From Fervidobacterium changbaicum (GTDB taxonomy: Bacteria > Thermotogota > Thermotogae > Thermotogales > Fervidobacteriaceae), in contig NZ_CP026721.1 in assembly GCF_004117075.1 (NCBI RefSeq), positions 1-64,000 on the forward strand: a DNA stretch of 64,000 nucleotides, written 5' to 3'. Shown one piece after another: positions 1-64,000 of this stretch (position 1 is its first letter; each line of letters begins with the position of its first letter). The translations under genes and the position numbers were made by a program. The notes below the pieces were generated by a model. That model was not told the origin of the DNA. It saw nothing but the letters and a program-made list of their open reading frames with translations, and ran no database searches.

Positions 1-785
1 CTACCGAATCTTCTGACCCATTCTTGAGCAATGAATGCCGCGACGTCTTCTGCAAATGTACCAGGACCAAACCCAGCATCGAATCCAAGCTCTTTTGCAA
101 GCTCGTGGGTAATCCTCGACCACCTACTATGGCTATGACTTTGTCTCTAATTCCTTCTGCTTCAAGTAGTTCTATCAGATGTGTTAAATTTTTTATGTGT
201 ACATTTTTTTGTGTTACTGTTTGTGAAACAAGCAAAGCATCAGCTTTTACTTCAATAGCTTTTGGCTACGAATTCTTCATTTGGGACTTGGCTGCCCATG
301 TTGTATACCTCAAACATTCTGTACCTTTCAAGACCGTAGTGACCTGCGAATCCTTTCATGTTCAATATTGCATCAAGTCCAACCGTGTGCGCATCTGTAC
401 CCGTTGTTGCACCAACAACGACAAGTTTTCTGCCAATGTTTTTTTCTATGAAATCATCTATCTCTTCCATACTCATCTTGTGCACTTGGACTTTGGGAAC
501 TTTGATGGCTGTGTAATCTACAGTGTGTACACAATCACCGTAACCTATGAAGAACGTGAAACCGGGTGTGAGTTCGTGGTGGTAGACCACCATGGGGTTA
601 TCCAATCCCATTTTTTTCATGAGTTGCTTCGCTGCTTCCACAGCTTCGTCTCCATCAGGAACCGGGAGTGTGAAACTTACCTGCACTTTGCCGTCGTTCA
701 TCGTATCTCCGTAAGGTTTTATGGCCTTTAAATTCAGTGTTTTATCAAAGTCCTTCTTTTCAAGTGAATAGAGACCTCCACCCAT
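1..785 (-). pseudogene. kamE: Lysine 5,6-aminomutase beta subunit, twice frameshifted and cut by the window edge
   Basis: Small, cobalamin-binding subunit of lysine 5,6-aminomutase, which works with KamD in lysine fermentation. The readable N-terminal 177 residues contain the B12 motif DxHxxG (D131, H133, G136) and a lysine, K144, at the position of the PLP-binding lysine of this subunit. The frame then hits TGA at 254-252. Dropping one A from the AAAA run (plus-strand TTTT, 260-263) restores ADALLVSQTVTQK and the following conserved segment. Near 115-123 one base appears to be missing; past it the original frame resumes with RITHELAKELGFDAG. The two indels cancel. The start has a good site (GAGGTGA). 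The C-terminus is at or beyond base 1. It is either a recent pseudogene or carries two sequencing errors. Confidence 0.85.
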
Positions 786-810
786 GCATTTTCACCTCAC
801 AAAACTGTTT

Positions 811-2379
811 TTAATCTTTCTTGGCTTTGAGCATCTTTTCTATGAACGGGTTGTAGTAGTATTTGCCCTTTTCGAAAACACCGTCAAGTCCTTTTCCTCC
901 GTTTATTGGACGTTTTGTGTTTGCGAAAACTCCCTTTTCGAGAGATTTAAACAAGCCATCTTCCCTCATCTTTTCAAGCAGTTCAATTGCTTGATCGAGC
1001 ACCTGCTGAGCTCTTCTTTGGATTATACCACCAGGTTTGAAAATGACTTCGTCACCGATGTTTCTCATATTATTGAATATATACTTTGCCGTGTCAATAG
1101 CTACGTACCTGTCAGAGAGGAACGGAGTGTGTATCGCCTCGGTCATCATACCAAGTAGCTGGATACCTTGTTTTGTCCATATACCGACAACATTGAACAT
1201 AGCATCCTGAACAAGACCACGGAATATGTTGCCCGTCATGAATCTTGTTGGTGGCATGTATTTGAGAGGTGCTTTCGGGAAGAGCTCTCTTGACAATTGT
1301 GCCTGAGCTAATTCGTACAAAAATCCATTTTCCAATGAAGGATCCATTTCAAATGCGTGACCGAGCCCCATCTGTTCTTCCGGTATGCCTGCTAAAAGTG
1401 CGAGTTGTTCGTTTATTAGTTGCGAAGATATAACGGTATAGCCTTGCTCGTAAGCGTCGGCTGTTGTCAAATAGTTGTCTTCACCCGTGTTAATGATAAT
1501 TCCTGCGTAACCTAAGATGATCCTTGAGAAGTACTGGTCCACCATAGTTCTTATCATGTTTATATCTCTAAACAAAATTCCGTACAGTGCATCGTTTAAC
1601 ATGACATCCAGTCTTTCAAGTGCACCCAAGGCCGCAATTTCTGGCATGCACAAGCCAGAACTGTAGTTCGTTTGTCTTACGTACCTTCTCACTTCCTTAG
1701 CAACTTCATCTAAGGCTTTTCTCATGATTCTGAAGTTTTCTTGTGTTGCATACGTTCCTCCAAAACCTTCGGTAGTTGCTCCGTAAGGAACGTAGTCGAG
1801 CAGACTCTGGGCAGTTGACCTTATAACTGCAATAATGTCTGCTCCTTGCCTTACCGCAGCTTGCGCTTGCACAACGTCTTCATATATGTTTCCAGTTGCA
1901 ACTATGACGTATATGTACGGTTGTGGTGGATCGCCAAGTTCCTCAAGCATTCTTTGTCTTTCCGCCTTTTTTTCATCTATTATTCCAATAGCTTTGTCAG
2001 CTAATTCATCAACAACACCCTTAATGTCATCCACACTGTGCATTGGCAATTTGGTAAGATCAAGTTTATCACTTGCAACGGCTTCTGCAATTTCCTGAGG
2101 AGTCATACCTGTTTCGAGTACAGCATTGCCGATGTACAGTGCGGCACCATTTTCAAGAGCACCTTTTTCTTTCAAATGATCAACAACAACATTTGGTAAA
2201 GGCACACCTTCATCGTTGATTCCGTCTATACCAAAGAACCTGCAAATCGTTCTTTCAACACTCACAGTTGAGTACTTTTGAACGAAATTTGTAACATCGA
2301 GTGCTATGTCTCTTGCCAATTGTCGAGCCTTCTCAACCTTTTTTGGGTCTATTCCGAGTTTACTTTCGAAATGCTCCAT
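811..2379 (-). CDS. kamD: Lysine 5,6-aminomutase alpha subunit
   Basis: Large subunit (522 aa, normal family length) of the adenosylcobalamin- and PLP-dependent enzyme that moves the terminal amino group of D-lysine or L-beta-lysine from C6 to C5. The protein is full length, starts at an ATG behind GAGGAGGGAAG, and has the family's glycine-rich TIM-barrel core (for example YIYVIVATGNIYEDVVQAQA). It lies 25 bp upstream of kamE, with which it forms the enzyme, and downstream of the reactivation genes kamB and kamC. If kamE is truly broken, this subunit would have no cobalamin-binding partner. Confidence 0.95.
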   Translation of the reverse strand: MEHFESKLGIDPKKVEKARQLARDIALDVTNFVQKYSTVSVERTICRFFGIDGINDEGVPLPNVVVDHLKEKGALENGAALYIGNAVLETGMTPQEIAEAVASDKLDLTKLPMHSVDDIKGVVDELADKAIGIIDEKKAERQRMLEELGDPPQPYIYVIVATGNIYEDVVQAQAAVRQGADIIAVIRSTAQSLLDYVPYGATTEGFGGTYATQENFRIMRKALDEVAKEVRRYVRQTNYSSGLCMPEIAALGALERLDVMLNDALYGILFRDINMIRTMVDQYFSRIILGYAGIIINTGEDNYLTTADAYEQGYTVISSQLINEQLALLAGIPEEQMGLGHAFEMDPSLENGFLYELAQAQLSRELFPKAPLKYMPPTRFMTGNIFRGLVQDAMFNVVGIWTKQGIQLLGMMTEAIHTPFLSDRYVAIDTAKYIFNNMRNIGDEVIFKPGGIIQRRAQQVLDQAIELLEKMREDGLFKSLEKGVFANTKRPINGGKGLDGVFEKGKYYYNPFIEKMLKAKKD

Positions 2380-2425
2380 CTATTCTTCCCTCCTCGCTGT
2401 CTTTTCATTTTGTTGGCATCATTAA

Positions 2426-3856
2426 TTATTTCCTACTTTCCAAAATCTTCTTAGCTTGCAAGATTATTTCTTCATTCACGCCAAGTAATTCCATAACCTT
2501 TATCGCTTCTTTCGGAACAGAACTACCGTCATCGGGGACAAGTTCGTAATCCATCAGGTCCTGAATATCGTTGAAAGACTGAACACTTTTTAGAGCATTC
2601 TCCCTCAATCCTTTAACTCTGAAACGCATCGGACATTCTACGTCGTCGAAGTGCGTAACGATTAGCACGAACTTTTCTGTTTTTTCAAAGCATTTGACAA
2701 GCGCATTGACGATGGCTGTTCCTTCGTACGGGTTTGTGGTTCTTGCAGGTTCGTCTATTAACACGAGTGCGTTGTTATTTAAAGCGTGTTTGTAAGCTTC
2801 GTTTATCAGCGTTATCTCCGATGCAAATGAAGAAAGACCACTCAACGGTCGCTGAAAATCTTCAGTTATCAGTGCTATAACTTCTACGAATGGGAGTTCA
2901 GCATGCTGTGATGGTACGAAGAAGCCAAGCGAGGCCATGTACTGAATAAGTGCAACAGTTCTTAAAATAACACTCTTACCTGACATGTTGGCACCGACAA
3001 TTACAGTTACGCCACGTTTGATTGTTATATCCACAGGCTGATATTTTTTGCCACGCCTTTCAAGCTCATCTTTAAGCTGGGGATTGAACATTCCCATTAT
3101 GCGTATCTCGTCTACTGGATATTCTTTGGGATGCAAATTGGGCTTTGTCAGACCAATTTCCTTTGACAATTTAGCTTTTGCTAATATGATATCAATGTAT
3201 TTAATTCTGGTGATTGACTCATGCAAAATTTGAGCACGATCATGGAGCTTTTCCGATATTTTCTCGAGCACTTCGTCTTCTATGGCCTTTTCTTGCTGAG
3301 TAAGCTCGATTATGTAGCTTTCGGTATTCTCTGCGTCTACATTTTGGAGTAATTCTCGCTTCTTTTTTCTGATGTCGCGAAGCCTATCATCGTAAGCATC
3401 GTAAATGTAGAATGTTGGTAATCTTAGCTTTTCGGGGTCAAGGAGGTCTATTATTTCTGTTAAATCTGGGAGTGTAAAACGTTCATGACCAGAGATTAAA
3501 TTCTCGTTCTTGTTTTTGATTTCTTGCGCAACAAGGACGAAATTTTTCAATTCAAAGAGCTCTATCTCATCGAGAGTTTCACCATTTGATATTCTTTCAA
3601 TCGTTTTCGAAACATCGACAATGCATTCTAAATCGTGTTCAAGCTCTTCTACAACTTTAGGATAGTTGGTCAAGAGATGGAGGAAAAACTCAGTATCGTT
3701 AAGATGTTCTAATATATGTTCATAATTTAAAGGTTGAAGGTATTTAAAATATCTTTTCCCCATAGGAGTTTTGGGCTCGATTTTGTTTTTGATGTATTCA
3801 AATCCCGTCAGCCTTTCAAATTCTTCCCTCTTTGGAAGAGTTGTTGTTAGTGTCAT
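2426..3856 (-). CDS. kamC: MutS-like ATPase KamC, probable aminomutase reactivation factor
   Basis: A MutS-family ATPase without the mismatch-recognition domains. Numbered from an upstream GTG at 3868, the P-loop GANMSGKS is near residues 292-299 and the Walker B segment ALVLIDEPART near 367-376. The central helical region (about 140-230) resembles the MutS lever. Such proteins are conserved in lysine and ornithine 5,6/4,5-aminomutase clusters, where they are thought to help reactivate the cobalamin enzyme rather than repair DNA; that role is known for the family context, not shown here. I chose ATG 3856 because GTGGGTGG lies 8 bases upstream; GTG 3868 overlaps that site. It sits between kamB and kamD in one operon. 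Confidence 0.85.
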   Translation of the reverse strand: MTLTTTLPKREEFERLTGFEYIKNKIEPKTPMGKRYFKYLQPLNYEHILEHLNDTEFFLHLLTNYPKVVEELEHDLECIVDVSKTIERISNGETLDEIELFELKNFVLVAQEIKNKNENLISGHERFTLPDLTEIIDLLDPEKLRLPTFYIYDAYDDRLRDIRKKKRELLQNVDAENTESYIIELTQQEKAIEDEVLEKISEKLHDRAQILHESITRIKYIDIILAKAKLSKEIGLTKPNLHPKEYPVDEIRIMGMFNPQLKDELERRGKKYQPVDITIKRGVTVIVGANMSGKSVILRTVALIQYMASLGFFVPSQHAELPFVEVIALITEDFQRPLSGLSSFASEITLINEAYKHALNNNALVLIDEPARTTNPYEGTAIVNALVKCFEKTEKFVLIVTHFDDVECPMRFRVKGLRENALKSVQSFNDIQDLMDYELVPDDGSSVPKEAIKVMELLGVNEEIILQAKKILESRK

Positions 3857-3873
3857 TGGATTGTCCACCCACT

Positions 3874-4944
3874 TTAGTTAATCGATTCTGTTTCAAGCCT
3901 AACATCAATCACGGGAACGTCAACGTGTTTCTTTAGCTCTTGGATGATTTCAAGTGAGTTCAGTACATAACCGGTCGGTGAGAACGGGTTGACCGTTATT
4001 CCTATTATCGTTGCGCTCTTCAGTACACTTATTTTTGGTTTGTACTTTACGTAGTTTTCGTACGAGACAAAGACCTTGGTGAAGTCCCTAACTATTATTT
4101 CTTCGATGCCCTTGCTGTTTATAAATCTCAAAATACTGTCAGTCAGTGCACCTGGAATGTATATCTTTTGTATCTTTTCGTTTATAGCATTTCCTTCGCG
4201 CAGGCCCTCTATTTGTGTCGTATCGTACTGTTTACTCAAGTGAAGTGCCGATTCAACACCCAAATCTTTCCAGCTTCCATTTTGAAAAACGTGGACAGTA
4301 GATGCTTTGCTTAAAGCATCTTTATCATTCTCATTTGCTTCACTCAGCTGGCAGAGTGAATAGATGTACCTCGTATGCTTTATTATCTCCCTCTTATCAA
4401 GTGAATAAGCTGCACCTGTTGCAAGTACTATTCCATCCGCGATAAACGGTGTTGCCTGACTGAAGCGAGACAGTGCTCCGTCGATGATGACCAGTTCTGA
4501 CAATTTCTTTAGCATTCCTACGGTTTCTTCCATCCAAGCAGCCGTAGGAGGACCAGAAAGTACAACTTTTCCAGGTTCAAGTGCCCTTGCAATGACAATC
4601 CTGCCAGTTGGTGTTTGCTGCTGAGAAACGTGAAGGATTTCCGAAAGCACCGTTTTCTTCTTGAAAAACAGTTCAGTTGTTGTGTATATGAAACTATAAT
4701 CAACATGTACGGATGGCTTAAATGTACCAAAGACCAGATCTTTCTCCTCGCCATCCGTACCGATTGATGTAAGTGCGAGCGTTTTTTGAGATTTTACGTT
4801 TTTCACGATAAAGTTCAAGGTCTCTGTTTTACCAGTGTTTTTCTCAAGTCCAATGATTGCAATAACATTTTTCTCGAGAATTTCAGAAACAAGCCTATCG
4901 AAGTCTTTTTCCAAACTTCTCAATTCTCCCGATGTCTTTTCCAT
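3874..4944 (-). CDS. kamB: KamB, P-loop protein of the lysine aminomutase cluster
   Basis: A 356-residue protein with an N-terminal P-loop, IIGLEKNTGKT (residues 31-41), and no other domain that I recognise. It is assigned from context: it precedes the MutS-like gene in the order kamA-(maoC)-kamB-kamC-kamD-kamE, the usual order of these clusters. It is proposed to work with KamC in maintaining or reactivating lysine 5,6-aminomutase. The ATG lies 7 bp after the MaoC-like gene; the ribosome binding site is weak (GAGAG), which suggests translational coupling. Confidence 0.8.
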   Translation of the reverse strand: MEKTSGELRSLEKDFDRLVSEILEKNVIAIIGLEKNTGKTETLNFIVKNVKSQKTLALTSIGTDGEEKDLVFGTFKPSVHVDYSFIYTTTELFFKKKTVLSEILHVSQQQTPTGRIVIARALEPGKVVLSGPPTAAWMEETVGMLKKLSELVIIDGALSRFSQATPFIADGIVLATGAAYSLDKREIIKHTRYIYSLCQLSEANENDKDALSKASTVHVFQNGSWKDLGVESALHLSKQYDTTQIEGLREGNAINEKIQKIYIPGALTDSILRFINSKGIEEIIVRDFTKVFVSYENYVKYKPKISVLKSATIIGITVNPFSPTGYVLNSLEIIQELKKHVDVPVIDVRLETESIN

Positions 4945-4951
4945 ACTGCTC

Positions 4952-5353
4952 TCAAATCTTTACCAGTGCCTCACCTTCTATGGCGTTCTCCCCGTTTTGC
5001 TTTACAACATATGTTTCCAAGAGCACTCTTCGTTTTTCCTTATCTATCTCCTTTACCACTAACCTTACGGTAACTTCCTCGCCTATATACACAGGTCTTT
5101 TGAATTTTGCATTTTGCATCAGATAAATTGTCCCTGAGCCTGGGAATTCCATGCCAAGAACCGAGGAAACAATACCAAGCGATAAGATCCCGTGTGCTAT
5201 TCTTCCACCAAATATAGTATTCTTTGCGTATTCTTCATCGAGATGAACAGGGTTCTTATCCCCAGTGGCTTCTGCAAAGAGCTTGACCATTTCGTCCGTC
5301 ACAATCCTCTTTACCTCGTAAACTTGACCAACGTAAATGTCATCAATGTTCAT
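4952..5353 (-). CDS. MaoC-like (R)-specific enoyl-CoA hydratase
   Basis: Hotdog-fold hydratase of about 133 residues. The hydratase motif is clear: AEATGDKNPVHLDEEYA, with the catalytic Asp and His, followed by GGRIAHGILSLG. Family members (PhaJ/MaoC type) interconvert crotonyl-CoA and (R)-3-hydroxybutyryl-CoA. The ATG at 5353 has AGGAGG at good spacing and overlaps the end of kamA by 11 bases; a longer reading from 5422 would run far into kamA. Because Kal in this operon makes crotonyl-CoA, this enzyme could draw off or hydrate that product. The gene is not one of the standard kam, kdd, kce, kal, ato steps, so its exact job here is inference. Confidence 0.85.
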   Translation of the reverse strand: MNIDDIYVGQVYEVKRIVTDEMVKLFAEATGDKNPVHLDEEYAKNTIFGGRIAHGILSLGIVSSVLGMEFPGSGTIYLMQNAKFKRPVYIGEEVTVRLVVKEIDKEKRRVLLETYVVKQNGENAIEGEALVKI

Positions 5354-6626
5354 CACCTTTTCCTCCTTTTTTCTCCTTCCATTCCATAATCCTCTCATGT
5401 CTTTCAAGGTGTGCGGGTTCAATGCTTATCTTCTTGTCAGTGAACAAGCTTGCAACACCTGAGAATTTGTATTTTGCTCTGTATTCGGAATCGTCAACAT
5501 CAGATGTGGTATCTTCTGGTTCGTGGTAAGCAACAATAACACCTTCGTAGTTTCTGAGTATTACAGTGTGGTCTGACATTGATATCACATAATTGGGCAT
5601 AACCCTTATCTTTCCGCCACCTGCTGGTGCGTCAACAACAAACGATGGTACGCAGAAACCAGATGTGTGCCCAATAAGGGCTTCCATTATCTCGAGACCT
5701 TTCTTAATTGAAGTTCTGAAATGAGTTAATCCCATAGAAAGATCACATTGGTAGATATAGTATGGTCTTACCCTGATCTTCACAAGTTGATGTACAAGTT
5801 CCATCATTATGTAAGGACTATCATTAATGCCCCTAAGCAACACCGTTTGATTACCCAATGGTATACCTGCATCTGCAAGCATTTCACATGCTCTTGAGGA
5901 TTCTGGTGTTACTTCTTTTGGATGATTGAAGTGGGTGTTCAACCATATTGGATGGTATTTCTTAAGCATGTTTGTAAGTTCTGGTGTAACAATTTGTGGC
6001 AAGACAACAGGTGCTCTTGTTCCTATTCTTATAACTTCTACATGCTTGATTTTTCTAAGTTCTTTTAGAATATACTCGAGCATGTCAACACCAACAAGTA
6101 GGGCATCTCCACCAGATAGCAGAACATCCCTTACCTGAGGTGTTTCCCTTATGTACTCAATCATCGCATCAATCTCTTGTTTTGTCCTTGCTCTGTCATG
6201 TTGGCCTGCAAATCTTCTGCGCGTACAGTGTCGGCAGTACATTGAACACATATCTGTGATCAACATTAAGACTCTATCAGGATATCTGTGTGTAAGACCT
6301 GGTACAGGTGAATCTTCATCCTCATGGAGTGGGTCTGTCATATCCCATGGAGATACGAAAAGTTCTTTAGCAGTTGGAACCGCCTGACGTCTGATGGGGC
6401 ATTTTGGATTATCAGGATCCATGAGGCTGGCATAGTAAGGAGTAATCGCCATTCTAAGTGTTTTAAGAGCATTCCTTACGCCTTCTTCTTCCTCAGGTGT
6501 AAGATTTATAACCTGCTTTAGCGTATCAACATCCATAATTCTGTTTCTCAATTGCCATTTCCAGTCGTTCCATTCTTCTTCTGTAACGTTTTTCCAAAGT
6601 GGAATTTCCTTAAAGTGTCTCGCCAT
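5343..6626 (-). CDS. kamA: L-lysine 2,3-aminomutase
   Basis: Radical-SAM, PLP-dependent enzyme that converts L-lysine to L-beta-lysine, the first step of lysine fermentation. The 427 residues match the family (about 416). The cluster-binding motif CSMYCRHC gives C127, C131 and C134; the PLP lysine is in APAGGGK (about K339). The SGGDALL segment is also typical. ATG at 6626 follows AAAGGAGGT. It overlaps the next gene and lies 21 bp after kdd, so it belongs to the same transcript. Confidence 0.96.
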   Translation of the reverse strand: MARHFKEIPLWKNVTEEEWNDWKWQLRNRIMDVDTLKQVINLTPEEEEGVRNALKTLRMAITPYYASLMDPDNPKCPIRRQAVPTAKELFVSPWDMTDPLHEDEDSPVPGLTHRYPDRVLMLITDMCSMYCRHCTRRRFAGQHDRARTKQEIDAMIEYIRETPQVRDVLLSGGDALLVGVDMLEYILKELRKIKHVEVIRIGTRAPVVLPQIVTPELTNMLKKYHPIWLNTHFNHPKEVTPESSRACEMLADAGIPLGNQTVLLRGINDSPYIMMELVHQLVKIRVRPYYIYQCDLSMGLTHFRTSIKKGLEIMEALIGHTSGFCVPSFVVDAPAGGGKIRVMPNYVISMSDHTVILRNYEGVIVAYHEPEDTTSDVDDSEYRAKYKFSGVASLFTDKKISIEPAHLERHERIMEWKEKKGGKGDEH

Positions 6627-6647
6627 TCTCGAAATACCTCCTTTAGT

Positions 6648-7685
6648 TTAGCAGTACAACTTTTCAAATAGTTCCCTTATTTCTTTTGACTCTCGGAGAA
6701 TGTTGAGTGCGACTTCCGCATGACCTTTTGTGTAGCCGTTGCCAATTATCATCGTGACATCTTTTCCCACACCTTCAGCGCCAAGAGCCGCTCTTGTAAA
6801 TGATGTTGCCATGCTGAAGAAATAGACGATTCCCTCATCTTTTGTGATAAGTATCGAAGACATTTCCGTAGCGGGTACGTTAACGTTGTTGATGACCACA
6901 TCGCAGTACTGACCACCGGTGATTTCCATAACTTTCTGGTATACTTCAACAGGCTTTGTAGCATCTGCGATAATAACGTGGTGGGCAAGTCCCAACTGTT
7001 CTATTCTTTTTGCATTTTCTGGGGAATATTCTACAACGATTACTTTTCCATCTTTTCCGACCGCTTTCATCGCTTCGTATGCACACAGTATTCCTGATTT
7101 TCCACCGCCGCCAATAATACAAACAGTCATACCTGGTTTGACGAGTTTGCGTGTTTGTGCGGGTGCTCCAGCTACATCAAGTACAGCCAAAGCAAGCTTT
7201 TCAGGTATATCGTCGGGTAGCTTAGCATAAATACCACTTTCAAACAAGATAGCTTTACCCTCTATATCTACTTGGTCTGTGTCGATGTTCACATTGAGAA
7301 TCTTGTCTATTCTCAAAGGCGTAAGCGATAAAGAAACAAGCGTTGCTATCTTGTCGCCCACTTTTAAGTCTGTTGGAAAATCTGGACCGATCTCTTCGAC
7401 TATGCCTATCAACATGCCGCCAGAACCTGTGACAGGATTTTGCAACTTTCCACGTTCAGCAACGATTTTCAATATTGTGTCTTTTATACACTCAACATTC
7501 CCGTGACAAGACTCTTTAATTTGCGTGAAACTTGCGGAGTCTACATTAAGCGTTTTAACATCAATCAGCATCTCGTTGGTATAAATCTCCATTGTATTGT
7601 CAATTTTCGTTGCAGCTTGTGGTAGTGTTCCTTTGGGTTCAATAACCCTGTGCGTTCCAAATGGACACCCTTTAACGTTTTTCAT
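6648..7685 (-). CDS. kdd: L-erythro-3,5-diaminohexanoate dehydrogenase
   Basis: NAD(P)-dependent oxidative deaminase that turns 3,5-diaminohexanoate into 3-keto-5-aminohexanoate. The 345-aa protein has a medium-chain-dehydrogenase-like layout with a nucleotide-binding turn VCIIGGGGKSG about halfway through and a following acidic strand end (VVEYSPENAKR). It is the third chemical step of the pathway and is flanked by kamA and kce, as in the described lysine clusters. ATG at 7685 has GGAGGT eight bases upstream. Confidence 0.93.
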   Translation of the reverse strand: MKNVKGCPFGTHRVIEPKGTLPQAATKIDNTMEIYTNEMLIDVKTLNVDSASFTQIKESCHGNVECIKDTILKIVAERGKLQNPVTGSGGMLIGIVEEIGPDFPTDLKVGDKIATLVSLSLTPLRIDKILNVNIDTDQVDIEGKAILFESGIYAKLPDDIPEKLALAVLDVAGAPAQTRKLVKPGMTVCIIGGGGKSGILCAYEAMKAVGKDGKVIVVEYSPENAKRIEQLGLAHHVIIADATKPVEVYQKVMEITGGQYCDVVINNVNVPATEMSSILITKDEGIVYFFSMATSFTRAALGAEGVGKDVTMIIGNGYTKGHAEVALNILRESKEIRELFEKLYC

Positions 7686-7711
7686 ACCTATACCTCCACT
7701 AATTCAACGTT

Positions 7712-8527
7712 TTATTTCTTAATCCCCAATATTCTTCTTGCTTCATCAGGTGTTGCAATCTCTCTGCCCACTTCTTTTGCAATGCGTACGATTCGTTCAA
7801 CAAGCTGCGCATTACTCTTTGCAAGCTCACCCTTTCGGTAGTAGATGTTGTCCTCGAATCCTACCCTTACGTGTCCGCCCATAACTATCGCGTGCACAGC
7901 CAGCGGTAGTTCGTATCTACCAACTCCTGCAACTGACCATGTACAGCCTTCGGGCAGCTTGTTGACAAGAAAGACCAAATCTTCTATAGTTCCAGTCATC
8001 GCACCGGGAACACCCAAAACAAAATCGAAGTGAAGTGGTAAGTCTAATAATCCTTTCTTAACAAGTCTCAGAGCATTTTCAATCATTCCCGGCTCGAATA
8101 TTTCTATTTCCGGTTTGATACCCTTTTCTTTCATGGTTCTGGCAAGCAGTTCCATAAACGACGGGGAGTTCATGAAGACGTCGTTGCCGAAATTACATGA
8201 ACCGGCAGAAAGCGTCGCCATTTCCGGCATGGCATCCAAGCACTGAATTCTTTCTTCTGGTGTATGCCATACAGCCCCACCTGTTGAGAACTGTATTATT
8301 ATGTCGCACTTTTCTTGAATTTTACGTTTGATCTCGGCGTACACTTCTTTTGATTGAGTAGGAGTTCCATCCGGCAATCTCGCATGGATGTGTGCAATAG
8401 AAGCACCCGCCTGCCAACACCTGTAGACCTCCTCAGCGATTTCGTCAGGAGTTACTGGAAGATTAGGCTGTTGTTCTTTTGTAACTTCTGCACCTGTAAC
8501 TGCAACAGTGATAATTAGCTTTTCCAT
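7712..8527 (-). CDS. kce: 3-keto-5-aminohexanoate cleavage enzyme
   Basis: Member of the BKACE/DUF849 TIM-barrel family. It condenses 3-keto-5-aminohexanoate with acetyl-CoA and releases acetoacetate and 3-aminobutyryl-CoA. The metal-binding HxH is visible as HIHAR (H46, H48), and the GAMTGT and GHVRVGFEDN segments are typical. The 271-residue length is normal. ATG follows GAGGTGA. It lies between kdd and kal in the operon, where pathway order would put it. Confidence 0.95.
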   Translation of the reverse strand: MEKLIITVAVTGAEVTKEQQPNLPVTPDEIAEEVYRCWQAGASIAHIHARLPDGTPTQSKEVYAEIKRKIQEKCDIIIQFSTGGAVWHTPEERIQCLDAMPEMATLSAGSCNFGNDVFMNSPSFMELLARTMKEKGIKPEIEIFEPGMIENALRLVKKGLLDLPLHFDFVLGVPGAMTGTIEDLVFLVNKLPEGCTWSVAGVGRYELPLAVHAIVMGGHVRVGFEDNIYYRKGELAKSNAQLVERIVRIAKEVGREIATPDEARRILGIKK

Positions 8528-8565
8528 AGGTGTTCACCTCACATGTTGCGTGTATTTACGTAATA

Positions 8566-8985
8566 TCATTCCTCGTGTTTGTACCTTTGTTTGTCTTTTG
8601 GAACAACACATGTACCGCTTGCTTTACAAACAAGGATTGGCTCTTCTAAGACCTCAGCTGCACTGTCGTTTATATCCGGTCTTGAGCGAATAACCTTGTA
8701 AGCTTCGAATTTCATTTTCCTTGAAGTGCGTCCAACTTCAACTATTTCCCCATGTGCTTCGATATAATCACCTGCAAAAACTGGGGCGAGGAATTCTATA
8801 CTGTCATATGCTCTGAAAAGTCCTTCATCGCCATCGTATCTAATTAAAAGTTCGGTGGCAACATCTCCGAAAAGTTGCAATATCCTGGCGCCATCAACTA
8901 AATTACCTCCGTAATGTGCGTCACCTTGGCTCATGCGTATCCTAATCATTGCTTTTGGTAACTGCATGTTTTTTGCATTTTCCAT
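8566..8985 (-). CDS. kal: 3-aminobutyryl-CoA ammonia lyase
   Basis: Short hotdog-fold enzyme (139 aa) that removes ammonia from L-3-aminobutyryl-CoA to give crotonyl-CoA. Family landmarks are [19 protein letters not shown] near the N-terminus and [18 protein letters not shown] in the middle. I use ATG 8985, seven bases after GGAGG; an upstream TTG at 9000 overlaps that ribosome binding site and is less likely. Crotonyl-CoA from this step would go to butyryl-CoA or, in this operon, possibly to the MaoC-like hydratase. Confidence 0.92.
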
Positions 8986-9025
8986 GTTCTCATCCTCCAA
9001 GCATCAGTTAGCAAAAACCTCGAGA

Positions 9026-9676
9026 CTAAAACTTTTTAAGATTCTCTGAAACTATCAACCTTGCCTCGGTTAATTTGAAAACTTCTTCAACAGTTGTTTC
9101 TTCGGCGATTTCTTCAAGTACAAGTCCTTCATCAGTTGGTCTGATTACAGCCAGTTCGGTTACGATAAGATCCACACGCCTAATGGATGTCAGAGGTAGT
9201 GTGCATTCCTTAAGTATCTTTGGCTCACCTTTTGCTGTGTGGGTCATTGCAACAATAACTCGCTTGGCACCGGTAACAAGATCCATAGCTCCTCCCATGC
9301 CTGGTATCATCTTTCCGGGTATCATCCAGTTCGCAAGGTGCCCTTTTTCATCGACCTGGAGCCCGCCAAGAACAGTTACATCCAAATGCCCTCCACGAAT
9401 CATCGCAAAAGAAAAAGCACTATCAAACGTCATTGCGCCGGGTAGAGCGGTGACAAACCCTGCACCTGCGTTCGTCAAATCTTTGTTTTCAAAACCTTTT
9501 TCCGGTTCTGGTCCCATTCCGATTATTCCGTTCTCGCTTTGGAAAAAGACGTGAACGCCCTTGGGAATGTAGTTAGCTACAAGTGTAGGAAGTCCAATCC
9601 CAAGGTTGACCAAATCTCCTTCTTTTAATTCTTGAGCAACTCTTTTTGCTATCTTTTCTTTTGGGTCAATTGGCAT
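9026..9676 (-). CDS. atoA: Butyryl/acetyl-CoA:acetoacetate CoA-transferase beta subunit
   Basis: Beta subunit of a two-subunit family I CoA-transferase. The catalytic glutamate is E48 in the motif [10 protein letters not shown], and the N-terminal [12 protein letters not shown] strand is typical. With AtoD it moves CoA onto acetoacetate released by Kce. The 216-aa length is normal. ATG lies 1 bp after the atoD stop codon, behind GGGGGTGA, so the two subunits are translationally coupled. Confidence 0.93.
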
Positions 9677-9677
9677 A

Positions 9678-10334
9678 TCACTTCACCCCCTGAGAGACCA
9701 CGACATAATCTACAAGTACTCCGGGTGTTCGTATTTCATTTGGTGCCAACGTACCAACCGGAACAATCTCTTCAACCTCAACAATAACAAGTTCAGCTGC
9801 CATTGCCATTAAAGGATTGAAGTTTTCTGCCGTGAAGTTGTAAACAAGGTTTCCATAATAGTCACATCTTTTCGCCTTTATCAGTGCAATATCTGCTTTC
9901 AAAGGTAACTCGAGCAAGTATTTCTTTCCATCGATTTCAATAATTTGCTTCCCATTCTCAACGATAGTACCAACACCAGTGGGAGTAAGAATTCCGCCAA
10001 GGCCAGCACCACCCGCTCTAATGCGTTCAGCAAGAGTGCCTTGTGGAACGAGCTCAACTTCTAATTCACCAGCAATCATCTGTCTTTGCGTTTCTGGGTT
10101 TGTACCTATGTGGGAAACTATGACTTTTCTGCAGAGCTTGTTTTTAACAAGCTTACCAACACCGCGATCCTCGAATGCAGTGTCGTTTGCAATAATGGTC
10201 AGATTTCCGATGCCTCTTTCAACAATTTTGTCAACTATTCCTTCTGGCGTACCTACACCGAGGAAACCACCAACCATTATGGTGCTTCCTGGCTTGATAA
10301 ATTCAACAGCATCGTCAAAGGATATTACTTTCAA
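9678..10334 (-). CDS. atoD: Butyryl/acetyl-CoA:acetoacetate CoA-transferase alpha subunit
   Basis: Alpha subunit (218 aa) of the CoA-transferase, recognised by [15 protein letters not shown] near the N-terminus and [15 protein letters not shown] in the middle. It opens with TTG, seven bases after a GGGGGG run. It is the first gene of the 11-gene lysine operon, so the operon promoter should lie in the 357-bp gap upstream, where TATACT occurs on the minus strand (plus 10402-10407). The predicted role is to activate acetoacetate while feeding short-chain acyl-CoA out as free acid. Confidence 0.93.
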
Positions 10335-10691
10335 GTCCGTTCCCCCCTTTACAGTAATGTAAGATTGAAGAATTCAAATTATTCACGTTCTTCCAATATT
10401 CAGTATATCATTGTTAACATGCGCTTTCTAACATCGAGAACTCACAATTTTCAGTGCATACTTAAGCAAAAAAGAGATTTCTGAAGGAAAAGTTAGAAAG
10501 GAGAAATCTTAATGCTGTTAGAAAGAAGCGGTTTTGTTTTGAACTAGGTAGCCTATTCTGTTTGTAACAATACGTAAAGTATGGTTAGATAGTATTTGAA
10601 AACATGCTATAATTAATAATAAGTTGGCCTCGACGATGTGGATCGATTTCGCTGGTATTTAGAATCTGTGAAATTGGAAAGGGTGGAATAC
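10335..10691. promoter_or_regulatory. Divergent intergenic region between the lysine operon and the pgeF-like gene
   Basis: This gap holds no gene. On the plus strand TTAGAT (10585-10590) and TATAAT (10608-10613), 17 bases apart, form a good promoter for the pgeF-like gene. On the minus strand TATACT (10402-10407) could be the -10 box of the lysine operon, with no convincing -35. AGATTTCT and AGAAATCT lie as an inverted pair around 10467-10510 and could be a regulator site, but the spacing is long and this is a guess. Confidence 0.5.
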
Positions 10692-11501
10692 ATGAACAAT
10701 ACAAAACACATAGGAAATTACATCCTTAAAGAAATCAACGGCGTTTGGGTTGCAAAATCACCATTGCTCGAGCAGTTTCCGGAAATTACACATTATGTAA
10801 CCACACGTAAAATTTCACCAGAAGCTGAACCTACCGACCTCACTGAGCTTAATTTGGCTCTCAGTTGTGAAGATTTTCCGAAATATTTTGAATTCTTTGC
10901 AAATAAGGTAAGGATCACTCCAGAAAGGTCCGTTTTTTCACACCAGGTTCACAGCAGGAATGTCAAGGTGGTTACAAGTGAGGATATCGGAGAACCTTAC
11001 TGGAACAGAAAGCTTCGGGAAGTAGATGGACTTATAACAAGCGAAAAGGGACTTTACCTTGTTACTACCTACGCTGATTGCATGCCTATAATTGCGTACG
11101 ACCCAACAAGGAAAGTCGTAGGTGTTGCCCACTCAGGTTGGAGGGGAACACTTTTGGAAATTGCAAAAGAGCTCATTTTGAAAATGAACGAAGAATTTGG
11201 AAGTGAACCGGCTGAGATATTTGTTTCCGTCGGTCCGTCGATTGGACCTGATAGCTTCGAAGTTGGTCCAGAGGTTGCAGCGGAGTTCTTGATGAAGTTT
11301 GGTAAGGAAGTTGTCAAGGAAGTAGAAGGAAAGATATACGTAAACTTATGGAGAGCTGTCCAGCTTACGCTGAACTCGGTTGGGGTATTTAGAATAGAGT
11401 TCTCAAACATAGACACATATATTCACACCGAATTTTTCTATTCTTACCGCAAAGAAAAGACAAAGAAAAGGTTCGCCGTTGTAATTGGATTGAATAGCTG
11501 A
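10692..11501 (+). CDS. pgeF: PgeF/YfiH-family (DUF152) purine nucleoside phosphorylase or peptidoglycan editing factor
   Basis: Laccase-domain (DUF152) protein of 269 residues. The three conserved metal/catalytic residues are present: H87 in SHQVHS, C130 in TYADCMP and H147 in VAHSGWRG. Homologues are described as purine nucleoside phosphorylase/adenosine deaminase enzymes and, in E. coli, as PgeF, which corrects peptidoglycan precursors. The ATG at 10692 follows GGGTGG; an earlier ATG at 10638 has no ribosome binding site and adds an unrelated tail. It is followed after 21 bp by a membrane protein gene. Confidence 0.85.
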   Translation: MNNTKHIGNYILKEINGVWVAKSPLLEQFPEITHYVTTRKISPEAEPTDLTELNLALSCEDFPKYFEFFANKVRITPERSVFSHQVHSRNVKVVTSEDIGEPYWNRKLREVDGLITSEKGLYLVTTYADCMPIIAYDPTRKVVGVAHSGWRGTLLEIAKELILKMNEEFGSEPAEIFVSVGPSIGPDSFEVGPEVAAEFLMKFGKEVVKEVEGKIYVNLWRAVQLTLNSVGVFRIEFSNIDTYIHTEFFYSYRKEKTKKRFAVVIGLNS

Positions 11502-11522
11502 TTTTTCAAGGAGGATTACAAG

Positions 11523-12245
11523 ATGGAGAAAAATGTTCAGAACAGTAAGGAAGTATCAAAAGGGATTTCGGTATTTCAAATGGGAGATGTTGTGTCTATT
11601 CTTATCTTCATACTACTGGCCGTTATTTTGTTAAACGAAAGAACAAGAAATGCGTACGTTAGCCTCAATTCCGCACATCCATATTTGTTGGGTTTCCTAA
11701 AGGTGGGGATTCTGGCCACATTTGGTGAGGTTCTGTCGTTAAGAATAACTAAGGGGAAATATATTCTTCCAGCTGGAGTACTTTACAGATTCCTAGTCTG
11801 GGGATTTTTAGGGATCGTATTTGTGGCTGTTTTTGAGCTCTTCGCTTCGGGAACAAAAGTCTTGTTAGATAAGAATTTACTGCCCTATGTAGAGAGCGCA
11901 AGAGCATTCTTTCAGGCGTTCTATACAAGCCTTCTTATGAACTTGATCTTTGCCCCAACGTTCATGTCATTTCACAGAATTACCGACGGATATATTGACT
12001 TATCTGGTGGGAGATTGAGAAAGATGTTTTCAACAAGTTTCGATGAGGTCTTACGAGCAGTGGATTGGAATTTTTTCGTGAAATTCGTACTCGGTAAAAC
12101 AATTCCACTTTTCTGGATTCCTGCTCATACGATAACATTTTTGCTGCCTGCTAGTTATAGAGTTCTGGTTGCTGCGTTGTTGTCCGTTTTTCTTGGTATA
12201 TTACTCTCTTTTAGGAAGCGTTCTACCAGTGTTCGACATGGATGA
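11523..12245 (+). CDS. Integral membrane protein, possibly distantly Mpv17-like
   Basis: A 240-residue protein with four to five hydrophobic segments (around residues 22-42, 58-75, 90-112, 130-150 and 205-228). It contains HPYLLGFLKVGILATFGE and a late segment around WIPAHTITFLLP that recall bacterial proteins loosely linked to Mpv17/PMP22; I cannot confirm the family. ATG follows AGGAGG. It probably shares a transcript with the pgeF-like gene. No transport or enzyme function can be assigned. Confidence 0.6.
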   Translation: MEKNVQNSKEVSKGISVFQMGDVVSILIFILLAVILLNERTRNAYVSLNSAHPYLLGFLKVGILATFGEVLSLRITKGKYILPAGVLYRFLVWGFLGIVFVAVFELFASGTKVLLDKNLLPYVESARAFFQAFYTSLLMNLIFAPTFMSFHRITDGYIDLSGGRLRKMFSTSFDEVLRAVDWNFFVKFVLGKTIPLFWIPAHTITFLLPASYRVLVAALLSVFLGILLSFRKRSTSVRHG

Positions 12246-12267
12246 ATTGTTTATAGTTTTAGAACGA

Positions 12268-12846
12268 TTAGAATGCTTTAAGCTTTTCAACAACTTCTTG
12301 GCTCGTGGAAATTGTTGAAAAACCATGGGCCAAATTTTTTAGTGAAGCGTAATGGTACCACTCGTCTTTATCCCACAGGCAGTCTTCCACCATGACAATT
12401 TCATATCCTCGCACAAAACCAGAACGTGCTGTGGTTTCGCAGCAAAGGTGGGTCATAACACCAGTGATAATGAGTTGATTAATACCATGTGTTTTTAGAA
12501 GTTCATCGAGATTTGTTTGATAAAACGCATCGTACGTTTCCTTTTCTATCTTAAAGTCTATTAGCCTTTCGTCAATACATAACTTCGTCCACTGCTCTTC
12601 GACGATGTTACCCCACCATTTTTTCATGTTGTTGCTCCCGTTTTTGTGAATAGTGGCTATTATAGGTAGGGATTTGTTTATTGCTCGAATACTTTCGATG
12701 AAGTTTTTTATTCTTTCAAGTACACTTTCAGAGCCTCTAAGGTAAGCGGGGGAATTTTTATCAAAAAAGTAATTCTGAACATCAACGATTAAAACAGCGG
12801 GACTAGATATGGTAAGAGGATGCTTTGTTTTCTCAAGGTAGAACAC
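12268..12846 (-). CDS. Isochorismatase-family cysteine hydrolase
   Basis: 192-residue hydrolase of the isochorismatase/nicotinamidase fold. D22 in LIVDVQNYF and the nucleophile C135 in GVMTHLCCETTA are in place, and HGFSTIST near the C-terminus matches the family. Substrate cannot be told from sequence: nicotinamide, isochorismate, N-carbamoyl amines and peroxyureidoacrylate are all used by relatives. Start GTG follows GGGAGTG. It converges with the membrane protein gene, 22 bp away. Confidence 0.85.
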   Translation of the reverse strand: MFYLEKTKHPLTISSPAVLIVDVQNYFFDKNSPAYLRGSESVLERIKNFIESIRAINKSLPIIATIHKNGSNNMKKWWGNIVEEQWTKLCIDERLIDFKIEKETYDAFYQTNLDELLKTHGINQLIITGVMTHLCCETTARSGFVRGYEIVMVEDCLWDKDEWYHYASLKNLAHGFSTISTSQEVVEKLKAF

Positions 12847-12890
12847 AAATGATCACACTCCCACTGTATTAAAAGTGTTAGCTTCTGGAT

Positions 12891-13223
12891 TCACCTGTCA
12901 ACGTAAATTTCTATTTTTATCACGTTTTCATCGTTTGAAACTTCGAGTTTTTTCAAATACGGTGCAATAGCGTATATATCTTGTAGATTCCCTACGTGTG
13001 TTGCTAATGAGGAATAGTATTTTAATTCAGAATGATCCTTTATTTTCGAAAGTTTTTTTAGTTCGATCATCATATCTTCTGTTACACTCATGTGTGCTTC
13101 GATAACTATGTAGAAATTCTTTTCAAGTGCAACGATCTCAGAGGATATAATGTGTGCACCATTCTTCAGTAAATAGTAAGTCATTTCGTTTATCACCGAT
13201 ACGAGCAGCTTTTCAAGTTCCAT
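12891..13223 (-). CDS. Hypothetical protein coupled to a DUF1576 protein
   Basis: A 110-residue soluble alpha/beta protein that I do not recognise. Its ATG overlaps the TGA of the DUF1576 gene as ATGA (13221-13225), which points to tight translational coupling and a shared role. Its alternating charged and hydrophobic stretches (MTYYLLKNGAHIISSEIVAL; KIEIYVDR at the end) suggest a small beta-alpha-beta fold, perhaps a cytoplasmic partner of the membrane protein. Confidence 0.7.
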   Translation of the reverse strand: MELEKLLVSVINEMTYYLLKNGAHIISSEIVALEKNFYIVIEAHMSVTEDMMIELKKLSKIKDHSELKYYSSLATHVGNLQDIYAIAPYLKKLEVSNDENVIKIEIYVDR

Positions 13224-14479
13224 CAGTTTTGCCCCCTTCCACTATTCCATTTTTCAAGCAAGTTCTTAATAATAGTATCTTTCAGGTTCTTAAACGCGTC
13301 GATTATTGGTAGCAAAAAGAGTGCTACGAATCCTCCGGAAAAACCGTTATTGTACAAGTTCATCCCAAAGTGTAAAGTACCTATGTTCAGCACAAGAGCA
13401 CTGTGCAAGTATCCAGCGATAACTCCCCAAATAAATCCAAATTCCCCAGCTACTGGTGCAAGTGTTGTGCCAAAGAGTACCGCTAAAACCATGGCAGGAC
13501 TGTTGAATTCCTGGGCGTTAGTAAAAGCACCGATAAGTACGCCAATTACAATTGGTAATATGTTCTTCGGATGTTTTCCGAGTGCACCAAAACCGGCAAG
13601 CGTCATTATGCCGCCTATTGTTGGCCCATTTAGTTCTGAACCGATGAGAAGTACGAATGTTGTACCAGCAAGTCCGAGAATTCCAATATTTATAAATGTT
13701 ACTGCCGCATTTTCCAAAAGTATAAAATCTGTCAACAATTTGCCGGAGTAATTGAATATGTTTTTGTAACCTTTGAACGACCAGTTGTTTAGTTTTAATC
13801 CGTATAATAAAATCGCGTAGAAAAGAGCGTATATAAATATTGCAAGTAATAGCTGATGTTCTCTGTGCCAGATAAGTCGTTGCTCCGGATGGAGGTTATA
13901 CGCTTTCAAAAGTGCACCTATAAACATTCCAAGCAATCCTGCTGTGAATCCTATATTGTAAAGGTTGTAACCGCGGTGCAAAGTTAACGAGAAACTTGCA
14001 AGAGGTGGTAAGAAGAAACCAATTAGTAATGCCAAGACTAATCCCGTCAAATTAAATCCCTTGTTCAAAACCAGATGTGTAGTGATAGGTGCAAGTGCCG
14101 TACCGAATAACGCAACATAGAGATATGTTCTAATATTCTCACCGATTAACAACGTATACAGAAACACTCCAGCAACAAGTGGCCAGACGTTGAATATGTT
14201 CTTTCCAAAGAGTGCAAATCCACCGATTGTCATTATTGAAGCAATGGAAACACCTGTAGGCTGTATCGTTAGTGTTTTGAGTAACAGTATAAATAAAAGC
14301 ATAAGGAGACCGCTATTAAGAAAGGCACCTCCAACACCCGCAATTTCCAAGTAGTCTGTAATTAAATAGTCAGGTGAGTGAATGATAGCACTTAGCTCCG
14401 ATAATAAGTCTACATTTCCTACCACCAGACCAAAAAATATGAAAGAAGTAGAAATAAAAAGCAGCAGTTTATAGACCAC
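13223..14479 (-). CDS. DUF1576 family multi-pass membrane protein
   Basis: 418-residue membrane protein with about ten hydrophobic segments. It is built as two similar halves: GYNLYNIGFTAGLLGMFIGA in the first and GMNLYNNGFSGGFVALFLLP in the second, and likewise IMTIGGFALFGKNIFNVWP against IMTLAGFGALGKHPKNILP. This internal duplication is visible directly. The family function is unknown. GTG at 14479 follows GGAGGGGGACAT. The downstream 110-aa gene overlaps its stop codon. The upstream side is occupied by an IS110 element, which may have altered its promoter. Confidence 0.85.
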   Translation of the reverse strand: MVYKLLLFISTSFIFFGLVVGNVDLLSELSAIIHSPDYLITDYLEIAGVGGAFLNSGLLMLLFILLLKTLTIQPTGVSIASIMTIGGFALFGKNIFNVWPLVAGVFLYTLLIGENIRTYLYVALFGTALAPITTHLVLNKGFNLTGLVLALLIGFFLPPLASFSLTLHRGYNLYNIGFTAGLLGMFIGALLKAYNLHPEQRLIWHREHQLLLAIFIYALFYAILLYGLKLNNWSFKGYKNIFNYSGKLLTDFILLENAAVTFINIGILGLAGTTFVLLIGSELNGPTIGGIMTLAGFGALGKHPKNILPIVIGVLIGAFTNAQEFNSPAMVLAVLFGTTLAPVAGEFGFIWGVIAGYLHSALVLNIGTLHFGMNLYNNGFSGGFVALFLLPIIDAFKNLKDTIIKNLLEKWNSGRGQN

Positions 14480-14531
14480 ATGTCCCCCTCCTACATAAAA
14501 ATATGGTATAAATAATTTAGCTTAAAAAAAT

Positions 14532-14675
14532 TGAGGGCAGGACAACTTATGTCACCTTGGCTTTTAAGCCATTTAAGGAGTCTGTTGCCTGCCTTTAACC
14601 ATGATTAGTTGGTTGGGCTTTCAGCCCTCGTCAGCATGGAGGATTGGTTCAGCAGGCTCCCTGCCCTCATCATTC
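14532..14675 (+). ncRNA. Structured leader of the IS110 element, candidate bridge RNA
   Basis: Non-coding stretch between the presumed left end and the transposase start. It folds into several hairpins: GGCAGG-a-CAAC (14536-14546) with GTTG-CCTGCC (14584-14593), enclosing CCTT-GGCTT...AAGCC-AAGG; GGGCT-TTC-AGCCC (14615-14627); and GCAGG-CTC-CCTGC (14652-14664). In addition TGAGGGCAGG (14532-14541) is the perfect complement of CCTGCCCTCA (14660-14669), so the ends can pair in an alternative fold. IS110-group recombinases are known to use a bridge RNA encoded at this position. The exact ends and the guide loops cannot be fixed by eye. Confidence 0.6.
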
Positions 14676-14691
14676 GAAAGGAGGTTCTTGT

Positions 14692-15891
14692 ATGAATAAC
14701 TTCTCCATATTCGTCGGCATCGATGTTTCCAAGGATAAGTTCAACGTCTGCGCTATCTCTAATCCCAGTTCCATCATCTTCGAATCTTCTTTCGATATGT
14801 CCCAGCAAGGCTTTTCCTCCTTCGCAAACAAACTCTCTGCCTTCCCAAAACAATCCATCATCATCGCTATGGAATCTACTGGCTGTTATCATCTCAACCT
14901 TCTGGCTTTCCTTTCTTCCAACGACTTTGCTTGCGCTGTTTTTAATCCTCTAACTGTTAAAAACTTTGCTTCTCTTCGAAAGACCAAAACCGACAAAATC
15001 GATGCTCGCATTATCGCTACTGCTTTGTTTTACCTACAACATCAAATTCCTTCTTCTGCTTTTGTCAACTCTGAGCTTCGTGATATTGTCAGAGCACGCG
15101 AAAACATTATCCACCGCATCGCAAAAGTTAAAGGCAATATCGAAAAACTGCTCAACGTTCTTTTCCCTGAACTCGAAAGAGTTACCAATATCTACAGTGA
15201 CACTATCCTCAATCTTCTTTCTCATTTCCCTTCTGCCAAGGCTATTCAAAAGGCTCGTAATCTGGATGTGTTCTTTTCCAAAGACCGTGGCAGAAGTACA
15301 AAACTTAATGCTCAAAAACTTAAAGAACTCGCTAATAACTCGATTGCTCAATATTGGCCGATGAAAGAAAAGATTCTTGTGCAAAATATCAAAGAACTAC
15401 AATTTTTACAGCAACAGCTTGAAGAATACGACAAGATGATGAAAGAATATTGCGAATGTAGTGCGATAAACCTTGATATCGAGATACTCACGTCAATACC
15501 AGGTATTGGTGAAAACAGCGCGATGCATTTCTTGGCAGAAGTTGGAGATATCTCAAGATTTAGTACATACAAAAAACTCATTGCGTATTGTGGACTCGAT
15601 CCAAGCATTGCCCAATCAGGCAAAAGCAAAGTAGAAGGACACATATCGAAAAGGGGCAATGCCCACCTAAGACGAATACTATGGCTAATGGCAGTGAGTG
15701 TAGTGATTCACAACGAATATTTCCGAACATACTATGAACGAAAAAGGCAGCAAGGTTTACCGTACAAAAAAGCGATAATGTCAGTAGTACACAAGTTATT
15801 GCGAACGTTGTACGCAATGTTGAGAAAGAAAGAGAAGTTCAATATTGATTATGCTATCTCACACTCAAAACAAAAATTTAATTTTGCATAG
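14692..15891 (+). CDS. IS110-family transposase (DEDD recombinase)
   Basis: 399 residues. The N-terminal RuvC-like domain begins FVGIDVSKDKFNV (first acidic residue), continues with AMESTGCYH, and has KTDKIDARIIA as the later acidic motif. The C-terminal Tnp domain has ILTSIPGIGENSA and the segment around AQSGKSK with the conserved serine used in strand exchange, then RGNAHLRRILWLMA. Nothing is missing, so the enzyme looks intact. ATG at 14692 is preceded by AAAGGAGG; an in-frame ATG at 14644 lies inside the structured leader and is unlikely. Confidence 0.95.
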   Translation: MNNFSIFVGIDVSKDKFNVCAISNPSSIIFESSFDMSQQGFSSFANKLSAFPKQSIIIAMESTGCYHLNLLAFLSSNDFACAVFNPLTVKNFASLRKTKTDKIDARIIATALFYLQHQIPSSAFVNSELRDIVRARENIIHRIAKVKGNIEKLLNVLFPELERVTNIYSDTILNLLSHFPSAKAIQKARNLDVFFSKDRGRSTKLNAQKLKELANNSIAQYWPMKEKILVQNIKELQFLQQQLEEYDKMMKEYCECSAINLDIEILTSIPGIGENSAMHFLAEVGDISRFSTYKKLIAYCGLDPSIAQSGKSKVEGHISKRGNAHLRRILWLMAVSVVIHNEYFRTYYERKRQQGLPYKKAIMSVVHKLLRTLYAMLRKKEKFNIDYAISHSKQKFNFA

Positions 15892-15986
15892 TTGACTCCT
15901 TATACATTAAAGAAATAGTAACTCCGAGTCCACTAAGTTCTACACAGATAATTCTATCATAACGTTCGTTCATTTAGAAAAAAAGA

Positions 15987-16006
15987 ACGAGGGGCTTTGC
16001 CCTCGT
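15987..16006. terminator. Bidirectional intrinsic terminator
   Basis: Perfect 7-bp stem ACGAGGG/CCCTCGT around a GCTTTG loop, followed by TTTTA on the plus strand and by TTCTTTTTTT on the minus strand. It lies between the convergent IS110 transposase and yhhQ-like genes and can stop transcription from both. Confidence 0.8.
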
Positions 16007-16099
16007 TTTAATTCGAATATTTAAGTAATTTCGTTTTCATCATATCTCAAGACCAGACCAACAAAAAGTCCACGAAATTTTGTTTGATTTTGCATCTTG

Positions 16100-16792
16100 T
16101 TAAAGCTTTGCCACTTCAAAATTTCTATCGTCTTCTTTCAAAAAATTAACTCCAAGGTACACGACCCAGGTATCGACATAGTCAAGTGCGAATTCCACAA
16201 CACTGGTTGTTAGAAAAATTTGCAGGTACGTCTTAAAATCAACAAGTCCAAGGAATGCAATTGTCACAAATATGAGGTTATCGACAATTTGTCCTATCTT
16301 TGTTGCAGCGTTATTTCTCACCCAGAGTTTTGTTTTTCCTTTAAGAGCGTGATGTATCCAGACTGCCGTGTAACCGGAGAGTATAAAAGCGGTCCAACTT
16401 GCAAATGCTATTCTGGGAGTCAAAGCAAAGACTTGTGATAGATAGCTCTGTGCAAAGTCGTTTTTAGATGGAACATAGCTTGTATAGACGAGGCCAAGTA
16501 AAACAAAGGCAAGTTGCGCAAAAAATCCAGTCCAAACAGCTTTTCTTCCCTCTTCTTTACCATAAACTTCTGTCAAAATAGAATAGATAACGAATGCCAT
16601 GCCCATGCTCATGTTGGCAGCAGTTACTTCAAGACCGAATAATTTGAATAGCTTCGCAACACCAAGGTTCGATGCTATGATAAGCGTGGCTAGAGCTACG
16701 TAAGCTCCTTCTCTTTTCATAAACCGAAGTGCCAAAAGAATAATCAAGGTTGAAAGCATGTACTCCAAAAACAGCACAAAAACGTTGAACAT
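16100..16792 (-). CDS. yhhQ: VUT/YhhQ-family transporter, probable queuosine precursor transporter
   Basis: 230-residue membrane protein with about six hydrophobic segments. The family pattern is seen in LIIASNLGVAKLFKLFGLEV, the acidic ILTEVYGKEEGRKAVW, and YVPS, which are typical of the VUT (DUF165) family. E. coli YhhQ imports queuosine precursors; the substrate here is inferred from the family. ATG follows AGGGAGGT. An IS6-like element sits 17-24 bp upstream of this ATG and separates it from the STAS gene that originally preceded it on the same strand. Confidence 0.85.
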   Translation of the reverse strand: MFNVFVLFLEYMLSTLIILLALRFMKREGAYVALATLIIASNLGVAKLFKLFGLEVTAANMSMGMAFVIYSILTEVYGKEEGRKAVWTGFFAQLAFVLLGLVYTSYVPSKNDFAQSYLSQVFALTPRIAFASWTAFILSGYTAVWIHHALKGKTKLWVRNNAATKIGQIVDNLIFVTIAFLGLVDFKTYLQIFLTTSVVEFALDYVDTWVVYLGVNFLKEDDRNFEVAKL

Positions 16793-16808
16793 ACCAATAC
16801 CTCCCTAA

Positions 16809-16816
16809 CCTTCTTC
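16809..16816. repeat. Left target-site duplication of the first IS6-like element
   Basis: CCTTCTTC lies directly outside the left inverted repeat and is repeated exactly at 18506-18513 outside the far right end. An 8-bp duplication is the usual size for IS6-family elements. Confidence 0.9.
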
Positions 16817-16870
16817 GATGCTGTTAACTAAAAGTATTGAAAATTTCCAAAAACCGTATTATCTTCTTAT

Positions 16871-16921
16871 TAGTGGAACACCCCCCACCATCAATTCTCA
16901 CAAAAAGGAGGTACTCCACTA
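16871..16921 (+). promoter_or_regulatory. Hairpin that can hide the transposase ribosome binding site
   Basis: TAGTGGA (16871-16877) is the exact complement of TCCACTA (16915-16921), and the C-rich stretch after the first arm can pair with GGAGGT. The closed hairpin would cover both the AAGGAGGT site and the A of the ATG. The related element at 29 kb has an equivalent hairpin with matching base changes. Such structures limit transposase synthesis from outside transcripts in other IS groups. Confidence 0.6.
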
Positions 16922-17850
16922 TGCAAAATTCTGTAGTCTCTTGCCCCAAATGCGGCTCTACCAACATCTACAAAAACGGTCATGATAAGTACGGTAACCA
17001 ACAATACTTTTGCAAAGACTGTAAGCGCACTTTCAGACTTGTTCATTCAAAAAAACACAAGCTCTTCTCTTTCCCTTATCCTAAATGCCCTGTCTGTGGA
17101 AAAACTATGCAAATCCACAAAGTCAAAAAAGCCTTCGTTAAGTTCCGTTGCCGTTCTTGCCATACCAGAGACGAAATCCCAACTAACTTACCTCAATTTG
17201 TCCCTCTTCCTTTCGACTCTTTCAAGTTCTTCCGTTTCCCTATCTTTATTGTCCTTAAAGCCTTCGTCCTTTATTTCAAAGCTGTGTCCTTGCGTTCCAT
17301 CAGAGACTCACTTAATATCAAAGTCTCTCATGTCGCTATCTACAAGTGGATCCTTAAGTTGTCTTGTTTCTTTTCCATCCTCGTTCCTGTAGATGCTTTC
17401 AAAGTCCATGGTGATGAAACTGTCGTTTTGTTTAAATCCAAAAAGTACTACGTTTGGTTCTTAGTTGAGCACGATTCGAATCTTATTGTTGCTTGGCATG
17501 TATCCAAATATCGCGATATGGGTCAAGTGAAGATATTGTTAGAGAAGTTCTTTGGTAACAACGAAAGAACAATCGAACTAATTACAGATGGACTTGGTGC
17601 ATATGGTGCAGTGAAGATACTATACAAGAATATCAATCATATTGTTGTGAGACTTGGGCAAAACAATCAATGTGAATCGAAGTTTTCGTTATTCCAAGAC
17701 TTTGTACGAGCCAAGCGTGGATTTAAGAATATTGACAATCTTCCAATGTACGTGAACAGCTTTTGTGTAGTGAGAAATCTCTTGAAACTGAACAACAATG
17801 ATATTGCGCGTGTTATCTGTGTTCTATTGTCTTCCATCACTACAAGTTAA
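16921..17850 (+). CDS. IS6-like DDE transposase
   Basis: 309-residue transposase. The N-terminus has a zinc-finger pattern, CPKCGS...CKDC, and a second pair, CPVCGK...CRSC. A helix-turn-helix-like stretch (RSIRDSLNIKVSHVAIYKWI) precedes the catalytic core with the DDE residues in HGDETVV, TDGLGAY and QCESKFS. It appears intact. ATG follows AAAAAGGAGGT; an earlier in-frame ATG (16837) lies inside the terminal region. It is related to, but clearly distinct from, the transposase at 29056. Confidence 0.92.
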   Translation: MQNSVVSCPKCGSTNIYKNGHDKYGNQQYFCKDCKRTFRLVHSKKHKLFSFPYPKCPVCGKTMQIHKVKKAFVKFRCRSCHTRDEIPTNLPQFVPLPFDSFKFFRFPIFIVLKAFVLYFKAVSLRSIRDSLNIKVSHVAIYKWILKLSCFFSILVPVDAFKVHGDETVVLFKSKKYYVWFLVEHDSNLIVAWHVSKYRDMGQVKILLEKFFGNNERTIELITDGLGAYGAVKILYKNINHIVVRLGQNNQCESKFSLFQDFVRAKRGFKNIDNLPMYVNSFCVVRNLLKLNNNDIARVICVLLSSITTS

Positions 17851-17856
17851 CAGGAT

Positions 17857-18498
17857 CCTTTCGACTCTTTCAAGTTCTTCCGTTTCCCTATCTTTATTGT
17901 CCTTAAAGCCTTCGTCCTTTATTTCAAAGCTGTGTCCTTGCGTTCCATCAGAGACTCACTTAATATCAAAGTCTCTCATGTCGCTATCTACAAGTGGATC
18001 CTTAAGTTGTCTTGTTTCTTTTCCATCCTCGTTCCTGTAGATGCTTTCAAAGTCCATGGTGATGAAACTGTCGTTGTGTTTAAATCCAAAAAGTACTACG
18101 TTTGGTTCTTAGTTGAGCACAATTCGAATCTTATTGTTGCTTGGCATGTGTCTAAGTATCGTGATATGGGTCAGGTGAAGATATTGTTAGAGAAGTTCTT
18201 TGGTAACAACGAAAGAGAAATCGAACTAATCACTGATGGACTTGGTGCGTATGGTGCAGTGAAGATACTATACAAGAATATCAACCATATAGTTGTGAGA
18301 CTTGGGCAGAACAATCAATGTGAATCTAAATTTTCGTTATTCCAAGACTTTGTACGAGCCAAGCGTGGATTTAAGAATATTGACAATCTTCCAATGTACG
18401 TAAACAGCTTTTGTGTAGTGAGAAATCTCTTGAAACTGAACGGGAATGATATTGCGCGTGTTATGAGTGTTCTATTGTCTTCCATCACTACAAGTTAA
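17857..18498 (+). pseudogene. 5'-truncated second transposase copy
   Basis: The last two-thirds of a transposase closely related to its neighbour, starting at a point equal to about residue 97. It lacks the zinc-finger part but keeps HGDETVV, TDGLGAY and QCESKFS. It is in frame with the first gene (offset 648 bases) and is separated from it only by the TAA at 17848-17850. Differences include L to V after DETVV, D to N in EHDSN, T to E in NNERT, and ICV to MSV near the end. An internal ATG at 17932 has no ribosome binding site. Confidence 0.9.
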
Positions 18499-18505
18499 CA
18501 GCATC

Positions 18506-18513
18506 CCTTCTTC
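18506..18513. repeat. Right target-site duplication of the first IS6-like element
   Basis: CCTTCTTC, identical to 16809-16816. It directly follows the outer right inverted repeat, not the internal end at 17857, showing that the composite unit as a whole is flanked by the duplication. Confidence 0.9.
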
Positions 18514-18524
18514 TTTAACTTTGA

Positions 18525-18857
18525 TTATTCATCTTTAATGGCATTACTGACTGTCTCGTAGATTCTTATGATTCTATCTAGACCAGTTACCTCGAATAAT
18601 GTTCGAATATTCTTGTTGGGGGCAACAATCTTTAGATATCCGTCCTGTAAAACCAATCTTTTATAAATACCGACAAGAATACCTAAACCATAGCTGTCAA
18701 TATTCGTGGCGTGTGTCATATCCAGTATTACGTACTTTTTTCCATTCTCTAAGAATTCAGAGATAACCCAGTCCTTAAAACTTTGCGCATTTTGTATATC
18801 GATAGATCCACCAATCTTAATGACCACAGCTTTTCCATGTTCGGTGTATGTGTACAT
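18525..18857 (-). CDS. STAS-domain anti-sigma factor antagonist
   Basis: Single STAS domain of about 110 residues, like SpoIIAA or RsbV. The phosphorylation site is in ATNIDSYGLGIL (S55 from the chosen start). Such proteins switch partners by serine phosphorylation from a kinase/anti-sigma factor; no kinase or phosphatase gene is near. The ATG at 18857 has GAGGTGAT seven bases upstream; GTG 18869 overlaps that site. It was probably upstream of yhhQ in one transcript before the IS insertion. Confidence 0.88.
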   Translation of the reverse strand: MYTYTEHGKAVVIKIGGSIDIQNAQSFKDWVISEFLENGKKYVILDMTHATNIDSYGLGILVGIYKRLVLQDGYLKIVAPNKNIRTLFEVTGLDRIIRIYETVSNAIKDE

Positions 18858-18903
18858 AGTTTGTATCACCTCTTTCCACCAATTATGCCGAATCTACATA
18901 ATA

Positions 18904-20277
18904 TTAAGAACGCGAAAGAGCATAGACCAAATAGATCGCTATGCTTGTTGTGAATAATGTGAGCACAGCAACAAAGAAAGTTTCTTTCACAAATATTTTG
19001 TTGTTCATTTCTATACCGTATAGTTTCAGTATCCTTGACCACATGATACCTGCCAACGCACCTATGAGTGTTATGTTTCCACCTATGTTTGAACCAACAA
19101 CAAGGCTCATAGCGTAGTTTATTGGCTTTTTGTGTAATGCTTGCGCAAAGAATATAGTCATTGGCTGGTTTATCATCACGTTCGCAGCGAAAGCTGTAAT
19201 AAACGTCGTCAATACGGTGCCAACTAGTTCGTTTTTGAAGTTAAAAAGCGAGCCTACGTATTTCGTTATTCCAAACCTTGTAAAAATATGCACAAATACA
19301 AAGAACGTTAACACCATCGGTAGCATCTTCCAAGGGACTCGTCTTAATGTATCAACTAAGAAAGTAAGGTTGTAATCAAACCTTCCGACTTCAACTACGA
19401 CTTCATCTCTTTCAGAAAGTACATCTGAGAAGGCCGTATTCAGAAGAAGATATATCCCTGAAAATATCAAAATTGCCTTCCAAAGTTGTAGACCAATCAA
19501 ATCACCTATCGCTATTGTAATAAAGAACAACATAAAAAATCCGCTTGATAAAAAAGCATAGCGTTTGTCTTTGATTGCGTTTTGAAGTTCTACTCCATTT
19601 TCACTACTTTCGAGTGTAATGGTAATTTCTTTGGGTAGTGTATTTCTATATTTGAGATAAAAAGCAATGAACGATGTAATTATAGCTACAATCGTTGGAA
19701 AAAACATCAGTTTTGCGTATCCAAAAAAGGTAAGTGAATAAGCTTGAGCTACTATAACATTAGTTGGATTCCCAATGTAAAAGAACATACTCCAAGTATT
19801 TGATGCAAAGAAGACAGAAATCAAATACGGTATCGGATTAATTCCTGCGTACTGGCTTATGTAAACGATAATAGGCGTAAGTGTCAAAGTCACGATATCG
19901 TTAGATGTAAAGATCGTAAGTACACCAGCAATAAGGACGAGATTTACAAACAGCTTTTTCCCCGTCTTGGAAACGCTTGCAAATCTGTACGCAATGAGCT
20001 TAAGGACTCCGGAAGCATCGAGAGAACCACATATGTAAGCCGAACCAAAGAATATTATCAGTATCTGCCAGGGAACTATATTCATCTGCGGCATTATAGC
20101 TGTCTTTATGGTCGTTAACGACGCAATGCCTGAGGCTATCAACAATCCAAGTACTCCTAAGGATACTCTTGCGTAGTCTAAAACTACTCTCTTGTTTCTA
20201 AAAACAACTTCAGGCTCTTTTATAACAAGATACACGGTAGCGAAAAACAGATGAATCGTGATTATCGTTGCTATCAT
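18904..20277 (-). CDS. SLC13/ArsB-type permease (ion transporter superfamily)
   Basis: About 457 residues with some eleven hydrophobic segments. The family signature is the pair of half-helix loops, TSNDIVTLTLTPI in the first half and GSNIGGNITLIGALAG in the second, with FYIGNPTNVIVAQ between. Members move arsenite, citrate, dicarboxylates or sulfate; the substrate is not evident. ATG 20277 has GGGTGAT upstream; GTG 20286 is the alternative. It follows the SUF genes on the same strand after a 35-bp gap. Confidence 0.85.
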   Translation of the reverse strand: MIATIITIHLFFATVYLVIKEPEVVFRNKRVVLDYARVSLGVLGLLIASGIASLTTIKTAIMPQMNIVPWQILIIFFGSAYICGSLDASGVLKLIAYRFASVSKTGKKLFVNLVLIAGVLTIFTSNDIVTLTLTPIIVYISQYAGINPIPYLISVFFASNTWSMFFYIGNPTNVIVAQAYSLTFFGYAKLMFFPTIVAIITSFIAFYLKYRNTLPKEITITLESSENGVELQNAIKDKRYAFLSSGFFMLFFITIAIGDLIGLQLWKAILIFSGIYLLLNTAFSDVLSERDEVVVEVGRFDYNLTFLVDTLRRVPWKMLPMVLTFFVFVHIFTRFGITKYVGSLFNFKNELVGTVLTTFITAFAANVMINQPMTIFFAQALHKKPINYAMSLVVGSNIGGNITLIGALAGIMWSRILKLYGIEMNNKIFVKETFFVAVLTLFTTSIAIYLVYALSRS

Positions 20278-20311
20278 CCATATCACCCGTCGGACGATGA
20301 AGATAGAAAAA

Positions 20312-21259
20312 TCACATAAGAAGGCCCTTAATAATCAGCTCAGTAGCTTCATCTTCTGTCAATCCTTTTGCCATAAGTGTTTCAAGTTGCTTCTCACTTA
20401 CACGGCCTATCGAAGCTTCATGGGTCAACTCTGCAAGGTCATTTGTTATTTTTAGAATAGGGGTAGTTGATACCACAACTTTTTCGCCTTTTGTAATTTC
20501 CTCACAAGAGATGTGAGCTCTGGAATAAGGTGCGTTGCCGTAAGCTTCGTTTAGAACATTTACTTTAGATTCATCAAGTCCGACAACAACAGTCTTGGCA
20601 AGGCCCCTCGCTCTTTCTCCATTTAGATAAACTACTTCGTTTATGTCCACTTCATCATTCTTGGAAGCTTTTACTTTGCTGACAAGTTCACCTACGGCAT
20701 TTTCTTTTAAGGTTAGGTTCATTTTCACTTCCAGTCTTCCGACTCTTGTCTTTGTAAGGTGGAACGTATTCCTGTATACTCCACCATTTTCAACTACAGC
20801 ATTAGTTGTTGTCTTAAGCGTTATTGTCCCCGCATCACTATGGTAATGTTCATCGTTATATTCCATGATGGCTCCTTCTTCGACAACTACGTTGGAAACG
20901 GCTTCGTGTGTGAATTCCTCAGCTTGCGGAAAAACGCAGTGAGCGGTGAATTTAACCTTGGCGTTTTTCTTCACTCTTATGTTGAACACAACACGCTGGT
21001 AGCCCTTCTTTTCTAAATAGCCTGTGCAAACATGAATAGGAAACGGAATTTGGACATTCTCCTCTATTTCCATATCGACCTGGACACCATCTTGCATTGT
21101 TGTGGGAACTAATTTCAAACCTGGGACGTTGTTAAGACCTATTACACGGTTACCGCTTATTATGATTGAAGCTATCCTTTTATCCATAAAGTTCGAAGCA
21201 TCAGTTCCAAGTTTTTCCGCTGTTTTAACAATTGCCTCAAATTCCTTTTTCACATCCAT
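20312..21259 (-). CDS. SufB/SufD-like Fe-S cluster assembly scaffold
   Basis: 315-residue SufBD-family protein, shorter than E. coli SufB (about 495). The conserved C-terminal block is clear: TNDLAELTHEASIGRVSEK followed by LMAKGLTEDEATELIIKG. It also carries the right-handed beta-helix repeats in the middle. With the adjacent SufC-like ATPase it would form a minimal scaffold complex. No SufS, SufU or SufE gene is in the window. The length and two-gene layout fit the simple SMS/SUF type described in archaea and deep-branching bacteria. Confidence 0.9.
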   Translation of the reverse strand: MDVKKEFEAIVKTAEKLGTDASNFMDKRIASIIISGNRVIGLNNVPGLKLVPTTMQDGVQVDMEIEENVQIPFPIHVCTGYLEKKGYQRVVFNIRVKKNAKVKFTAHCVFPQAEEFTHEAVSNVVVEEGAIMEYNDEHYHSDAGTITLKTTTNAVVENGGVYRNTFHLTKTRVGRLEVKMNLTLKENAVGELVSKVKASKNDEVDINEVVYLNGERARGLAKTVVVGLDESKVNVLNEAYGNAPYSRAHISCEEITKGEKVVVSTTPILKITNDLAELTHEASIGRVSEKQLETLMAKGLTEDEATELIIKGLLM

Positions 21260-21271
21260 ACTTTCATCTCC

Positions 21272-22006
21272 CTATTTCCCGAGTTCGTTATTTTGAGGAA
21301 TATTCGGATGTGTACAAGCTTCACAGGTATTTCGGAATGCGTTTAAGACATTTTCTGTTTTACCGTGCATTAAAACCTTGCCAGCGCATATTAGATAACC
21401 GTAGTCTGTGTTGTAAGCCATCTCTTCTCTGTGTGTTATTATAATTGGTGTTCCACCATATTGCGCGATGTAATTAACAACATCGTTGATTATGTTCAAG
21501 CTCATCAAGTCGATCCCGGAATCCGGTTCGTCTAATATCGCGTATCTTGGTTTTAGCAATATTATTGATGCCAACTCTACGCGCTTTCTTTCTCCACCAC
21601 TCAGCGTTTTGTCAACAAACCTTTTAAGATAAAGATTGGGATTGAGCCCTACGAACTCCATTGCCTCGATAACCTCGTTTTTTTGGAGTGCGAGTTTCCC
21701 ACCTAATGTCAGGTAACTTTCTATGGTCATTCCCTCAAATCTTGCAGGCTCTTGCCACATTAAGGTAATTCCAAGCTTGGCTCTTTCTGTTACTGTTAAA
21801 CTGGTAATGTCCTTGCCGTCAAGCATGATTTTCCCTTTGTAGGGTTTGTACGAACTCAGCCCCATTATAACGTATCCTATCGTGCTCTTTCCTGCACCGT
21901 TTGTTCCAATTACTGCGTATTTATAACCTGGTAAAAACTTCATAGTCACATCACTTAGTATCTCTTTTTCATTAGTTCTGTAGGATATCTCAACCAGCTC
22001 TAACAT
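21272..22006 (-). CDS. sufC: SufC-like ABC ATPase
   Basis: ABC ATPase of 244 residues with Walker A GTNGAGKST, Q-loop LMWQEPARFEG, signature LSGGERKRVE, Walker B YAILDEPDSGID and the switch His in IITHRE. The DEPDSGID form with the preceding Q-loop is typical of SufC. ATG 22006 follows GAGGTGA; a TTG at 22027 is upstream of that site. The downstream SufB-like gene begins 12 bp later. The C-terminal tail carries two cysteines (NTCEACTH), which is unusual for SufC and might bind metal. Confidence 0.9.
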   Translation of the reverse strand: MLELVEISYRTNEKEILSDVTMKFLPGYKYAVIGTNGAGKSTIGYVIMGLSSYKPYKGKIMLDGKDITSLTVTERAKLGITLMWQEPARFEGMTIESYLTLGGKLALQKNEVIEAMEFVGLNPNLYLKRFVDKTLSGGERKRVELASIILLKPRYAILDEPDSGIDLMSLNIINDVVNYIAQYGGTPIIITHREEMAYNTDYGYLICAGKVLMHGKTENVLNAFRNTCEACTHPNIPQNNELGK

Positions 22007-22032
22007 CCTTTTCACCTCGTCCAACAATTTTA

Positions 22033-22773
22033 TTATCCTATTTTGACTATTTTTCCATTTTCGAACTTGGCTATTAATCGAAAATGATCTATCATCTGAC
22101 AGAATTCCAAATCTTTCTCAAAGCCCAGTTCCCGCAACCTGTGTGCGTGCTCTCCTGAAAAATCTGGACGTTTCAGTGATTCCCAGAGTTTTAACGCTAT
22201 AATGGAGCTATCTGACAACCGGTGAGAACGTTTTCTAACAATTCCAAAAATAATCGCTCCTGCAACTTGGATGTCTTCGTAAGATGCTTCACCGTTGTTC
22301 CCAGCACAAATAATCGCAATATTTGTATAAGCGTCGTAACCGCTGAGCATGTTGACCACCGAACTTAAATTGAGGAAAGAAGCTAATAGAACTTTCTGAG
22401 CTATCCTTGAAGCACTGAGTATAGAACTAGTTCCGTTTGTTGTAGTCAGAATAACAGTTTTTTCCTTTACGGTTTTTTCATCGTACTCGAAAGGAGAATT
22501 CCCCAAATCGAAACCTTCAATCTTCTGTCCTCCTCGTTCACCACCCAGAAGATAACCTGGGTTATAATACTTCAGACTCAAGGCTTGCGCGATATCTGAA
22601 ACTGGTATAACACATGTTGCACCATTCGATAAGGCAGTAATTATCGTAGAAGTTGCACGTAGTACATCAATTACTACCGAAATATCGAAATATTTAATCA
22701 CGTCAGGTACTTCCGAATCTATTTTCCGTTCAAATAACTCCACTTCTTTGTAGTTGAAGAACGTGTAAAGCAA
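22033..22773 (-). CDS. comB: 2-phosphosulfolactate phosphatase family (ComB-like)
   Basis: About 246 residues. VVIDVLRATSTIITALSNGA is the family's N-terminal signature, followed by LGGERGG, FDLGNSPFEY and TTTNGT, all characteristic of ComB. In methanogens the enzyme makes sulfolactate for coenzyme M; in other organisms its role is open, and no other coenzyme M gene is here. I take TTG 22773 as the start because GAGGTGAT lies just upstream and no ATG is available. That site is the 3' arm of a terminator-like hairpin. Confidence 0.82.
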   Translation of the reverse strand: MLYTFFNYKEVELFERKIDSEVPDVIKYFDISVVIDVLRATSTIITALSNGATCVIPVSDIAQALSLKYYNPGYLLGGERGGQKIEGFDLGNSPFEYDEKTVKEKTVILTTTNGTSSILSASRIAQKVLLASFLNLSSVVNMLSGYDAYTNIAIICAGNNGEASYEDIQVAGAIIFGIVRKRSHRLSDSSIIALKLWESLKRPDFSGEHAHRLRELGFEKDLEFCQMIDHFRLIAKFENGKIVKIG

Positions 22774-22811
22774 AAAAATCACCTCAGAGACAATTATACA
22801 CCTCTGAGGTG
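22773..22811 (-). terminator. Intrinsic terminator whose stem contains the comB ribosome binding site
   Basis: On the minus strand a perfect 10-bp stem CACCTCAGAG/CTCTGAGGTG with a 12-base loop is followed by ATTTTTTTG. The 3' arm includes GAGGTGA, the ribosome binding site of the ComB-like gene, and the U-run runs into its TTG start. The loop contains TATAAT. The element ends transcripts from the GGDEF-EAL gene and may also control comB. Confidence 0.75.
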
Positions 22812-22927
22812 GGATTAAGTGAAAAACGTATTGTAGCAATTAGTACAGAGTATTAATTTTTCGTAAATTTAGACCTTTCGTGTAAAACCTTGGTAAAATC
22901 ATCAACAGACATAGGTTTACCAAAGTA

Positions 22928-25492
22928 CTAACCTTGGAACAACTTGTAACCGATCATCGTCAATATTTCGAGCTGCTTTTCATTTTCTACTCCTTCAGGA
23001 ATCGCATCTAAGTTGAATGACCTTGCGATGTTGTAGACTGCCTCTAGTATTTTTATTGAGCGTGAATCTTCCGGAATTCGCGATACAAACGACCTGTCGA
23101 CTTTTATCTTTTTCAAAGGTAGTACTGTTAAGTATGATAATGAAGAGTAACCGGTTCCGAAGTCATCTATACACAGCTGGCAACCAAAGTTCAAAAGCTT
23201 CTCAACATTGCTCTTCACCGTTTGGTTCATGTCGATAAGTATGTTTTCGGTAAATTCAATAACTATCTTTTTTGGTTTTATCTCATAAGCAGAAATGATT
23301 TCAATGAAGCGTTCAGCCATATTTGGATGTCTTAGCTGAACTGGGCTAACATTTACATCGACAAATGCTATAGAATCGTCGTTACTAGCCATGAACTCAC
23401 AGACTTGCCTTAGCACTTCTTCACCAACAGATATAATCATTCCGTTTTCTTCTAAAAATTTTATAAAATCAAGCGGTGGGACTATAGAACCGTCTTTTTT
23501 TAGCCAGCGTAGAAGCGCCTCTGCTCCAACTATTTCTGAATAAGAGTTACAAATAGGTTGCAAGAAGATCTTGAGCTCGCCATTGAAAACAGCTTCTTTC
23601 AACGCCCGCTCCTTTGTTGCTAATTCTTGGAGTTCGTTGTCAATAAGAGCACTGTAATAAACCGTGCCATCTCTTGAAGACTTTGCTCGTGAAAGTGCGA
23701 GGTTAAGCTTTCTCAATACGTCTTCGGCATTGTCCATCGAGCTAAAGATATGTATCCCTGTTGAAAACTTTATCTCCAAGATTTCGCTATTTACATTGTA
23801 GAACTTTCTTAATTCTGCTTCAAGTTTTCCTACAATGTTTGCAACAGTTGCTTTTGCCTGCTTATAGTCTTTTCCAACTTTTTCGAGCAAGATCCAAAAT
23901 TCATCCGCATAAGGTCTTCCTATAGTGTCTCCCTCTCGAAGAACTTGTTTTAATCTTTTTGCAATTTCTCTTAGCAACTCATCCCCAAAGCTATGTCCCC
24001 TGGTACTGTTGAAAAGGGAGAAATCCCTGATATCTATGGCGATAACTGCGTTGTAATCATCTATCGAAGAGAACTCAATCGTTGAGGATAGCTTTCTTAT
24101 GAAATAGTGTCTTGAATAAAGTCCTGTTAGTGGGTCCCTTTGCAGAACATTTCTTGCGATGTTCATAGCTTCCCTTTCAGCGGTGATATCAGTGTATATT
24201 GCGTATATAAGCACTTCTTCGTCGGTTTCAATTACGGAGACAGTAATCCTAACATCAACCAGCGTACCATCTTTTCTTCGCCTTGTCGTTTCAACTCTCA
24301 AGAATTTTTGCTCAAGAACTAAATTTCTAAGTTTATCAGACTCTGTTTCCAAATCTTTTGGCAATATTAACTCATCAATAGGTTTTGCGAGAACTTCTTC
24401 CTTGCTATAACCAAACATAGTAAGAAATTGGTTGTTGCACTCCTTGACTATCCCATCTTTGTCCAATATCACAGCACCATCAGGGATGTTTTCGAAAAGT
24501 GTTTTAAAAAATGCTTGGGTTTTTTCTATGTGCCTCTTTGAAGCAATTTCACTGGTTACATCCTTTAGAATAACAAGCACTGTACCATCTTTTTCGTATT
24601 CGGTTGTGGAAATACTAAGAAACTTGTTATTTTCGAAAATAATCTCACCGTTTTTCTTGATTAAATTTCTTATCTTTGCTTCTACTCTCCCAATTGTAGC
24701 TTCTCTTCCCAAACCAAGATGTTGTGAGGCAGATTCATTCATATCAAGAACACGTCCGTTAACACTATCAACTACAATATACCCATCTTTGGAGTATTCG
24801 TACGCTTTAAACCTTGCTGAGAGCAAAATTCTTCGCCATGCGTAATTTATGGTCAAGAGATTTAAAAACATTACTGTATGCGATAGAATAAACGAAAGCA
24901 GCGTGTAGTTAAAATTTGCGAGATATACCGCAACTGTGCCAGACATGCCAAATATAAATATTAAGATGGTGCGTTTCTTCGTTTTCTCGTCAAGCTTCTT
25001 ACTCTCAAATATGTATTTAGCAGCCAATGAGAGCAATATTACAGCGAAAATGAAGTATGTCCAAGGAATAAACGAACCATGCGGCCTAATTTTTTCTGGA
25101 CCGTAAAATACAGTCTTTACCTCGCCAGACCAAAATAACTTGTGGTATTCGTTAGTGAGTGCTAAAATTAAATAAAGTGTTGGAATGGTATATAGAAATA
25201 ACATCTTATTTTTGGACTTTTCTGTTCCTGAAAAATCCAAAGTAAATGAAAACACGGCAACCGGTAAGTAAAGTAAAAGTATGTCCTGAAATTTTTCTAA
25301 TAACAAGATGTTAGTTACTTCGTATTTGAAAAACTCTGTACAACTAAATAGCAATACGTGCACAGCAACATGAAGAGCACCTTTTGAAATTCTGTAAACC
25401 TTTCTATCTAAAGCATACGCAAAGTTTACAACAGATACAAGTACACCTATCATGGCCAATATTTTGTTGACAATCAACGTAATATCAACCAC
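22928..25492 (-). CDS. Membrane PAS-GGDEF-EAL protein, shortened by an in-frame TAG
   Basis: 854 residues. The N-terminal quarter has about seven hydrophobic helices, as in the 7TM input module of some sensor proteins; two PAS-like regions follow (roughly 235-440). The GGDEF domain starts at RDPLTGLYSRHYF but its active-site motif is RPYADEF, so it probably binds without making c-di-GMP. The EAL domain keeps EALLRW, NVSPVQL, EFTEN, DDFGTGYSS, KIKVD and EGVEN, so c-di-GMP hydrolysis is plausible. Translation stops at TAG (22930-22928) directly after FQG; the next codons read YFGKPMSVDDFTKV and end at TAA, 24 codons on. Confidence 0.9.
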   Translation of the reverse strand: MVDITLIVNKILAMIGVLVSVVNFAYALDRKVYRISKGALHVAVHVLLFSCTEFFKYEVTNILLLEKFQDILLLYLPVAVFSFTLDFSGTEKSKNKMLFLYTIPTLYLILALTNEYHKLFWSGEVKTVFYGPEKIRPHGSFIPWTYFIFAVILLSLAAKYIFESKKLDEKTKKRTILIFIFGMSGTVAVYLANFNYTLLSFILSHTVMFLNLLTINYAWRRILLSARFKAYEYSKDGYIVVDSVNGRVLDMNESASQHLGLGREATIGRVEAKIRNLIKKNGEIIFENNKFLSISTTEYEKDGTVLVILKDVTSEIASKRHIEKTQAFFKTLFENIPDGAVILDKDGIVKECNNQFLTMFGYSKEEVLAKPIDELILPKDLETESDKLRNLVLEQKFLRVETTRRRKDGTLVDVRITVSVIETDEEVLIYAIYTDITAEREAMNIARNVLQRDPLTGLYSRHYFIRKLSSTIEFSSIDDYNAVIAIDIRDFSLFNSTRGHSFGDELLREIAKRLKQVLREGDTIGRPYADEFWILLEKVGKDYKQAKATVANIVGKLEAELRKFYNVNSEILEIKFSTGIHIFSSMDNAEDVLRKLNLALSRAKSSRDGTVYYSALIDNELQELATKERALKEAVFNGELKIFLQPICNSYSEIVGAEALLRWLKKDGSIVPPLDFIKFLEENGMIISVGEEVLRQVCEFMASNDDSIAFVDVNVSPVQLRHPNMAERFIEIISAYEIKPKKIVIEFTENILIDMNQTVKSNVEKLLNFGCQLCIDDFGTGYSSLSYLTVLPLKKIKVDRSFVSRIPEDSRSIKILEAVYNIARSFNLDAIPEGVENEKQLEILTMIGYKLFQG

Positions 25493-25596
25493 TCCTCATG
25501 TGCTGCTTTCTTAAGTTCTTTGAAACTATTTCCAAAAGAAATTATACCATATCTTAAATCAAACTTGTGTGATATGACGTGGAAAAATTGTAAAAT

Positions 25597-25634
25597 TAGG
25601 ATAAAATATCCTATCAAGTGCTTTAATTTATAAT
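25597..25634 (+). promoter_or_regulatory. Promoter and palindromic operator candidate of the malic enzyme gene
   Basis: TAGGATA-AAA-TATCCTA (25597-25613) is a perfect 7-bp inverted repeat. TATAAT follows at 25629-25634, and the palindrome covers the place of the -35 box. A repressor bound there would block the promoter. No regulator gene adjoins, so the binding protein is unknown. Confidence 0.5.
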
Positions 25635-25656
25635 CACTAAGCAGGGGGTGTCATCG

Positions 25657-26778
25657 ATGGGACCGTTGGACATTCATAGATTGTTGCAAGGAAAGTACAA
25701 AATAACCGTGCCATTGGAAGTTACGGAAGAAAATCTCAAATACCTTTATACACCAGGAGTTGCAGAAGTTGCAATGGAGTGTGCAAGAGAGCCAAGTAAT
25801 GCTTTCATATATACAAGGCGAAAACGCGTAATAGCAGTTGTAAGTGACGGGAGCGCAGTTCTTGGACTGGGAAACATTGGACCGTACGGAGCATTACCTG
25901 TCATGGAAGGAAAGGCGATGCTTTTTAAGGAATTTGGAAACTTGGATGCATTTCCGATATGTCTCGGTACTCAGAATACGGAAGAAATAATAAGCATTGT
26001 AAAAGCACTTGAACCTTCGTTTGGCGGGATAAATTTAGAAGACATTTCCGCACCAAGATGCTTCGAGATACTGAAACATTTGGATAGTGAAACTTCAATC
26101 CCCGTATTTCACGATGATCAACAAGGGACAGCTGTAGTTGTACTTGCGGGATTGCAAAATGCACTAAAATTGGCTGGTAAGAGAATATCCGATGTAAAGA
26201 TAGTGGTGAATGGAATCGGTGCTGCAGGGTATAATATCACCAAACTACTTCTAGAATACGGTGCGAAGAACGTATATCCTTGTGACGTGTACGGATTACT
26301 GAATGAATCCACAGCTTTACACGAGTATCATCTAGAAATATCCAGGTTAACTAATCCAAAGAATATAAGTGCAACGCTCAAAGAGTGTTTAAAAGACGCA
26401 GATGTCTTTATTGGGGTTTCGAAAGGTAATCTACTGACAGGCGAGGATATTAAACAAATGGCAAAGAATCCCGTAATATTTGCCTTAGCAAATCCGACAC
26501 CAGAGATAATGCCTGATACAGCTTATGAAAACGGTGCGTTCATTGTTGCAACAGGTAGATCTGATTTTCCAAATCAGGTGAATAATCTCCTTGCATTTCC
26601 AGGAATTATGCGAGCTGCGGTAGAAAAACAAAGAAAGATTACACATACCATACTCTTGAAAGCGGCTGAAATCATATCAAAAACTGTGGAGCCAAGCAGA
26701 TACATGATACTCCCTAAAGCAACCGATAGAAGATTGCACGAAATGCTTTATAAGGGTCTAATCGAAATTTTTGATTAG
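25657..26778 (+). CDS. NAD(P)-dependent malic enzyme
   Basis: 373-residue short-type malic enzyme that oxidatively decarboxylates malate to pyruvate. The signatures are YTPGVAEV, the NAD/substrate region VSDGSAVLGLGNIGP, the metal-binding EDISAPRCFEI and FHDDQQGTA, and the Rossmann turn VVNGIGAAGYN. ATG 25657 has GGGGGTG upstream; GTG 25648 overlaps that site. The next gene lies 20 bp downstream and is unrelated in function. Confidence 0.93.
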   Translation: MGPLDIHRLLQGKYKITVPLEVTEENLKYLYTPGVAEVAMECAREPSNAFIYTRRKRVIAVVSDGSAVLGLGNIGPYGALPVMEGKAMLFKEFGNLDAFPICLGTQNTEEIISIVKALEPSFGGINLEDISAPRCFEILKHLDSETSIPVFHDDQQGTAVVVLAGLQNALKLAGKRISDVKIVVNGIGAAGYNITKLLLEYGAKNVYPCDVYGLLNESTALHEYHLEISRLTNPKNISATLKECLKDADVFIGVSKGNLLTGEDIKQMAKNPVIFALANPTPEIMPDTAYENGAFIVATGRSDFPNQVNNLLAFPGIMRAAVEKQRKITHTILLKAAEIISKTVEPSRYMILPKATDRRLHEMLYKGLIEIFD

Positions 26779-26798
26779 TTGACATGGAGGTGGAAAAG

Positions 26799-27227
26799 AT
26801 GACAACATCGATGGAAAGGAAAATTGCCAAAGGTTTTCTCATCTCAGTAATCTTCATACTCTTCATTTGTGGTCCCGTCTTCGCAAGTAGTGCTACGACA
26901 AAGCTATTTGTTTTCTTGAGTACAGATAACTTCGTGGGCGTGGAGTTGAGAGCATCGACGGATATGTATTCGCACCTTTACGCCAATATAGGTATAAATC
27001 AGCTTACTTTTGGACTGAGATTGTCCTCTAAACAATTGCAGGGTCTGTACATTTCTCCGGGTTTTTATATGAAATACGCTTCCCCATTATTTGTTAACTT
27101 TTCTGTGGGGTATACATTCAAAGTTTCTGGTGCTGAAAATCTATTATTTTTGTTAGAAGCTGGTGGTAAAAAGTTGTTTGATAAACCTGAGAGTTTTATA
27201 AACTTTGCTGTTTATTTGCCGTTCTGA
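26799..27227 (+). CDS. Small exported beta-rich protein
   Basis: 142 residues with a clear signal peptide: charged start, hydrophobic core GFLISVIFILFICGPVF, and a likely cleavage after ASA. The mature part alternates short hydrophobic strands and polar turns and ends in F (NFAVYLPF), a pattern of small outer-membrane (toga) barrel proteins. The family is not recognised. ATG 26799 has GGAGGTG upstream; ATG 26784 precedes that site. A similar-looking small protein is encoded at 60632. Confidence 0.7.
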   Translation: MTTSMERKIAKGFLISVIFILFICGPVFASSATTKLFVFLSTDNFVGVELRASTDMYSHLYANIGINQLTFGLRLSSKQLQGLYISPGFYMKYASPLFVNFSVGYTFKVSGAENLLFLLEAGGKKLFDKPESFINFAVYLPF

Positions 27228-27289
27228 CGGAGATCACTTAGTGGAACGTCATTCTCCACATATTTATTAACCTACGAAAGGGGGATACT

Positions 27290-27976
27290 ATGAGAAATCT
27301 GTCGTACCTTCTTCCTGCGATTGTTAACTCGGTCGCTGTGGTTTTTGGAAGTTCAATAGGTTTCCTTTTCAGAAAAGGAATATCCGAAAGATTTCGAAGG
27401 GTACTTTTTGCTGCCGTAGGGCTTTCTACAATCGGTATAGGTTTAAAGATGATTCTTGGAGCTAATAACTTTCTTATTGTGTTGTTTTCAATGGTTGTTG
27501 GTGGTGTGATTGGAGAGTTTTTTGATTTGGAAGGAAAACTGAAAGCCATTGGTGACAACATCAAGGAAGGGGACTTCTCAACAGGGTTTGTAACGTCATC
27601 TCTGCTTTTTCTTGTTGGACCTATGACCATTGTAGGTTCAATAACGGCAGGATTAAATGGGGATGGAAATATCATATACACCAAATCGTTGCTCGATTTT
27701 ATTTCATCAATAGTGCTCTCTTCAACTTACGGTTTAGGGGTTATGCTTTCGGCATTGAGCGTTTTGGTCATACAAGGCGGTATTACTCTCTTTGCTAGTT
27801 TACTCACGTTCTTAACATCGCCTGTTTACTTGAATGACTTGGTTGCCGTCGGTGGATTAATGGTTTTTGGGATTGGCTTGAGAATATTGGAAATAAAGGA
27901 TCCGAAAGTTGGAAATTACCTACCTGCACTTTTGGTTTCACCTGTGCTCACCTTTCTTACAAGCTTCTTAAAATAA
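27290..27976 (+). CDS. DUF554 family membrane protein
   Basis: 228 residues with about six hydrophobic segments. Family landmarks are VFGSSIGFLFRKGISERF near the N-terminus, GGVIGEFFDLEGKL, and the later FVGP-like stretch LLFLVGPMTIVGSITAGLNG. The function of DUF554 (YdfK/YqgA) proteins is not established. ATG has AAAGGGGGA upstream. A strong terminator directly follows the stop codon. Confidence 0.88.
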   Translation: MRNLSYLLPAIVNSVAVVFGSSIGFLFRKGISERFRRVLFAAVGLSTIGIGLKMILGANNFLIVLFSMVVGGVIGEFFDLEGKLKAIGDNIKEGDFSTGFVTSSLLFLVGPMTIVGSITAGLNGDGNIIYTKSLLDFISSIVLSSTYGLGVMLSALSVLVIQGGITLFASLLTFLTSPVYLNDLVAVGGLMVFGIGLRILEIKDPKVGNYLPALLVSPVLTFLTSFLK

Positions 27977-27980
27977 CACA

Positions 27981-28005
27981 AAAAGGCCCCCGAGTCGGGG
28001 GCCTT
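27981..28005. terminator. Intrinsic terminator between convergent genes
   Basis: AAAGGCCCCCGA/TCGGGGGCCTTT with a single-base loop centre forms a very stable stem just after the DUF554 stop codon. It is symmetric enough to serve the convergent superoxide reductase gene as well. Confidence 0.88.
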
Positions 28006-28023
28006 TGTGATAAAGAAATAATT

Positions 28024-28380
28024 TTATTCTTCTACAACAACGTCAGCTGAACCTTCCCAAAGACCATGGATGTTACAATATGAGAGAGCTATAAGTTTTG
28101 AAGTCTTTTCAAGTTTTATTTTTACCTTCACAAAAGGTTCCTCAAGTGTAGGTGAAAAGTCGTAGCGTCCTATTCTAAGGATGTACGGTGCACCTTCCGG
28201 CATAGCGTAGAGTTCGATCCATGCAATATGGTGTTCCACTGTGTTTGGATGCGGAATCTCTTTTCCAACAGATACTTCTACCTCAAACCACTCACCCTTT
28301 TTAACTTTTTCCGGAGCGCAAATAACTGGAACGTGCTTTTCTCCTTTAAAATCACCAGATTTTACAAAATCACCTATCAT
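28024..28380 (-). CDS. Superoxide reductase (neelaredoxin type)
   Basis: 118-residue class II superoxide reductase without the N-terminal desulforedoxin domain. The E14-K15-H16 motif, H44, H50 and H51 region (HPNTVEHH), and C102/H105 (YCNIH) supply the iron ligands. It reduces superoxide to hydrogen peroxide with electrons from rubredoxin-like donors. It lies 46 bp downstream of the rubrerythrin gene, which would remove the peroxide, so the pair forms an oxygen-defence unit typical of anaerobes. Confidence 0.93.
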   Translation of the reverse strand: MIGDFVKSGDFKGEKHVPVICAPEKVKKGEWFEVEVSVGKEIPHPNTVEHHIAWIELYAMPEGAPYILRIGRYDFSPTLEEPFVKVKIKLEKTSKLIALSYCNIHGLWEGSADVVVEE

Positions 28381-28426
28381 TTTCTCCCTCCTCTCTCAGT
28401 CTCTTAAGCTTCCGTAAGCAAGAAAA

Positions 28427-28936
28427 TTAGAATTCAACAAAGGCGGACTTAGGAGCTCCGCACACAGGACATTTTTCAGGTGCTTCATCTTCCGTCGTAT
28501 AACCGCAGACTGAACAGATGTAAATCTTCTCAGCCTCGTAATCTTTTCCTTCATTCACAAGATTAAGCGCCTTCTTATACATTTCTGCGTGAATCTTTTC
28601 CGCTTCAAGAGCGTAGTGAGTACTGATTTGAGCTTCCTTTTCCCCCTGCAGTTTAGCTGTTTCGTTGTAAACGGGATACATTTCTTCTACCTCGAACGTT
28701 TCACCGGCTATACAAGATTGAATATTTGCTGGATTATCCCCCAACTTCTTGAGCGCCTTAAAGTGGTTTCTTGCGTGCACAAACTCTGCATAAGCAATAG
28801 CCTTAAAAAGGTTTGCTAATTTCTTTAAACCGGACTTCTCAGCCTCATCGGCAAAGATCAAATACTTCATGTGTGCCATAGACTCGCCTGCAAAAGCATC
28901 TTCCAAGAACTTTTTCGTCATATCCCTCATGTTCAC
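28427..28936 (-). CDS. rbr: Rubrerythrin
   Basis: 169 residues. The N-terminal ferritin-like domain carries the diiron ligands, with glutamates in EDAFAGESMAHMKY and EFVHARNH and a second pair in ALEAEKIHAEMY. The C-terminal rubredoxin-like domain has ICSVCGYTTE and CPVCGAP. It reduces hydrogen peroxide. The ATG follows GGGGAGGTG. An IS6-like element begins 18 bp upstream of the ATG, cutting the gene off from whatever lay upstream, originally the PerR-like gene on the same strand. Confidence 0.95.
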   Translation of the reverse strand: MNMRDMTKKFLEDAFAGESMAHMKYLIFADEAEKSGLKKLANLFKAIAYAEFVHARNHFKALKKLGDNPANIQSCIAGETFEVEEMYPVYNETAKLQGEKEAQISTHYALEAEKIHAEMYKKALNLVNEGKDYEAEKIYICSVCGYTTEDEAPEKCPVCGAPKSAFVEF

Positions 28937-28946
28937 ACCTCCCCTT

Positions 28947-28954
28947 GAAATTTA
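28947..28954. repeat. Left target-site duplication of the second IS6-like element
   Basis: GAAATTTA directly outside the left end, repeated exactly at 30014-30021. Confidence 0.9.
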
Positions 28955-29012
28955 GATACTGTTAACTAAAAGTATTGAAACTTTCCAAAAACCGCATTAT
29001 CCTTATAAAGAG

Positions 29013-29052
29013 GGGACACCCCCCAACCAACTCTCGACAAAGGAGGTATCCC
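29013..29052 (+). promoter_or_regulatory. Hairpin over the transposase ribosome binding site
   Basis: GGGACACC (29013-29020 region) can pair with GGTATCCC (29045-29052), with one mismatch, covering GGAGGT just before the ATG at 29056. The counterpart in the 16.8-kb element uses TGGA/TCCA where this one uses GGGA/TCCC, a compensatory change. Confidence 0.5.
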
Positions 29053-29055
29053 GAT

Positions 29056-30006
29056 ATGAACAACTCAACGCTCTCTTGTCCAAAATGCGGTTCCACCAGC
29101 TTATACAAAAACGGTCATGACAAATACGGTAACCAACAATTCCTTTGCAAACTCTGCCATCATTCTTTCAAACTCTCCCATTCTCACAAACGCAAAAACT
29201 TCTCTTTCCCTTATCCCAAATGCACTTCTTGTGGTAAATCTATGCAAATTTACAAAGTCCGTCGCTCTTTCGTTGTCTTCCGTTGTAGAGCTTGTCGTAC
29301 CAAAGATAGAGTACCTTTTAACCTCCCCGAACCAGTCACCCTTATTCCTGAGAAATTTAAATATTTCCGCTTCCCTATCTTTTTCGTCTTAAAGGCTTTC
29401 GTTTTGTATATGAAACACAATATGTCTTATCGCTCTCTTGCTCATTCTCTTAATATCAAAGTATCTCATGTCACCATATACAAATGGGTTATTAAATTGT
29501 GTACTTTATTCTCTGTACTTTTTCCAACATTTACCATCGAAAATGTTTTCTCAGTTCATGCTGATGAAACTGTTCTTGTTTTCAAAGAACAAAAGTACTA
29601 TGTTTGGCTATTAGTTGATCACGAAACTAACTTAATTCTTTGTTGGCATGTCTCAAAGTATCGTGATATGGGACAAGTCAAAGTATTGCTCGAGAAGTTC
29701 TTTGGTAATTCAAAACCTAGAAACATTGAACTTATTACTGATGGACTTGGTGCATATGAAAGTGCAGTAAAGCTGTTGTTCAGAAATATCAATCACGTAG
29801 TGGTACCGCTCGGTAAAAACAATCAATGTGAATCCAAGTTTTCATTGTTGAAAGACTTTTTCCGACTCAAGCGAGGGCTGAAGAATACGAAGAATTTAGC
29901 GAAATATATTCAAGGATTTTGTGTAGTGAAGAATCTTTGGAAAACGCACAATGGTAATATCAATCTCATTCTTTCACACTTACACTCTTTCATCACTACA
30001 AGTTAA
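29056..30006 (+). CDS. IS6-like DDE transposase
   Basis: 316 residues with the same plan as the enzyme at 16921: two zinc-finger pairs (CPKCGS...CKLC; CTSCGK...CRAC), a recognition helix region (RSLAHSLNIKVSHVTIYKWV), and the DDE residues in HADETVL, TDGLGAY and QCESKFS. It has an extra short insert before the first Asp (FTIENVFSVHADE). It looks intact. ATG follows AAAGGAGGT; the in-frame ATG at 28975 lies in the terminal region. Confidence 0.92.
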   Translation: MNNSTLSCPKCGSTSLYKNGHDKYGNQQFLCKLCHHSFKLSHSHKRKNFSFPYPKCTSCGKSMQIYKVRRSFVVFRCRACRTKDRVPFNLPEPVTLIPEKFKYFRFPIFFVLKAFVLYMKHNMSYRSLAHSLNIKVSHVTIYKWVIKLCTLFSVLFPTFTIENVFSVHADETVLVFKEQKYYVWLLVDHETNLILCWHVSKYRDMGQVKVLLEKFFGNSKPRNIELITDGLGAYESAVKLLFRNINHVVVPLGKNNQCESKFSLLKDFFRLKRGLKNTKNLAKYIQGFCVVKNLWKTHNGNINLILSHLHSFITTS

Positions 30007-30013
30007 CACTATC

Positions 30014-30021
30014 GAAATTTA
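30014..30021. repeat. Right target-site duplication of the second IS6-like element
   Basis: GAAATTTA, identical to 28947-28954, directly after the right inverted repeat. Confidence 0.9.
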
Positions 30022-30026
30022 GTATA

Positions 30027-30065
30027 GCAGCTCCCTTTTTTCATATTAAGGAGAAAGGGAGCTGC
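30027..30065. other. Strong hairpin downstream of the PerR-like gene
   Basis: Perfect 12-bp inverted repeat GCAGCTCCCTTT/AAAGGGAGCTGC with a 15-base loop. Neither side has a clean T-run directly after the stem, so it is not a standard terminator. On the minus strand it is followed by TATACT, a possible -10 box that would have served rubrerythrin before the IS insertion. It could be a terminator relic, an RNA processing or stability element, or part of that promoter. Confidence 0.5.
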
Positions 30066-30086
30066 CACTCGCTCTTATTCATTGCA

Positions 30087-30512
30087 TTAATGACCCAAAC
30101 AGTTCTTACAAATACCGACCAAAGTAAGCTGGACATTGTGCACTTCGTGCCCATCGATATTCGAAATGTTGGGCAGTTCAACGTTAAGCTCAATATCGTA
30201 TATTTTCTTACACTTTGTGCAATAAAAGTGGTGATGATTTTCTCTAACAAAGTCGTACCTGATGGCATCAGGAGTGATAATAACCTTAACTAAACCAGCA
30301 TCTGCTAAGGCTCTAAGAGTATTGTAAACAGTCGCCCTTGAAAGAACTGATAATTTCTGCTCTCTTACAAAATGCTCGTAAATTTCGTCCGCGGACGGAT
30401 GTGAATACGTATTACGGAGATACTCTAGGATCTCCACTCTGTGAACCGTTGGTTTTACTCCCTTTTCTTTCAACAATTCGCGTATTTCGCTTCTCGTATC
30501 AATCTGTACCAT
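30087..30512 (-). CDS. perR: Fur-family regulator, PerR-like
   Basis: 141 residues. The winged-helix domain includes the recognition region LSVLSRATVYNTLRALADAG; metal sites follow with HHHFYCTKCKKIYD and the C-terminal CKNC pair for structural zinc. PerR, Fur and Zur cannot be separated with certainty from sequence, but its position upstream of rubrerythrin and superoxide reductase on the same strand favours a peroxide-sensing PerR. ATG follows GGGAGGCGG. The IS6-like element now divides it from those targets. Confidence 0.88.
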   Translation of the reverse strand: MVQIDTRSEIRELLKEKGVKPTVHRVEILEYLRNTYSHPSADEIYEHFVREQKLSVLSRATVYNTLRALADAGLVKVIITPDAIRYDFVRENHHHFYCTKCKKIYDIELNVELPNISNIDGHEVHNVQLTLVGICKNCLGH

Positions 30513-30648
30513 TCAGCCGCCTCCCGTTATCGGTATAAAATTTTACAAAGTCCAAGTTTATTTTACCACGAATATGAAACGATTTCAAGTAAGCTTTTCT
30601 GTTATACTTTTGTGAATTTTCTAAGACACTTGCGACTTAATTCTGTAT

Positions 30649-30677
30649 TTGACAATTCTAATCGATTGTGGTACACT
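30649..30677 (+). promoter_or_regulatory. Promoter of the cysE-cysK operon
   Basis: TTGACA (30649-30654) and TACACT (30672-30677) with a 17-base spacer, about 50 bp upstream of cysE. This is among the best promoter matches in the window. Confidence 0.75.
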
Positions 30678-30726
30678 GAAATTAGTCTTACCTAAGTAAG
30701 TGACTTCATATGTATAAGGAGTGATG

Positions 30727-31416
30727 ATGAATGGGGTGCGTTTTTTGGAAAATCTTAGAAGGCTTTTCAAAGAGTTAAGAAACATGTATAGAGCAATTAA
30801 ACTGGATAAAGAATACCTCAAGCGCTTAGATCCTTCTTTTGAAGTTTCTTATCAGTACCGTTTTCATGCTGGATTCAGGTCGCTAAAACTTTACAGACTC
30901 TCGCATGCCTTTTACGTATCTGGTTTTAAATTCATAGCCTATTTTATATACCACATTAACCGCGTGTTGTACACCGTTGATATTCATCCGGCAGCTGTTT
31001 TGGAACCGGGTGTTGTGATAGACCACGGTGCGGGTGTTGTCGTTGGCTCCACGGCTATAGTTGGTAGTGGCACAGTGCTATACCACGGCGTTACACTCGG
31101 TGCAAAGTACATAACCAAAGGCAAACGGCATCCAACTGTTGGAAAGAACGTGATCATAGGAGCGGGAGCAAAAGTGCTTGGCCCTGTGAACATCGGTGAT
31201 AATGCAAAAATTGGTGCAAACAGCGTTGTTATTTCCGATATCCCCGATAATGCCACTGCCGTAGGTATTCCAGCGCGAATAGTGAATAAAAATTATCGCG
31301 ATGATGAGAAACTAAGTGTCTCTTTTTCTTCGTATACTGATAAAAAAGAAAAATCTGAAAGGTCTGATGACCTTTGTCCAGAAGAATTAGTAAATTTGGA
31401 GGTTGCTAAGCAATGA
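30727..31416 (+). CDS. cysE: Serine O-acetyltransferase
   Basis: About 229 residues. The N-terminal helical part is followed by left-handed beta-helix repeats, with the active-site block VDIHPAAVLEPGVVIDHGAG, then GVTLGA and RHPTVGKNVIIGAGAKVLG. It makes O-acetylserine, the substrate of the next gene. GTG and ATG codons at 30721, 30724 and 30727 crowd after AAGGAG; I choose 30727 for spacing. The stop overlaps the cysK start as ATGA. Confidence 0.92.
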   Translation: MNGVRFLENLRRLFKELRNMYRAIKLDKEYLKRLDPSFEVSYQYRFHAGFRSLKLYRLSHAFYVSGFKFIAYFIYHINRVLYTVDIHPAAVLEPGVVIDHGAGVVVGSTAIVGSGTVLYHGVTLGAKYITKGKRHPTVGKNVIIGAGAKVLGPVNIGDNAKIGANSVVISDIPDNATAVGIPARIVNKNYRDDEKLSVSFSSYTDKKEKSERSDDLCPEELVNLEVAKQ

Positions 31417-32324
31417 ATACGTCTTCTCTTAACCAGACAATCTCTAAAAATATAACCGCAATTCGGAATGTAATGATTGGACAGACACCTCTTGTGTACC
31501 TTGAAAAATACTCAGTGTACGCTAAGCTTGAAAGGAATAATCCAACTGGAAGCATTAAAGATAGGCCTGTGTATTTTATGGTATTAAGGGCCTTACAGGA
31601 CGGATTGATAAATTCTGATACTGTTATCGTCGAACCGACAAGCGGTAATACGGGAATTGCACTTGCTTGGATCGGTGCAAAGCTCGGGATAAAAGTGATA
31701 ATTACCATGCCTGAAACTGTTTCCATCGAGCGTCGCCAGCTTTTGACAAGTTTGGGAGCGGACGTTGTGTTAACTGAAGATATGACGAAGGCTATTGAAA
31801 AAGCCAGAGAAATCGTTTCCTCCAAATCTGCTTTTATGCCAAACCAGTTCGAGAACCCGGAAAACGTTAAAGCTCACTTTTTAACCACGGGGCCAGAGTT
31901 ACTAACTCAAATGAATTATCAACTGGATGCGTTTGTTGCAGGAATCGGAACTGGTGGAACGATAACAGGTGTTGGAAAATTTCTCAAAAGTTTTCGTTCT
32001 GATATCAAAATCATCGGAGTGGAACCGAAACAATCACCTGTTGTAAGTGGTGGAACAGCTAGAAAACACAAGATACAGGGAATTGGTGCGGGTTTTGTAC
32101 CGAAAATATTGGACATCGGAATCATCGATGAAATAGTTCAAATAGATGACCAGGAAGCTATCGAATGGGCAACTAGGTTATGGAAAGAAGGTATATTCGC
32201 AGGTATCTCGGCCGCAGCTAATTTGATTGCAAGTGTACTGGTTAGAAAGAAGTATAATTTAGAACGCGTCGCGACGGTGTTTCCAGACGATGGTTCTAAG
32301 TACATTTCTGTTTTACCGGGTTAA
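31413..32324 (+). CDS. cysK: Cysteine synthase (O-acetylserine sulfhydrylase)
   Basis: PLP enzyme of 303 residues. The PLP lysine is in NPTGSIKDRP, the phosphate loop in PTSGNTGIALA, and GIGTGGTITGVGKFLK gives the glycine-rich loop. It makes cysteine from O-acetylserine and sulfide and is translationally coupled to cysE. No typical terminator for the plus strand follows; the hairpin downstream is oriented for the opposite strand. Confidence 0.94.
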   Translation: MNTSSLNQTISKNITAIRNVMIGQTPLVYLEKYSVYAKLERNNPTGSIKDRPVYFMVLRALQDGLINSDTVIVEPTSGNTGIALAWIGAKLGIKVIITMPETVSIERRQLLTSLGADVVLTEDMTKAIEKAREIVSSKSAFMPNQFENPENVKAHFLTTGPELLTQMNYQLDAFVAGIGTGGTITGVGKFLKSFRSDIKIIGVEPKQSPVVSGGTARKHKIQGIGAGFVPKILDIGIIDEIVQIDDQEAIEWATRLWKEGIFAGISAAANLIASVLVRKKYNLERVATVFPDDGSKYISVLPG

Positions 32325-32347
32325 TAAGCTGAGCAGATGGTCTGTGT

Positions 32348-32429
32348 AAAAAACAAACGTGTGCACGCCCGTGGCGTGCACACAACAGTATAGAGACAGC
32401 TCCCACCTATCCCCAGTACCCCCATTACT
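32348..32429 (-). ncRNA. Candidate small RNA with its own promoter and terminator
   Basis: On the minus strand TTGACA (32465-32460) and TATACT (32441-32436), 18 bases apart, form a strong promoter with no reading frame behind it. About 70 bases on, an 11-bp stem GTGTGCACGCC/GGCGTGCACAC (32383-32359) runs into GTTTGTTTTTT, a standard terminator. The transcript would be roughly 80 nt. Its first half is G-rich, with GGGGG, GGGG, GG and GGG in close order, which could form a G-quadruplex. It does not resemble 6S, SRP, RNase P or tmRNA. It fills the otherwise empty gap between cysK and spoVS. Confidence 0.65.
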
Positions 32430-32581
32430 GCTCATAGTATATCACTTCAGCACGTACCATGTCAAATTTTCCACGATTGTTGTTTCCAAAATTTTCTTCT
32501 TTGGCTTAAATAAATAACTTTGACAACTTTCACTGTTTTCTATGTTGTTCTGCTCCAAACCCAGGCGTTTGCAAAAAGAAT

Positions 32582-32610
32582 TTGCCTTTTTGATAATTTT
32601 ATGATAAAAT
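32582..32610 (+). promoter_or_regulatory. Promoter of spoVS
   Basis: TTGCCT (32582-32587) and TAAAAT (32605-32610) with a 17-base spacer, about 65 bp upstream of the spoVS start. Confidence 0.5.
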
Positions 32611-32674
32611 AGAGCCAAACCAATTAACATATGATACTAGCTTTAATCTCTACAGAACAAGGAGGATAGGCATT

Positions 32675-32941
32675 ATGGAGATTTTGAAGGTCAGTTCAAA
32701 GTCAAGTCCAAACAAAGTTGCGGGTGCTATTGTCGGCTCACTCAAGAAGAACGAGAAGGTTGAGATTCAAGCTATCGGTGCGGGTGCAGTTAACCAAGCA
32801 TCTAAGTCTTTGGCTGTTGCAAGAAGGTTTTTGGAGCAAGAAGGCTTGGATTTGTACGTAGTTCCAGCATTTATTGAAATTCAAATCGGTAACGAAACAC
32901 GAACAGGTATATCTTTTAAAGTTTATCTCCAAAAAAAGTGA
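32675..32941 (+). CDS. spoVS: Stage V sporulation protein S family (SpoVS)
   Basis: 88-residue SpoVS protein, recognised from VSSKSSPNKVAGAIVGSL and IQAIGAGAVNQASKSLAVA. The family has an Alba-like nucleic-acid-binding fold and is widespread in non-sporulating bacteria, including Thermotogota, where its role is unsettled but probably in RNA or DNA binding. ATG follows AAGGAGGAT. It appears to be monocistronic or joined to the next small gene. Confidence 0.95.
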   Translation: MEILKVSSKSSPNKVAGAIVGSLKKNEKVEIQAIGAGAVNQASKSLAVARRFLEQEGLDLYVVPAFIEIQIGNETRTGISFKVYLQKK

Positions 32942-32982
32942 ACTCTAAGGTTCTAATTGGAACCGAAAGACTGTAATGGAAG

Positions 32983-33246
32983 ATGGAGGAACGCTTGGAA
33001 GAGCTCAAGGCTATCGCAAGTGCTTGTATAACAGATAACAGAATCTATGAAATAGTTTATACAATCTCACGGATGTCAGAAGGAGATTTGCAGAACTTTC
33101 GTAGCAAGGTTGTCGGTTATTTCATGGCAAGAAATTCACCGGAAGATATGGAGGCGTACAAGTTTTACAAAATCATATTGGAAGATGAAAATGCCAAGAA
33201 AGTTCTTGAACTGTACGAGGAAATCAAAAACAGAAAAGGACAATAA
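32983..33246 (+). CDS. Hypothetical small helical protein
   Basis: 87 residues, predicted all helical and highly charged, ending in LELYEEIKNRKGQ. I do not recognise a family. The ribosome binding site is poor (TGGAAG), so it may depend on transcription from spoVS, 41 bp upstream. A terminator follows 14 bp after the stop codon, which closes a spoVS-plus-this-gene unit and supports it being a true gene. Confidence 0.65.
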   Translation: MEERLEELKAIASACITDNRIYEIVYTISRMSEGDLQNFRSKVVGYFMARNSPEDMEAYKFYKIILEDENAKKVLELYEEIKNRKGQ

Positions 33247-33260
33247 GCTCTTTTGAAAAT

Positions 33261-33285
33261 AGGTGCCGTTCAGGCACCTTTTTTA
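33261..33285 (+). terminator. Intrinsic terminator
   Basis: AGGTGCC/GGCACCT stem with a GTTCA loop followed by six T. It ends the spoVS unit and shows that the next gene must start after it. Confidence 0.85.
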
Positions 33286-33315
33286 AACACATCACAAATG
33301 AAAGAGGTGACAACA

Positions 33316-34233
33316 TTGAAAGTCGGTGGTCAGGCAGTAATTGATGGTGTCTTGATGATGGGAAAAAAGGTAGTAGTAGCTGTTAGAACCCGGTCAGGTG
33401 AGATCGAAATTCGTGAGCTTGGTTATCCAAATGTTCGTGGGAAATGGGCGAAAATACCATTCCTGAGAGGTTTTGTAAGCCTTTATTATTCGCTTTATTT
33501 TGGTATGAAAGCTTTGAATTTAAGTGCTGAGATATCTTCTGATGAAAAGATGAAAAAGGGTGAAGGCTTCTTTTCGATCCTTTTTGCCATTTTACTGGCA
33601 GTTGGATTGTTTGTAGTTCTTCCCGCTTACATAACAAAGTGGTTAGGGTTTAAGGATAACGAGTTTTTGTTTTCGCTAGTCGATGGTTTGATTAGATTGG
33701 GGTTTTTCTTGGCCTATGTATTCTTTATTTCACTATTCGAAGATGTCAAAACTGTCTTTAGATATCATGGTGCAGAGCATAAAGCTGTCCATACATATGA
33801 GAACGGCGAAGAATTAACGGTCGAAAATGCGAGGAAATATTCAACGATACACCCAAGGTGCGGAACGAATTTCGTCATGATATTTTTAATCATCGCAATT
33901 CTAGTGCATAGTCTCTACGGACTTTTTGGAGTTACGATGCTTGGTCGAATCATCTTCAGAATCGTTGCAATACCCGTAGTTGCAGGCATTTCTTACGAAC
34001 TCTTGAGGCTCTTTGACAAATATCCGCGAACGAGGTTTTTGGCGGTTCCCGGAATGATTTTGCAAAAACTTACGACCGCCGAGCCTGACGACTCACAACT
34101 CGAGGTTGCCCTCGTCTCCCTTAGACACGCCATTGGAGTTAATGAACCTGTTGTTTCTGATGAACCAAAGCTGGAAAAAGAAAATCAAAAAGCTGATACC
34201 GAGGTATATGAACAACCCGAATTTCTTGGTTGA
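33316..34233 (+). CDS. YqhQ/DUF1385 family membrane protein
   Basis: About 305 residues. VGGQAVIDGVLMMG at the N-terminus, RYHGAEHKAVHTYE and STIHPRCGTNFVM are the family landmarks, and two hydrophobic regions span the membrane. Function is unknown; the conserved His and Cys suggest metal binding. TTG 33316 follows GAGGTGAC and gives the standard family N-terminus; an upstream ATG at 33253 would be translated through the terminator hairpin. The last 47 codons overlap the end of the convergent transferase gene. Confidence 0.88.
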   Translation: MKVGGQAVIDGVLMMGKKVVVAVRTRSGEIEIRELGYPNVRGKWAKIPFLRGFVSLYYSLYFGMKALNLSAEISSDEKMKKGEGFFSILFAILLAVGLFVVLPAYITKWLGFKDNEFLFSLVDGLIRLGFFLAYVFFISLFEDVKTVFRYHGAEHKAVHTYENGEELTVENARKYSTIHPRCGTNFVMIFLIIAILVHSLYGLFGVTMLGRIIFRIVAIPVVAGISYELLRLFDKYPRTRFLAVPGMILQKLTTAEPDDSQLEVALVSLRHAIGVNEPVVSDEPKLEKENQKADTEVYEQPEFLG

Positions 34234-35019
34234 TAGTAAAACAAAACCTAATGTCAGTGAGTAAGCGATGATTAAAAAGAACACATCTCCAAAAAGCAAC
34301 GTTCCTATGTGATGTAGATGGAATCTATCAGGTTTGAATGGGTTCTTCCCCAAAACCAGCCTCCTCAGAAATGAGGAGGCTATTTCATACATCGGGTAAC
34401 CAAAGAACACAATCGCTTTTGTAAGATCTCTTGTGGTATTCTGGTGTGAAATAAGTAAATAGGCAATCAGAAATGCACCGGAATCACCCATAAACAGTCG
34501 ATCGAATATGTTGAAAAAAAGCAGAACAAAAAGGACAGGAAGATACACAAAATCAAGCTTGAAAGCGAAATAAATTATAGCGACCCCGACGAGAAGTCCG
34601 TTGATGCCATCGATAAGGTTAAAAGCATTCAAGAGTGCAACGAATAAAAGAAAAGTAAGCAAGTTATCAAGACCAAAGTTGTTTGTAAATATAAAATGAG
34701 ACGTGCTCACAAAAAGAAGACCTGCGATGGATTGTAAAACCAATTTTGTGTAATAAGGCAGCTCTATCAAATCATCGATTAAACCTATTCCAAACACTAT
34801 GTATAACGCTAGTTCTCTTTTTAGATCCGAAAACCCATAACTTGACTTCAAATAAATCACAAACGCAAAAAGAACCAGACCACCAACAAGTGGAACTGGT
34901 TTTGAATGTTCTTTCCTCTCCGATGGATGGTCAAGCAAGATGTTAAATCTCTTGCACAAGATAGAAAGAAATACACTTAAGACTATACTAATAGTAAACC
35001 CAGCCAAATATTGGTTCAA
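34093..35019 (-). CDS. WecA/MraY-family glycosyl-1-phosphate transferase
   Basis: About 308 residues with some ten hydrophobic helices. It keeps the polyprenyl-phosphate transferase motifs: ERKEHSKPVPLVGG, the aspartates in GIGLIDDLIELP, NAFNLIDGINGL, DRLFMGDSGAF and the late HLHHIG. These fit WecA/TagO-like enzymes that start a surface glycan by moving a sugar-phosphate to undecaprenyl phosphate. TTG 35019 has GGAGG eight bases upstream; TTG 35040 has no site. It lies after mraY in the cell-wall operon. Its 3' end overlaps the YqhQ gene by 141 bp, encoding a membrane helix. Confidence 0.85.
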   Translation of the reverse strand: MNQYLAGFTISIVLSVFLSILCKRFNILLDHPSERKEHSKPVPLVGGLVLFAFVIYLKSSYGFSDLKRELALYIVFGIGLIDDLIELPYYTKLVLQSIAGLLFVSTSHFIFTNNFGLDNLLTFLLFVALLNAFNLIDGINGLLVGVAIIYFAFKLDFVYLPVLFVLLFFNIFDRLFMGDSGAFLIAYLLISHQNTTRDLTKAIVFFGYPMYEIASSFLRRLVLGKNPFKPDRFHLHHIGTLLFGDVFFLIIAYSLTLGFVLLSTKKFGLFIYLGISFLIFFFQLWFIRNNRFINSNGVSKGDEGNLEL

Positions 35020-35054
35020 GTGAAGAGCCTCCGTTATCAACCATTTCTACATTT

Positions 35055-35984
35055 CTAAAATTTCAGAACAAAAGAAAGATAGGTGATGGCAATTGCGAGA
35101 TTCCACGCGCTGAAGACACCGACTATCTTTTCTTCAGTCCAACCAAGCAGTTCAAAATGATGATGGATAGGTGCCATCTTGAATATCCTTTTTCCCCTGA
35201 TTTTATAGGAACCGACTTGTAGAATCACACTAATCGTTTCGAGCAAGAATATACTGGTGAAAAAGATAAGAGGAAGTTCATTGCTTGTTATCAGTGCGTA
35301 CGTTGCTATGTAGGCGCCCAGAGCTAATGAGCCCGTGTCACCCATAAATACCTTTGCTGGTCTTGTGTTGTATACGAGAAATGCAAGCAGGGGCATAACC
35401 AGAATCAACAATGAAATTGCCTGATTGTAATTTCTTACCAGCATTAGGAAAGGAGTCGCACTTGTTATGAACACCCATCCGGCGAGTCCATCGAGCCCGT
35501 CTGTGAGATTGGTTGCGTTGGAGTATCCGGAAATCAAGAACATTGTGAATATGTAGAAGAACCATTTTGGAACCGAAAAACCAAACACTGTACTCTCGCG
35601 GTATTGGAGCACCGTGTAAGCCACCCATATCGAAAATAACATCTGCAATGCGAGTTTTTGCCAAGCTCTCAGTCCAAGAGAGCGTTTTTTCGCTATACTA
35701 ACAAAGTCATCCAAAAATCCAATAAAGCCGTAGAACAGCATCGTTAACAAAAGTTCTTTTTTTACACCAAGCACAATACCTGCAACCAGTGCTATCGCTA
35801 AAAATACAATGCCTCCAGCCGTAGGAGTCCCTTCTTTGTAATTATGCAAGTCTGGACCTTCTTGTCTGATGTACTGTCCAAGTCTTAGTTTTTTCATGTA
35901 ATTAATATAGCGAGGAAAAACGAAAAGGCCTATTAGGAATTCGGCTATCAGAACTATTCCGGAAAATAAATTCGATGTCTGCAT
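35055..35984 (-). CDS. mraY: Phospho-N-acetylmuramoyl-pentapeptide transferase
   Basis: 309-residue membrane enzyme that makes lipid I. Motifs in order: GTPTAGGIVFL, FIGFLDDFVSIAKKR, NLTDGLDGLAGW, VFMGDTGSLALGAY and MAPIHHHFELLGW. It is slightly shorter than the E. coli enzyme (360). ATG follows GAGGAGGA. It follows murF by 23 bp in the order murE-murF-mraY. Confidence 0.96.
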   Translation of the reverse strand: MQTSNLFSGIVLIAEFLIGLFVFPRYINYMKKLRLGQYIRQEGPDLHNYKEGTPTAGGIVFLAIALVAGIVLGVKKELLLTMLFYGFIGFLDDFVSIAKKRSLGLRAWQKLALQMLFSIWVAYTVLQYRESTVFGFSVPKWFFYIFTMFLISGYSNATNLTDGLDGLAGWVFITSATPFLMLVRNYNQAISLLILVMPLLAFLVYNTRPAKVFMGDTGSLALGAYIATYALITSNELPLIFFTSIFLLETISVILQVGSYKIRGKRIFKMAPIHHHFELLGWTEEKIVGVFSAWNLAIAITYLSFVLKF

Positions 35985-36007
35985 CTAGCTTTCCTCCTCA
36001 AACTTTT

Positions 36008-37276
36008 TTATTTGTTTGAATTTTCGAGAAGTTCATTTACAATCTTATCCAGTTCGACTGCTCGTGATGCCTTGAAATACAGCGTACCTGAAAATTCGGA
36101 GGTGAGTATTTTTTTCTTAAGGAACTCTACGATTTCCTCTTGCTTATCACTTCTGAAAATAAGATTTGACGGAGTGATATCTTTTGATTCCTCTTCTTTA
36201 TCGTACACAACAACACCGTCAACTTCTTCAAGTAAATTTGAAAGCATTTCGTGGTAGTGCTTTGAGTACTCACCGAGTTCTTTCATTGCTCCAACAACTG
36301 CGTAGGCAGGCCTTGGAAAATGTTCTTTAACTTCCTCTATCCCATGCTTAAAGGATTCGTAACTGGCGTTGTAAGTGTCGTCGATTATGTAAGCTTTGCC
36401 ACAGGTATGTATGTTGAAACGTCCTTTTAACGGTTTAAAACTCAAAAGTCTTATTGGGTTAAATAAAATATCAAGCATATCAGCAACTGCAAAGGCAACA
36501 AGCACAGAAGTCGCCATGGCTTTTGTCCAGAAACCAGGCAGGGAATAATAAAATTCTCCTTCAATCGTTTCGAAAGTCAATAATGTGCTCCGTCCATCAA
36601 AAGTTCTTTCCTTTAGAACATAATCGCCACCTTTTGTACCAAAGTATTTACAGTTTCCACATCTCATTCTTTCATCATCAAAATTAACCAAAGCTTGCTT
36701 TGAATTCTCAACAATCTGCCATTTGCCTTTGAAGATCTCATTCACGCTTCCCGTAACGCCCACATGTGCACTTCCCACATTTAGGAGAACTCCTATGTTG
36801 GGAGGGAATAGCTTGCAAAGGTATTCAATGTCACCAACGTTTCTTTGAGCCATTTCTAAAACAACGATCTGTTCTCCACGGTAGGAATTAATTATCGAAA
36901 GCGGCAGTCCAATTTCTGAATTGAGGTTTCCTTCATTTTTAAAGGTCCGAATTTCAGCACTGAGCACCTCAGCAACAATCTCTTTTGTCGTCGTCTTACC
37001 ATTAGATCCCGTTATACCAACAATTTTTGGATTGAATTTTTCCAATATCTTGCTTGCGTACATACCGAGGAAACCAACTGTGCTCGGAACGATCAATTGA
37101 TTTGGCAATCCTAAGTCACGTTCTACAACAACTGCAAATGCTCCCGCTTGCAGGGCTTGCTTAACAAAATCGTGCCCATCAACTCGATTGCCTTTTATAG
37201 CGACAAACACATCACCTGGCTTTACTTCTCTGGAATCTGTAACAAATCGATGACCAACGAGATCCGTAAGTTCCAT
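36008..37276 (-). CDS. murF: UDP-N-acetylmuramoyl-tripeptide--D-alanyl-D-alanine ligase
   Basis: 422 residues with the Mur-ligase ATP motif VGITGSNGKTTTKE, then FKNEGNLNSEIGLP, the central LEMAQRNVGDI and the late DDTYNASYES that is typical of MurF. It adds D-Ala-D-Ala to the UDP-MurNAc tripeptide. It lies 29 bp downstream of murE and 23 bp upstream of mraY. Confidence 0.95.
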   Translation of the reverse strand: MELTDLVGHRFVTDSREVKPGDVFVAIKGNRVDGHDFVKQALQAGAFAVVVERDLGLPNQLIVPSTVGFLGMYASKILEKFNPKIVGITGSNGKTTTKEIVAEVLSAEIRTFKNEGNLNSEIGLPLSIINSYRGEQIVVLEMAQRNVGDIEYLCKLFPPNIGVLLNVGSAHVGVTGSVNEIFKGKWQIVENSKQALVNFDDERMRCGNCKYFGTKGGDYVLKERTFDGRSTLLTFETIEGEFYYSLPGFWTKAMATSVLVAFAVADMLDILFNPIRLLSFKPLKGRFNIHTCGKAYIIDDTYNASYESFKHGIEEVKEHFPRPAYAVVGAMKELGEYSKHYHEMLSNLLEEVDGVVVYDKEEESKDITPSNLIFRSDKQEEIVEFLKKKILTSEFSGTLYFKASRAVELDKIVNELLENSNK

Positions 37277-37305
37277 TTTGTTCTCTCACACTCCATTAAA
37301 CTTGT

Positions 37306-38805
37306 CTATTTATCCAGGTCTCTTATATGATTCTTGTTGATCTTCGAAAGAATTATATCCAAAGCGACATCTCTGTCTTTGAAAGGAACTTTTAATGTCT
37401 CTGTGAATATTTGATAAGGTTCATGACCTCTACCTGTGATAACTACAACATCTCCGCGTGTTGCCAAAGTTATAGCTGTGTCTATTGCTTCACGCCTATC
37501 AAGAACAGTGAGTGAAAGTGAATTGGGTTGAACCCCTTTTTCAACGTCTTTTATAATCGCCTCCGGGTCCTCACCGCGAGGATCGTCTGTTGTAAGTATT
37601 GCAATATCAGCAAGTTTTGTTACGACTTCAGCCATCATCGGCCTTTTCCCTTTATCAGCTTGTCCTCCGGCACCGTAAACAACGATAATCCTTCCTTTTG
37701 CCAACTTCCTTGCAGCAAGTATTACCTTTTCAAGCGCATCGGGAGAATGAGCAAAATCTATAATCACTTCAATTCCCAGTTTCCTTGCTTCAGGTATTGG
37801 TTCGAATCGTCCGTCCACACCTCTAAATGTGCTAACGTAGCTGATAATCTCGTCCGGCTCGTATCCTAACTCGAATAATCCTGCAACAACTAAAGTAACA
37901 TTGAACGCATTGTAGTCACCTATCATTTGCGTGTAAACTTTCTTCGTACCATAAGGAGAGGTTAACGTAAAGGTTGTTCCATTCCATGTGGTTGATATAT
38001 CTGAAATCTTGTAAATCGCGCTGTCACTCGTACCGAATGTTATGAGCCTTGGTACTTTTTTACTGACCAAAAGTGGCGCGTAATCCTCGTGAACCACAGC
38101 TATTCCGTCCTTTTTGAGCAAATCGAACAGGTGAAGCTTTGAGTTTACGTAGTGTTCGAAAGTCGGATGGTAATCTAAGTGATCCCTGGTTATATTTGTA
38201 AGGCCTGCTATATCAAATCTGATAGTTTCAACTCGTGCTTGATGAAGCGAATGGGAGGAAACTTCCATAGAATAATAGCTTCCACCCTTCTTAACAGTTT
38301 TAGACATGTTTTCCATAATTGTTAGTGCATCAGGGGTAGTATTGTGTATGTAGAACTTATCACCCACTATATCGTTTATGACCGTTCCTGATAAGCTTCC
38401 TGTAAGGCCAAGTTGCTGCATTATATGGTGGAAGAGATGAGCACACGTGGTTTTGCCATTCGTGCCAGTCACTCCGAAGGTTATCAGTTTGTTGTATGGA
38501 TGTTCGTAGAATTCTGCAGCGAGGAAGGCTTCAGCAAGTCTGCTGTCGTAAACTTGAACATAAGGGAGGTTACTGTTAATCTCTCTTTCAGTGACGAACG
38601 CAATAACTCCATTTTCTCTGTAAAGGGTCTCGACTATGGTATGTGAGTCAAAATTGGTTCCCTTTCTACAAATAAACAATGAACCGGGAGTAGCTTTCTT
38701 TGAATTGTTGTAAACTCCGGTGATTTCCTTTTCTCTTAGTTCTTCAGGTATGTTGTCAAAAACGATAAACTTTTGGATGGCTTCTAAAAGATGCTTTAGT
38801 TTCAA
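37306..38805 (-). CDS. murE: UDP-N-acetylmuramoyl-L-alanyl-D-glutamate--diamino acid ligase
   Basis: 499 residues with the ATP motif FGVTGTNGKTTCAH, the substrate region HNTTPDALTIMENM and SSHSLHQARV. The residue-3 specificity motif reads DDPRGEDP. T. maritima MurE has a similar DDPR motif and adds both L- and D-lysine, so this enzyme may use lysine rather than only meso-diaminopimelate; that is inference. It starts with TTG after GGGGTGG and heads the murE-murF-mraY-wecA-like operon. Confidence 0.94.
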   Translation of the reverse strand: MKLKHLLEAIQKFIVFDNIPEELREKEITGVYNNSKKATPGSLFICRKGTNFDSHTIVETLYRENGVIAFVTEREINSNLPYVQVYDSRLAEAFLAAEFYEHPYNKLITFGVTGTNGKTTCAHLFHHIMQQLGLTGSLSGTVINDIVGDKFYIHNTTPDALTIMENMSKTVKKGGSYYSMEVSSHSLHQARVETIRFDIAGLTNITRDHLDYHPTFEHYVNSKLHLFDLLKKDGIAVVHEDYAPLLVSKKVPRLITFGTSDSAIYKISDISTTWNGTTFTLTSPYGTKKVYTQMIGDYNAFNVTLVVAGLFELGYEPDEIISYVSTFRGVDGRFEPIPEARKLGIEVIIDFAHSPDALEKVILAARKLAKGRIIVVYGAGGQADKGKRPMMAEVVTKLADIAILTTDDPRGEDPEAIIKDVEKGVQPNSLSLTVLDRREAIDTAITLATRGDVVVITGRGHEPYQIFTETLKVPFKDRDVALDIILSKINKNHIRDLDK

Positions 38806-38851
38806 AATAATCCACCCCTTTTACTAGCGCAAGTTTAGGTCAGCTGTTAAA

Positions 38852-38879
38852 ATTATATCACCGCTATAGAATTATTCAA
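38852..38879 (-). promoter_or_regulatory. Promoter of the murE operon
   Basis: On the minus strand TTGAAT (38879-38874) and TATAAT (38857-38852) with a 16-base spacer, about 45 bp before the murE start. Confidence 0.65.
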
Positions 38880-38989
38880 CTGCCGACCAGTTCGGAGTCC
38901 TTCAAGAGGACGGGACCTTAGCACTTCTCAAACCATTTTCTAATGGTTTTGAATTTTTGTTGCAATTCTTAGATCTTTGATTTAAACAA
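38880..38989. other. Structured non-coding stretch upstream of the murE promoter
   Basis: Three small hairpins follow each other: CCGA-ccagt-TCGG (about 38884-38896), GTCCT-tcaag-AGGAC (about 38898-38912) and AAACCATT-ttct-AATGGTTT (about 38932-38951), the last followed by TGAATTTTTG on the plus strand. No reading frame of note is present. It may be a small plus-strand RNA or simply regulatory DNA; a convincing promoter was not found. Confidence 0.35.
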
Positions 38990-38991
38990 AA

Positions 38992-39016
38992 AGTCCCTCA
39001 GACTATCTGAGGGACT
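38992..39016 (-). terminator. Terminator of the sugar operon
   Basis: Perfect stem AGTCCCTCAGA/TCTGAGGGACT around CTA, followed on the minus strand by TTTTTGT. It closes the operon that ends with the GT4 gene. Confidence 0.88.
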
Positions 39017-39048
39017 CAAAAGTGAGAAATTTCGCACTTTTTATCTTT

Positions 39049-40476
39049 CTAAAGTTTAGCAATCAAGTCGTAGAATTTCTTAAGGTCTTTCTCATCTACG
39101 CTCCTTATCCCATGTGATTCAGAGAGTTCCCTTTGAATATTTTCCAAATATCCCAATGCTGTGTTCTTCCAGCTATATCTTTGTGCAAGTTCTATGGATC
39201 TTCTGGAATCAAACTTCTCCAAAGCTACCAGTAATTTCACAGCAATATCTTTGGTATCGGTCGGATCTATTAATAATCCTTCGCCATTTGAAAATATCTC
39301 AGCTGGCCCTCCGTTTTTCGTAACGACAATTTTCAAACCACATGCAGCTGCTTCAACAACCGCAAGTCCAAATGGTTCATAAAGCGCTGGCAAGACAAAT
39401 ACAGAACCTCTTGCAGCTGATACACGGTATAAACTGGCCAGATGTTTCTGATCCGATATATTAGCAAAGAATACACTCTTTCCTATTTCCTTTCCGGCTT
39501 CTTCGATGATCTCTTGCAAAATTAAAGCATCTTCTGATCTTTCTCTACTTACATACTCTAAGACATCGTTAACGCCACGTACGACAATAAGTAGGTTAGC
39601 CTTTTCTTTCAAATCTTCGTTTTGCAAGAAAGCTCTAACTACAGCAATGTGGTTCTTTTTTCTGTCCAATCTACTGGACATTATTATAAACGGTAATCTG
39701 TGCCTTTTTACAGGAGACTTTGAAAGTAATCGTTCGATGTAGTCGCTTATTTGTTTATCTTCAGGCTTTGGTTCCTGGTTGAAGATTTTATGGTTTATTC
39801 CGGGAGGGATAACTTTGAATTTGTCAATGTATGGATCCGCTTCATATAATTTGTGTGAATATTGCTCATATCGTTCCTGATTTGTACTACAAACTATAAA
39901 AGAAGCGTATTTTATAGCAAGATTTTCTGCAGCAAGCCGTACGGAGAACTTGTATTTCTTTTCGGCCGCCTCTTGAGACATCCCAGATTCCAAAAGCTTT
40001 TCAAGCTTCCATGCCCCAAGTGAATGTGCCGTAAATGAAAATGGTATTCCCGTTTTCTCAAGGAACATTACTCCTGAAATACCACCATCTGCATAGTGGG
40101 TTGTCACAAAATCTGGAAATCTGCCTTCTGACTTGTAAAATTCGTAGATCTTCTCAACATAGTCAGGAAGATACTTCCAGAGCTCTTCTTTTGGTAAAAA
40201 CTTCTGCCCTCCAAACGGTATTCGAACAATACGAACATTTGGTGCTTCAGGATAATAATCGTAGCTTTCCGCAAACTCCGGCCAATCTTTATCAATTATC
40301 TGCCTTGTAATAATGTCGACTTCTATCCCCAGCTCGCTCATCGCCTTTGCAAGCTCTTTGACATAAACTAGCTGCCCTCCAAAATCTGGGTGCTCGGTTA
40401 GATGACTATCGTTCTTATCAAAATTTCCCTGCGGATTAAAGAATGCTATTTTTTTCACCAAATACCTTTCGCTCAA
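39049..40476 (-). CDS. Sucrose-phosphate-synthase-like GT4 glycosyltransferase
   Basis: About 475 residues in the GT-B fold. The N-terminus has ADGGISGVM and FSFTAHSLGAWK, and the donor domain has SSRLDRKKNHIAVVRAF and the EX7E motif in EPFGLAVVEAAACG. This pattern is that of sucrose-phosphate synthases and mannosylfructose-phosphate synthases. TTG 40476 follows GAGGTGAG and avoids overlap with the kinase; an ATG at 40512 lies inside the kinase gene. Next to a fructokinase-like gene, it may make or, in reverse, break a sucrose-like sugar phosphate; this is inference. Confidence 0.82.
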   Translation of the reverse strand: MSERYLVKKIAFFNPQGNFDKNDSHLTEHPDFGGQLVYVKELAKAMSELGIEVDIITRQIIDKDWPEFAESYDYYPEAPNVRIVRIPFGGQKFLPKEELWKYLPDYVEKIYEFYKSEGRFPDFVTTHYADGGISGVMFLEKTGIPFSFTAHSLGAWKLEKLLESGMSQEAAEKKYKFSVRLAAENLAIKYASFIVCSTNQERYEQYSHKLYEADPYIDKFKVIPPGINHKIFNQEPKPEDKQISDYIERLLSKSPVKRHRLPFIIMSSRLDRKKNHIAVVRAFLQNEDLKEKANLLIVVRGVNDVLEYVSRERSEDALILQEIIEEAGKEIGKSVFFANISDQKHLASLYRVSAARGSVFVLPALYEPFGLAVVEAAACGLKIVVTKNGGPAEIFSNGEGLLIDPTDTKDIAVKLLVALEKFDSRRSIELAQRYSWKNTALGYLENIQRELSESHGIRSVDEKDLKKFYDLIAKL

Positions 40477-40486
40477 GGTCTCACCT

Positions 40487-41452
40487 CTATCTTTTTCCAA
40501 TTTGCTTTTCAATTTCTCCTTTTAACGCACTTATATCGACATCTGCACCAACAAACTGTACGATGTAACCGGCAACCATCGCACCTATCTTACAAGCCTC
40601 GATAAAATCGTACTTGTTGATTAGCCCGTAGTACATACCGGCCCAAAATCCATCACCAGCTCCGGTTGCATCGACGACTCTCTCGGCTACAGCCGGTATA
40701 TGGGTTACTGACTTGCTTTCATCAAAAACGGATGCAAAAGCTCCATCTCTACCAGCTGTCAAAACCACGTATTTGGCACCACATTTGTGAAATTGCTCTA
40801 CATAATATTTGACCACATTCTCAGTGAATTCGTTCGATTCTCTCGATTCGTTTGACGGTGTTCCAAGAATCGCCATTGCATCGTCGAGAGAAGGTTTTAA
40901 GTACGTTGTGTATCTCAAAAGTTCAAACACTCTATCGCGTTCTATTTTTGAGCACTCAAACAACTTGTCTCGGCAATTTGGGTCAAAAGAGATAGAAATT
41001 CCTCTTTCTACAGCCTTTCTAACTACTTTCATTGTCATCTCGTATAGGTCTTTGTGAGTTAATGTCCAACAACTTACATGAACAATACTAATTCCATCCA
41101 AAATCTTGTCTATTTCATCTTCGCTCAACCTAAGAAACCTATCTGCTCCTCGAATTACAAAAAAATCAGGACTTTCCACAGTCTTCTGAACAAAGACAAG
41201 AGTTGTTCCATATTTGTTGTCTATCTGAACTGAAGAAATATCTACCTTCGCCTGTTCTAATTTTTTCACAATCCTATTACCGATGGGATCGTTTCCCACA
41301 CGCGATACAATTTTAGTTGGAACACCAAGTTGGGAAGCAAACCTTGCGATATTTCCCGGTGAACCCCCCACTTTTAAAGTGAAATGTTCTGCACTGGTAA
41401 AATCTTCCTGGGTTATCAAATCGGCTAAAAGTTCTCCAAAAAAAAGTATCAT
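40487..41452 (-). CDS. PfkB-family sugar kinase, probable fructokinase
   Basis: 321 residues. The sugar-binding start GGSPGNIARFASQLG and the ATP/catalytic motif VDATGAGDGFWAGM are both clear; the catalytic Asp is in GAGD. Fructokinase is the likeliest activity given the sucrose-type neighbour, but ribokinase-family enzymes with other substrates cannot be excluded. It follows the permease gene by 7 bp. Confidence 0.85.
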   Translation of the reverse strand: MILFFGELLADLITQEDFTSAEHFTLKVGGSPGNIARFASQLGVPTKIVSRVGNDPIGNRIVKKLEQAKVDISSVQIDNKYGTTLVFVQKTVESPDFFVIRGADRFLRLSEDEIDKILDGISIVHVSCWTLTHKDLYEMTMKVVRKAVERGISISFDPNCRDKLFECSKIERDRVFELLRYTTYLKPSLDDAMAILGTPSNESRESNEFTENVVKYYVEQFHKCGAKYVVLTAGRDGAFASVFDESKSVTHIPAVAERVVDATGAGDGFWAGMYYGLINKYDFIEACKIGAMVAGYIVQFVGADVDISALKGEIEKQIGKR

Positions 41453-41459
41453 GCCAGAT

Positions 41460-42305
41460 TCATCCTTTCACGGCACCTGCACTTAGTCCTGATATTATTC
41501 TGTTTTGGAATATCAAAACCAGCGCTACCAACGGTACTGTAACAATGACGGCGGCGGCCATCAGCTGACCCCAAGGTTGTTCATATTGAGTCCTTCCAGC
41601 GAACAAAGCTATGGCAACAGGAACTGTGTAATATTGCGGTTTCTGCATAAATGTAAAAGCAAAAAGGAACTCGTTCCATGCGGTTATGAATGTTAAGAGT
41701 CCTGTGGCAACAAGACCTGGAGCAGACATAGGAAAAACGATTTGGAAAAGTGTCCTCAAACGAGAGCAACCGTCAATAGCGGCTGCTTCTTCTATCTCCT
41801 TTGGAAGATCTCTGAAAAAGTTTTGCAATATCCAAGTGGTGAGCGGCAACGTGATAGCAACGTACGGAAGGATCAATCCTTGGTAAGTGTTTATCATCCC
41901 AAGCTTTCGAAGTATTACAAAAAGCGAACCTAAGATAGAAATCTGAGGAAACATGCTGACGGAAAGAATAAGGGCCATGACAAATGCTTTACCTTTCATG
42001 TGCAGTCGTGCTATTGCATAGCCTGCAAAGGAGCCAAATATAAGTGTTGTAAGCGTAGTTATACCGGAAACCACTATACTGTTCCAGATGTTTACATGAA
42101 ACGGCCTCTCCAAGAAAACTTTTACGTAATTTGAAAGCGTTGGATTCCTTGGCCAAAATGTTGGATTCGGATCAAAGAGCTCTATGTTAGGCTTTAAGGA
42201 AGAAATAATAGCCCAATAGAACGGAAAAATGCACCAAAGCAAAATGAATATAACAGCTATAGTTAACGTTACTTTGTAAATTAATCTCTTCGTTTTTGTA
42301 GACAT
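41460..42305 (-). CDS. Sugar ABC transporter permease, MalG type
   Basis: 281 residues, six hydrophobic segments, with the EAA loop EEAAAIDGCSRLRTLFQIV that contacts the ATPase. ATG 42305 follows GAGGTGAT; GTG 42314 overlaps that site. It works with the permease and binding protein directly upstream. No ATPase gene is in the cluster, so a shared MalK/MsmK-type ATPase encoded elsewhere is likely. Confidence 0.92.
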   Translation of the reverse strand: MSTKTKRLIYKVTLTIAVIFILLWCIFPFYWAIISSLKPNIELFDPNPTFWPRNPTLSNYVKVFLERPFHVNIWNSIVVSGITTLTTLIFGSFAGYAIARLHMKGKAFVMALILSVSMFPQISILGSLFVILRKLGMINTYQGLILPYVAITLPLTTWILQNFFRDLPKEIEEAAAIDGCSRLRTLFQIVFPMSAPGLVATGLLTFITAWNEFLFAFTFMQKPQYYTVPVAIALFAGRTQYEQPWGQLMAAAVIVTVPLVALVLIFQNRIISGLSAGAVKG

Positions 42306-42333
42306 AGCAATCACCTCTTGCCTTTCAGGTCTT

Positions 42334-43221
42334 TCAGTCTAGTTTTAACTTCAGCGATTTTATGTAGATTATTGCAAATATAGAAATCAACAAGAAGATA
42401 ACCACGGATAGGGCAGAACCGTAACCAAACCATGCTCCCGTGAATGCTCTATCCATCAGCAAGACTCGGTTGTAAACTGCCAGTGTTTCTGTGCCTACGC
42501 TTCCTCGAGTCATTATGAATACAACATCAAACACTCTTAAAGCATCCAGCGTTCTAAAGATTAGCGCTACAGCTATCGTTGAACTCAGCATAGGTAAAGT
42601 AATTCTTGTAAATCTCTGGAATAAATTTGCGCCATCTATTCTTGCGGCCTCATACAACTCTTCTGGAATCAACTGCAAACCTGCAAGTATGAGTAAGGCC
42701 ATAAAAGGTGTGGTCTTCCATACGTCCACTGCGATAATTGCCCAAAGTGCGGTATCAGGCGAGCCAAGAATTGGGAATCCAGGCTCTACGATGTGTAACG
42801 TTTCTAAGAGTTTTGTCATAATTCCTCCCTGGTCGTTGAACATCCATTTCCACATCTGCGATGATATTGCTGTAGGTATAGCCCAAGGAATGAGCATAGC
42901 AGCCCTCACAGCTCCTCTGAATTTGAAAGGCTGGTTTACAATAACAGCAATCAAAAGGCCAAGAACAGTTTCAAGTGCGACTGATACGACAGTAAATATT
43001 ATCGTTGTTTTCAGCGCTGCAAGAAAACGTTCGTCATGAAAAAGCTCTATGTAATTTACGAAACCTACGAATTTTCTTTCAATGTCTGGCCTAAGTCCAA
43101 ATTCAAAGAAGCTATCGTAAAACGTTTTAAAAAGAGGAAAGAACGCAATGACAGAGATTACCAAAAGTGCAGGTAAAACCATCCACCATGCCACAACTGT
43201 CTCTCTTGTTTTTGCTCTCAA
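42334..43221 (-). CDS. Sugar ABC transporter permease, MalF type
   Basis: About 295 residues with six hydrophobic segments and the EAA loop YEAARIDGANLFQRFTRITL. TTG 43221 has GGAGGTG seven bases upstream; the GTG at 43230 is part of that site. It pairs with the MalG-type permease 28 bp downstream. Confidence 0.9.
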   Translation of the reverse strand: MRAKTRETVVAWWMVLPALLVISVIAFFPLFKTFYDSFFEFGLRPDIERKFVGFVNYIELFHDERFLAALKTTIIFTVVSVALETVLGLLIAVIVNQPFKFRGAVRAAMLIPWAIPTAISSQMWKWMFNDQGGIMTKLLETLHIVEPGFPILGSPDTALWAIIAVDVWKTTPFMALLILAGLQLIPEELYEAARIDGANLFQRFTRITLPMLSSTIAVALIFRTLDALRVFDVVFIMTRGSVGTETLAVYNRVLLMDRAFTGAWFGYGSALSVVIFLLISIFAIIYIKSLKLKLD

Positions 43222-43302
43222 AAGCTCCACCTCCGTGTTCTTAAAAAACCGGGGGATGAACCCCCGGTATTGATACTCGTGGTTTTACTTGGTTTTACCA
43301 TT

Positions 43303-44553
43303 TCACTTTCCGAGCACTTTATTCAATTCTTTTGCCATATCTTCGATTGCCTTCTGTGGTGTTGTCTGTCTCGTCAAGGCTGCATGAACGTATTTCTGGA
43401 TAACGTCGGAGATTTCACTGTACTTTGCTGTTCTTGGCCTTGGAACTGCGTTAACAAACATTCCATACAATTCAAACATGAATGGAGCCGCCTTTTTCAG
43501 GGCCGGGTCTTTATAAACATCCATCATTGTTGGGTTTTGACCAGCGTTAACTGCTTTGTAAAGCTGCTGGTCATAGCTTGTTAAGAACTTGATAAGCTTC
43601 TTAGCTGCTTCTTTCTCTTCTGGTGTTGCATTCTTGTTGATACCAAGCATCCATCCACCAAGTGTTGCCGCAGACTTTCCTGCTGGACCTGCTGGAAGTG
43701 GTGCAACTCCAACCTTACCAGCAACTTTCGATTCCTTTGGATCGTTCAAAAGTGCCCAAGCGTATGGCCAGTTCCTCATGAAGACAGCTTGACCGTTTTG
43801 GAATGTTCTCCTTGCTTCTTCTTCCATGTACGTTGTTACCGCTTGTGGCGAAATCTTGTGTGTGTAAATGAGATCAACCATGAATTGAAGAGCTTTTACA
43901 GCAGCTGGGCTGTTAATGACAACATTTCCTGCATCATCAAGAACGTCTCCACCAAACGAAACGAGATATTCCATAAAGTCACATACCAAACCTTCGTACC
44001 TTGCGCCCTGCCATACAAAACCGTACATGTTCTTTTCCTTTGCTGTTATTGTTTTTGCCATATTCACAAGTTCATCCCATGTTTTTGGTGGGTTCTTGAA
44101 ACCGTATTTTTCAAGCAAGTCTTTTCTGTAATAAAGAATTCCAGCATCTGTGAACCATGGGATAGCAACTATTTTTCCTCCAACAGTTGCTGCCTTAACT
44201 GTACCTGGAAGGAACTTTGAAAGTTCAAAATAGTCTTTATCAGCTGTTAAGTCTTCAAGGTACGGCGCGAATTCCGCTGGCCAAATAACATCAAGCATCA
44301 AGACTGTCGGCTCTTTTTCACCAGAAGCCAAGTACGTAACATAAAGGTCATGTCTTTCCGTTGATGAGTTCGGCATCGGCATGACTGAGACTTTGATGTT
44401 TGGATTCTGTTTCATAAAAACATCAAGTTGAGCATAAAGAACTTCAAGTTCTTTACCGACTGCACCCGCCGTCATTGTTATGGTAACCCTCGAAGCAGAA
44501 AACGCTACCACCGCAAGTGTTAATAACAGAACCGCTAATAAGAACCTTCTCAT
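43303..44553 (-). CDS. Sugar ABC transporter substrate-binding protein
   Basis: 416 residues. The signal peptide is MRRFLLAVLLLTLAVVAFSAS, and the mature part is a family 1 extracellular solute-binding protein (KTWDELVNMAKTIT; AVFMRNWPYAW; GGWMLGINKNA). These segments resemble the trehalose/maltose-binding proteins. ATG 44553 follows GGGAGGTGG. No lipobox cysteine is seen, so it is probably free or membrane-anchored by its uncleaved signal. It opens the minus-strand sugar operon, divergent from treT. Confidence 0.9.
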   Translation of the reverse strand: MRRFLLAVLLLTLAVVAFSASRVTITMTAGAVGKELEVLYAQLDVFMKQNPNIKVSVMPMPNSSTERHDLYVTYLASGEKEPTVLMLDVIWPAEFAPYLEDLTADKDYFELSKFLPGTVKAATVGGKIVAIPWFTDAGILYYRKDLLEKYGFKNPPKTWDELVNMAKTITAKEKNMYGFVWQGARYEGLVCDFMEYLVSFGGDVLDDAGNVVINSPAAVKALQFMVDLIYTHKISPQAVTTYMEEEARRTFQNGQAVFMRNWPYAWALLNDPKESKVAGKVGVAPLPAGPAGKSAATLGGWMLGINKNATPEEKEAAKKLIKFLTSYDQQLYKAVNAGQNPTMMDVYKDPALKKAAPFMFELYGMFVNAVPRPRTAKYSEISDVIQKYVHAALTRQTTPQKAIEDMAKELNKVLGK

Positions 44554-44856
44554 ACTGCCACCTCCCGTTGAGTAGTGTGGATATCTTCGAAATTCAAATG
44601 TAGTATAGCACAGCCACTGTGAAATCGTGAAATATGTCAATCACGAATAATGAAGTGTATTATATAGCTAGGTAAAGCTTTTGTAATGTAGTTTTATTTA
44701 TTGAACGTTTATAACTGTTTTTTGACACTTTTTAGCTTAGCATGGTAGCAAGAGCGTGTAGTACAATATGTTTAGTATAATGTTCGAAATTTGAAGTTAG
44801 TATGGAAAAATATAATAGTATTCCAAAGCCAGAAACCTTAAAAGGAGGCGTTGCGT
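44554..44856. promoter_or_regulatory. Divergent control region between the sugar ABC operon and treT
   Basis: Minus-strand TATACT (44607-44602) and plus-strand TATAAT (44776-44781) are the likely -10 boxes. Just downstream of each is a similar element: TTCGAAATTCAAA (44586-44598) and TTCGAAATTTGAA (44783-44795). The second is nearly palindromic. Their matching places suggest operators for one repressor, most simply the ROK protein encoded at 46163. Confidence 0.6.
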
Positions 44857-46077
44857 ATGACTGTGGAACTACCTGTTAAGAAGCTTTCCGATTACAGTGT
44901 GTTTTCTAAGGAAGACGTGGAAGCCATATTCGAACTTGGAAAAGAGTTGAAGGGACTTAAGGTTGTACATGTGAACGCTACTGCTTATGGTGGCGGTGTT
45001 GCTGAACTGCTTATGACCATCGTCCCGCTGATGCGAGATGCTGGTTTAGATGCCTCTTGGGAAGTACTCGAGGCGCCTATGGAATTCTTCAACGTTACAA
45101 AGAAGCTCCACAACACGCTTCAAGGTGCAGATATAGAAATATCCGAAGAAGAGTGGGAACTATTTGAAAGAGTAAACGAGCAGAATGCAAGACTGCTCAA
45201 TCTCGATGCTGATGTTGTAATAATTCACGATCCACAACCAGCTTACATACCATACTACAGGCCTGATTCAAACACAAAGTATATTTGGAGATGCCATATA
45301 GATACAAGCACTCCTAATCTCAAAGTGTGGGACCGCTTGACTTCGAAAATGACAAAATATCAAAAGGCGCTCTTCCACATCCTGGAATACGTGAGGCCGC
45401 CATTCGATAAGATAGCTGTTGAATTTCCCCCAAGTATAGATCCTCTTAGCCCAAAGAACAGAGAGCTGTTGGAAGAGGAGTTAAAAATCATAGCTGAGCG
45501 TTTCAAAATAAATACTTCAAAACCACTTATAACTGTTGTTGCCAGATTTGATCCATGGAAGGACTTGTTCTCCGCCATCGATGTTTATCGTAAAGTGAAG
45601 GAAAGGCATGATGTTCAACTCGCGATAGTTTCAGCAATGGCAAAGGATGACCCAGAAGGATGGATATTCTTTGAAGACGTTCTACGATACGCTGGTGTAG
45701 ATGAAGATATCCTCTTCCTAACGGATCTCAAAGGAGTTGGGCATTTAGAAGTCAACGCTATCCAACGATTGTCTACATTGGGATTGCACACTGCAACAAG
45801 AGAAGGATTCGGACTTGTAATAAGCGAAATGATGTGGAAGGAACATCCTGTTGTTGCAAGACCTGTTGGTGGCGTTAAGATACAGATTGATGATGGAGTC
45901 AACGGCTATTTGAGAACAAGTGTCGAGGAACTCTCAGATGCTATTTGTGACCTTTTGGAAAACAAGGAGAAACTTAGCGAATTTGGAAAACGCGCTAAAG
46001 AAAAGGTAAGAAGGACATATTTGTCAACAGCGCATGTAAGAAGATATTTGGAAGTTATAAAATCTGTTGTTAAATGA
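44857..46077 (+). CDS. treT: Trehalose synthase, glycosyltransferring (TreT)
   Basis: 406-residue GT4 enzyme. The N-terminal VVHVNATAYGGGVAELL is characteristic of TreT, and IIHDPQPAYIPYYR, VARFDPWKD and TREGFGLVISEMMWK (EX7E donor site) complete it. It reversibly makes trehalose from NDP-glucose and glucose; in Thermococcus it lies with a trehalose/maltose ABC transporter, as here. ATG 44857 follows AAAGGAGG. Confidence 0.93.
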   Translation: MTVELPVKKLSDYSVFSKEDVEAIFELGKELKGLKVVHVNATAYGGGVAELLMTIVPLMRDAGLDASWEVLEAPMEFFNVTKKLHNTLQGADIEISEEEWELFERVNEQNARLLNLDADVVIIHDPQPAYIPYYRPDSNTKYIWRCHIDTSTPNLKVWDRLTSKMTKYQKALFHILEYVRPPFDKIAVEFPPSIDPLSPKNRELLEEELKIIAERFKINTSKPLITVVARFDPWKDLFSAIDVYRKVKERHDVQLAIVSAMAKDDPEGWIFFEDVLRYAGVDEDILFLTDLKGVGHLEVNAIQRLSTLGLHTATREGFGLVISEMMWKEHPVVARPVGGVKIQIDDGVNGYLRTSVEELSDAICDLLENKEKLSEFGKRAKEKVRRTYLSTAHVRRYLEVIKSVVK

Positions 46078-46162
46078 AATTTGTGCTGTATAATAATACC
46101 TCGGAGAAGAAAGAGTACGAACTCGAGTTATCCACATCCAACTTTGAACTGGGGGTAGGGAG

Positions 46163-47278
46163 TTGAAAAACGAAGCAAAAATACTACTCCATATTCTTAG
46201 AGAAAAGAAGATAAGAAGGAAAGAATTAGAAAAGATTGTCGGTGTAAATCCTTCGACAATGACGTATCTTCTCGATAAGTTAAAAGACTACATTGAGATT
46301 GAGGAGGATTCCTCTACAATGGGGAAGCCTCCTCAACTCGTTTCTATTTCGAAAGAAGCATGGCATATACTGGCTGTGAGCGTTGGAAGGGAACGTATTA
46401 GGGCGGTTGTTTACAACGGTAAAGGCGAAGAACTGGAAAGTACTGAGTACAAGGTTAGAGGCGAGTTCCTAAACAACGAAGGTATAAACGAACTGCTAAG
46501 AAAAACATTGGAAAAGTTTTACGATTACGATAGCCTTGGAATTGCGTTTTCAGGAACCGTTGTCGATGATAAGGTGTACTCAAAAATTCTCAAACTCGAG
46601 CGATATGACCCTGTGAAATCTTTAAAGCTTAAAGCACTGGGGATTCCGTATGTAATTCTGTCTGATGTTGAAGCAATCGCTGCGTATGAGTCAAAAACCA
46701 CTGGAAAGGAACGTGTTTTTGTCTTGAATTACGGAACAGGCATTGGTGCTTGTTACTATGAGTATCACGCACTTTTTAGCAAAGACGAGTTTAAGAATAT
46801 ACCGTTAGGACACATTTATTTCGATGGTAGCGAAAAATGTTATTGTGGAGCTCGTGGATGTCTAGAAACGGTTGCGTCTGACTATGTTGCTTTTAAGAAA
46901 TACACAAAGAGTTCGGTATCGTTTGTTGAATTCATTACGCATGAAGAGAAATATTTGAACGATTTGAAGATAATAAGGAATTTACATAAAGCAGACGAAG
47001 GTAGGGCAAAGGAAATTTATGCTGAGATCATAGATAGACTCGCATACGTGCTTGGAAACTTATCACTAATCTTGGGAGTTAACAATGTCGCTATTTATGG
47101 CGAGGGAAGTTCCGAATGGTTAGCTCATCAACTGGAAATAAAGGCAAAAAGTTTATCTCCAAATTTCAACCTCTCTGTCAGATATGGCCATGTACAGGAT
47201 GCTGTTGAAAGGGGCGTCTCTTTGGAGGCAGCTGTGAATTACGTAAAAAAGAGTTTTTCAAAATCGCGAAAGTTATAG
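46163..47278 (+). CDS. ROK-family transcriptional regulator
   Basis: 371 residues. An N-terminal helix-turn-helix (IRRKELEKIVGVNPSTMTYLLDKL) is followed by a ROK sugar-binding domain with NYGTGIGACYY and the zinc site CYCGARGCLE. ROK repressors of Thermotogota usually control the sugar genes next to them. It is the natural candidate to bind the paired sites in the treT/ABC control region. Start is TTG after GGGGTAGGGAG. Confidence 0.9.
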   Translation: MKNEAKILLHILREKKIRRKELEKIVGVNPSTMTYLLDKLKDYIEIEEDSSTMGKPPQLVSISKEAWHILAVSVGRERIRAVVYNGKGEELESTEYKVRGEFLNNEGINELLRKTLEKFYDYDSLGIAFSGTVVDDKVYSKILKLERYDPVKSLKLKALGIPYVILSDVEAIAAYESKTTGKERVFVLNYGTGIGACYYEYHALFSKDEFKNIPLGHIYFDGSEKCYCGARGCLETVASDYVAFKKYTKSSVSFVEFITHEEKYLNDLKIIRNLHKADEGRAKEIYAEIIDRLAYVLGNLSLILGVNNVAIYGEGSSEWLAHQLEIKAKSLSPNFNLSVRYGHVQDAVERGVSLEAAVNYVKKSFSKSRKL

Positions 47279-47294
47279 TCAGGAGGCGTTGGAA

Positions 47295-47900
47295 ATGTAC
47301 ATAATACTCATTGGAGGGGGAACTGGATCAGGAAAGACAACTGTGGCAAAACGTATCATGGAACGTCTGGGGACTAACAAATGCGTTATGCTTCCCATGG
47401 ATAATTATTACAGGGACATGTCTCATGTAACTTTAGAAGAAAGAAGGAAATACAACTACGACCATCCAGATATGATCGAACACACACTGATTGTCAAACA
47501 CGTCAAGGAGCTTTTAACAGGTAAAACAATAGATTTACCAGATTATGATTTTGCACTGTACACAAGGGTAGAAAGTTCTACGAAAATTGAACCAAAACCT
47601 ATCCTGTTGATTGAAGGCATCTTCGCTCTCTACTACGACGAGCTGAGAGCACTAGCCGACCTGAAAATATATGTCGACACCGAGGGAGATGAAAGATTCA
47701 TACGAAGGTTGCAAAGAGATATTTTTGAACGTGGGAGAACTATTGAATCTGTCATTGATCAGTATTTGAACACTGTTAAGCCTATGCACGACGCGTACGT
47801 CGAACCTACGAAAAAACATGCAGATATTATTATCCCACGTGGTGGATACAACGAAAAAGCCATCGAAGTCGTTGTCGAATACGTTCAAAATTTGATATAG
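47295..47900 (+). CDS. udk: Uridine kinase family protein
   Basis: 201 residues with the P-loop GGGTGSGKTTVAKR, MDNYYRDMSH, YDHPDMIEH, PDYDFALYTR and LIEGIFALYY, all in the order of uridine kinases. It phosphorylates uridine or cytidine for pyrimidine salvage; some relatives are phosphoribulokinase-like. ATG 47295 follows AGGAGG with 8-base spacing. It lies 16 bp after the ROK gene and ends at a terminator, so the two share a transcript. Confidence 0.92.
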   Translation: MYIILIGGGTGSGKTTVAKRIMERLGTNKCVMLPMDNYYRDMSHVTLEERRKYNYDHPDMIEHTLIVKHVKELLTGKTIDLPDYDFALYTRVESSTKIEPKPILLIEGIFALYYDELRALADLKIYVDTEGDERFIRRLQRDIFERGRTIESVIDQYLNTVKPMHDAYVEPTKKHADIIIPRGGYNEKAIEVVVEYVQNLI

Positions 47901-47921
47901 TTTTTATAAACAGGAATTAAG

Positions 47922-47961
47922 AACGCCCATCGACTTTTAAGAAGATGGGCGTTTTGTGTTT
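47922..47961 (+). terminator. Intrinsic terminator after udk
   Basis: AACGCCCATC/GATGGGCGTT stem with a 12-base loop, followed by TTGTGTTTT. Confidence 0.85.
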
Positions 47962-47981
47962 TACAATATACTTTGTTTTGA

Positions 47982-48009
47982 TTGAAATTTTCAGAAAATC
48001 AAGTATAAT
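47982..48009 (+). promoter_or_regulatory. Promoter of miaB
   Basis: TTGAAA (47982-47987) and TATAAT (48004-48009), 16 bases apart, about 60 bp before the miaB start. Confidence 0.6.
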
Positions 48010-48069
48010 TAGTCTACGAACAAGTATGTGCATAAATATATGTAGTGAGGTGTCTTGGGGAGGTTTGAT

Positions 48070-49362
48070 ATGAAGGTTCATATTCACACGTACGGTTGTC
48101 AAATGAATGAAAATGATACGGAAATAGCGAAACAATTACTTTTAAATGAAGGACACGAGCTTACCGATAACGAAGACGAAGCTGATGTGGTAATACTGAA
48201 CACATGCGCCGTGAGAAAAAAGTCAGAAGATAAGGTTTACAGTCACATAGGAAAACTTAGAAAAAAGGGAAAGAAGATAGGTATAATGGGTTGCGTTGCC
48301 GATAAAGAGAAAGAAAACCTCTTCAAAAGAGGTGTATCTTTTGTTATCGGTACTCGCGCACTCGCAAAAATGCCCGAAGCTTTATCTGATGCAAAAAATG
48401 GAACTAGAAGGATTTATCTCGAAGATACGCTTGATGAAATCCAGTATCATCTCGTTGATACTCGAAGTTCAAAACACCACGCCTGGATAACTATCATATA
48501 CGGTTGTAACAGGTTTTGCACTTATTGTATAGTGCCGTACACAAGAGGTAGGGAGAAATCAAGACCTATTGAAAGTGTGTTACTTGAGGTGCGTACTCTC
48601 GTAGAAAAGGGATACAAGGAATTCACCTTCCTCGGACAAAATGTGGATGCGTATGGAAAAGATTTAAACGATGGTACATCATTAGCTAAATTACTGAGAG
48701 AAGCAGGAAAAATAGAAGGTGTGAAAAGACTTTGGTTTTTGACATCCTACCCTACCGATTTTTCTCTTGAAATACCGAAGGCGATGGTCGAGAATCCGAG
48801 AATCGCAAAATCCATACATCTTCCCGTACAACATGGTAGTGACAGGATCTTGAAAGCTATGAACCGAAGATACACTCGCAATGAGTACATAGAGCTCATA
48901 AATAGCATACGAGAGATCGTCCCAGATGCCTCGATCTCGAGTGACATTATCGTGGGATTTCCTGGTGAGACAGAGGAGGACTTTGAAGCCACCGTTGAAC
49001 TTGTCAAGACAGTTAAGTTTGAAAGGCTCAACCTAGCGATTTACTCCCCGCGAGAGGGAACAGTTGCCTGGAAGTATCTGAAAGACGACGTGCCTCATAA
49101 GATCAAGGTTCGGAGAATGTCTTATCTTTTGAACTTGCAGAAGATGATAAACAGAGAACTCAATGAGGCATACGAAGATAAGACAATTGAGGTAATAGTT
49201 GAGGCTCAGGCAAATAACGGTTTGTTTTACGGAAGAGATATACGGAATAAAATTATCTCCTTTGAAGGTTCTCCAGAATTTATTGGAAAAACAGTTGCAG
49301 TGAAGGTAACTAAAATCACAGCCGGCCCGCTCTATGGAACGATTGAAAAGGTATTGGAATGA
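48070..49362 (+). CDS. miaB: tRNA-2-methylthio-N6-dimethylallyladenosine synthase
   Basis: 430-residue methylthiotransferase. The N-terminal cluster cysteines lie in YGCQMN, LNTCAVR and GCVAD; the radical-SAM motif is CNRFCTYC; a C-terminal TRAM domain follows. It adds the methylthio group at A37 of tRNAs. ATG 48070 follows GGGGAGGT; TTG 48055 lies before that site. Confidence 0.95.
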
Positions 49363-49441
49363 AACTATTCAAACTAAGATTTTCAGATTTCTAATGATTT
49401 TTTAAGGTTCTTAGTGTATCATTAAACTGGAGGTGGATAAT

Positions 49442-50182
49442 ATGAGCATTATCAAGTCTTCTACAATTGCAAAGTTGTTGTTCATCGGCGTAATGATTTT
49501 GACCTTTTCTGCAACGGCATTCGGTATCGAGTACAGAGCGCGTATTGATAACATGGAATTAGGTAGAATACAGGTCGAGTTCACGAAAAACGGATGGATA
49601 AGTGTCAGCGAAATACAGTATGGTGAGAAGTACACGATAGAGACGAGAACAGTCTATGGCAAGAACGGTTTTTTTGAAATATACGAGGCGACATTTAAAA
49701 CAAATGGAGATCTCGTCGCTAAGATTCTCGGCGTGAACAGGGCAGGTAAGACGACGATAACCTTGTACGCGTATTACGATCCAAAATCACCGTCAGTAAA
49801 GACATTCACGTTTACAGAGCAAAATATAGTCCTGCTTGATAACAACTTCATCATTCCTCATTTTGAGATGTTGTTAAAGATGCCACAACCACAATTCCAG
49901 ATCCTCATACCACAAGCACTCTTCAATCCATCGAAGACAGATAAGGCTTCAGGAGTTGCTCAGTTAAAGCGTCTTTCGGAAAATGTATATATGTTGAGTT
50001 ACGAAGGTACAGACATTAAGATAACCACAGATAAAAGCGGAATAGTGAAGATGGAATACAACAACGGGATAGTTGTAGAAAGAGTCGTTCAAAAGAAGAG
50101 TGAACAGGTGGGAAACACAGCAAACAATCCAACAACAAAAAATCAACAAAACGCACAACCGACTTCCAAGGGTGGCAAATAA
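49442..50182 (+). CDS. Exported protein of unknown function
   Basis: 246 residues with a signal peptide (core LLFIGVMILTFSATAFG). The mature part is rich in beta strands with repeats of aromatic and polar residues (YRARIDNMELGRIQVEF; TTITLYAYYD), and the last 30 residues are N-, Q- and K-rich and probably disordered. ATG follows GGAGGTGG. The family is not recognised. It may be a periplasmic or envelope protein. Confidence 0.75.
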   Translation: MSIIKSSTIAKLLFIGVMILTFSATAFGIEYRARIDNMELGRIQVEFTKNGWISVSEIQYGEKYTIETRTVYGKNGFFEIYEATFKTNGDLVAKILGVNRAGKTTITLYAYYDPKSPSVKTFTFTEQNIVLLDNNFIIPHFEMLLKMPQPQFQILIPQALFNPSKTDKASGVAQLKRLSENVYMLSYEGTDIKITTDKSGIVKMEYNNGIVVERVVQKKSEQVGNTANNPTTKNQQNAQPTSKGGK

Positions 50183-50220
50183 GTCGAAAAAGTAAAAACT
50201 ACAGGATGGTGAGTTCTTAA

Positions 50221-51045
50221 CTGAAGACATCGGATTACTTAAAAAAGTACGGAATCACTTTAAAAAAATCGCTTGGGCAGAACTTCTTATCGAACGAGGT
50301 TTACGCAAAAAAGATCGTTGAGATATCGCAGATAAAACCAAATGATACCGTACTGGAAATAGGTGCTGGTGCTGGTACTTTAACCGTTGCGCTAGCGGAA
50401 ACTGGCGCAACAATTTATGCTATAGAAATTGACGAAAGGCTTAAGCCTGTTTTGGAAGAGCGCCTCTTAATCTTTCCAAATGTCCATTTGATTTTTTCTG
50501 ATTTCTTGGCACTCGATATATCCTTCCTCCCAGATGGTTATAAATGCGTGTCTAATATTCCTTACTACATCACTGCCCCTATACTAAAGAAACTTATTTT
50601 TACTCATTTTTCCGCTCTTTTTATCATGATGCAAAAAGAAGTTGGCGAAAGATTGCTTGAAAAAGCGGGCAGTTCAAATAGAGGTTTTCTTACCGTTGTC
50701 TTGCAGACTGTTGGGGATATAGAAAAGCTCCTCACAGTTCCCAAAAGTGCGTTCGTTCCTAATCCAGAAGTAGATAGTGTCGTTTTGAAAATAACAAGAA
50801 AAACACCGTTTCCGTTTTCAGATGATTCAGAGCTTGAGTCGTTCTGGAAATTTGTTTCCGATAGTTTTGCCCAGAAAAGAAAGACGATATATAATAACCT
50901 GAGAGCTTTTGTTCGTGACAATGAGGTACTCGCCATGATATTAGAAGAAGCAATTATACAACCAACCGCAAGGCCCGAACAACTCACAGAAGAACAATTC
51001 TTGTCTTTGTGGAGAATATGGTTGAAGTTAACAGGCGGAAAATGA
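50221..51045 (+). CDS. rsmA: 16S rRNA dimethyladenosine transferase with an apparent CTG start
   Basis: Dimethylates the two adjacent adenines near the 3' end of 16S rRNA. The frame reads from CTG as KTSDYLKKYGITLKKSLGQNFL, which is the standard KsgA N-terminus; the SAM motif is VLEIGAGAGTL and the catalytic NIPYYIT follows. The full length is 274 aa. A TAA lies directly before the CTG, and no ATG, GTG or TTG occurs before TTG 50452, which would remove the SAM motif. GGTGAG lies seven bases before the CTG. It is either a true CTG start or a sequencing error. Confidence 0.9.
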   Translation: MKTSDYLKKYGITLKKSLGQNFLSNEVYAKKIVEISQIKPNDTVLEIGAGAGTLTVALAETGATIYAIEIDERLKPVLEERLLIFPNVHLIFSDFLALDISFLPDGYKCVSNIPYYITAPILKKLIFTHFSALFIMMQKEVGERLLEKAGSSNRGFLTVVLQTVGDIEKLLTVPKSAFVPNPEVDSVVLKITRKTPFPFSDDSELESFWKFVSDSFAQKRKTIYNNLRAFVRDNEVLAMILEEAIIQPTARPEQLTEEQFLSLWRIWLKLTGGK

Positions 51046-51959
51046 AGGAATGGAGGGAAGAAGAGTTGAGCAATAAATCAAAGTGCAAAAGAACGTTTGT
51101 ATTTGATTTGGATGGCACAGTGCTGAATTCTAAAAACGAGTTCCCCAAGGAAACAAAGACTTTAGTCCAGAATATCGTAGGCAACGGTGATAATGTTGTT
51201 TTTGCAACTGGAAGAATGCACATATCTGCTAAGAAACTGTTGGACAATGTGTTCGGTGAAGATATATTTCCGATTATTTCATATAACGGAGCAGTTATAT
51301 ACGTTCCGGGCGAAGGGTTTATATACGAAAAGACACTTGATATAGAAACGGCGTATAAAGTGATAGATTTTCTGAGAGAAAAGAACATACACATTCAAAC
51401 ATACGTTGACGACAATCTCTACAGCGAAAAGGACGACGACGAGATAAGGCTTTATGCAAAACATGCGGACGTCCCTTACTATGTTGTAGAAGACCTAAAA
51501 GCTCTTGAGCATCCTCCGATTAAGATGCTTGCAATAGCAGAGGAAGCGATTTTGGATTCGCTAATCGAACCTCTTAAAGAAATCGTGGACGGTAAAGCAA
51601 ATGTTTTCAAAAGTTTCCCAATATTCTTAGACATCGTTCCAGCTGATGCTAATAAAGGTATCGCGTTGAAGTTTCTGGCAGATTATCTGAATTTTGACCT
51701 CGGCAGCACTATCGTGTTTGGAGATAACGAGAACGATATTTATATGTTCAAAGTGGCCAGTAAAAGGATCGCCGTTTCGAATGCCGTATGGCGGTTAAAA
51801 GAGGTGGCTGACTTTGTTAGTAAATCTAACGAAGAAAATGGTGTTCTTCACGCTTTTGTGCATCTTTTCCCTGAGTATGTTCGGGGAATTGACTTTTCCA
51901 GCGGACACACAAACTCCAATATTGTTAACACAACCAGCGACAATAAAGCTGCAGAGTAA
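51042..51959 (+). CDS. HAD-superfamily phosphatase, Cof type
   Basis: About 305 residues. The nucleophile motif is FVFDLDGTVLN, then FATGRMH, and VFGDNENDIYMF is the last metal motif. Cof-type enzymes remove phosphate from sugar phosphates, flavins or other small molecules. ATG 51042 overlaps the rsmA stop as ATGA; TTG 51066 with GGAGG upstream is an alternative. The last 40 codons overlap the next gene in another frame. Confidence 0.85.
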   Translation: MKEWREEELSNKSKCKRTFVFDLDGTVLNSKNEFPKETKTLVQNIVGNGDNVVFATGRMHISAKKLLDNVFGEDIFPIISYNGAVIYVPGEGFIYEKTLDIETAYKVIDFLREKNIHIQTYVDDNLYSEKDDDEIRLYAKHADVPYYVVEDLKALEHPPIKMLAIAEEAILDSLIEPLKEIVDGKANVFKSFPIFLDIVPADANKGIALKFLADYLNFDLGSTIVFGDNENDIYMFKVASKRIAVSNAVWRLKEVADFVSKSNEENGVLHAFVHLFPEYVRGIDFSSGHTNSNIVNTTSDNKAAE

Positions 51960-52629
51960 TGTAATTTGTACATTAAGGCTAGAAGAAATCATCGCTGATG
52001 TCAGCTTGCTAACTTTAGGAAGTCTTGGGAATATTTCGCTTGCTCAGGACATTGGAAAATATGTTGGTTGGTATGTGAAATCGAGAGGTTTTTCTTACTA
52101 CATCGTCGGTCCACTTGACACGCTAAGTATTGATGATGAGGATTACTTTTACCGTGTTAATAAATCTCCTTACATCACCGCCGATGTCTACGAGAAATTT
52201 TCAGCAGGACTTTCAATCGCTGGTATCATTCCTGTCTTTGATGGTACGGGAAAAATCGATGCTAACTTAATTTCATCACTTATCACTCGCAAACTCACAT
52301 ATCCCGTATTAGTTGAAGACCAAGGGAAAGCAACCTTGCTTCAAAATCTTGGATACAGAGGTACTTTTATCGTTAGAATTGGTGACAGGTTCACGTTTCT
52401 AAATGGATTACCGAAGATGTTATATTGGTCCATTAAACCACCAGAAATTGAATCTTTACGAAGGAGCGTTCTGTTAAATTCGATCATCTACATAAGCCCT
52501 GGAGAAATAAATGTAAGGAAACCATTTTCCACGTCAGGTGTCGTAGTTTACTCAGCTGACCAATTTGTAATCTCCGAAGCAAGGATAGCACTCGAAAAAA
52601 AGTCTGCACCGGGACGGATTCCTTGGTAA
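51838..52629 (+). CDS. Exported, degenerate GH3-like protein
   Basis: About 263 residues with a signal peptide (MVFFTLLCIFSLSMFG). The stretch SLAQDIGKYVGWYVKSRGFS, GPLDTLS, then KFSAGLSIAGIIPVFDGTG follows the pattern of the N-terminal domain of family 3 glycosidases, but the KHFPGHG segment expected after the last strand is absent, as DGTGKI stands in its place. It is therefore probably not a working glycosidase. The start overlaps the HAD gene by 122 bases; TTG 51814 is an alternative. The family call is tentative. Confidence 0.65.
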   Translation: MVFFTLLCIFSLSMFGELTFPADTQTPILLTQPATIKLQSNVICTLRLEEIIADVSLLTLGSLGNISLAQDIGKYVGWYVKSRGFSYYIVGPLDTLSIDDEDYFYRVNKSPYITADVYEKFSAGLSIAGIIPVFDGTGKIDANLISSLITRKLTYPVLVEDQGKATLLQNLGYRGTFIVRIGDRFTFLNGLPKMLYWSIKPPEIESLRRSVLLNSIIYISPGEINVRKPFSTSGVVVYSADQFVISEARIALEKKSAPGRIPW

Positions 52630-52702
52630 AGTGTCATCTCAATAAATCAAAAAGTTTGAAAGCGAAATTCGGAATAAATCACAAACGAAAAGAGGCAGGA
52701 AT

Positions 52703-53563
52703 ATGAAAAAGAAGTTTATCAATCCAAATTTGAACGACTTCGAAAAATTTGTCCTTTTTGAAAAGGGAACCGAGCCACCGTTTTCAGGAGAATACGAGAA
52801 CCATTTCGAAAAGGGCATCTATGTGTGCAAGAACTGTGGTATTCCTCTCTACAATGCTTCCGATAAATTTCATTCTGGATGTGGCTGGCCTGCTTTCGAT
52901 GATGAAATCCCTGGAGCTGTGTTCAAACAAGTTGATAAGGATGGAATAAGAACTGAAATTGTCTGCGCTTACTGTGGAGCTCACCTTGGACATGTGTTCT
53001 ATGGAGAAGGATTCACTAAAAAGAACGTACGGCACTGCGTGAATTCTGTTTCACTGAGGTTTATACCAGATGGCCAAAAACCACCCATCGACAGGATGTT
53101 TTTTGCCGGTGGTTGCTTTTGGGGTGTTGAACACCTTTTCAAACAATTGCCCGGTGTCGTGGATACAAGGGTTGGATACATGGGAGGGCACTGGCCAAAT
53201 CCAACTTACGAAAATGTCTGTACAGGATTAACAGGACATCTGGAAACCGTAGAAGTGATATTCGACCCACAAATGATAAGTGAAGAAGAATTAGTTAAGT
53301 ATTTCTTTGAAATCCACGACTTCACACAGGAAAATGGGCAAGGACCAGACATCGGTGAGCAATACAAAAGCGCTATTTTTTATACAAACGACAAGCAGAA
53401 AGAAGTGGCTGAGAGCGTAATAGAAATGCTGAAGAAGAAGTATAAGGTTGCAACTCAGTTAAGAAAAGCATCGACATTTTGGGTTGCGGAGGATTACCAC
53501 CAGGATTATTACGAGAAAACGGGAAAGGCACCATACTGCCATTTTAGAAGGAAGATATTCTAA
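52703..53563 (+). CDS. msrBA: Fused methionine sulfoxide reductase MsrB-MsrA
   Basis: 286 residues, MsrB first. The zinc cysteines are C42, C45, C88 and C91, and the MsrB nucleophile is C112 in RHCVNS. The MsrA part begins at about 131, with the nucleophile C138 in GGCFWG, then EDYHQDYY. It repairs both epimers of oxidised methionine. ATG follows GAGGCAGG. Confidence 0.95.
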   Translation: MKKKFINPNLNDFEKFVLFEKGTEPPFSGEYENHFEKGIYVCKNCGIPLYNASDKFHSGCGWPAFDDEIPGAVFKQVDKDGIRTEIVCAYCGAHLGHVFYGEGFTKKNVRHCVNSVSLRFIPDGQKPPIDRMFFAGGCFWGVEHLFKQLPGVVDTRVGYMGGHWPNPTYENVCTGLTGHLETVEVIFDPQMISEEELVKYFFEIHDFTQENGQGPDIGEQYKSAIFYTNDKQKEVAESVIEMLKKKYKVATQLRKASTFWVAEDYHQDYYEKTGKAPYCHFRRKIF

Positions 53564-53588
53564 GATATTAATAAGCTATATTATTTCA

Positions 53589-54335
53589 TCATTTCAACGA
53601 GATGCCAAGAAGTTCAGAAAGTATAATCGAGAATTCCACCAAATCGGTGTCGAATTTAAACGTTGCGTAAGTATCAAGAGGTGTTTCTCCTCTGTTCACG
53701 ATAACAAGCTTAGCCCCGTTTCTTAGGGCATATATTGGTAGTTGAGCAGCTGGATAAACGACCAGTGAAGTACCTAACGTAATAAACAAATTACTGCTCT
53801 CTGCCCACTTTTGAGCTTTTGTAAATTCGTTCATGGGGAGCATTTCTCCAAAGAACGTTATATCAGGCTTTGTGAGTCCGCCACAAGAACACCTGAAGTC
53901 GCGAGATAATAAAAATTCTCTATGACTTTCATCAAGAATCTCGTACCTTTTAGCACACTTCAAACAATTCCAAACTCTTACACTACCATGAATTTCAGCT
54001 ACGTTCTTGCTACCTGCTTTTTGATGCAACCCATCGATGTTTTGAGTGATAACCCCTTTCAGAAGTCCTTTTTCTTCCAGCTTAGCTAACATACGATGGA
54101 CTTCGTTGGGTTCGGCTTGTAACATCGAAATAAGGCCTTCTTTCGCAAAATTGTAGAACCTGTCTGGGTTTTTATAAAATTGCTCGATGTCAAAAATGTC
54201 CTGACCGTACTTTGCATAAAGGCCATTGGGACTTCGAAAGTCTGGGATTCCACTTGGAACACTCACACCTGCCCCCGTTAGGGCAACAACAAATCTTGAA
54301 TTTTTCAACATCTGGGCAAGTTTTTCAATTTCCAC
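53589..54335 (-). CDS. cobB: Sir2-family NAD-dependent protein deacylase
   Basis: 248 residues with GAGVSVPSGIPDFRS, TQNIDGLHQKAG, the catalytic His in EIHGSVRVWNC, four zinc cysteines (CLKC and CSC), and FGEMLP. This is the full sirtuin core as in T. maritima Sir2. Starts with GTG after GGGTGAT. It lies 19 bp after fliI on the same strand but is probably not functionally linked. Confidence 0.94.
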   Translation of the reverse strand: MEIEKLAQMLKNSRFVVALTGAGVSVPSGIPDFRSPNGLYAKYGQDIFDIEQFYKNPDRFYNFAKEGLISMLQAEPNEVHRMLAKLEEKGLLKGVITQNIDGLHQKAGSKNVAEIHGSVRVWNCLKCAKRYEILDESHREFLLSRDFRCSCGGLTKPDITFFGEMLPMNEFTKAQKWAESSNLFITLGTSLVVYPAAQLPIYALRNGAKLVIVNRGETPLDTYATFKFDTDLVEFSIILSELLGISLK

Positions 54336-54353
54336 AGAGCATCACCCTTCAGT

Positions 54354-55697
54354 TCAAACTTTTCTCGCAATGGACAACAAATATTCAACAGTGTCTTCAA
54401 ACGTCATCTTTTCTCTTATTCCCTGTCTTAGGAATTTATTAATTTCGTCTATAAGCTCCACAGCTTTGTCTATTTTTGGGTTCGTTCCTTTCTTGTATGC
54501 TCCAACATCTATAAGATCCTTCGCATCGTTGTACGTAGCAATTACATCTCTCAGCAAACGTGCCGCTTGAAGGTGTTCAGATTTGACCACATCCGTCATC
54601 AAACGGCTTATGCTCATCAAAACATCAATGGCTGGATAATGATTCGATTCTGCAAGCCGGCGCGAAAGTATAATGTGTCCATCAACAATACCGCGAACAG
54701 TATCTGATATAGGTTCGTTAAAATCATCGGCTTCGACAAGAACTGTGTATATTCCAGTGATGCTTCCTCTGTCCGAATTACCAGCACGTTCAAGAATTTT
54801 CGGAAGTTGAGCAAAAACGCTGGGTGGGTAACCTCGGGTTGTTGGAGGTTCACCGATGGCGAGTCCAACTTCACGTTGAGCCATTGCCCATCTTGTTAAT
54901 GAATCAACCATTAGCATAACAGCGTAGCCTTTGTCTCTAAAATATTCAGCTATGGTTGTTGCTGTCAAAAGCGCCTTTATTCTTAGTAATGCGGGCTGGT
55001 CTGATGTTGACACTACCACAACCGAGCGTTTTAAGCCTTCTTCACCTAGGTCTTTTTCCATAAATTCCCTAACTTCTCTTCCTCGTTCTCCAATCAGCGC
55101 AATGACGTTTATATCAGCCGTTGTATTTCGCGCGATCATTCCAAGAAGGGTACTTTTCCCAACACCACTTCCAGCAAATATACCTATTCTCTGCCCTTTT
55201 CCAAGCGTAAGAAATCCGTCGATAGCACGAACTCCAACTGGGAGCGGTTCCAATATCCTTTTCCGAACAAGGGGATTCGGTGCCTCGTTCACAATAGGTC
55301 TATATTCTCTAAGAACAAGCCTTCTACCATCGATCGGCCTTCCGAGTGCATCAATAACTCTTCCTTTGAGTTCCTCGCCAACTGGTACACTCACAGTTTT
55401 GTTGGTCTTTATAACTTCGCACCCTTTTTTCAAACCTGTTATATCTTCTAAAGGCATTAAGACGGTCATATCCTCTTTAAATCCAACAACTTCAGCGAGA
55501 GCTTTCTTGTTTCCGACGATGATTTTACAAAGCTCCCCATAAGCAGCATCAGGTCCTTTTGATTCTATCGTGAGACCGATGATTTTCTGAACCTCTCCGA
55601 TGTATTCGTATGGGTTTATCTCCCTTACCTTCTCTTCAAACAGTTCCATCAACTTAAACGAATAGCATTTTCTAAAGTTTATGCTCTTATTAGCCAT
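54354..55697 (-). CDS. fliI: Flagellar export ATPase FliI
   Basis: About 447 residues. The P-loop is FAGSGVGKSTLLGM, then LIGERGREVREF and MVDSLTRWAMAQREVGLA, which mark the flagellar/type III ATPase rather than F1. It powers export of flagellar components. ATG 55697 has GAGGGAG upstream; ATG 55724 overlaps the fliH stop as ATGA and ATG 55649 is a third choice. It forms a unit with fliH. Confidence 0.93.
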   Translation of the reverse strand: MANKSINFRKCYSFKLMELFEEKVREINPYEYIGEVQKIIGLTIESKGPDAAYGELCKIIVGNKKALAEVVGFKEDMTVLMPLEDITGLKKGCEVIKTNKTVSVPVGEELKGRVIDALGRPIDGRRLVLREYRPIVNEAPNPLVRKRILEPLPVGVRAIDGFLTLGKGQRIGIFAGSGVGKSTLLGMIARNTTADINVIALIGERGREVREFMEKDLGEEGLKRSVVVVSTSDQPALLRIKALLTATTIAEYFRDKGYAVMLMVDSLTRWAMAQREVGLAIGEPPTTRGYPPSVFAQLPKILERAGNSDRGSITGIYTVLVEADDFNEPISDTVRGIVDGHIILSRRLAESNHYPAIDVLMSISRLMTDVVKSEHLQAARLLRDVIATYNDAKDLIDVGAYKKGTNPKIDKAVELIDEINKFLRQGIREKMTFEDTVEYLLSIARKV

Positions 55698-55720
55698 AGG
55701 GCTTATCTCCCTCAGAGAAT

Positions 55721-56431
55721 TCATTCTTCTTTCTTGAATATTTCATCAAAAATCTCATCGAGCAAAGTAAGTTGAAATCTCAAAGTCGCGTCAATTGTTC
55801 CAAGCTCAGTTTCCGCGATTACACCGTAATCAACTTTATCGTTTAAAATGATTTCGTATCCTTTCGACCTCACATATTCTAGTGTTTCTTCGTCTATAAG
55901 TTTCACATCTTTTGGATTAATATGTATCTTAACCTTCGTTGAACCTGCTAAGTGTGTGAGAAGCTTTTCGAATTTTCTCTTCGTCACCTCAGGGTCTACA
56001 TTTTTCTCTAAAAACTTCTCGACAAGAGTTACAGAAATCGATGTCAATTTTTCACAGTACTCGTTAAAAAAGCTGTTGAATTCGTCTTCGAAAGAACCAA
56101 GTAGTTGTTCTATTTGCGCCCTGAAATCCGCAAGCATATTCTTAGCACTCTGCTCTGCTTGTTGGGAAATTAAATTAGCTTTTTGATTTGCTTCTTCAAT
56201 GATTCTGTTGTACTCTTCCTGAGCTTGGAACAAGATTTGTTGAGCCTGATTTTGAGCTTCTAGCACTATCTGTTCAGCTTCGCGGTTGGCTTTTGCAACA
56301 ATCTCAAGAAGTTGCTTCTCCTTTTGCTCTTCATGCTCTGTTTTGCCTTCGGAAGGCATATCCGGTTTATTCTCAATCTTTAAAGGAGCATCAAGATAAA
56401 CGTATCTTTTCTTTATTATCAAACTCCTCAC
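55721..56431 (-). CDS. fliH: Flagellar assembly protein FliH
   Basis: 236 residues. A long coiled-coil region rich in A, Q and E (residues about 30-120, for example ANREAEQIVLEAQNQAQQIL) precedes a C-terminal globular domain with VKIHINPKDVKL. This is the FliH/HrpE layout; it regulates FliI. The start is GTG 56431 or TTG 56422, which is not settled. A 4-base overlap with fliI suggests coupling. Confidence 0.9.
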   Translation of the reverse strand: MRSLIIKKRYVYLDAPLKIENKPDMPSEGKTEHEEQKEKQLLEIVAKANREAEQIVLEAQNQAQQILFQAQEEYNRIIEEANQKANLISQQAEQSAKNMLADFRAQIEQLLGSFEDEFNSFFNEYCEKLTSISVTLVEKFLEKNVDPEVTKRKFEKLLTHLAGSTKVKIHINPKDVKLIDEETLEYVRSKGYEIILNDKVDYGVIAETELGTIDATLRFQLTLLDEIFDEIFKKEE

Positions 56432-56461
56432 CTTCTCAATTATGTTTTTTCTACCAAAAGA

Positions 56462-56490
56462 ATGTTGGGCACCTGCTTAGTGCCCAACAT
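56462..56490 (-). terminator. Terminator after ackA
   Basis: Perfect 11-bp stem ATGTTGGGCAC/GTGCCCAACAT followed on the minus strand by TCTTTTGG. It separates ackA from fliH. A TATAAT on the minus strand just before it (plus 56511-56516) could start fliH transcripts, in which case the hairpin would sit in the fliH leader. Confidence 0.7.
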
Positions 56491-56525
56491 CTTCACATCT
56501 ATTATAACACAGAATGTTTTTGTTT

Positions 56526-57746
56526 TTAATACTCAAGTTGCTTTAAACCTTTTTCTACAATTTCTTTGGTGTCTCTTGCTATCATGAGTTCTTCATTTGT
56601 AGGAACCACAAGAACCTTCACTTTTGAATCTGGTGTTGTGATAATTCTTTCTTCACCCTTTATGTTATTTTTCTCATCATCAATTTTTATACCAAGGTAT
56701 CCAAGATAGTTTTCACAAACCTCTTTTCTTGTAACCGGCGAGTTTTCACCAACACCGGCTGTGAATGCTATTGCGTCAACACCGTTCATTGCTGCCACGT
56801 AAGCACCTATGTATTTTGCGATTCTGTATTCGTAAATATCTAATGCAAGTCTGCAAACCGGATCTCCTTCAAGAGCCTTATCCTCTATGTCTCTCATGTC
56901 AGAGCTAAAGCCATCGGTCAACCCAAGCACGCCACTTTTTTTGTTGAGAATTGTGTAGACCTCTTCTGCAGTCAAACCTTCTTTTTCCATGAGGAAAGTA
57001 ACAATCGATGGGTCAATATCTCCACTCCTTGTCCCCATGACCAATCCTTCAAGTGGTGTGAATCCCATCGATGTATCGATACTGTGACCGTTCATAACAG
57101 CAGCAATTGAAGCTCCATTACCAAGATGAACAGTAATGATTTTTGATTTGTGGTAGTCAAGTCCAAGAATTTCAGCAGTTCTTCTTGATACATATCTGTG
57201 GCTTGTGCCATGGAATCCGTATCTTCTAATTTTGTACTTTTTGTAATACTCGTAAGGTATTGCATAGAGGTACGCTTTCGCAGGCATCTTTGAATGGAAT
57301 GCGGTATCAAAGACCGCTACGTTTGGGACGCCTGGCAGAAGTTTCATCATAGCTCTGATACCCATTATGTTCGGTGGATTGTGGAGTGGGGCAAGATATG
57401 AATATTCTTCGAGTGCTCTCATAACTTCATCATCAATAAGTACTGAACCGGAGAACTTTTCACCACCATGGACAACCCTGTGACCAACAGCATCAATTTC
57501 ACTAAGGTCTTTTACTCCTCCTACTTTTTCATCAACTACCAACTCAAGTACGTACTTAAGCGCGTCTTCGTGATCTTTCATTGGTCTTTCAACGACAACC
57601 TTTTGGTCATCCTTTTTGTGAACAATTCTGCTCCCTGGAATTCCTATCCTTTCAGCAAGTCCTTTACACAAAACTTGCTCTGTATCCATGTCGAGGAACT
57701 GGTACTTAATTGAGGAACTTCCACAGTTCACAACTAAGACTCGCAC
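56526..57746 (-). CDS. ackA: Acetate kinase
   Basis: 406 residues. [17 protein letters not shown] at the N-terminus, [27 protein letters not shown] and [10 protein letters not shown] are the family motifs. It makes ATP and acetate from acetyl phosphate, the main energy-yielding end step of fermentation. No phosphotransacetylase gene is adjacent. GTG follows GAGGAGGGA. Confidence 0.97.
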
Positions 57747-57804
57747 TTGGATCCCTCCTCTATCCTATGTATGTTTGAAACCGTGTAACCATCGCCAAGC
57801 AAAG

Positions 57805-58740
57805 TTATGCCTTTCCTGCGGCTCCAAGGAATTCAAGTCTGTTCATAACAACTTCCTTGACTAACTTCTTGCCTGCTCCAAGATAGTGTCTTGGGTCAAA
57901 TTCTTTTGGATTTTCTTTCAAAAATTTCCTAAGTCCAGCAATGAACGCAATTCTCAAGTCCGTATCTGTATTGACTTTGTTTATCCCTAGTTCAACGCAT
58001 TTTTTGAGCTGGTCTTCTGGAACTCCCTTTGCACCGCCAAGGTCTGCGCCGTATTCTTCTGCCATCGCTACATATTCTGGCAAAACACTTGAGGCACCAT
58101 GCAATACAAGCGGTATCTTTGTTAGTTCTTTAACTTTCTTAAGTCTCTCGAAATCGAGCTTTGCTTCTCCTTTGAATTTGAAAGCACCGTGGCTCGTTCC
58201 AATAGCCGGGGCTAAGAAATCAACACCTGTTTCCTCTACAAAAATTTTTGCTTGTTCTGGATCAACCAAAACGGATTCGGCTGCAACAACGTTATCTTCG
58301 ACACCTGCAAGCTGACCGAGCTCGGCTTCAACGGATACACCAGCAGCATGAGCTATTTTGACTATTTCCTTTGTCTCTTTCAAGTTTTCTTCGAATGGCT
58401 TTTCTGAAGCGTCAATCATAACTGAAGAATAACCTGCTTTTATCGCTGCTATTATATACTCAAAGTGCTTACCATGGTCAAGGTGGAGGGCGATTGGTAT
58501 ATCGACGCTATCGGCAAATAATCTTACTAATTCGACGAAATATCGTGCACCCTTAAATATGTCCCCGTTTCCTGCATATTTTATTGCACCCTCGCTTGTT
58601 TCGATAATAAGTGGTGCTCTCTTTTCCAAAGCTCCGTCAAGAATTGCATGGAAGAACTCCATGTTGTTGATGTTGAAAGCAGGAACTGCGTAATACTCTT
58701 TACTTGCCTTTTCCAAAATATCCTTGGTGTTCACGTACAT
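57805..58740 (-). CDS. fba: Class II fructose-1,6-bisphosphate aldolase
   Basis: 311 residues of the zinc-dependent class II type. PAFNINNMEF, the zinc/active-site region HLDHGKHFEY, SVMIDASEKPFEEN, EAELGQLAG and HGASSVLPE are typical. It splits fructose-1,6-bisphosphate in glycolysis. ATG follows AAGGAGTGA. It has its own 58-bp gap to ackA downstream and a terminator region upstream. Confidence 0.96.
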   Translation of the reverse strand: MYVNTKDILEKASKEYYAVPAFNINNMEFFHAILDGALEKRAPLIIETSEGAIKYAGNGDIFKGARYFVELVRLFADSVDIPIALHLDHGKHFEYIIAAIKAGYSSVMIDASEKPFEENLKETKEIVKIAHAAGVSVEAELGQLAGVEDNVVAAESVLVDPEQAKIFVEETGVDFLAPAIGTSHGAFKFKGEAKLDFERLKKVKELTKIPLVLHGASSVLPEYVAMAEEYGADLGGAKGVPEDQLKKCVELGINKVNTDTDLRIAFIAGLRKFLKENPKEFDPRHYLGAGKKLVKEVVMNRLEFLGAAGKA

Positions 58741-58837
58741 GCTTTCACTCCTTTCAGATAATGAATTTTCTTAGAGGGATTTGAACTCAACCTGAGAAAA
58801 TTATACCATAATCAAGGAAAAATAAGAAGTTAAAAAG

Positions 58838-58871
58838 AAAAAGGGGACGCAAGTAAAAGCGCCCCCTTTTT
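58838..58871. terminator. Terminator after the ferritin-like gene
   Basis: AAAAAGGGG-a-CGC pairs with GCG-c-CCCCTTTTT around AAGTAAAA. It lies directly after the ferritin-like gene on the minus strand and has T-runs in both directions. Confidence 0.8.
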
Positions 58872-58875
58872 ATAA

Positions 58876-59223
58876 TTATTTACTCTTTTTTGTCTGTCTT
58901 TTCTTGCCCGCAGACTCTTTGGAGCCAAGTTTTTCTATCTCTTCTTCTACTTCTTCATAACCTTTTTTGTAAAACTCCATCTCATCGGGATCAAGTTCCG
59001 TAAGCAATCTCAAAAACTCACCTGCGTGAACACGTTCTTCATTTGCTATATCCAGCAACACCTCACGCGCCAACTCGTTGTCCGTTGAATCAGCAAGCTG
59101 AGTGTATAGTTGTATCGCTTCATATTCAGCTGCTATCATAAACCTGATCGCCCTTACCAATTCTTCCTTTGTTAATTTTCTTTCATATTTCTGCCCACTA
59201 AATGCGTTTGAAAATTCCGGCAT
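58876..59223 (-). CDS. Ferritin-like diiron protein, encapsulin-cargo type
   Basis: 115 residues. The diiron pattern is in RFMIAAEYEAIQLYTQLAD and ANEERVHAGEFLRLL, that is, two ExxH/E helices like half a ferritin bundle. The length and the start resemble the ferritin-like proteins packed in encapsulins of Thermotoga and Pyrococcus. The tail is lysine-rich (AGKKRQTKKSK) and shows no clear cargo peptide; no encapsulin shell gene is in the window. ATG follows AAAGGAGG. Confidence 0.8.
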   Translation of the reverse strand: MPEFSNAFSGQKYERKLTKEELVRAIRFMIAAEYEAIQLYTQLADSTDNELAREVLLDIANEERVHAGEFLRLLTELDPDEMEFYKKGYEEVEEEIEKLGSKESAGKKRQTKKSK

Positions 59224-59257
59224 GTTTATCGCCTCCTTTTAATACAATGTGAGTGCC

Positions 59258-60433
59258 TCATTGTTCTTCATTCACTATTCTATACCTCTTCCTTGATTTA
59301 AACGCTTCAAACTCCAGTTCATGCAACTTTTCAAGCTTAGCTTCTAGCCCTTTCAGTTCATTTATGTTAGCTCTTGTCACCGGATGCTTTGGTGCAAATG
59401 CAACGCAACTATCAATGTACGGCTGAATCGATATTTCAAAAGTTCCTATCTCTTTTGCCTTCTTCGTGATTTCCACTTTATCAAAGCCTACGAGAGGCCT
59501 TAACACAATAAGTGAACTTGCTTCTTCTATGGCTGCCATGTTTTCTATCGTTTGACTTGCAACCTGTCCAAGATTTTCGCCTGTGATGAGTGCTTTTGCC
59601 TTTACCCTTCGCGCGATCATGCTCGCAATCCTCATCATAGACCTTCTTTGGAGTATCAATGAATACTCATCGGGCGCATTTTCTTTTATGTAAGTTTGAA
59701 CTTCAGTCAGCGGGACGATCCACATCCTCAGCCCATTTGGCAAGTATTTACTCAGAACTGTTCCTACACTCAGGATTTTCTCTTCAGATTTCTCAGTTGT
59801 TAAAGGTGGACTTAGGAATGTAATTGTCTGAATTTCTAATCCCCTACGCATCGCGTACCATCCTGCAACAGGGCTATCAATTCCACCGCTTAAAAGTAAC
59901 AGAGCCCTGCCCGATACACCTACAGGTAAACCACCTGCAGATTGTATTTTCCCTGAGAATACGAAGATCTCCTTTTCCCTCACGTCGATCCCAATTTCAA
60001 ATTCTGGATTGTGGACGTCTACTTTCAAGTGAGGAAAGGCATCGAGTACGTACGCTCCAAACTCCCGGTTAATCTCAAGACTTGTCAATGGGAAATCTTT
60101 GTAGCCTCTTTGTGTGTTGATTTTAAACGTCTTCAGTCCTTCATCTGCATGTTTTTTTGCTAAATCAAGAACCACACGCCTCAGTTCTTCCAAATCATGT
60201 CCAACGGCATATCCCAAACTGTAGTTTTGAATACCAAAAACATAATGTAACCGCTCTAAAATTACCTCAGGATCATTCCTCCCGATGCGAACTATTATCC
60301 TTCCGTACCTTTTGTTCACTGCGGCAGGTCTGACAATCTTCAGGATGTTATCGATCAGTTTTTTCTCAAACCATTCCCTGTTTTTTCCCTTCAAACCTAT
60401 CTCTGAATACCTTACAACAACGACAGATTCCAC
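59258..60433 (-). CDS. thiI: tRNA 4-thiouridine synthase ThiI
   Basis: 391 residues. An N-terminal ferredoxin-like and THUMP region (VVVVRYSEIGLKGKNREWFE) precedes the PP-loop LLSGGIDSPVAGW. The catalytic cysteine region is YIDSCVAFAPKHPV. It lacks the C-terminal rhodanese domain of E. coli ThiI, as is usual in Firmicutes and Thermotogota. GTG follows GGAGGG. Confidence 0.95.
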   Translation of the reverse strand: MESVVVVRYSEIGLKGKNREWFEKKLIDNILKIVRPAAVNKRYGRIIVRIGRNDPEVILERLHYVFGIQNYSLGYAVGHDLEELRRVVLDLAKKHADEGLKTFKINTQRGYKDFPLTSLEINREFGAYVLDAFPHLKVDVHNPEFEIGIDVREKEIFVFSGKIQSAGGLPVGVSGRALLLLSGGIDSPVAGWYAMRRGLEIQTITFLSPPLTTEKSEEKILSVGTVLSKYLPNGLRMWIVPLTEVQTYIKENAPDEYSLILQRRSMMRIASMIARRVKAKALITGENLGQVASQTIENMAAIEEASSLIVLRPLVGFDKVEITKKAKEIGTFEISIQPYIDSCVAFAPKHPVTRANINELKGLEAKLEKLHELEFEAFKSRKRYRIVNEEQ

Positions 60434-60631
60434 AAAATCCCTCCAAGTTTTCTATTTTGGTGGATCAACCAACTTTAATTTTACCACTTGCTTTTGATAA
60501 TGAAAAGGTTCTGAAAGTTTAATGCTCGTTCAGTTTCGAAATATGTTGAACGAATCACGCGTTTCGGAAGTCTAATTAATTGAGATGAAAATGTAAACAA
60601 TAAACCTACCTTCATTCGGGGAGGTGCGTTT

Positions 60632-61009
60632 ATGTATGCTGGTATCGAAATGCTTATTACGCTCGTTCTCTTTGTACCTGTAATCATTTTCATTGGAACT
60701 GTAGGCTATGAACTTCAGATTGAAGATTTTTCATTAATTGCTGAAGCCGTCACCAGATTGCTACCGGTCCCACAAAGCCTTTCAGACGTCTACTTCGAAT
60801 TAAGAGCCTTCGGAGCTTATCGATTCCTAAACGTTGGTCCATTTTACCTAAAATTCAACTTAGGGCAGATTTCTTTCTTGTTTTCTGAGAACACCTTTCA
60901 ATTTGCCCTACTTCCAAGGGTCGGTGGCACGCTTGAATTCTACAACCTGAGAATAAGCGCAAACTACATCAACAAAACATTTGTTGGAGGTTTCTACTTG
61001 AGATTCTGA
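60632..61009 (+). CDS. Small exported beta-rich protein
   Basis: 125 residues. A hydrophobic N-terminal helix (LITLVLFVPVIIFIGTVG) may be a signal sequence; strands such as FYLKFNLGQISFLF and the final aromatic residue (GGFYLRF) follow the style of small outer-membrane proteins. It resembles the protein at 26799 in plan but not clearly in sequence. ATG follows GGGGAGGTG. Family not recognised. It converges with the PEBP gene, 2 bp apart. Confidence 0.6.
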   Translation: MYAGIEMLITLVLFVPVIIFIGTVGYELQIEDFSLIAEAVTRLLPVPQSLSDVYFELRAFGAYRFLNVGPFYLKFNLGQISFLFSENTFQFALLPRVGGTLEFYNLRISANYINKTFVGGFYLRF

Positions 61010-61011
61010 CT

Positions 61012-61617
61012 CTATTTTCTTTCGTATAACCCAATGAGCTCAGCTTGTGCGATGATTTTGCCATTAAGTGCCTTTTCAAGGTCCTTTTTCGTAACTTTCC
61101 CCTTCAGCTCCAAGAAGGTATTCACTGCGTAAACCTTGAAGTGGTAATGATGAACACCGTGACCTTTTGGTGGACATGGGCCATTGTATCCAATCCTTCC
61201 AAAATCGTTGTATCCTTGCATTGCGCCGTTTGGCAGCTTTTCAACCTTTTGAAGTCCTTCTGGTATTTTCATTGTTGAATCTGTAACTGGGTAATTCCAA
61301 AGCACCCAGTGAACAAAGATGCCTATTGGTGCGTCCGGGTCGTCGCATATTATTGCTATTGTCTTCGCATCATCTGGTATGTTGGAAATGGCCAATTCAG
61401 GATTGATATCCTGCCCTTCGCAAGCATATTTCTTGGGTATAAAGTCTCCGTTTTTAAAGACAGAGGTAACTATCATACGTTTCACCTCCTTTTTTTGCTT
61501 AGGTACTGATGCACTTGAGAATAGAGAATCCATGGTGAAGATCCCAACAATTGCCAAAATCAATAATAGCATTCTTGAAATTTTATGAAGACCACTTCTT
61601 GGTTTCAGGAGGACCAC
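61012..61617 (-). CDS. YbhB/YbcL-family (PEBP) protein with possible secretory extension
   Basis: The core from residue 48 (MIVTSVFKNGDFIPKKYACEG) is a full bacterial PEBP domain with DDPDAP, HWVLWN, GYNGPCPP and GHGVHHYHFKVYA. The ATG of this core (61476) has a very strong AAAGGAGGTGA upstream. The frame also runs 47 codons further, coding KISRMLLLILAIVGIFTMDS, a good signal peptide; GGGAGGTGG lies at its 5' end, before GTG 61617 or CTG 61608. Both a secreted and a cytoplasmic form are possible. A TATAAT on the minus strand (61655-61650) supports the longer transcript. Confidence 0.85.
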   Translation of the reverse strand: MVLLKPRSGLHKISRMLLLILAIVGIFTMDSLFSSASVPKQKKEVKRMIVTSVFKNGDFIPKKYACEGQDINPELAISNIPDDAKTIAIICDDPDAPIGIFVHWVLWNYPVTDSTMKIPEGLQKVEKLPNGAMQGYNDFGRIGYNGPCPPKGHGVHHYHFKVYAVNTFLELKGKVTKKDLEKALNGKIIAQAELIGLYERK

Positions 61618-61649
61618 CTCCCACTTTAAGAAGTGTCGCCTTTTTTAAA

Positions 61650-61681
61650 TTATACCACTTTTAGGAAGGGGTGATATAATT
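61650..61681. promoter_or_regulatory. Divergent -10 boxes of the PEBP and SDR genes
   Basis: TATAAT on the minus strand at 61655-61650 and on the plus strand at 61676-61681. Their closeness means that the two promoters overlap and may compete. Confidence 0.5.
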
Positions 61682-61714
61682 GTTCGTGGATATCAGAAAG
61701 TGCGGGGTGATAGC

Positions 61715-62452
61715 ATGGATAATAACACGAGCAAGATAATAGTAGTTACAGGTGGCGCTAAGAATATAGGAAAAGGGATTGCTCTGAAATTTCTTGAACT
61801 TGGCTGGAAGGTGGGTATAATTGACTATGACAAACAGGCCCTTGAGAATTTTCCAGTCAAAGATGAAACGGTCGTCTTTCTGTACCACGGAGATGTCGCT
61901 AATGAGTATTCGGTAAGTGATTTCTATATACAGCTTAAAGAAAGGTTTGGAAGACTTGATGCAATTGTTAACAATGCCGCGATTGGTGGGTTCAAAGATT
62001 TCCTGGACCTCTCTGTTTCTGAATGGAAAAGGGTCATTGATGTAAACCTCACAGGATATTTTTTGATGGCCCGCTTCGGTGTCCCGATAATCCTCGAAAC
62101 AGTGGGAAAAGGAGCCATAGTTAATATTTCATCGACTCGTGCTCTGATGTCCGAGCCAGGGAACGAAGCTTATAGTACATCAAAAGCCGGAATTTTAGGA
62201 TTAACACACGCATTGGCAAATTCTTTAGGACCAAAAATAAGAGTTAATGCGATATGTCCTGGCTGGATCTTGCATGAAGGTGAGATTATATCAGAAAGAG
62301 AACATTCTCAACATCTGACGGGCCGTGCCGGAACAATCTCCGATATAGCTGAGATGGTTGCATTCTTGGTAGATGAGCAAAAAAGCGGATTTATAACTGG
62401 GCAATATTTCGTAGTTGATGGCGGGATGACTAAGAAAATGATTTATATTTAA
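61715..62452 (+). CDS. Short-chain dehydrogenase/reductase
   Basis: 245 residues with the classical SDR set: cofactor motif TGGAKNIGKGIA, NNAAIGG, the catalytic Ser in VNISSTRAL, and the YSTSK tetrad. It ends with GQYFVVDGG. Asp in IIDYDKQ favours NAD. The substrate is unknown; 3-oxoacyl or sugar alcohol substrates are typical. ATG 61715 follows GGGGTGAT. Confidence 0.9.
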   Translation: MDNNTSKIIVVTGGAKNIGKGIALKFLELGWKVGIIDYDKQALENFPVKDETVVFLYHGDVANEYSVSDFYIQLKERFGRLDAIVNNAAIGGFKDFLDLSVSEWKRVIDVNLTGYFLMARFGVPIILETVGKGAIVNISSTRALMSEPGNEAYSTSKAGILGLTHALANSLGPKIRVNAICPGWILHEGEIISEREHSQHLTGRAGTISDIAEMVAFLVDEQKSGFITGQYFVVDGGMTKKMIYI

Positions 62453-62494
62453 AGTCTAAAAAACTTCCTTGAACACTGGAGAGGTGAAAGAATA

Positions 62495-64000
62495 GATGAG
62501 CTTATTATCAAAACTATCAGACTTAATATTCAGATACAAATTCTTAATCATCTCAGTCCTTTTATTAATTCTTTCCATTATTATTATTCTGAACAACGGT
62601 AAGGTTGAGACAAGAATAGAGACCTTTTTGCCGGGTTACAAACCCGGAAGACCAATAACGGAAATTGAAGACCCGGCAGTGCAAAATCTTGTAAAGATGA
62701 GCATGAAATTTGGTGATAGATACACGGTGTCTATTATATACAAATCTCATAACAGTTTAGATAATGCTGGAAGTTTGAAAGATTTAGAAAGGTTACATAA
62801 GAAACTTGAAAGTCTTGCCAACGTTCAAATGGTGATTTCTATACTGAACTACCCTGGTTCCGAAAGATATATGCAAAACGATGCCCTGGATCTGCTGAAC
62901 TTACCAAACGAGTTACATAGTTTCGTGTCATCCGATGGTAAATACGCACTATTTTTGGTTATACTCTCCGTTGATAAAATGGTAGAACCAATTGTGAGAA
63001 GGATAACGAATGAACTAAAAGGTGAACCCGTTGTCGTTCTGTCAGAGGCTTCTGTTAACAATAAACTCTTTGACGAACTTAGAAGATCGATGCTGTTTTA
63101 TCCAGTTGTTATGTTCGGCGTGATATTTGCAATATTTTTCTATCAAACTCGCTCTTTCAGGGCTACCTTGGTTTCGCTTTTTATACCTATAATAGCTTCC
63201 ATCTACACCTATGCTGTACACTTCGCTTTCGGAGGCATTCTTAACATCCTAACCTCAATGATAGCATCATTCTTGATTATCATTGGTTCTGCATATCCGC
63301 TGCACTACTATAACGCTTTGTTCAGGGCGGAAAATGCTCGAAAGCACATGTTCGCTCCGATATTCTTTTCGATGTTCACAACAGCGGTCGGATTTTTATC
63401 TTTTTTGTTCGTAAAGATACCAGCATTTAGGGAATTCGGAATTCTTGTTTCTATTGGACTTCTTTTTGATTTTTCACTTACCATGACTGTCGGAAACGAA
63501 CTATTGTTACACGCTCGTTCGAAGACAAAAAGAATGCCCAGCTCTTTTGGGATAAGGTACGTTGGTAATAAGGTCGCTTTGGGAATACTGGCAACTGTCT
63601 TGTTTTTCATTATCTTGTCTTTCTTTTTCATTCCAAAGATAAAGGTAGGACTAACGAGTACGGATTATTTTTCAAAAAACTCCGATATAACGAAAGCGTA
63701 TAGCCTTCTAGAAGAAAAGTTCGGTATGAAGGACGTTATCTATCTGGTTTTAGAAAAAGAAAATGGTGTTTTTCTACCGTTCGATAACAAAAACATAGAT
63801 GAGATAATTAAAGAGCTTTCGAAATACCCGGAAATAAGCAGTGTTGACTTTCCGAGAACAGTTCCAATTACAGTACTTGTATTAGCATCACGGACACAAC
63901 CTTTGTTGAGGCATTACATAGCCGATGGAAAGACAATCCGACTTTCAATAAATCTCTCACCTATGGGCTCAGAGAATCTGGAGAAAGTTACCCAAGTCGT
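62495..64000 (+). CDS. RND/MMPL-family membrane transporter, cut by the window end
   Basis: Open for 502 codons from the ATG at 62495 (behind GAGAGGTGA) to the window edge. The N-terminus is one membrane helix (FLIISVLLLILSIIIILN), then a large extracytoplasmic domain of about 160 residues, then a cluster of five to six helices with YPVVMFGVIFAIFFYQTRSF and TAVGFLSFLFVKIPAFREFG, then the start of a second external domain. This is the half-repeat layout of MMPL/RND proteins that export lipids, hopanoids or drugs. It follows the SDR gene by 42 bp. Confidence 0.88.

Follow-up and report, generated by a model that had tools for sequence, protein, structure and literature searches.

The closest described counterparts of the RNA reported here are G-rich decoy RNAs of the Firmicutes. 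RosA of Bacillus subtilis, a sponge of RoxS and FsrA, is a processed RNA of ~229 nt with three G-rich regions (PMC8216469). For RsaI (RsaOG) of Staphylococcus aureus, the RosA paper, in the part that deals with it, describes two G-rich regions that bind the C-rich RNAs RsaD, RsaE and RsaG, together with a C-rich region for mRNAs, and proposes the decoy logic for this RNA too (PMC8216469). The ncRNA repertoire of Thermotoga maritima has been described as poor, and the 13 putative examples reported lack a definable structure (PMC3636130).

Sequence comparison indicates that the window (the whole 64-kb stretch of DNA analysed) contains a genuine and conserved Fervidobacterium gene for a small RNA (Table 1). 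The minus-strand promoter TTGACA-18-TATACT, the G-rich 5′ part and the 11-bp terminator named in a preliminary description of this DNA were all confirmed, and the dimensions of the RNA were corrected to ~78 nt with a terminator beginning ~45 nt past the probable start (start inferred 7–8 nt past the −10 hexamer, end placed in the T-tail). The G-rich part comprises runs of G5, G4, G2 and G3 (32423–32401, minus strand). Folding of the whole RNA gave z = −4.8 relative to shuffled sequences, with the terminator contributing most, and in the folding model the RNA is a mostly single-stranded G-rich 5′ part followed by a 3′ hairpin. Like RosA, the predicted RNA stands alone, with its own promoter and terminator at the sequence level, and has an unpaired G-rich region complementary to two C-rich sRNAs of the same genome expected to act at ribosome-binding sites; unlike RosA, it has one compact core within ~78 nt, belongs to another phylum and has a predicted function. 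It shares with RsaI the stand-alone organisation and the opposition of G-rich to C-rich sRNAs, but has no match to the Rfam family of RsaI (RsaOG).

Table 1 Features of the predicted G-rich sRNA gene in the window.
Feature	Position	Strand	Remarks
Predicted G-rich sRNA, ~78 nt	32349..32428	-	promoter and terminator; homologues in 8 other genomes
-35 hexamer TTGACA	32460..32465	-	identical in 8/8 compared genomes
-10 hexamer TATACT, TG one base upstream	32436..32441	-	TATACT in 7/8; TAAAAT in G013
Invariant G-rich core GGGGGTACTGGGGATAGGTGG	32403..32423	-	20/21 columns invariant, nine sequences
GGGGATAGG, perfect 9-nt complement of CCUAUCCCC (CR-A and CR-B)	32406..32414	-	
GGGGGTACTGGGG, perfect 13-nt complement of CR-C element	32411..32423	-	
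Intrinsic terminator hairpin, stem GTGTGCACGCC	32358..32384	-	11 perfect pairs and one outer pair, 3-nt loop
Terminator T-tail TTTGTTTTTT	32348..32357	-	
Upstream box GTTGTC-N14-ATGCGG (AAGCCA in window)	32502..32527	-	may be a regulator site

AT-rich DNA often contains promoter-like sites, and a promoter and terminator that arose by chance, or a cis element serving the adjacent genes, might produce a similar picture. Such sites are indeed common in the window (16 in 5 kb; 11.5 ± 3.4 for shuffled sequence), so that conservation is needed to decide. A DNA search of 61 relatives recovered the promoter-to-terminator segment in seven of the eight other Fervidobacterium genomes and in one genome of the sister genus (G013), and promoter, 18-nt spacing, core and terminator are present in all nine sequences from these nine genomes, in four gene settings, with the −35/−10 spacer exactly 18 nt in all eight compared genomes. 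With every part conserved at exact spacing in four settings, the chance or cis explanation is contradicted and scarcely credible. The promoter and hairpin conservation in related genomes on which the preliminary description had made its proposal depend is thus present. The remaining Fervidobacterium genome (G002) and a further genome of the sister genus (G009) have contigs that end within or immediately upstream of pyrC, at the expected site of the gene, and absence there is therefore uninformative.

The 21-nt core, GGGGG[U/C]ACUGGGGAUAGGUGG, has a single variable position, and a pattern search that allowed up to two mismatches in 103 genomes of the class confined the core to the same genomes, bar two matches with two mismatches each. 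Between core and terminator, sequence and length both differ among the genomes; the terminator stem GTGTGCACGC retains all 11 pairs in every sequence, with one compensatory change from C-G to U-A and one change from C-G to U-G. The window has no Rfam match to the G-rich RNA at gathering scores, and the homologous loci gave nothing at E ≤ 1 except chance matches elsewhere, in agreement with the earlier view of a new small RNA outside Rfam. An ATG frame beginning at the core lacks conservation, its ATG being absent from G001, G003 and G005, and the frames past the core diverge; a peptide was therefore rejected and the RNA is taken as non-coding. Candidate homologues beyond the genus and its sister genus were also rejected: weak model matches (L148–L158) are coding sequence or other terminators, and an exact core-pattern match in an unrelated GC-rich genome lies inside a coding sequence resembling a glycosyltransferase. 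A string similar to the core, TCTGGGGATAAGTGG, within apparent 23S rRNA of three genomes is of the same sense, non-complementary and not general, and was regarded as coincidence; a 9-bp self-pairing of the core with a downstream segment in the window genome (G000) was discarded because that segment is not conserved.

In three genomes (G000, G004 and G008) the gene is flanked by spoVS and cysK, in two (G006 and G007) by the divergent pyrimidine operon (pyrC-K-D-F) and cysK, in three (G001, G003 and G005) by the pyrimidine operon and other genes, and in G013 by that operon and an acetate-kinase-like gene (neighbour names, except cysK, cysE and spoVS, were assigned by inspection of translations). 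Six of the nine copies thus adjoin the pyrimidine operon, and in those six genomes spoVS is located elsewhere. An upstream box, GTTGTC-N14-ATGCGG, occurs at fixed spacing in at least seven genomes beside differing divergent genes, and is not enriched elsewhere. Retention of the RNA gene and this box while the neighbours change indicates a stand-alone gene, and conservation in four gene settings points to selection on the RNA and not on the neighbourhood. The pyrimidine operon itself has a leader upstream of pyrC (L047, L049, L050 and L051) with a PyrR-box-like GGTCC.G.GAG.CC and a terminator, for which Rfam reported nothing at E ≤ 1.

The spoVS/cysK setting, correctly noted for the window genome, is accordingly not general, and this bears on the earlier suggestions that the G-runs may form a quadruplex and that the neighbouring SpoVS, a nucleic-acid-binding protein, may be relevant. 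Four G-runs within 23 nt and an adjacent spoVS in three genomes would fit a G-quadruplex RNA read by SpoVS or another binding protein, but spoVS is not adjacent in six of nine genomes, and synteny lends SpoVS no support as a partner. The runs of G001, G003 and G005 are G5, G4, G2 and G2, which permits two tetrads at most; neither four runs of at least three G (the runs are 5, 4, 2 and 2–3) nor a stable quadruplex was found, folds with quadruplex energies switched on containing none at 37 or 65 °C. Since the linkers between the runs are also as conserved as the runs themselves, we consider a quadruplex highly improbable.

Target search by complementarity, which the preliminary description had put forward, led to C-rich sRNAs, a complementarity that it had missed. 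A search of the nine genomes for complements of the core returned chance matches in or antisense to genes, plus a recurrent motif, CCCCCTATCCCC, most sites of which belong to two stand-alone genes for C-rich RNAs, each with a promoter-like sequence and a terminator, here called CR-A and CR-B. One or both, mostly both, occur in all nine genomes of the genus, and CCCCCUAUCCCC is common to the two. CR-A, ~70 nt in predicted length, has the layout AGAGAACCCCCUAUCCCCCUUGAGAUACACCCCCCACGGCUUUAUGCGGG-loop-CCCGC-U(n), is nearly invariant over ~50 nt within the genus and consists of the core CCCCCUAUCCCCCUUGAGAUACACCCCCCACGG and a terminator (loci L268–L297 and L335–L352; G000:C1:1944524-1944590, minus strand). 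A CR-A model matched 88 of the 103 genomes of the class Thermotogae (E ≤ 0.05), with a C-rich core nearly letter-for-letter identical across the order; the C-rich core and terminator were seen in nearly all of 18 mostly distant matches that were read, the match in G042 being doubtful as its second C-run is missing. CR-B, ~80 nt in predicted length, has the layout GCAGCGACCCCCCUAUCCCCCCUUGGAAGAGUUG, a hairpin and then a CCGGGGG terminator, carries CCCCCCUAUCCCCCC (loci L298–L321) and was found by model search across the whole family and in some members of the order. A third C-rich element, CR-C, was seen only in G000, G004 and G008 and comprises C-rich ACCCCAGUACCCCC (element CCCCAGTACCCCC) followed by a terminator-like hairpin (loci L257, L266 and L267); in G004 and G008 it lies downstream of a small gene.

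At 14 CR-A and CR-B loci no Rfam family was matched at E ≤ 0.5, including RsaE/RoxS and FsrA, and the CR-A and CR-B sequence strings were not found in the literature text searched. These RNAs resemble RoxS/RsaE and FsrA in being C-rich and expected to cover G-rich Shine-Dalgarno sites, but differ in their own C-run layout, CCCCCUAUCCCCCUUG, and in their class-wide spread in Thermotogae. The predicted CR-A family is much older than the G-rich RNA and runs through the class Thermotogae, and a class-wide family of this kind is a larger surprise than the G-rich decoy.

The CR-A gene of the window genome (L330, G000:C1 ~1943400–1944600) is split by a 1,060-bp insertion sequence between the C-rich part and the terminator. 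The insertion sequence is identical to window positions 28955–30014 and is flanked by an 8-bp target duplication, GCTTTATG. The same contig, from ~2222858 to its end (~43.5 kb), appears to repeat window positions 1–44560 without the insertion sequence, which most likely reflects an untrimmed circular overlap, with the insertion polymorphic in the sequenced population, and not a duplication. A HEARO RNA (RF02033; L249:546-750, minus strand, E 1.9e-32) lies near the CR-B gene of this genome.

The invariant GGGGAUAGG of the G-rich RNA complements CCUAUCCCC of CR-A and CR-B perfectly over 9 nt, and the GGGGGU upstream of it is able to pair with CR-A's second C-run (ACCCCC), both run pairs being in the right order; GGGGGUACUGGGG pairs at 13 of 13 positions with CR-C in three genomes. 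The 9-nt complement occurs nowhere else in the window, where 0.12 occurrences are expected. The variable positions in or near the core (U/C at column 12, G/A at column 28) fall outside the 9-bp pairing. Among 31,982 36-nt segments from both strands of the window ranked by duplex energy, the G-rich sRNA was the best partner of both CR-A (−37.6 kcal/mol, z −7.8; next −31.8) and CR-B (−33.8 kcal/mol, z −7.1; next −29.6). At 65 °C the CR-A duplex retains −19.5 kcal/mol, and the G-rich core alone is unstructured. Because the C-rich RNAs were found via the complement search, the complementarity itself is not independent evidence. Owing to the G-rich make-up, 12% of dinucleotide shuffles of the RNA matched CR-A perfectly over 9 nt, 8% matched CR-B and 4% matched both, and duplex energies of shuffled sequences were as good or better in ~3–22%. 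A clean enrichment figure is precluded because the control pattern, read backwards, also fits the C-rich motif. Pairing with CR-A accounts only partly for the invariance of ACU and the terminator stem.

The same complement search bears on whether the G-rich part might instead pair with C-rich sites in mRNAs, the match to the C-rich sRNAs being incidental. A 5′ seed with a 3′ terminator is the ordinary architecture of a trans-acting sRNA, and genic complements exist (for example, 13 of 15 positions in a flgK-like coding region of one genome). Near-full mRNA complements are, however, not common to several species, most matches are antisense to genes, in rRNA or due to chance, and the conserved complements are stand-alone RNAs, and we regard direct mRNA pairing by a conserved trans-acting sRNA as unlikely.

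The G-rich RNA also contains two GGA motifs, GGGGAUA and GGUGGRA, and in this it resembles CsrA-titrating RNAs of the CsrB/RsmY type, raising the alternative of a protein-binding decoy, most likely for CsrA, with one GGA placed in a weak hairpin loop (YACU-GGGGAUA-GGUG). All genomes of the genus encode CsrA, both motifs are kept though the second shifts by one base, and the U/C change preserves the hairpin. Set against this, genera that lack the G-rich RNA possess CsrA to the same extent, the hairpin of most species has a predicted stability of about −0.5 kcal/mol at 37 °C and none at 65 °C, and 20 invariant bases exceed the need of GGA binding. Several GGA motifs in stable hairpin loops, as in the CsrB/RsmY type, were not found: only two, 8–9 nt apart, are present, few for a titrating RNA, and no stable stem-loops present them. 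A CsrA decoy therefore has at best a slim chance.

A link to translation is suggested by spoVS, whose ribosome-binding site CAAGGAGGAUAGG fits the CR-A motif CCUAUCCCCCUUG in 12 of 13 positions; across the genus the site ACAAGGAGGAUAGG persists with slight variation (GGACAGG in G006, AAUAAGG in G008). This fit to a conserved site leads us to read CR-A and CR-B as Shine-Dalgarno-covering RNAs and the Shine-Dalgarno-like G-rich RNA as their decoy. The top predicted CR-A target among the 61 window genes is the start region of a rubrerythrin-like gene, AAGGGGAGGTGTGAACATG (28427–28936, minus strand; −20.6 kcal/mol), a score that a strong Shine-Dalgarno sequence alone could explain. In the proposed mechanism, the sRNA gene would be transcribed from its own sigma-70-type promoter to its own terminator, and GGGGAUAGG of the G-rich RNA would bind CCUAUCCCC of CR-A and CR-B. 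These would use their shared C-rich stretch to cover Shine-Dalgarno regions such as that of spoVS, and the G-rich RNA, resembling such a site, would occupy them and so relieve repression of their targets. The G-rich RNA is, in our estimation, probably a stand-alone, non-coding, trans-acting decoy (sponge) for C-rich sRNAs. The comparisons made, chiefly with Rfam, gave no sign of homology to RosA or RsaI, and the RNA would work like them by analogy. G-rich decoy sRNAs are known as a kind, and what is new is a member in another phylum.

CR-A is class-wide; the G-rich RNA is confined to Fervidobacterium and its sister genus, a narrower range, so that most carriers of CR-A do without it. About evenly balanced, in our judgement, are the chances of the wider proposal of a class-wide Thermotogae system, in which a nearly invariant anti-Shine-Dalgarno RNA, CR-A, acts with CR-B, and Fervidobacterium has independently evolved a dedicated G-rich decoy against both, convergent with RosA and RsaI of the Firmicutes, in a deep-branching phylum of thermophiles whose best-studied species was described as ncRNA-poor. 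To our knowledge, very little has been learned about the small regulatory RNAs of Thermotogae. Together, a strictly conserved CR-A and a G-rich counterpart specific to one lineage would amount to a riboregulatory system in hyperthermophiles that can be tested; if the proposal is true, G-rich decoys directed at C-rich sRNAs have evolved repeatedly, and one must ask how duplexes of such short RNAs control translation at 65–80 °C.
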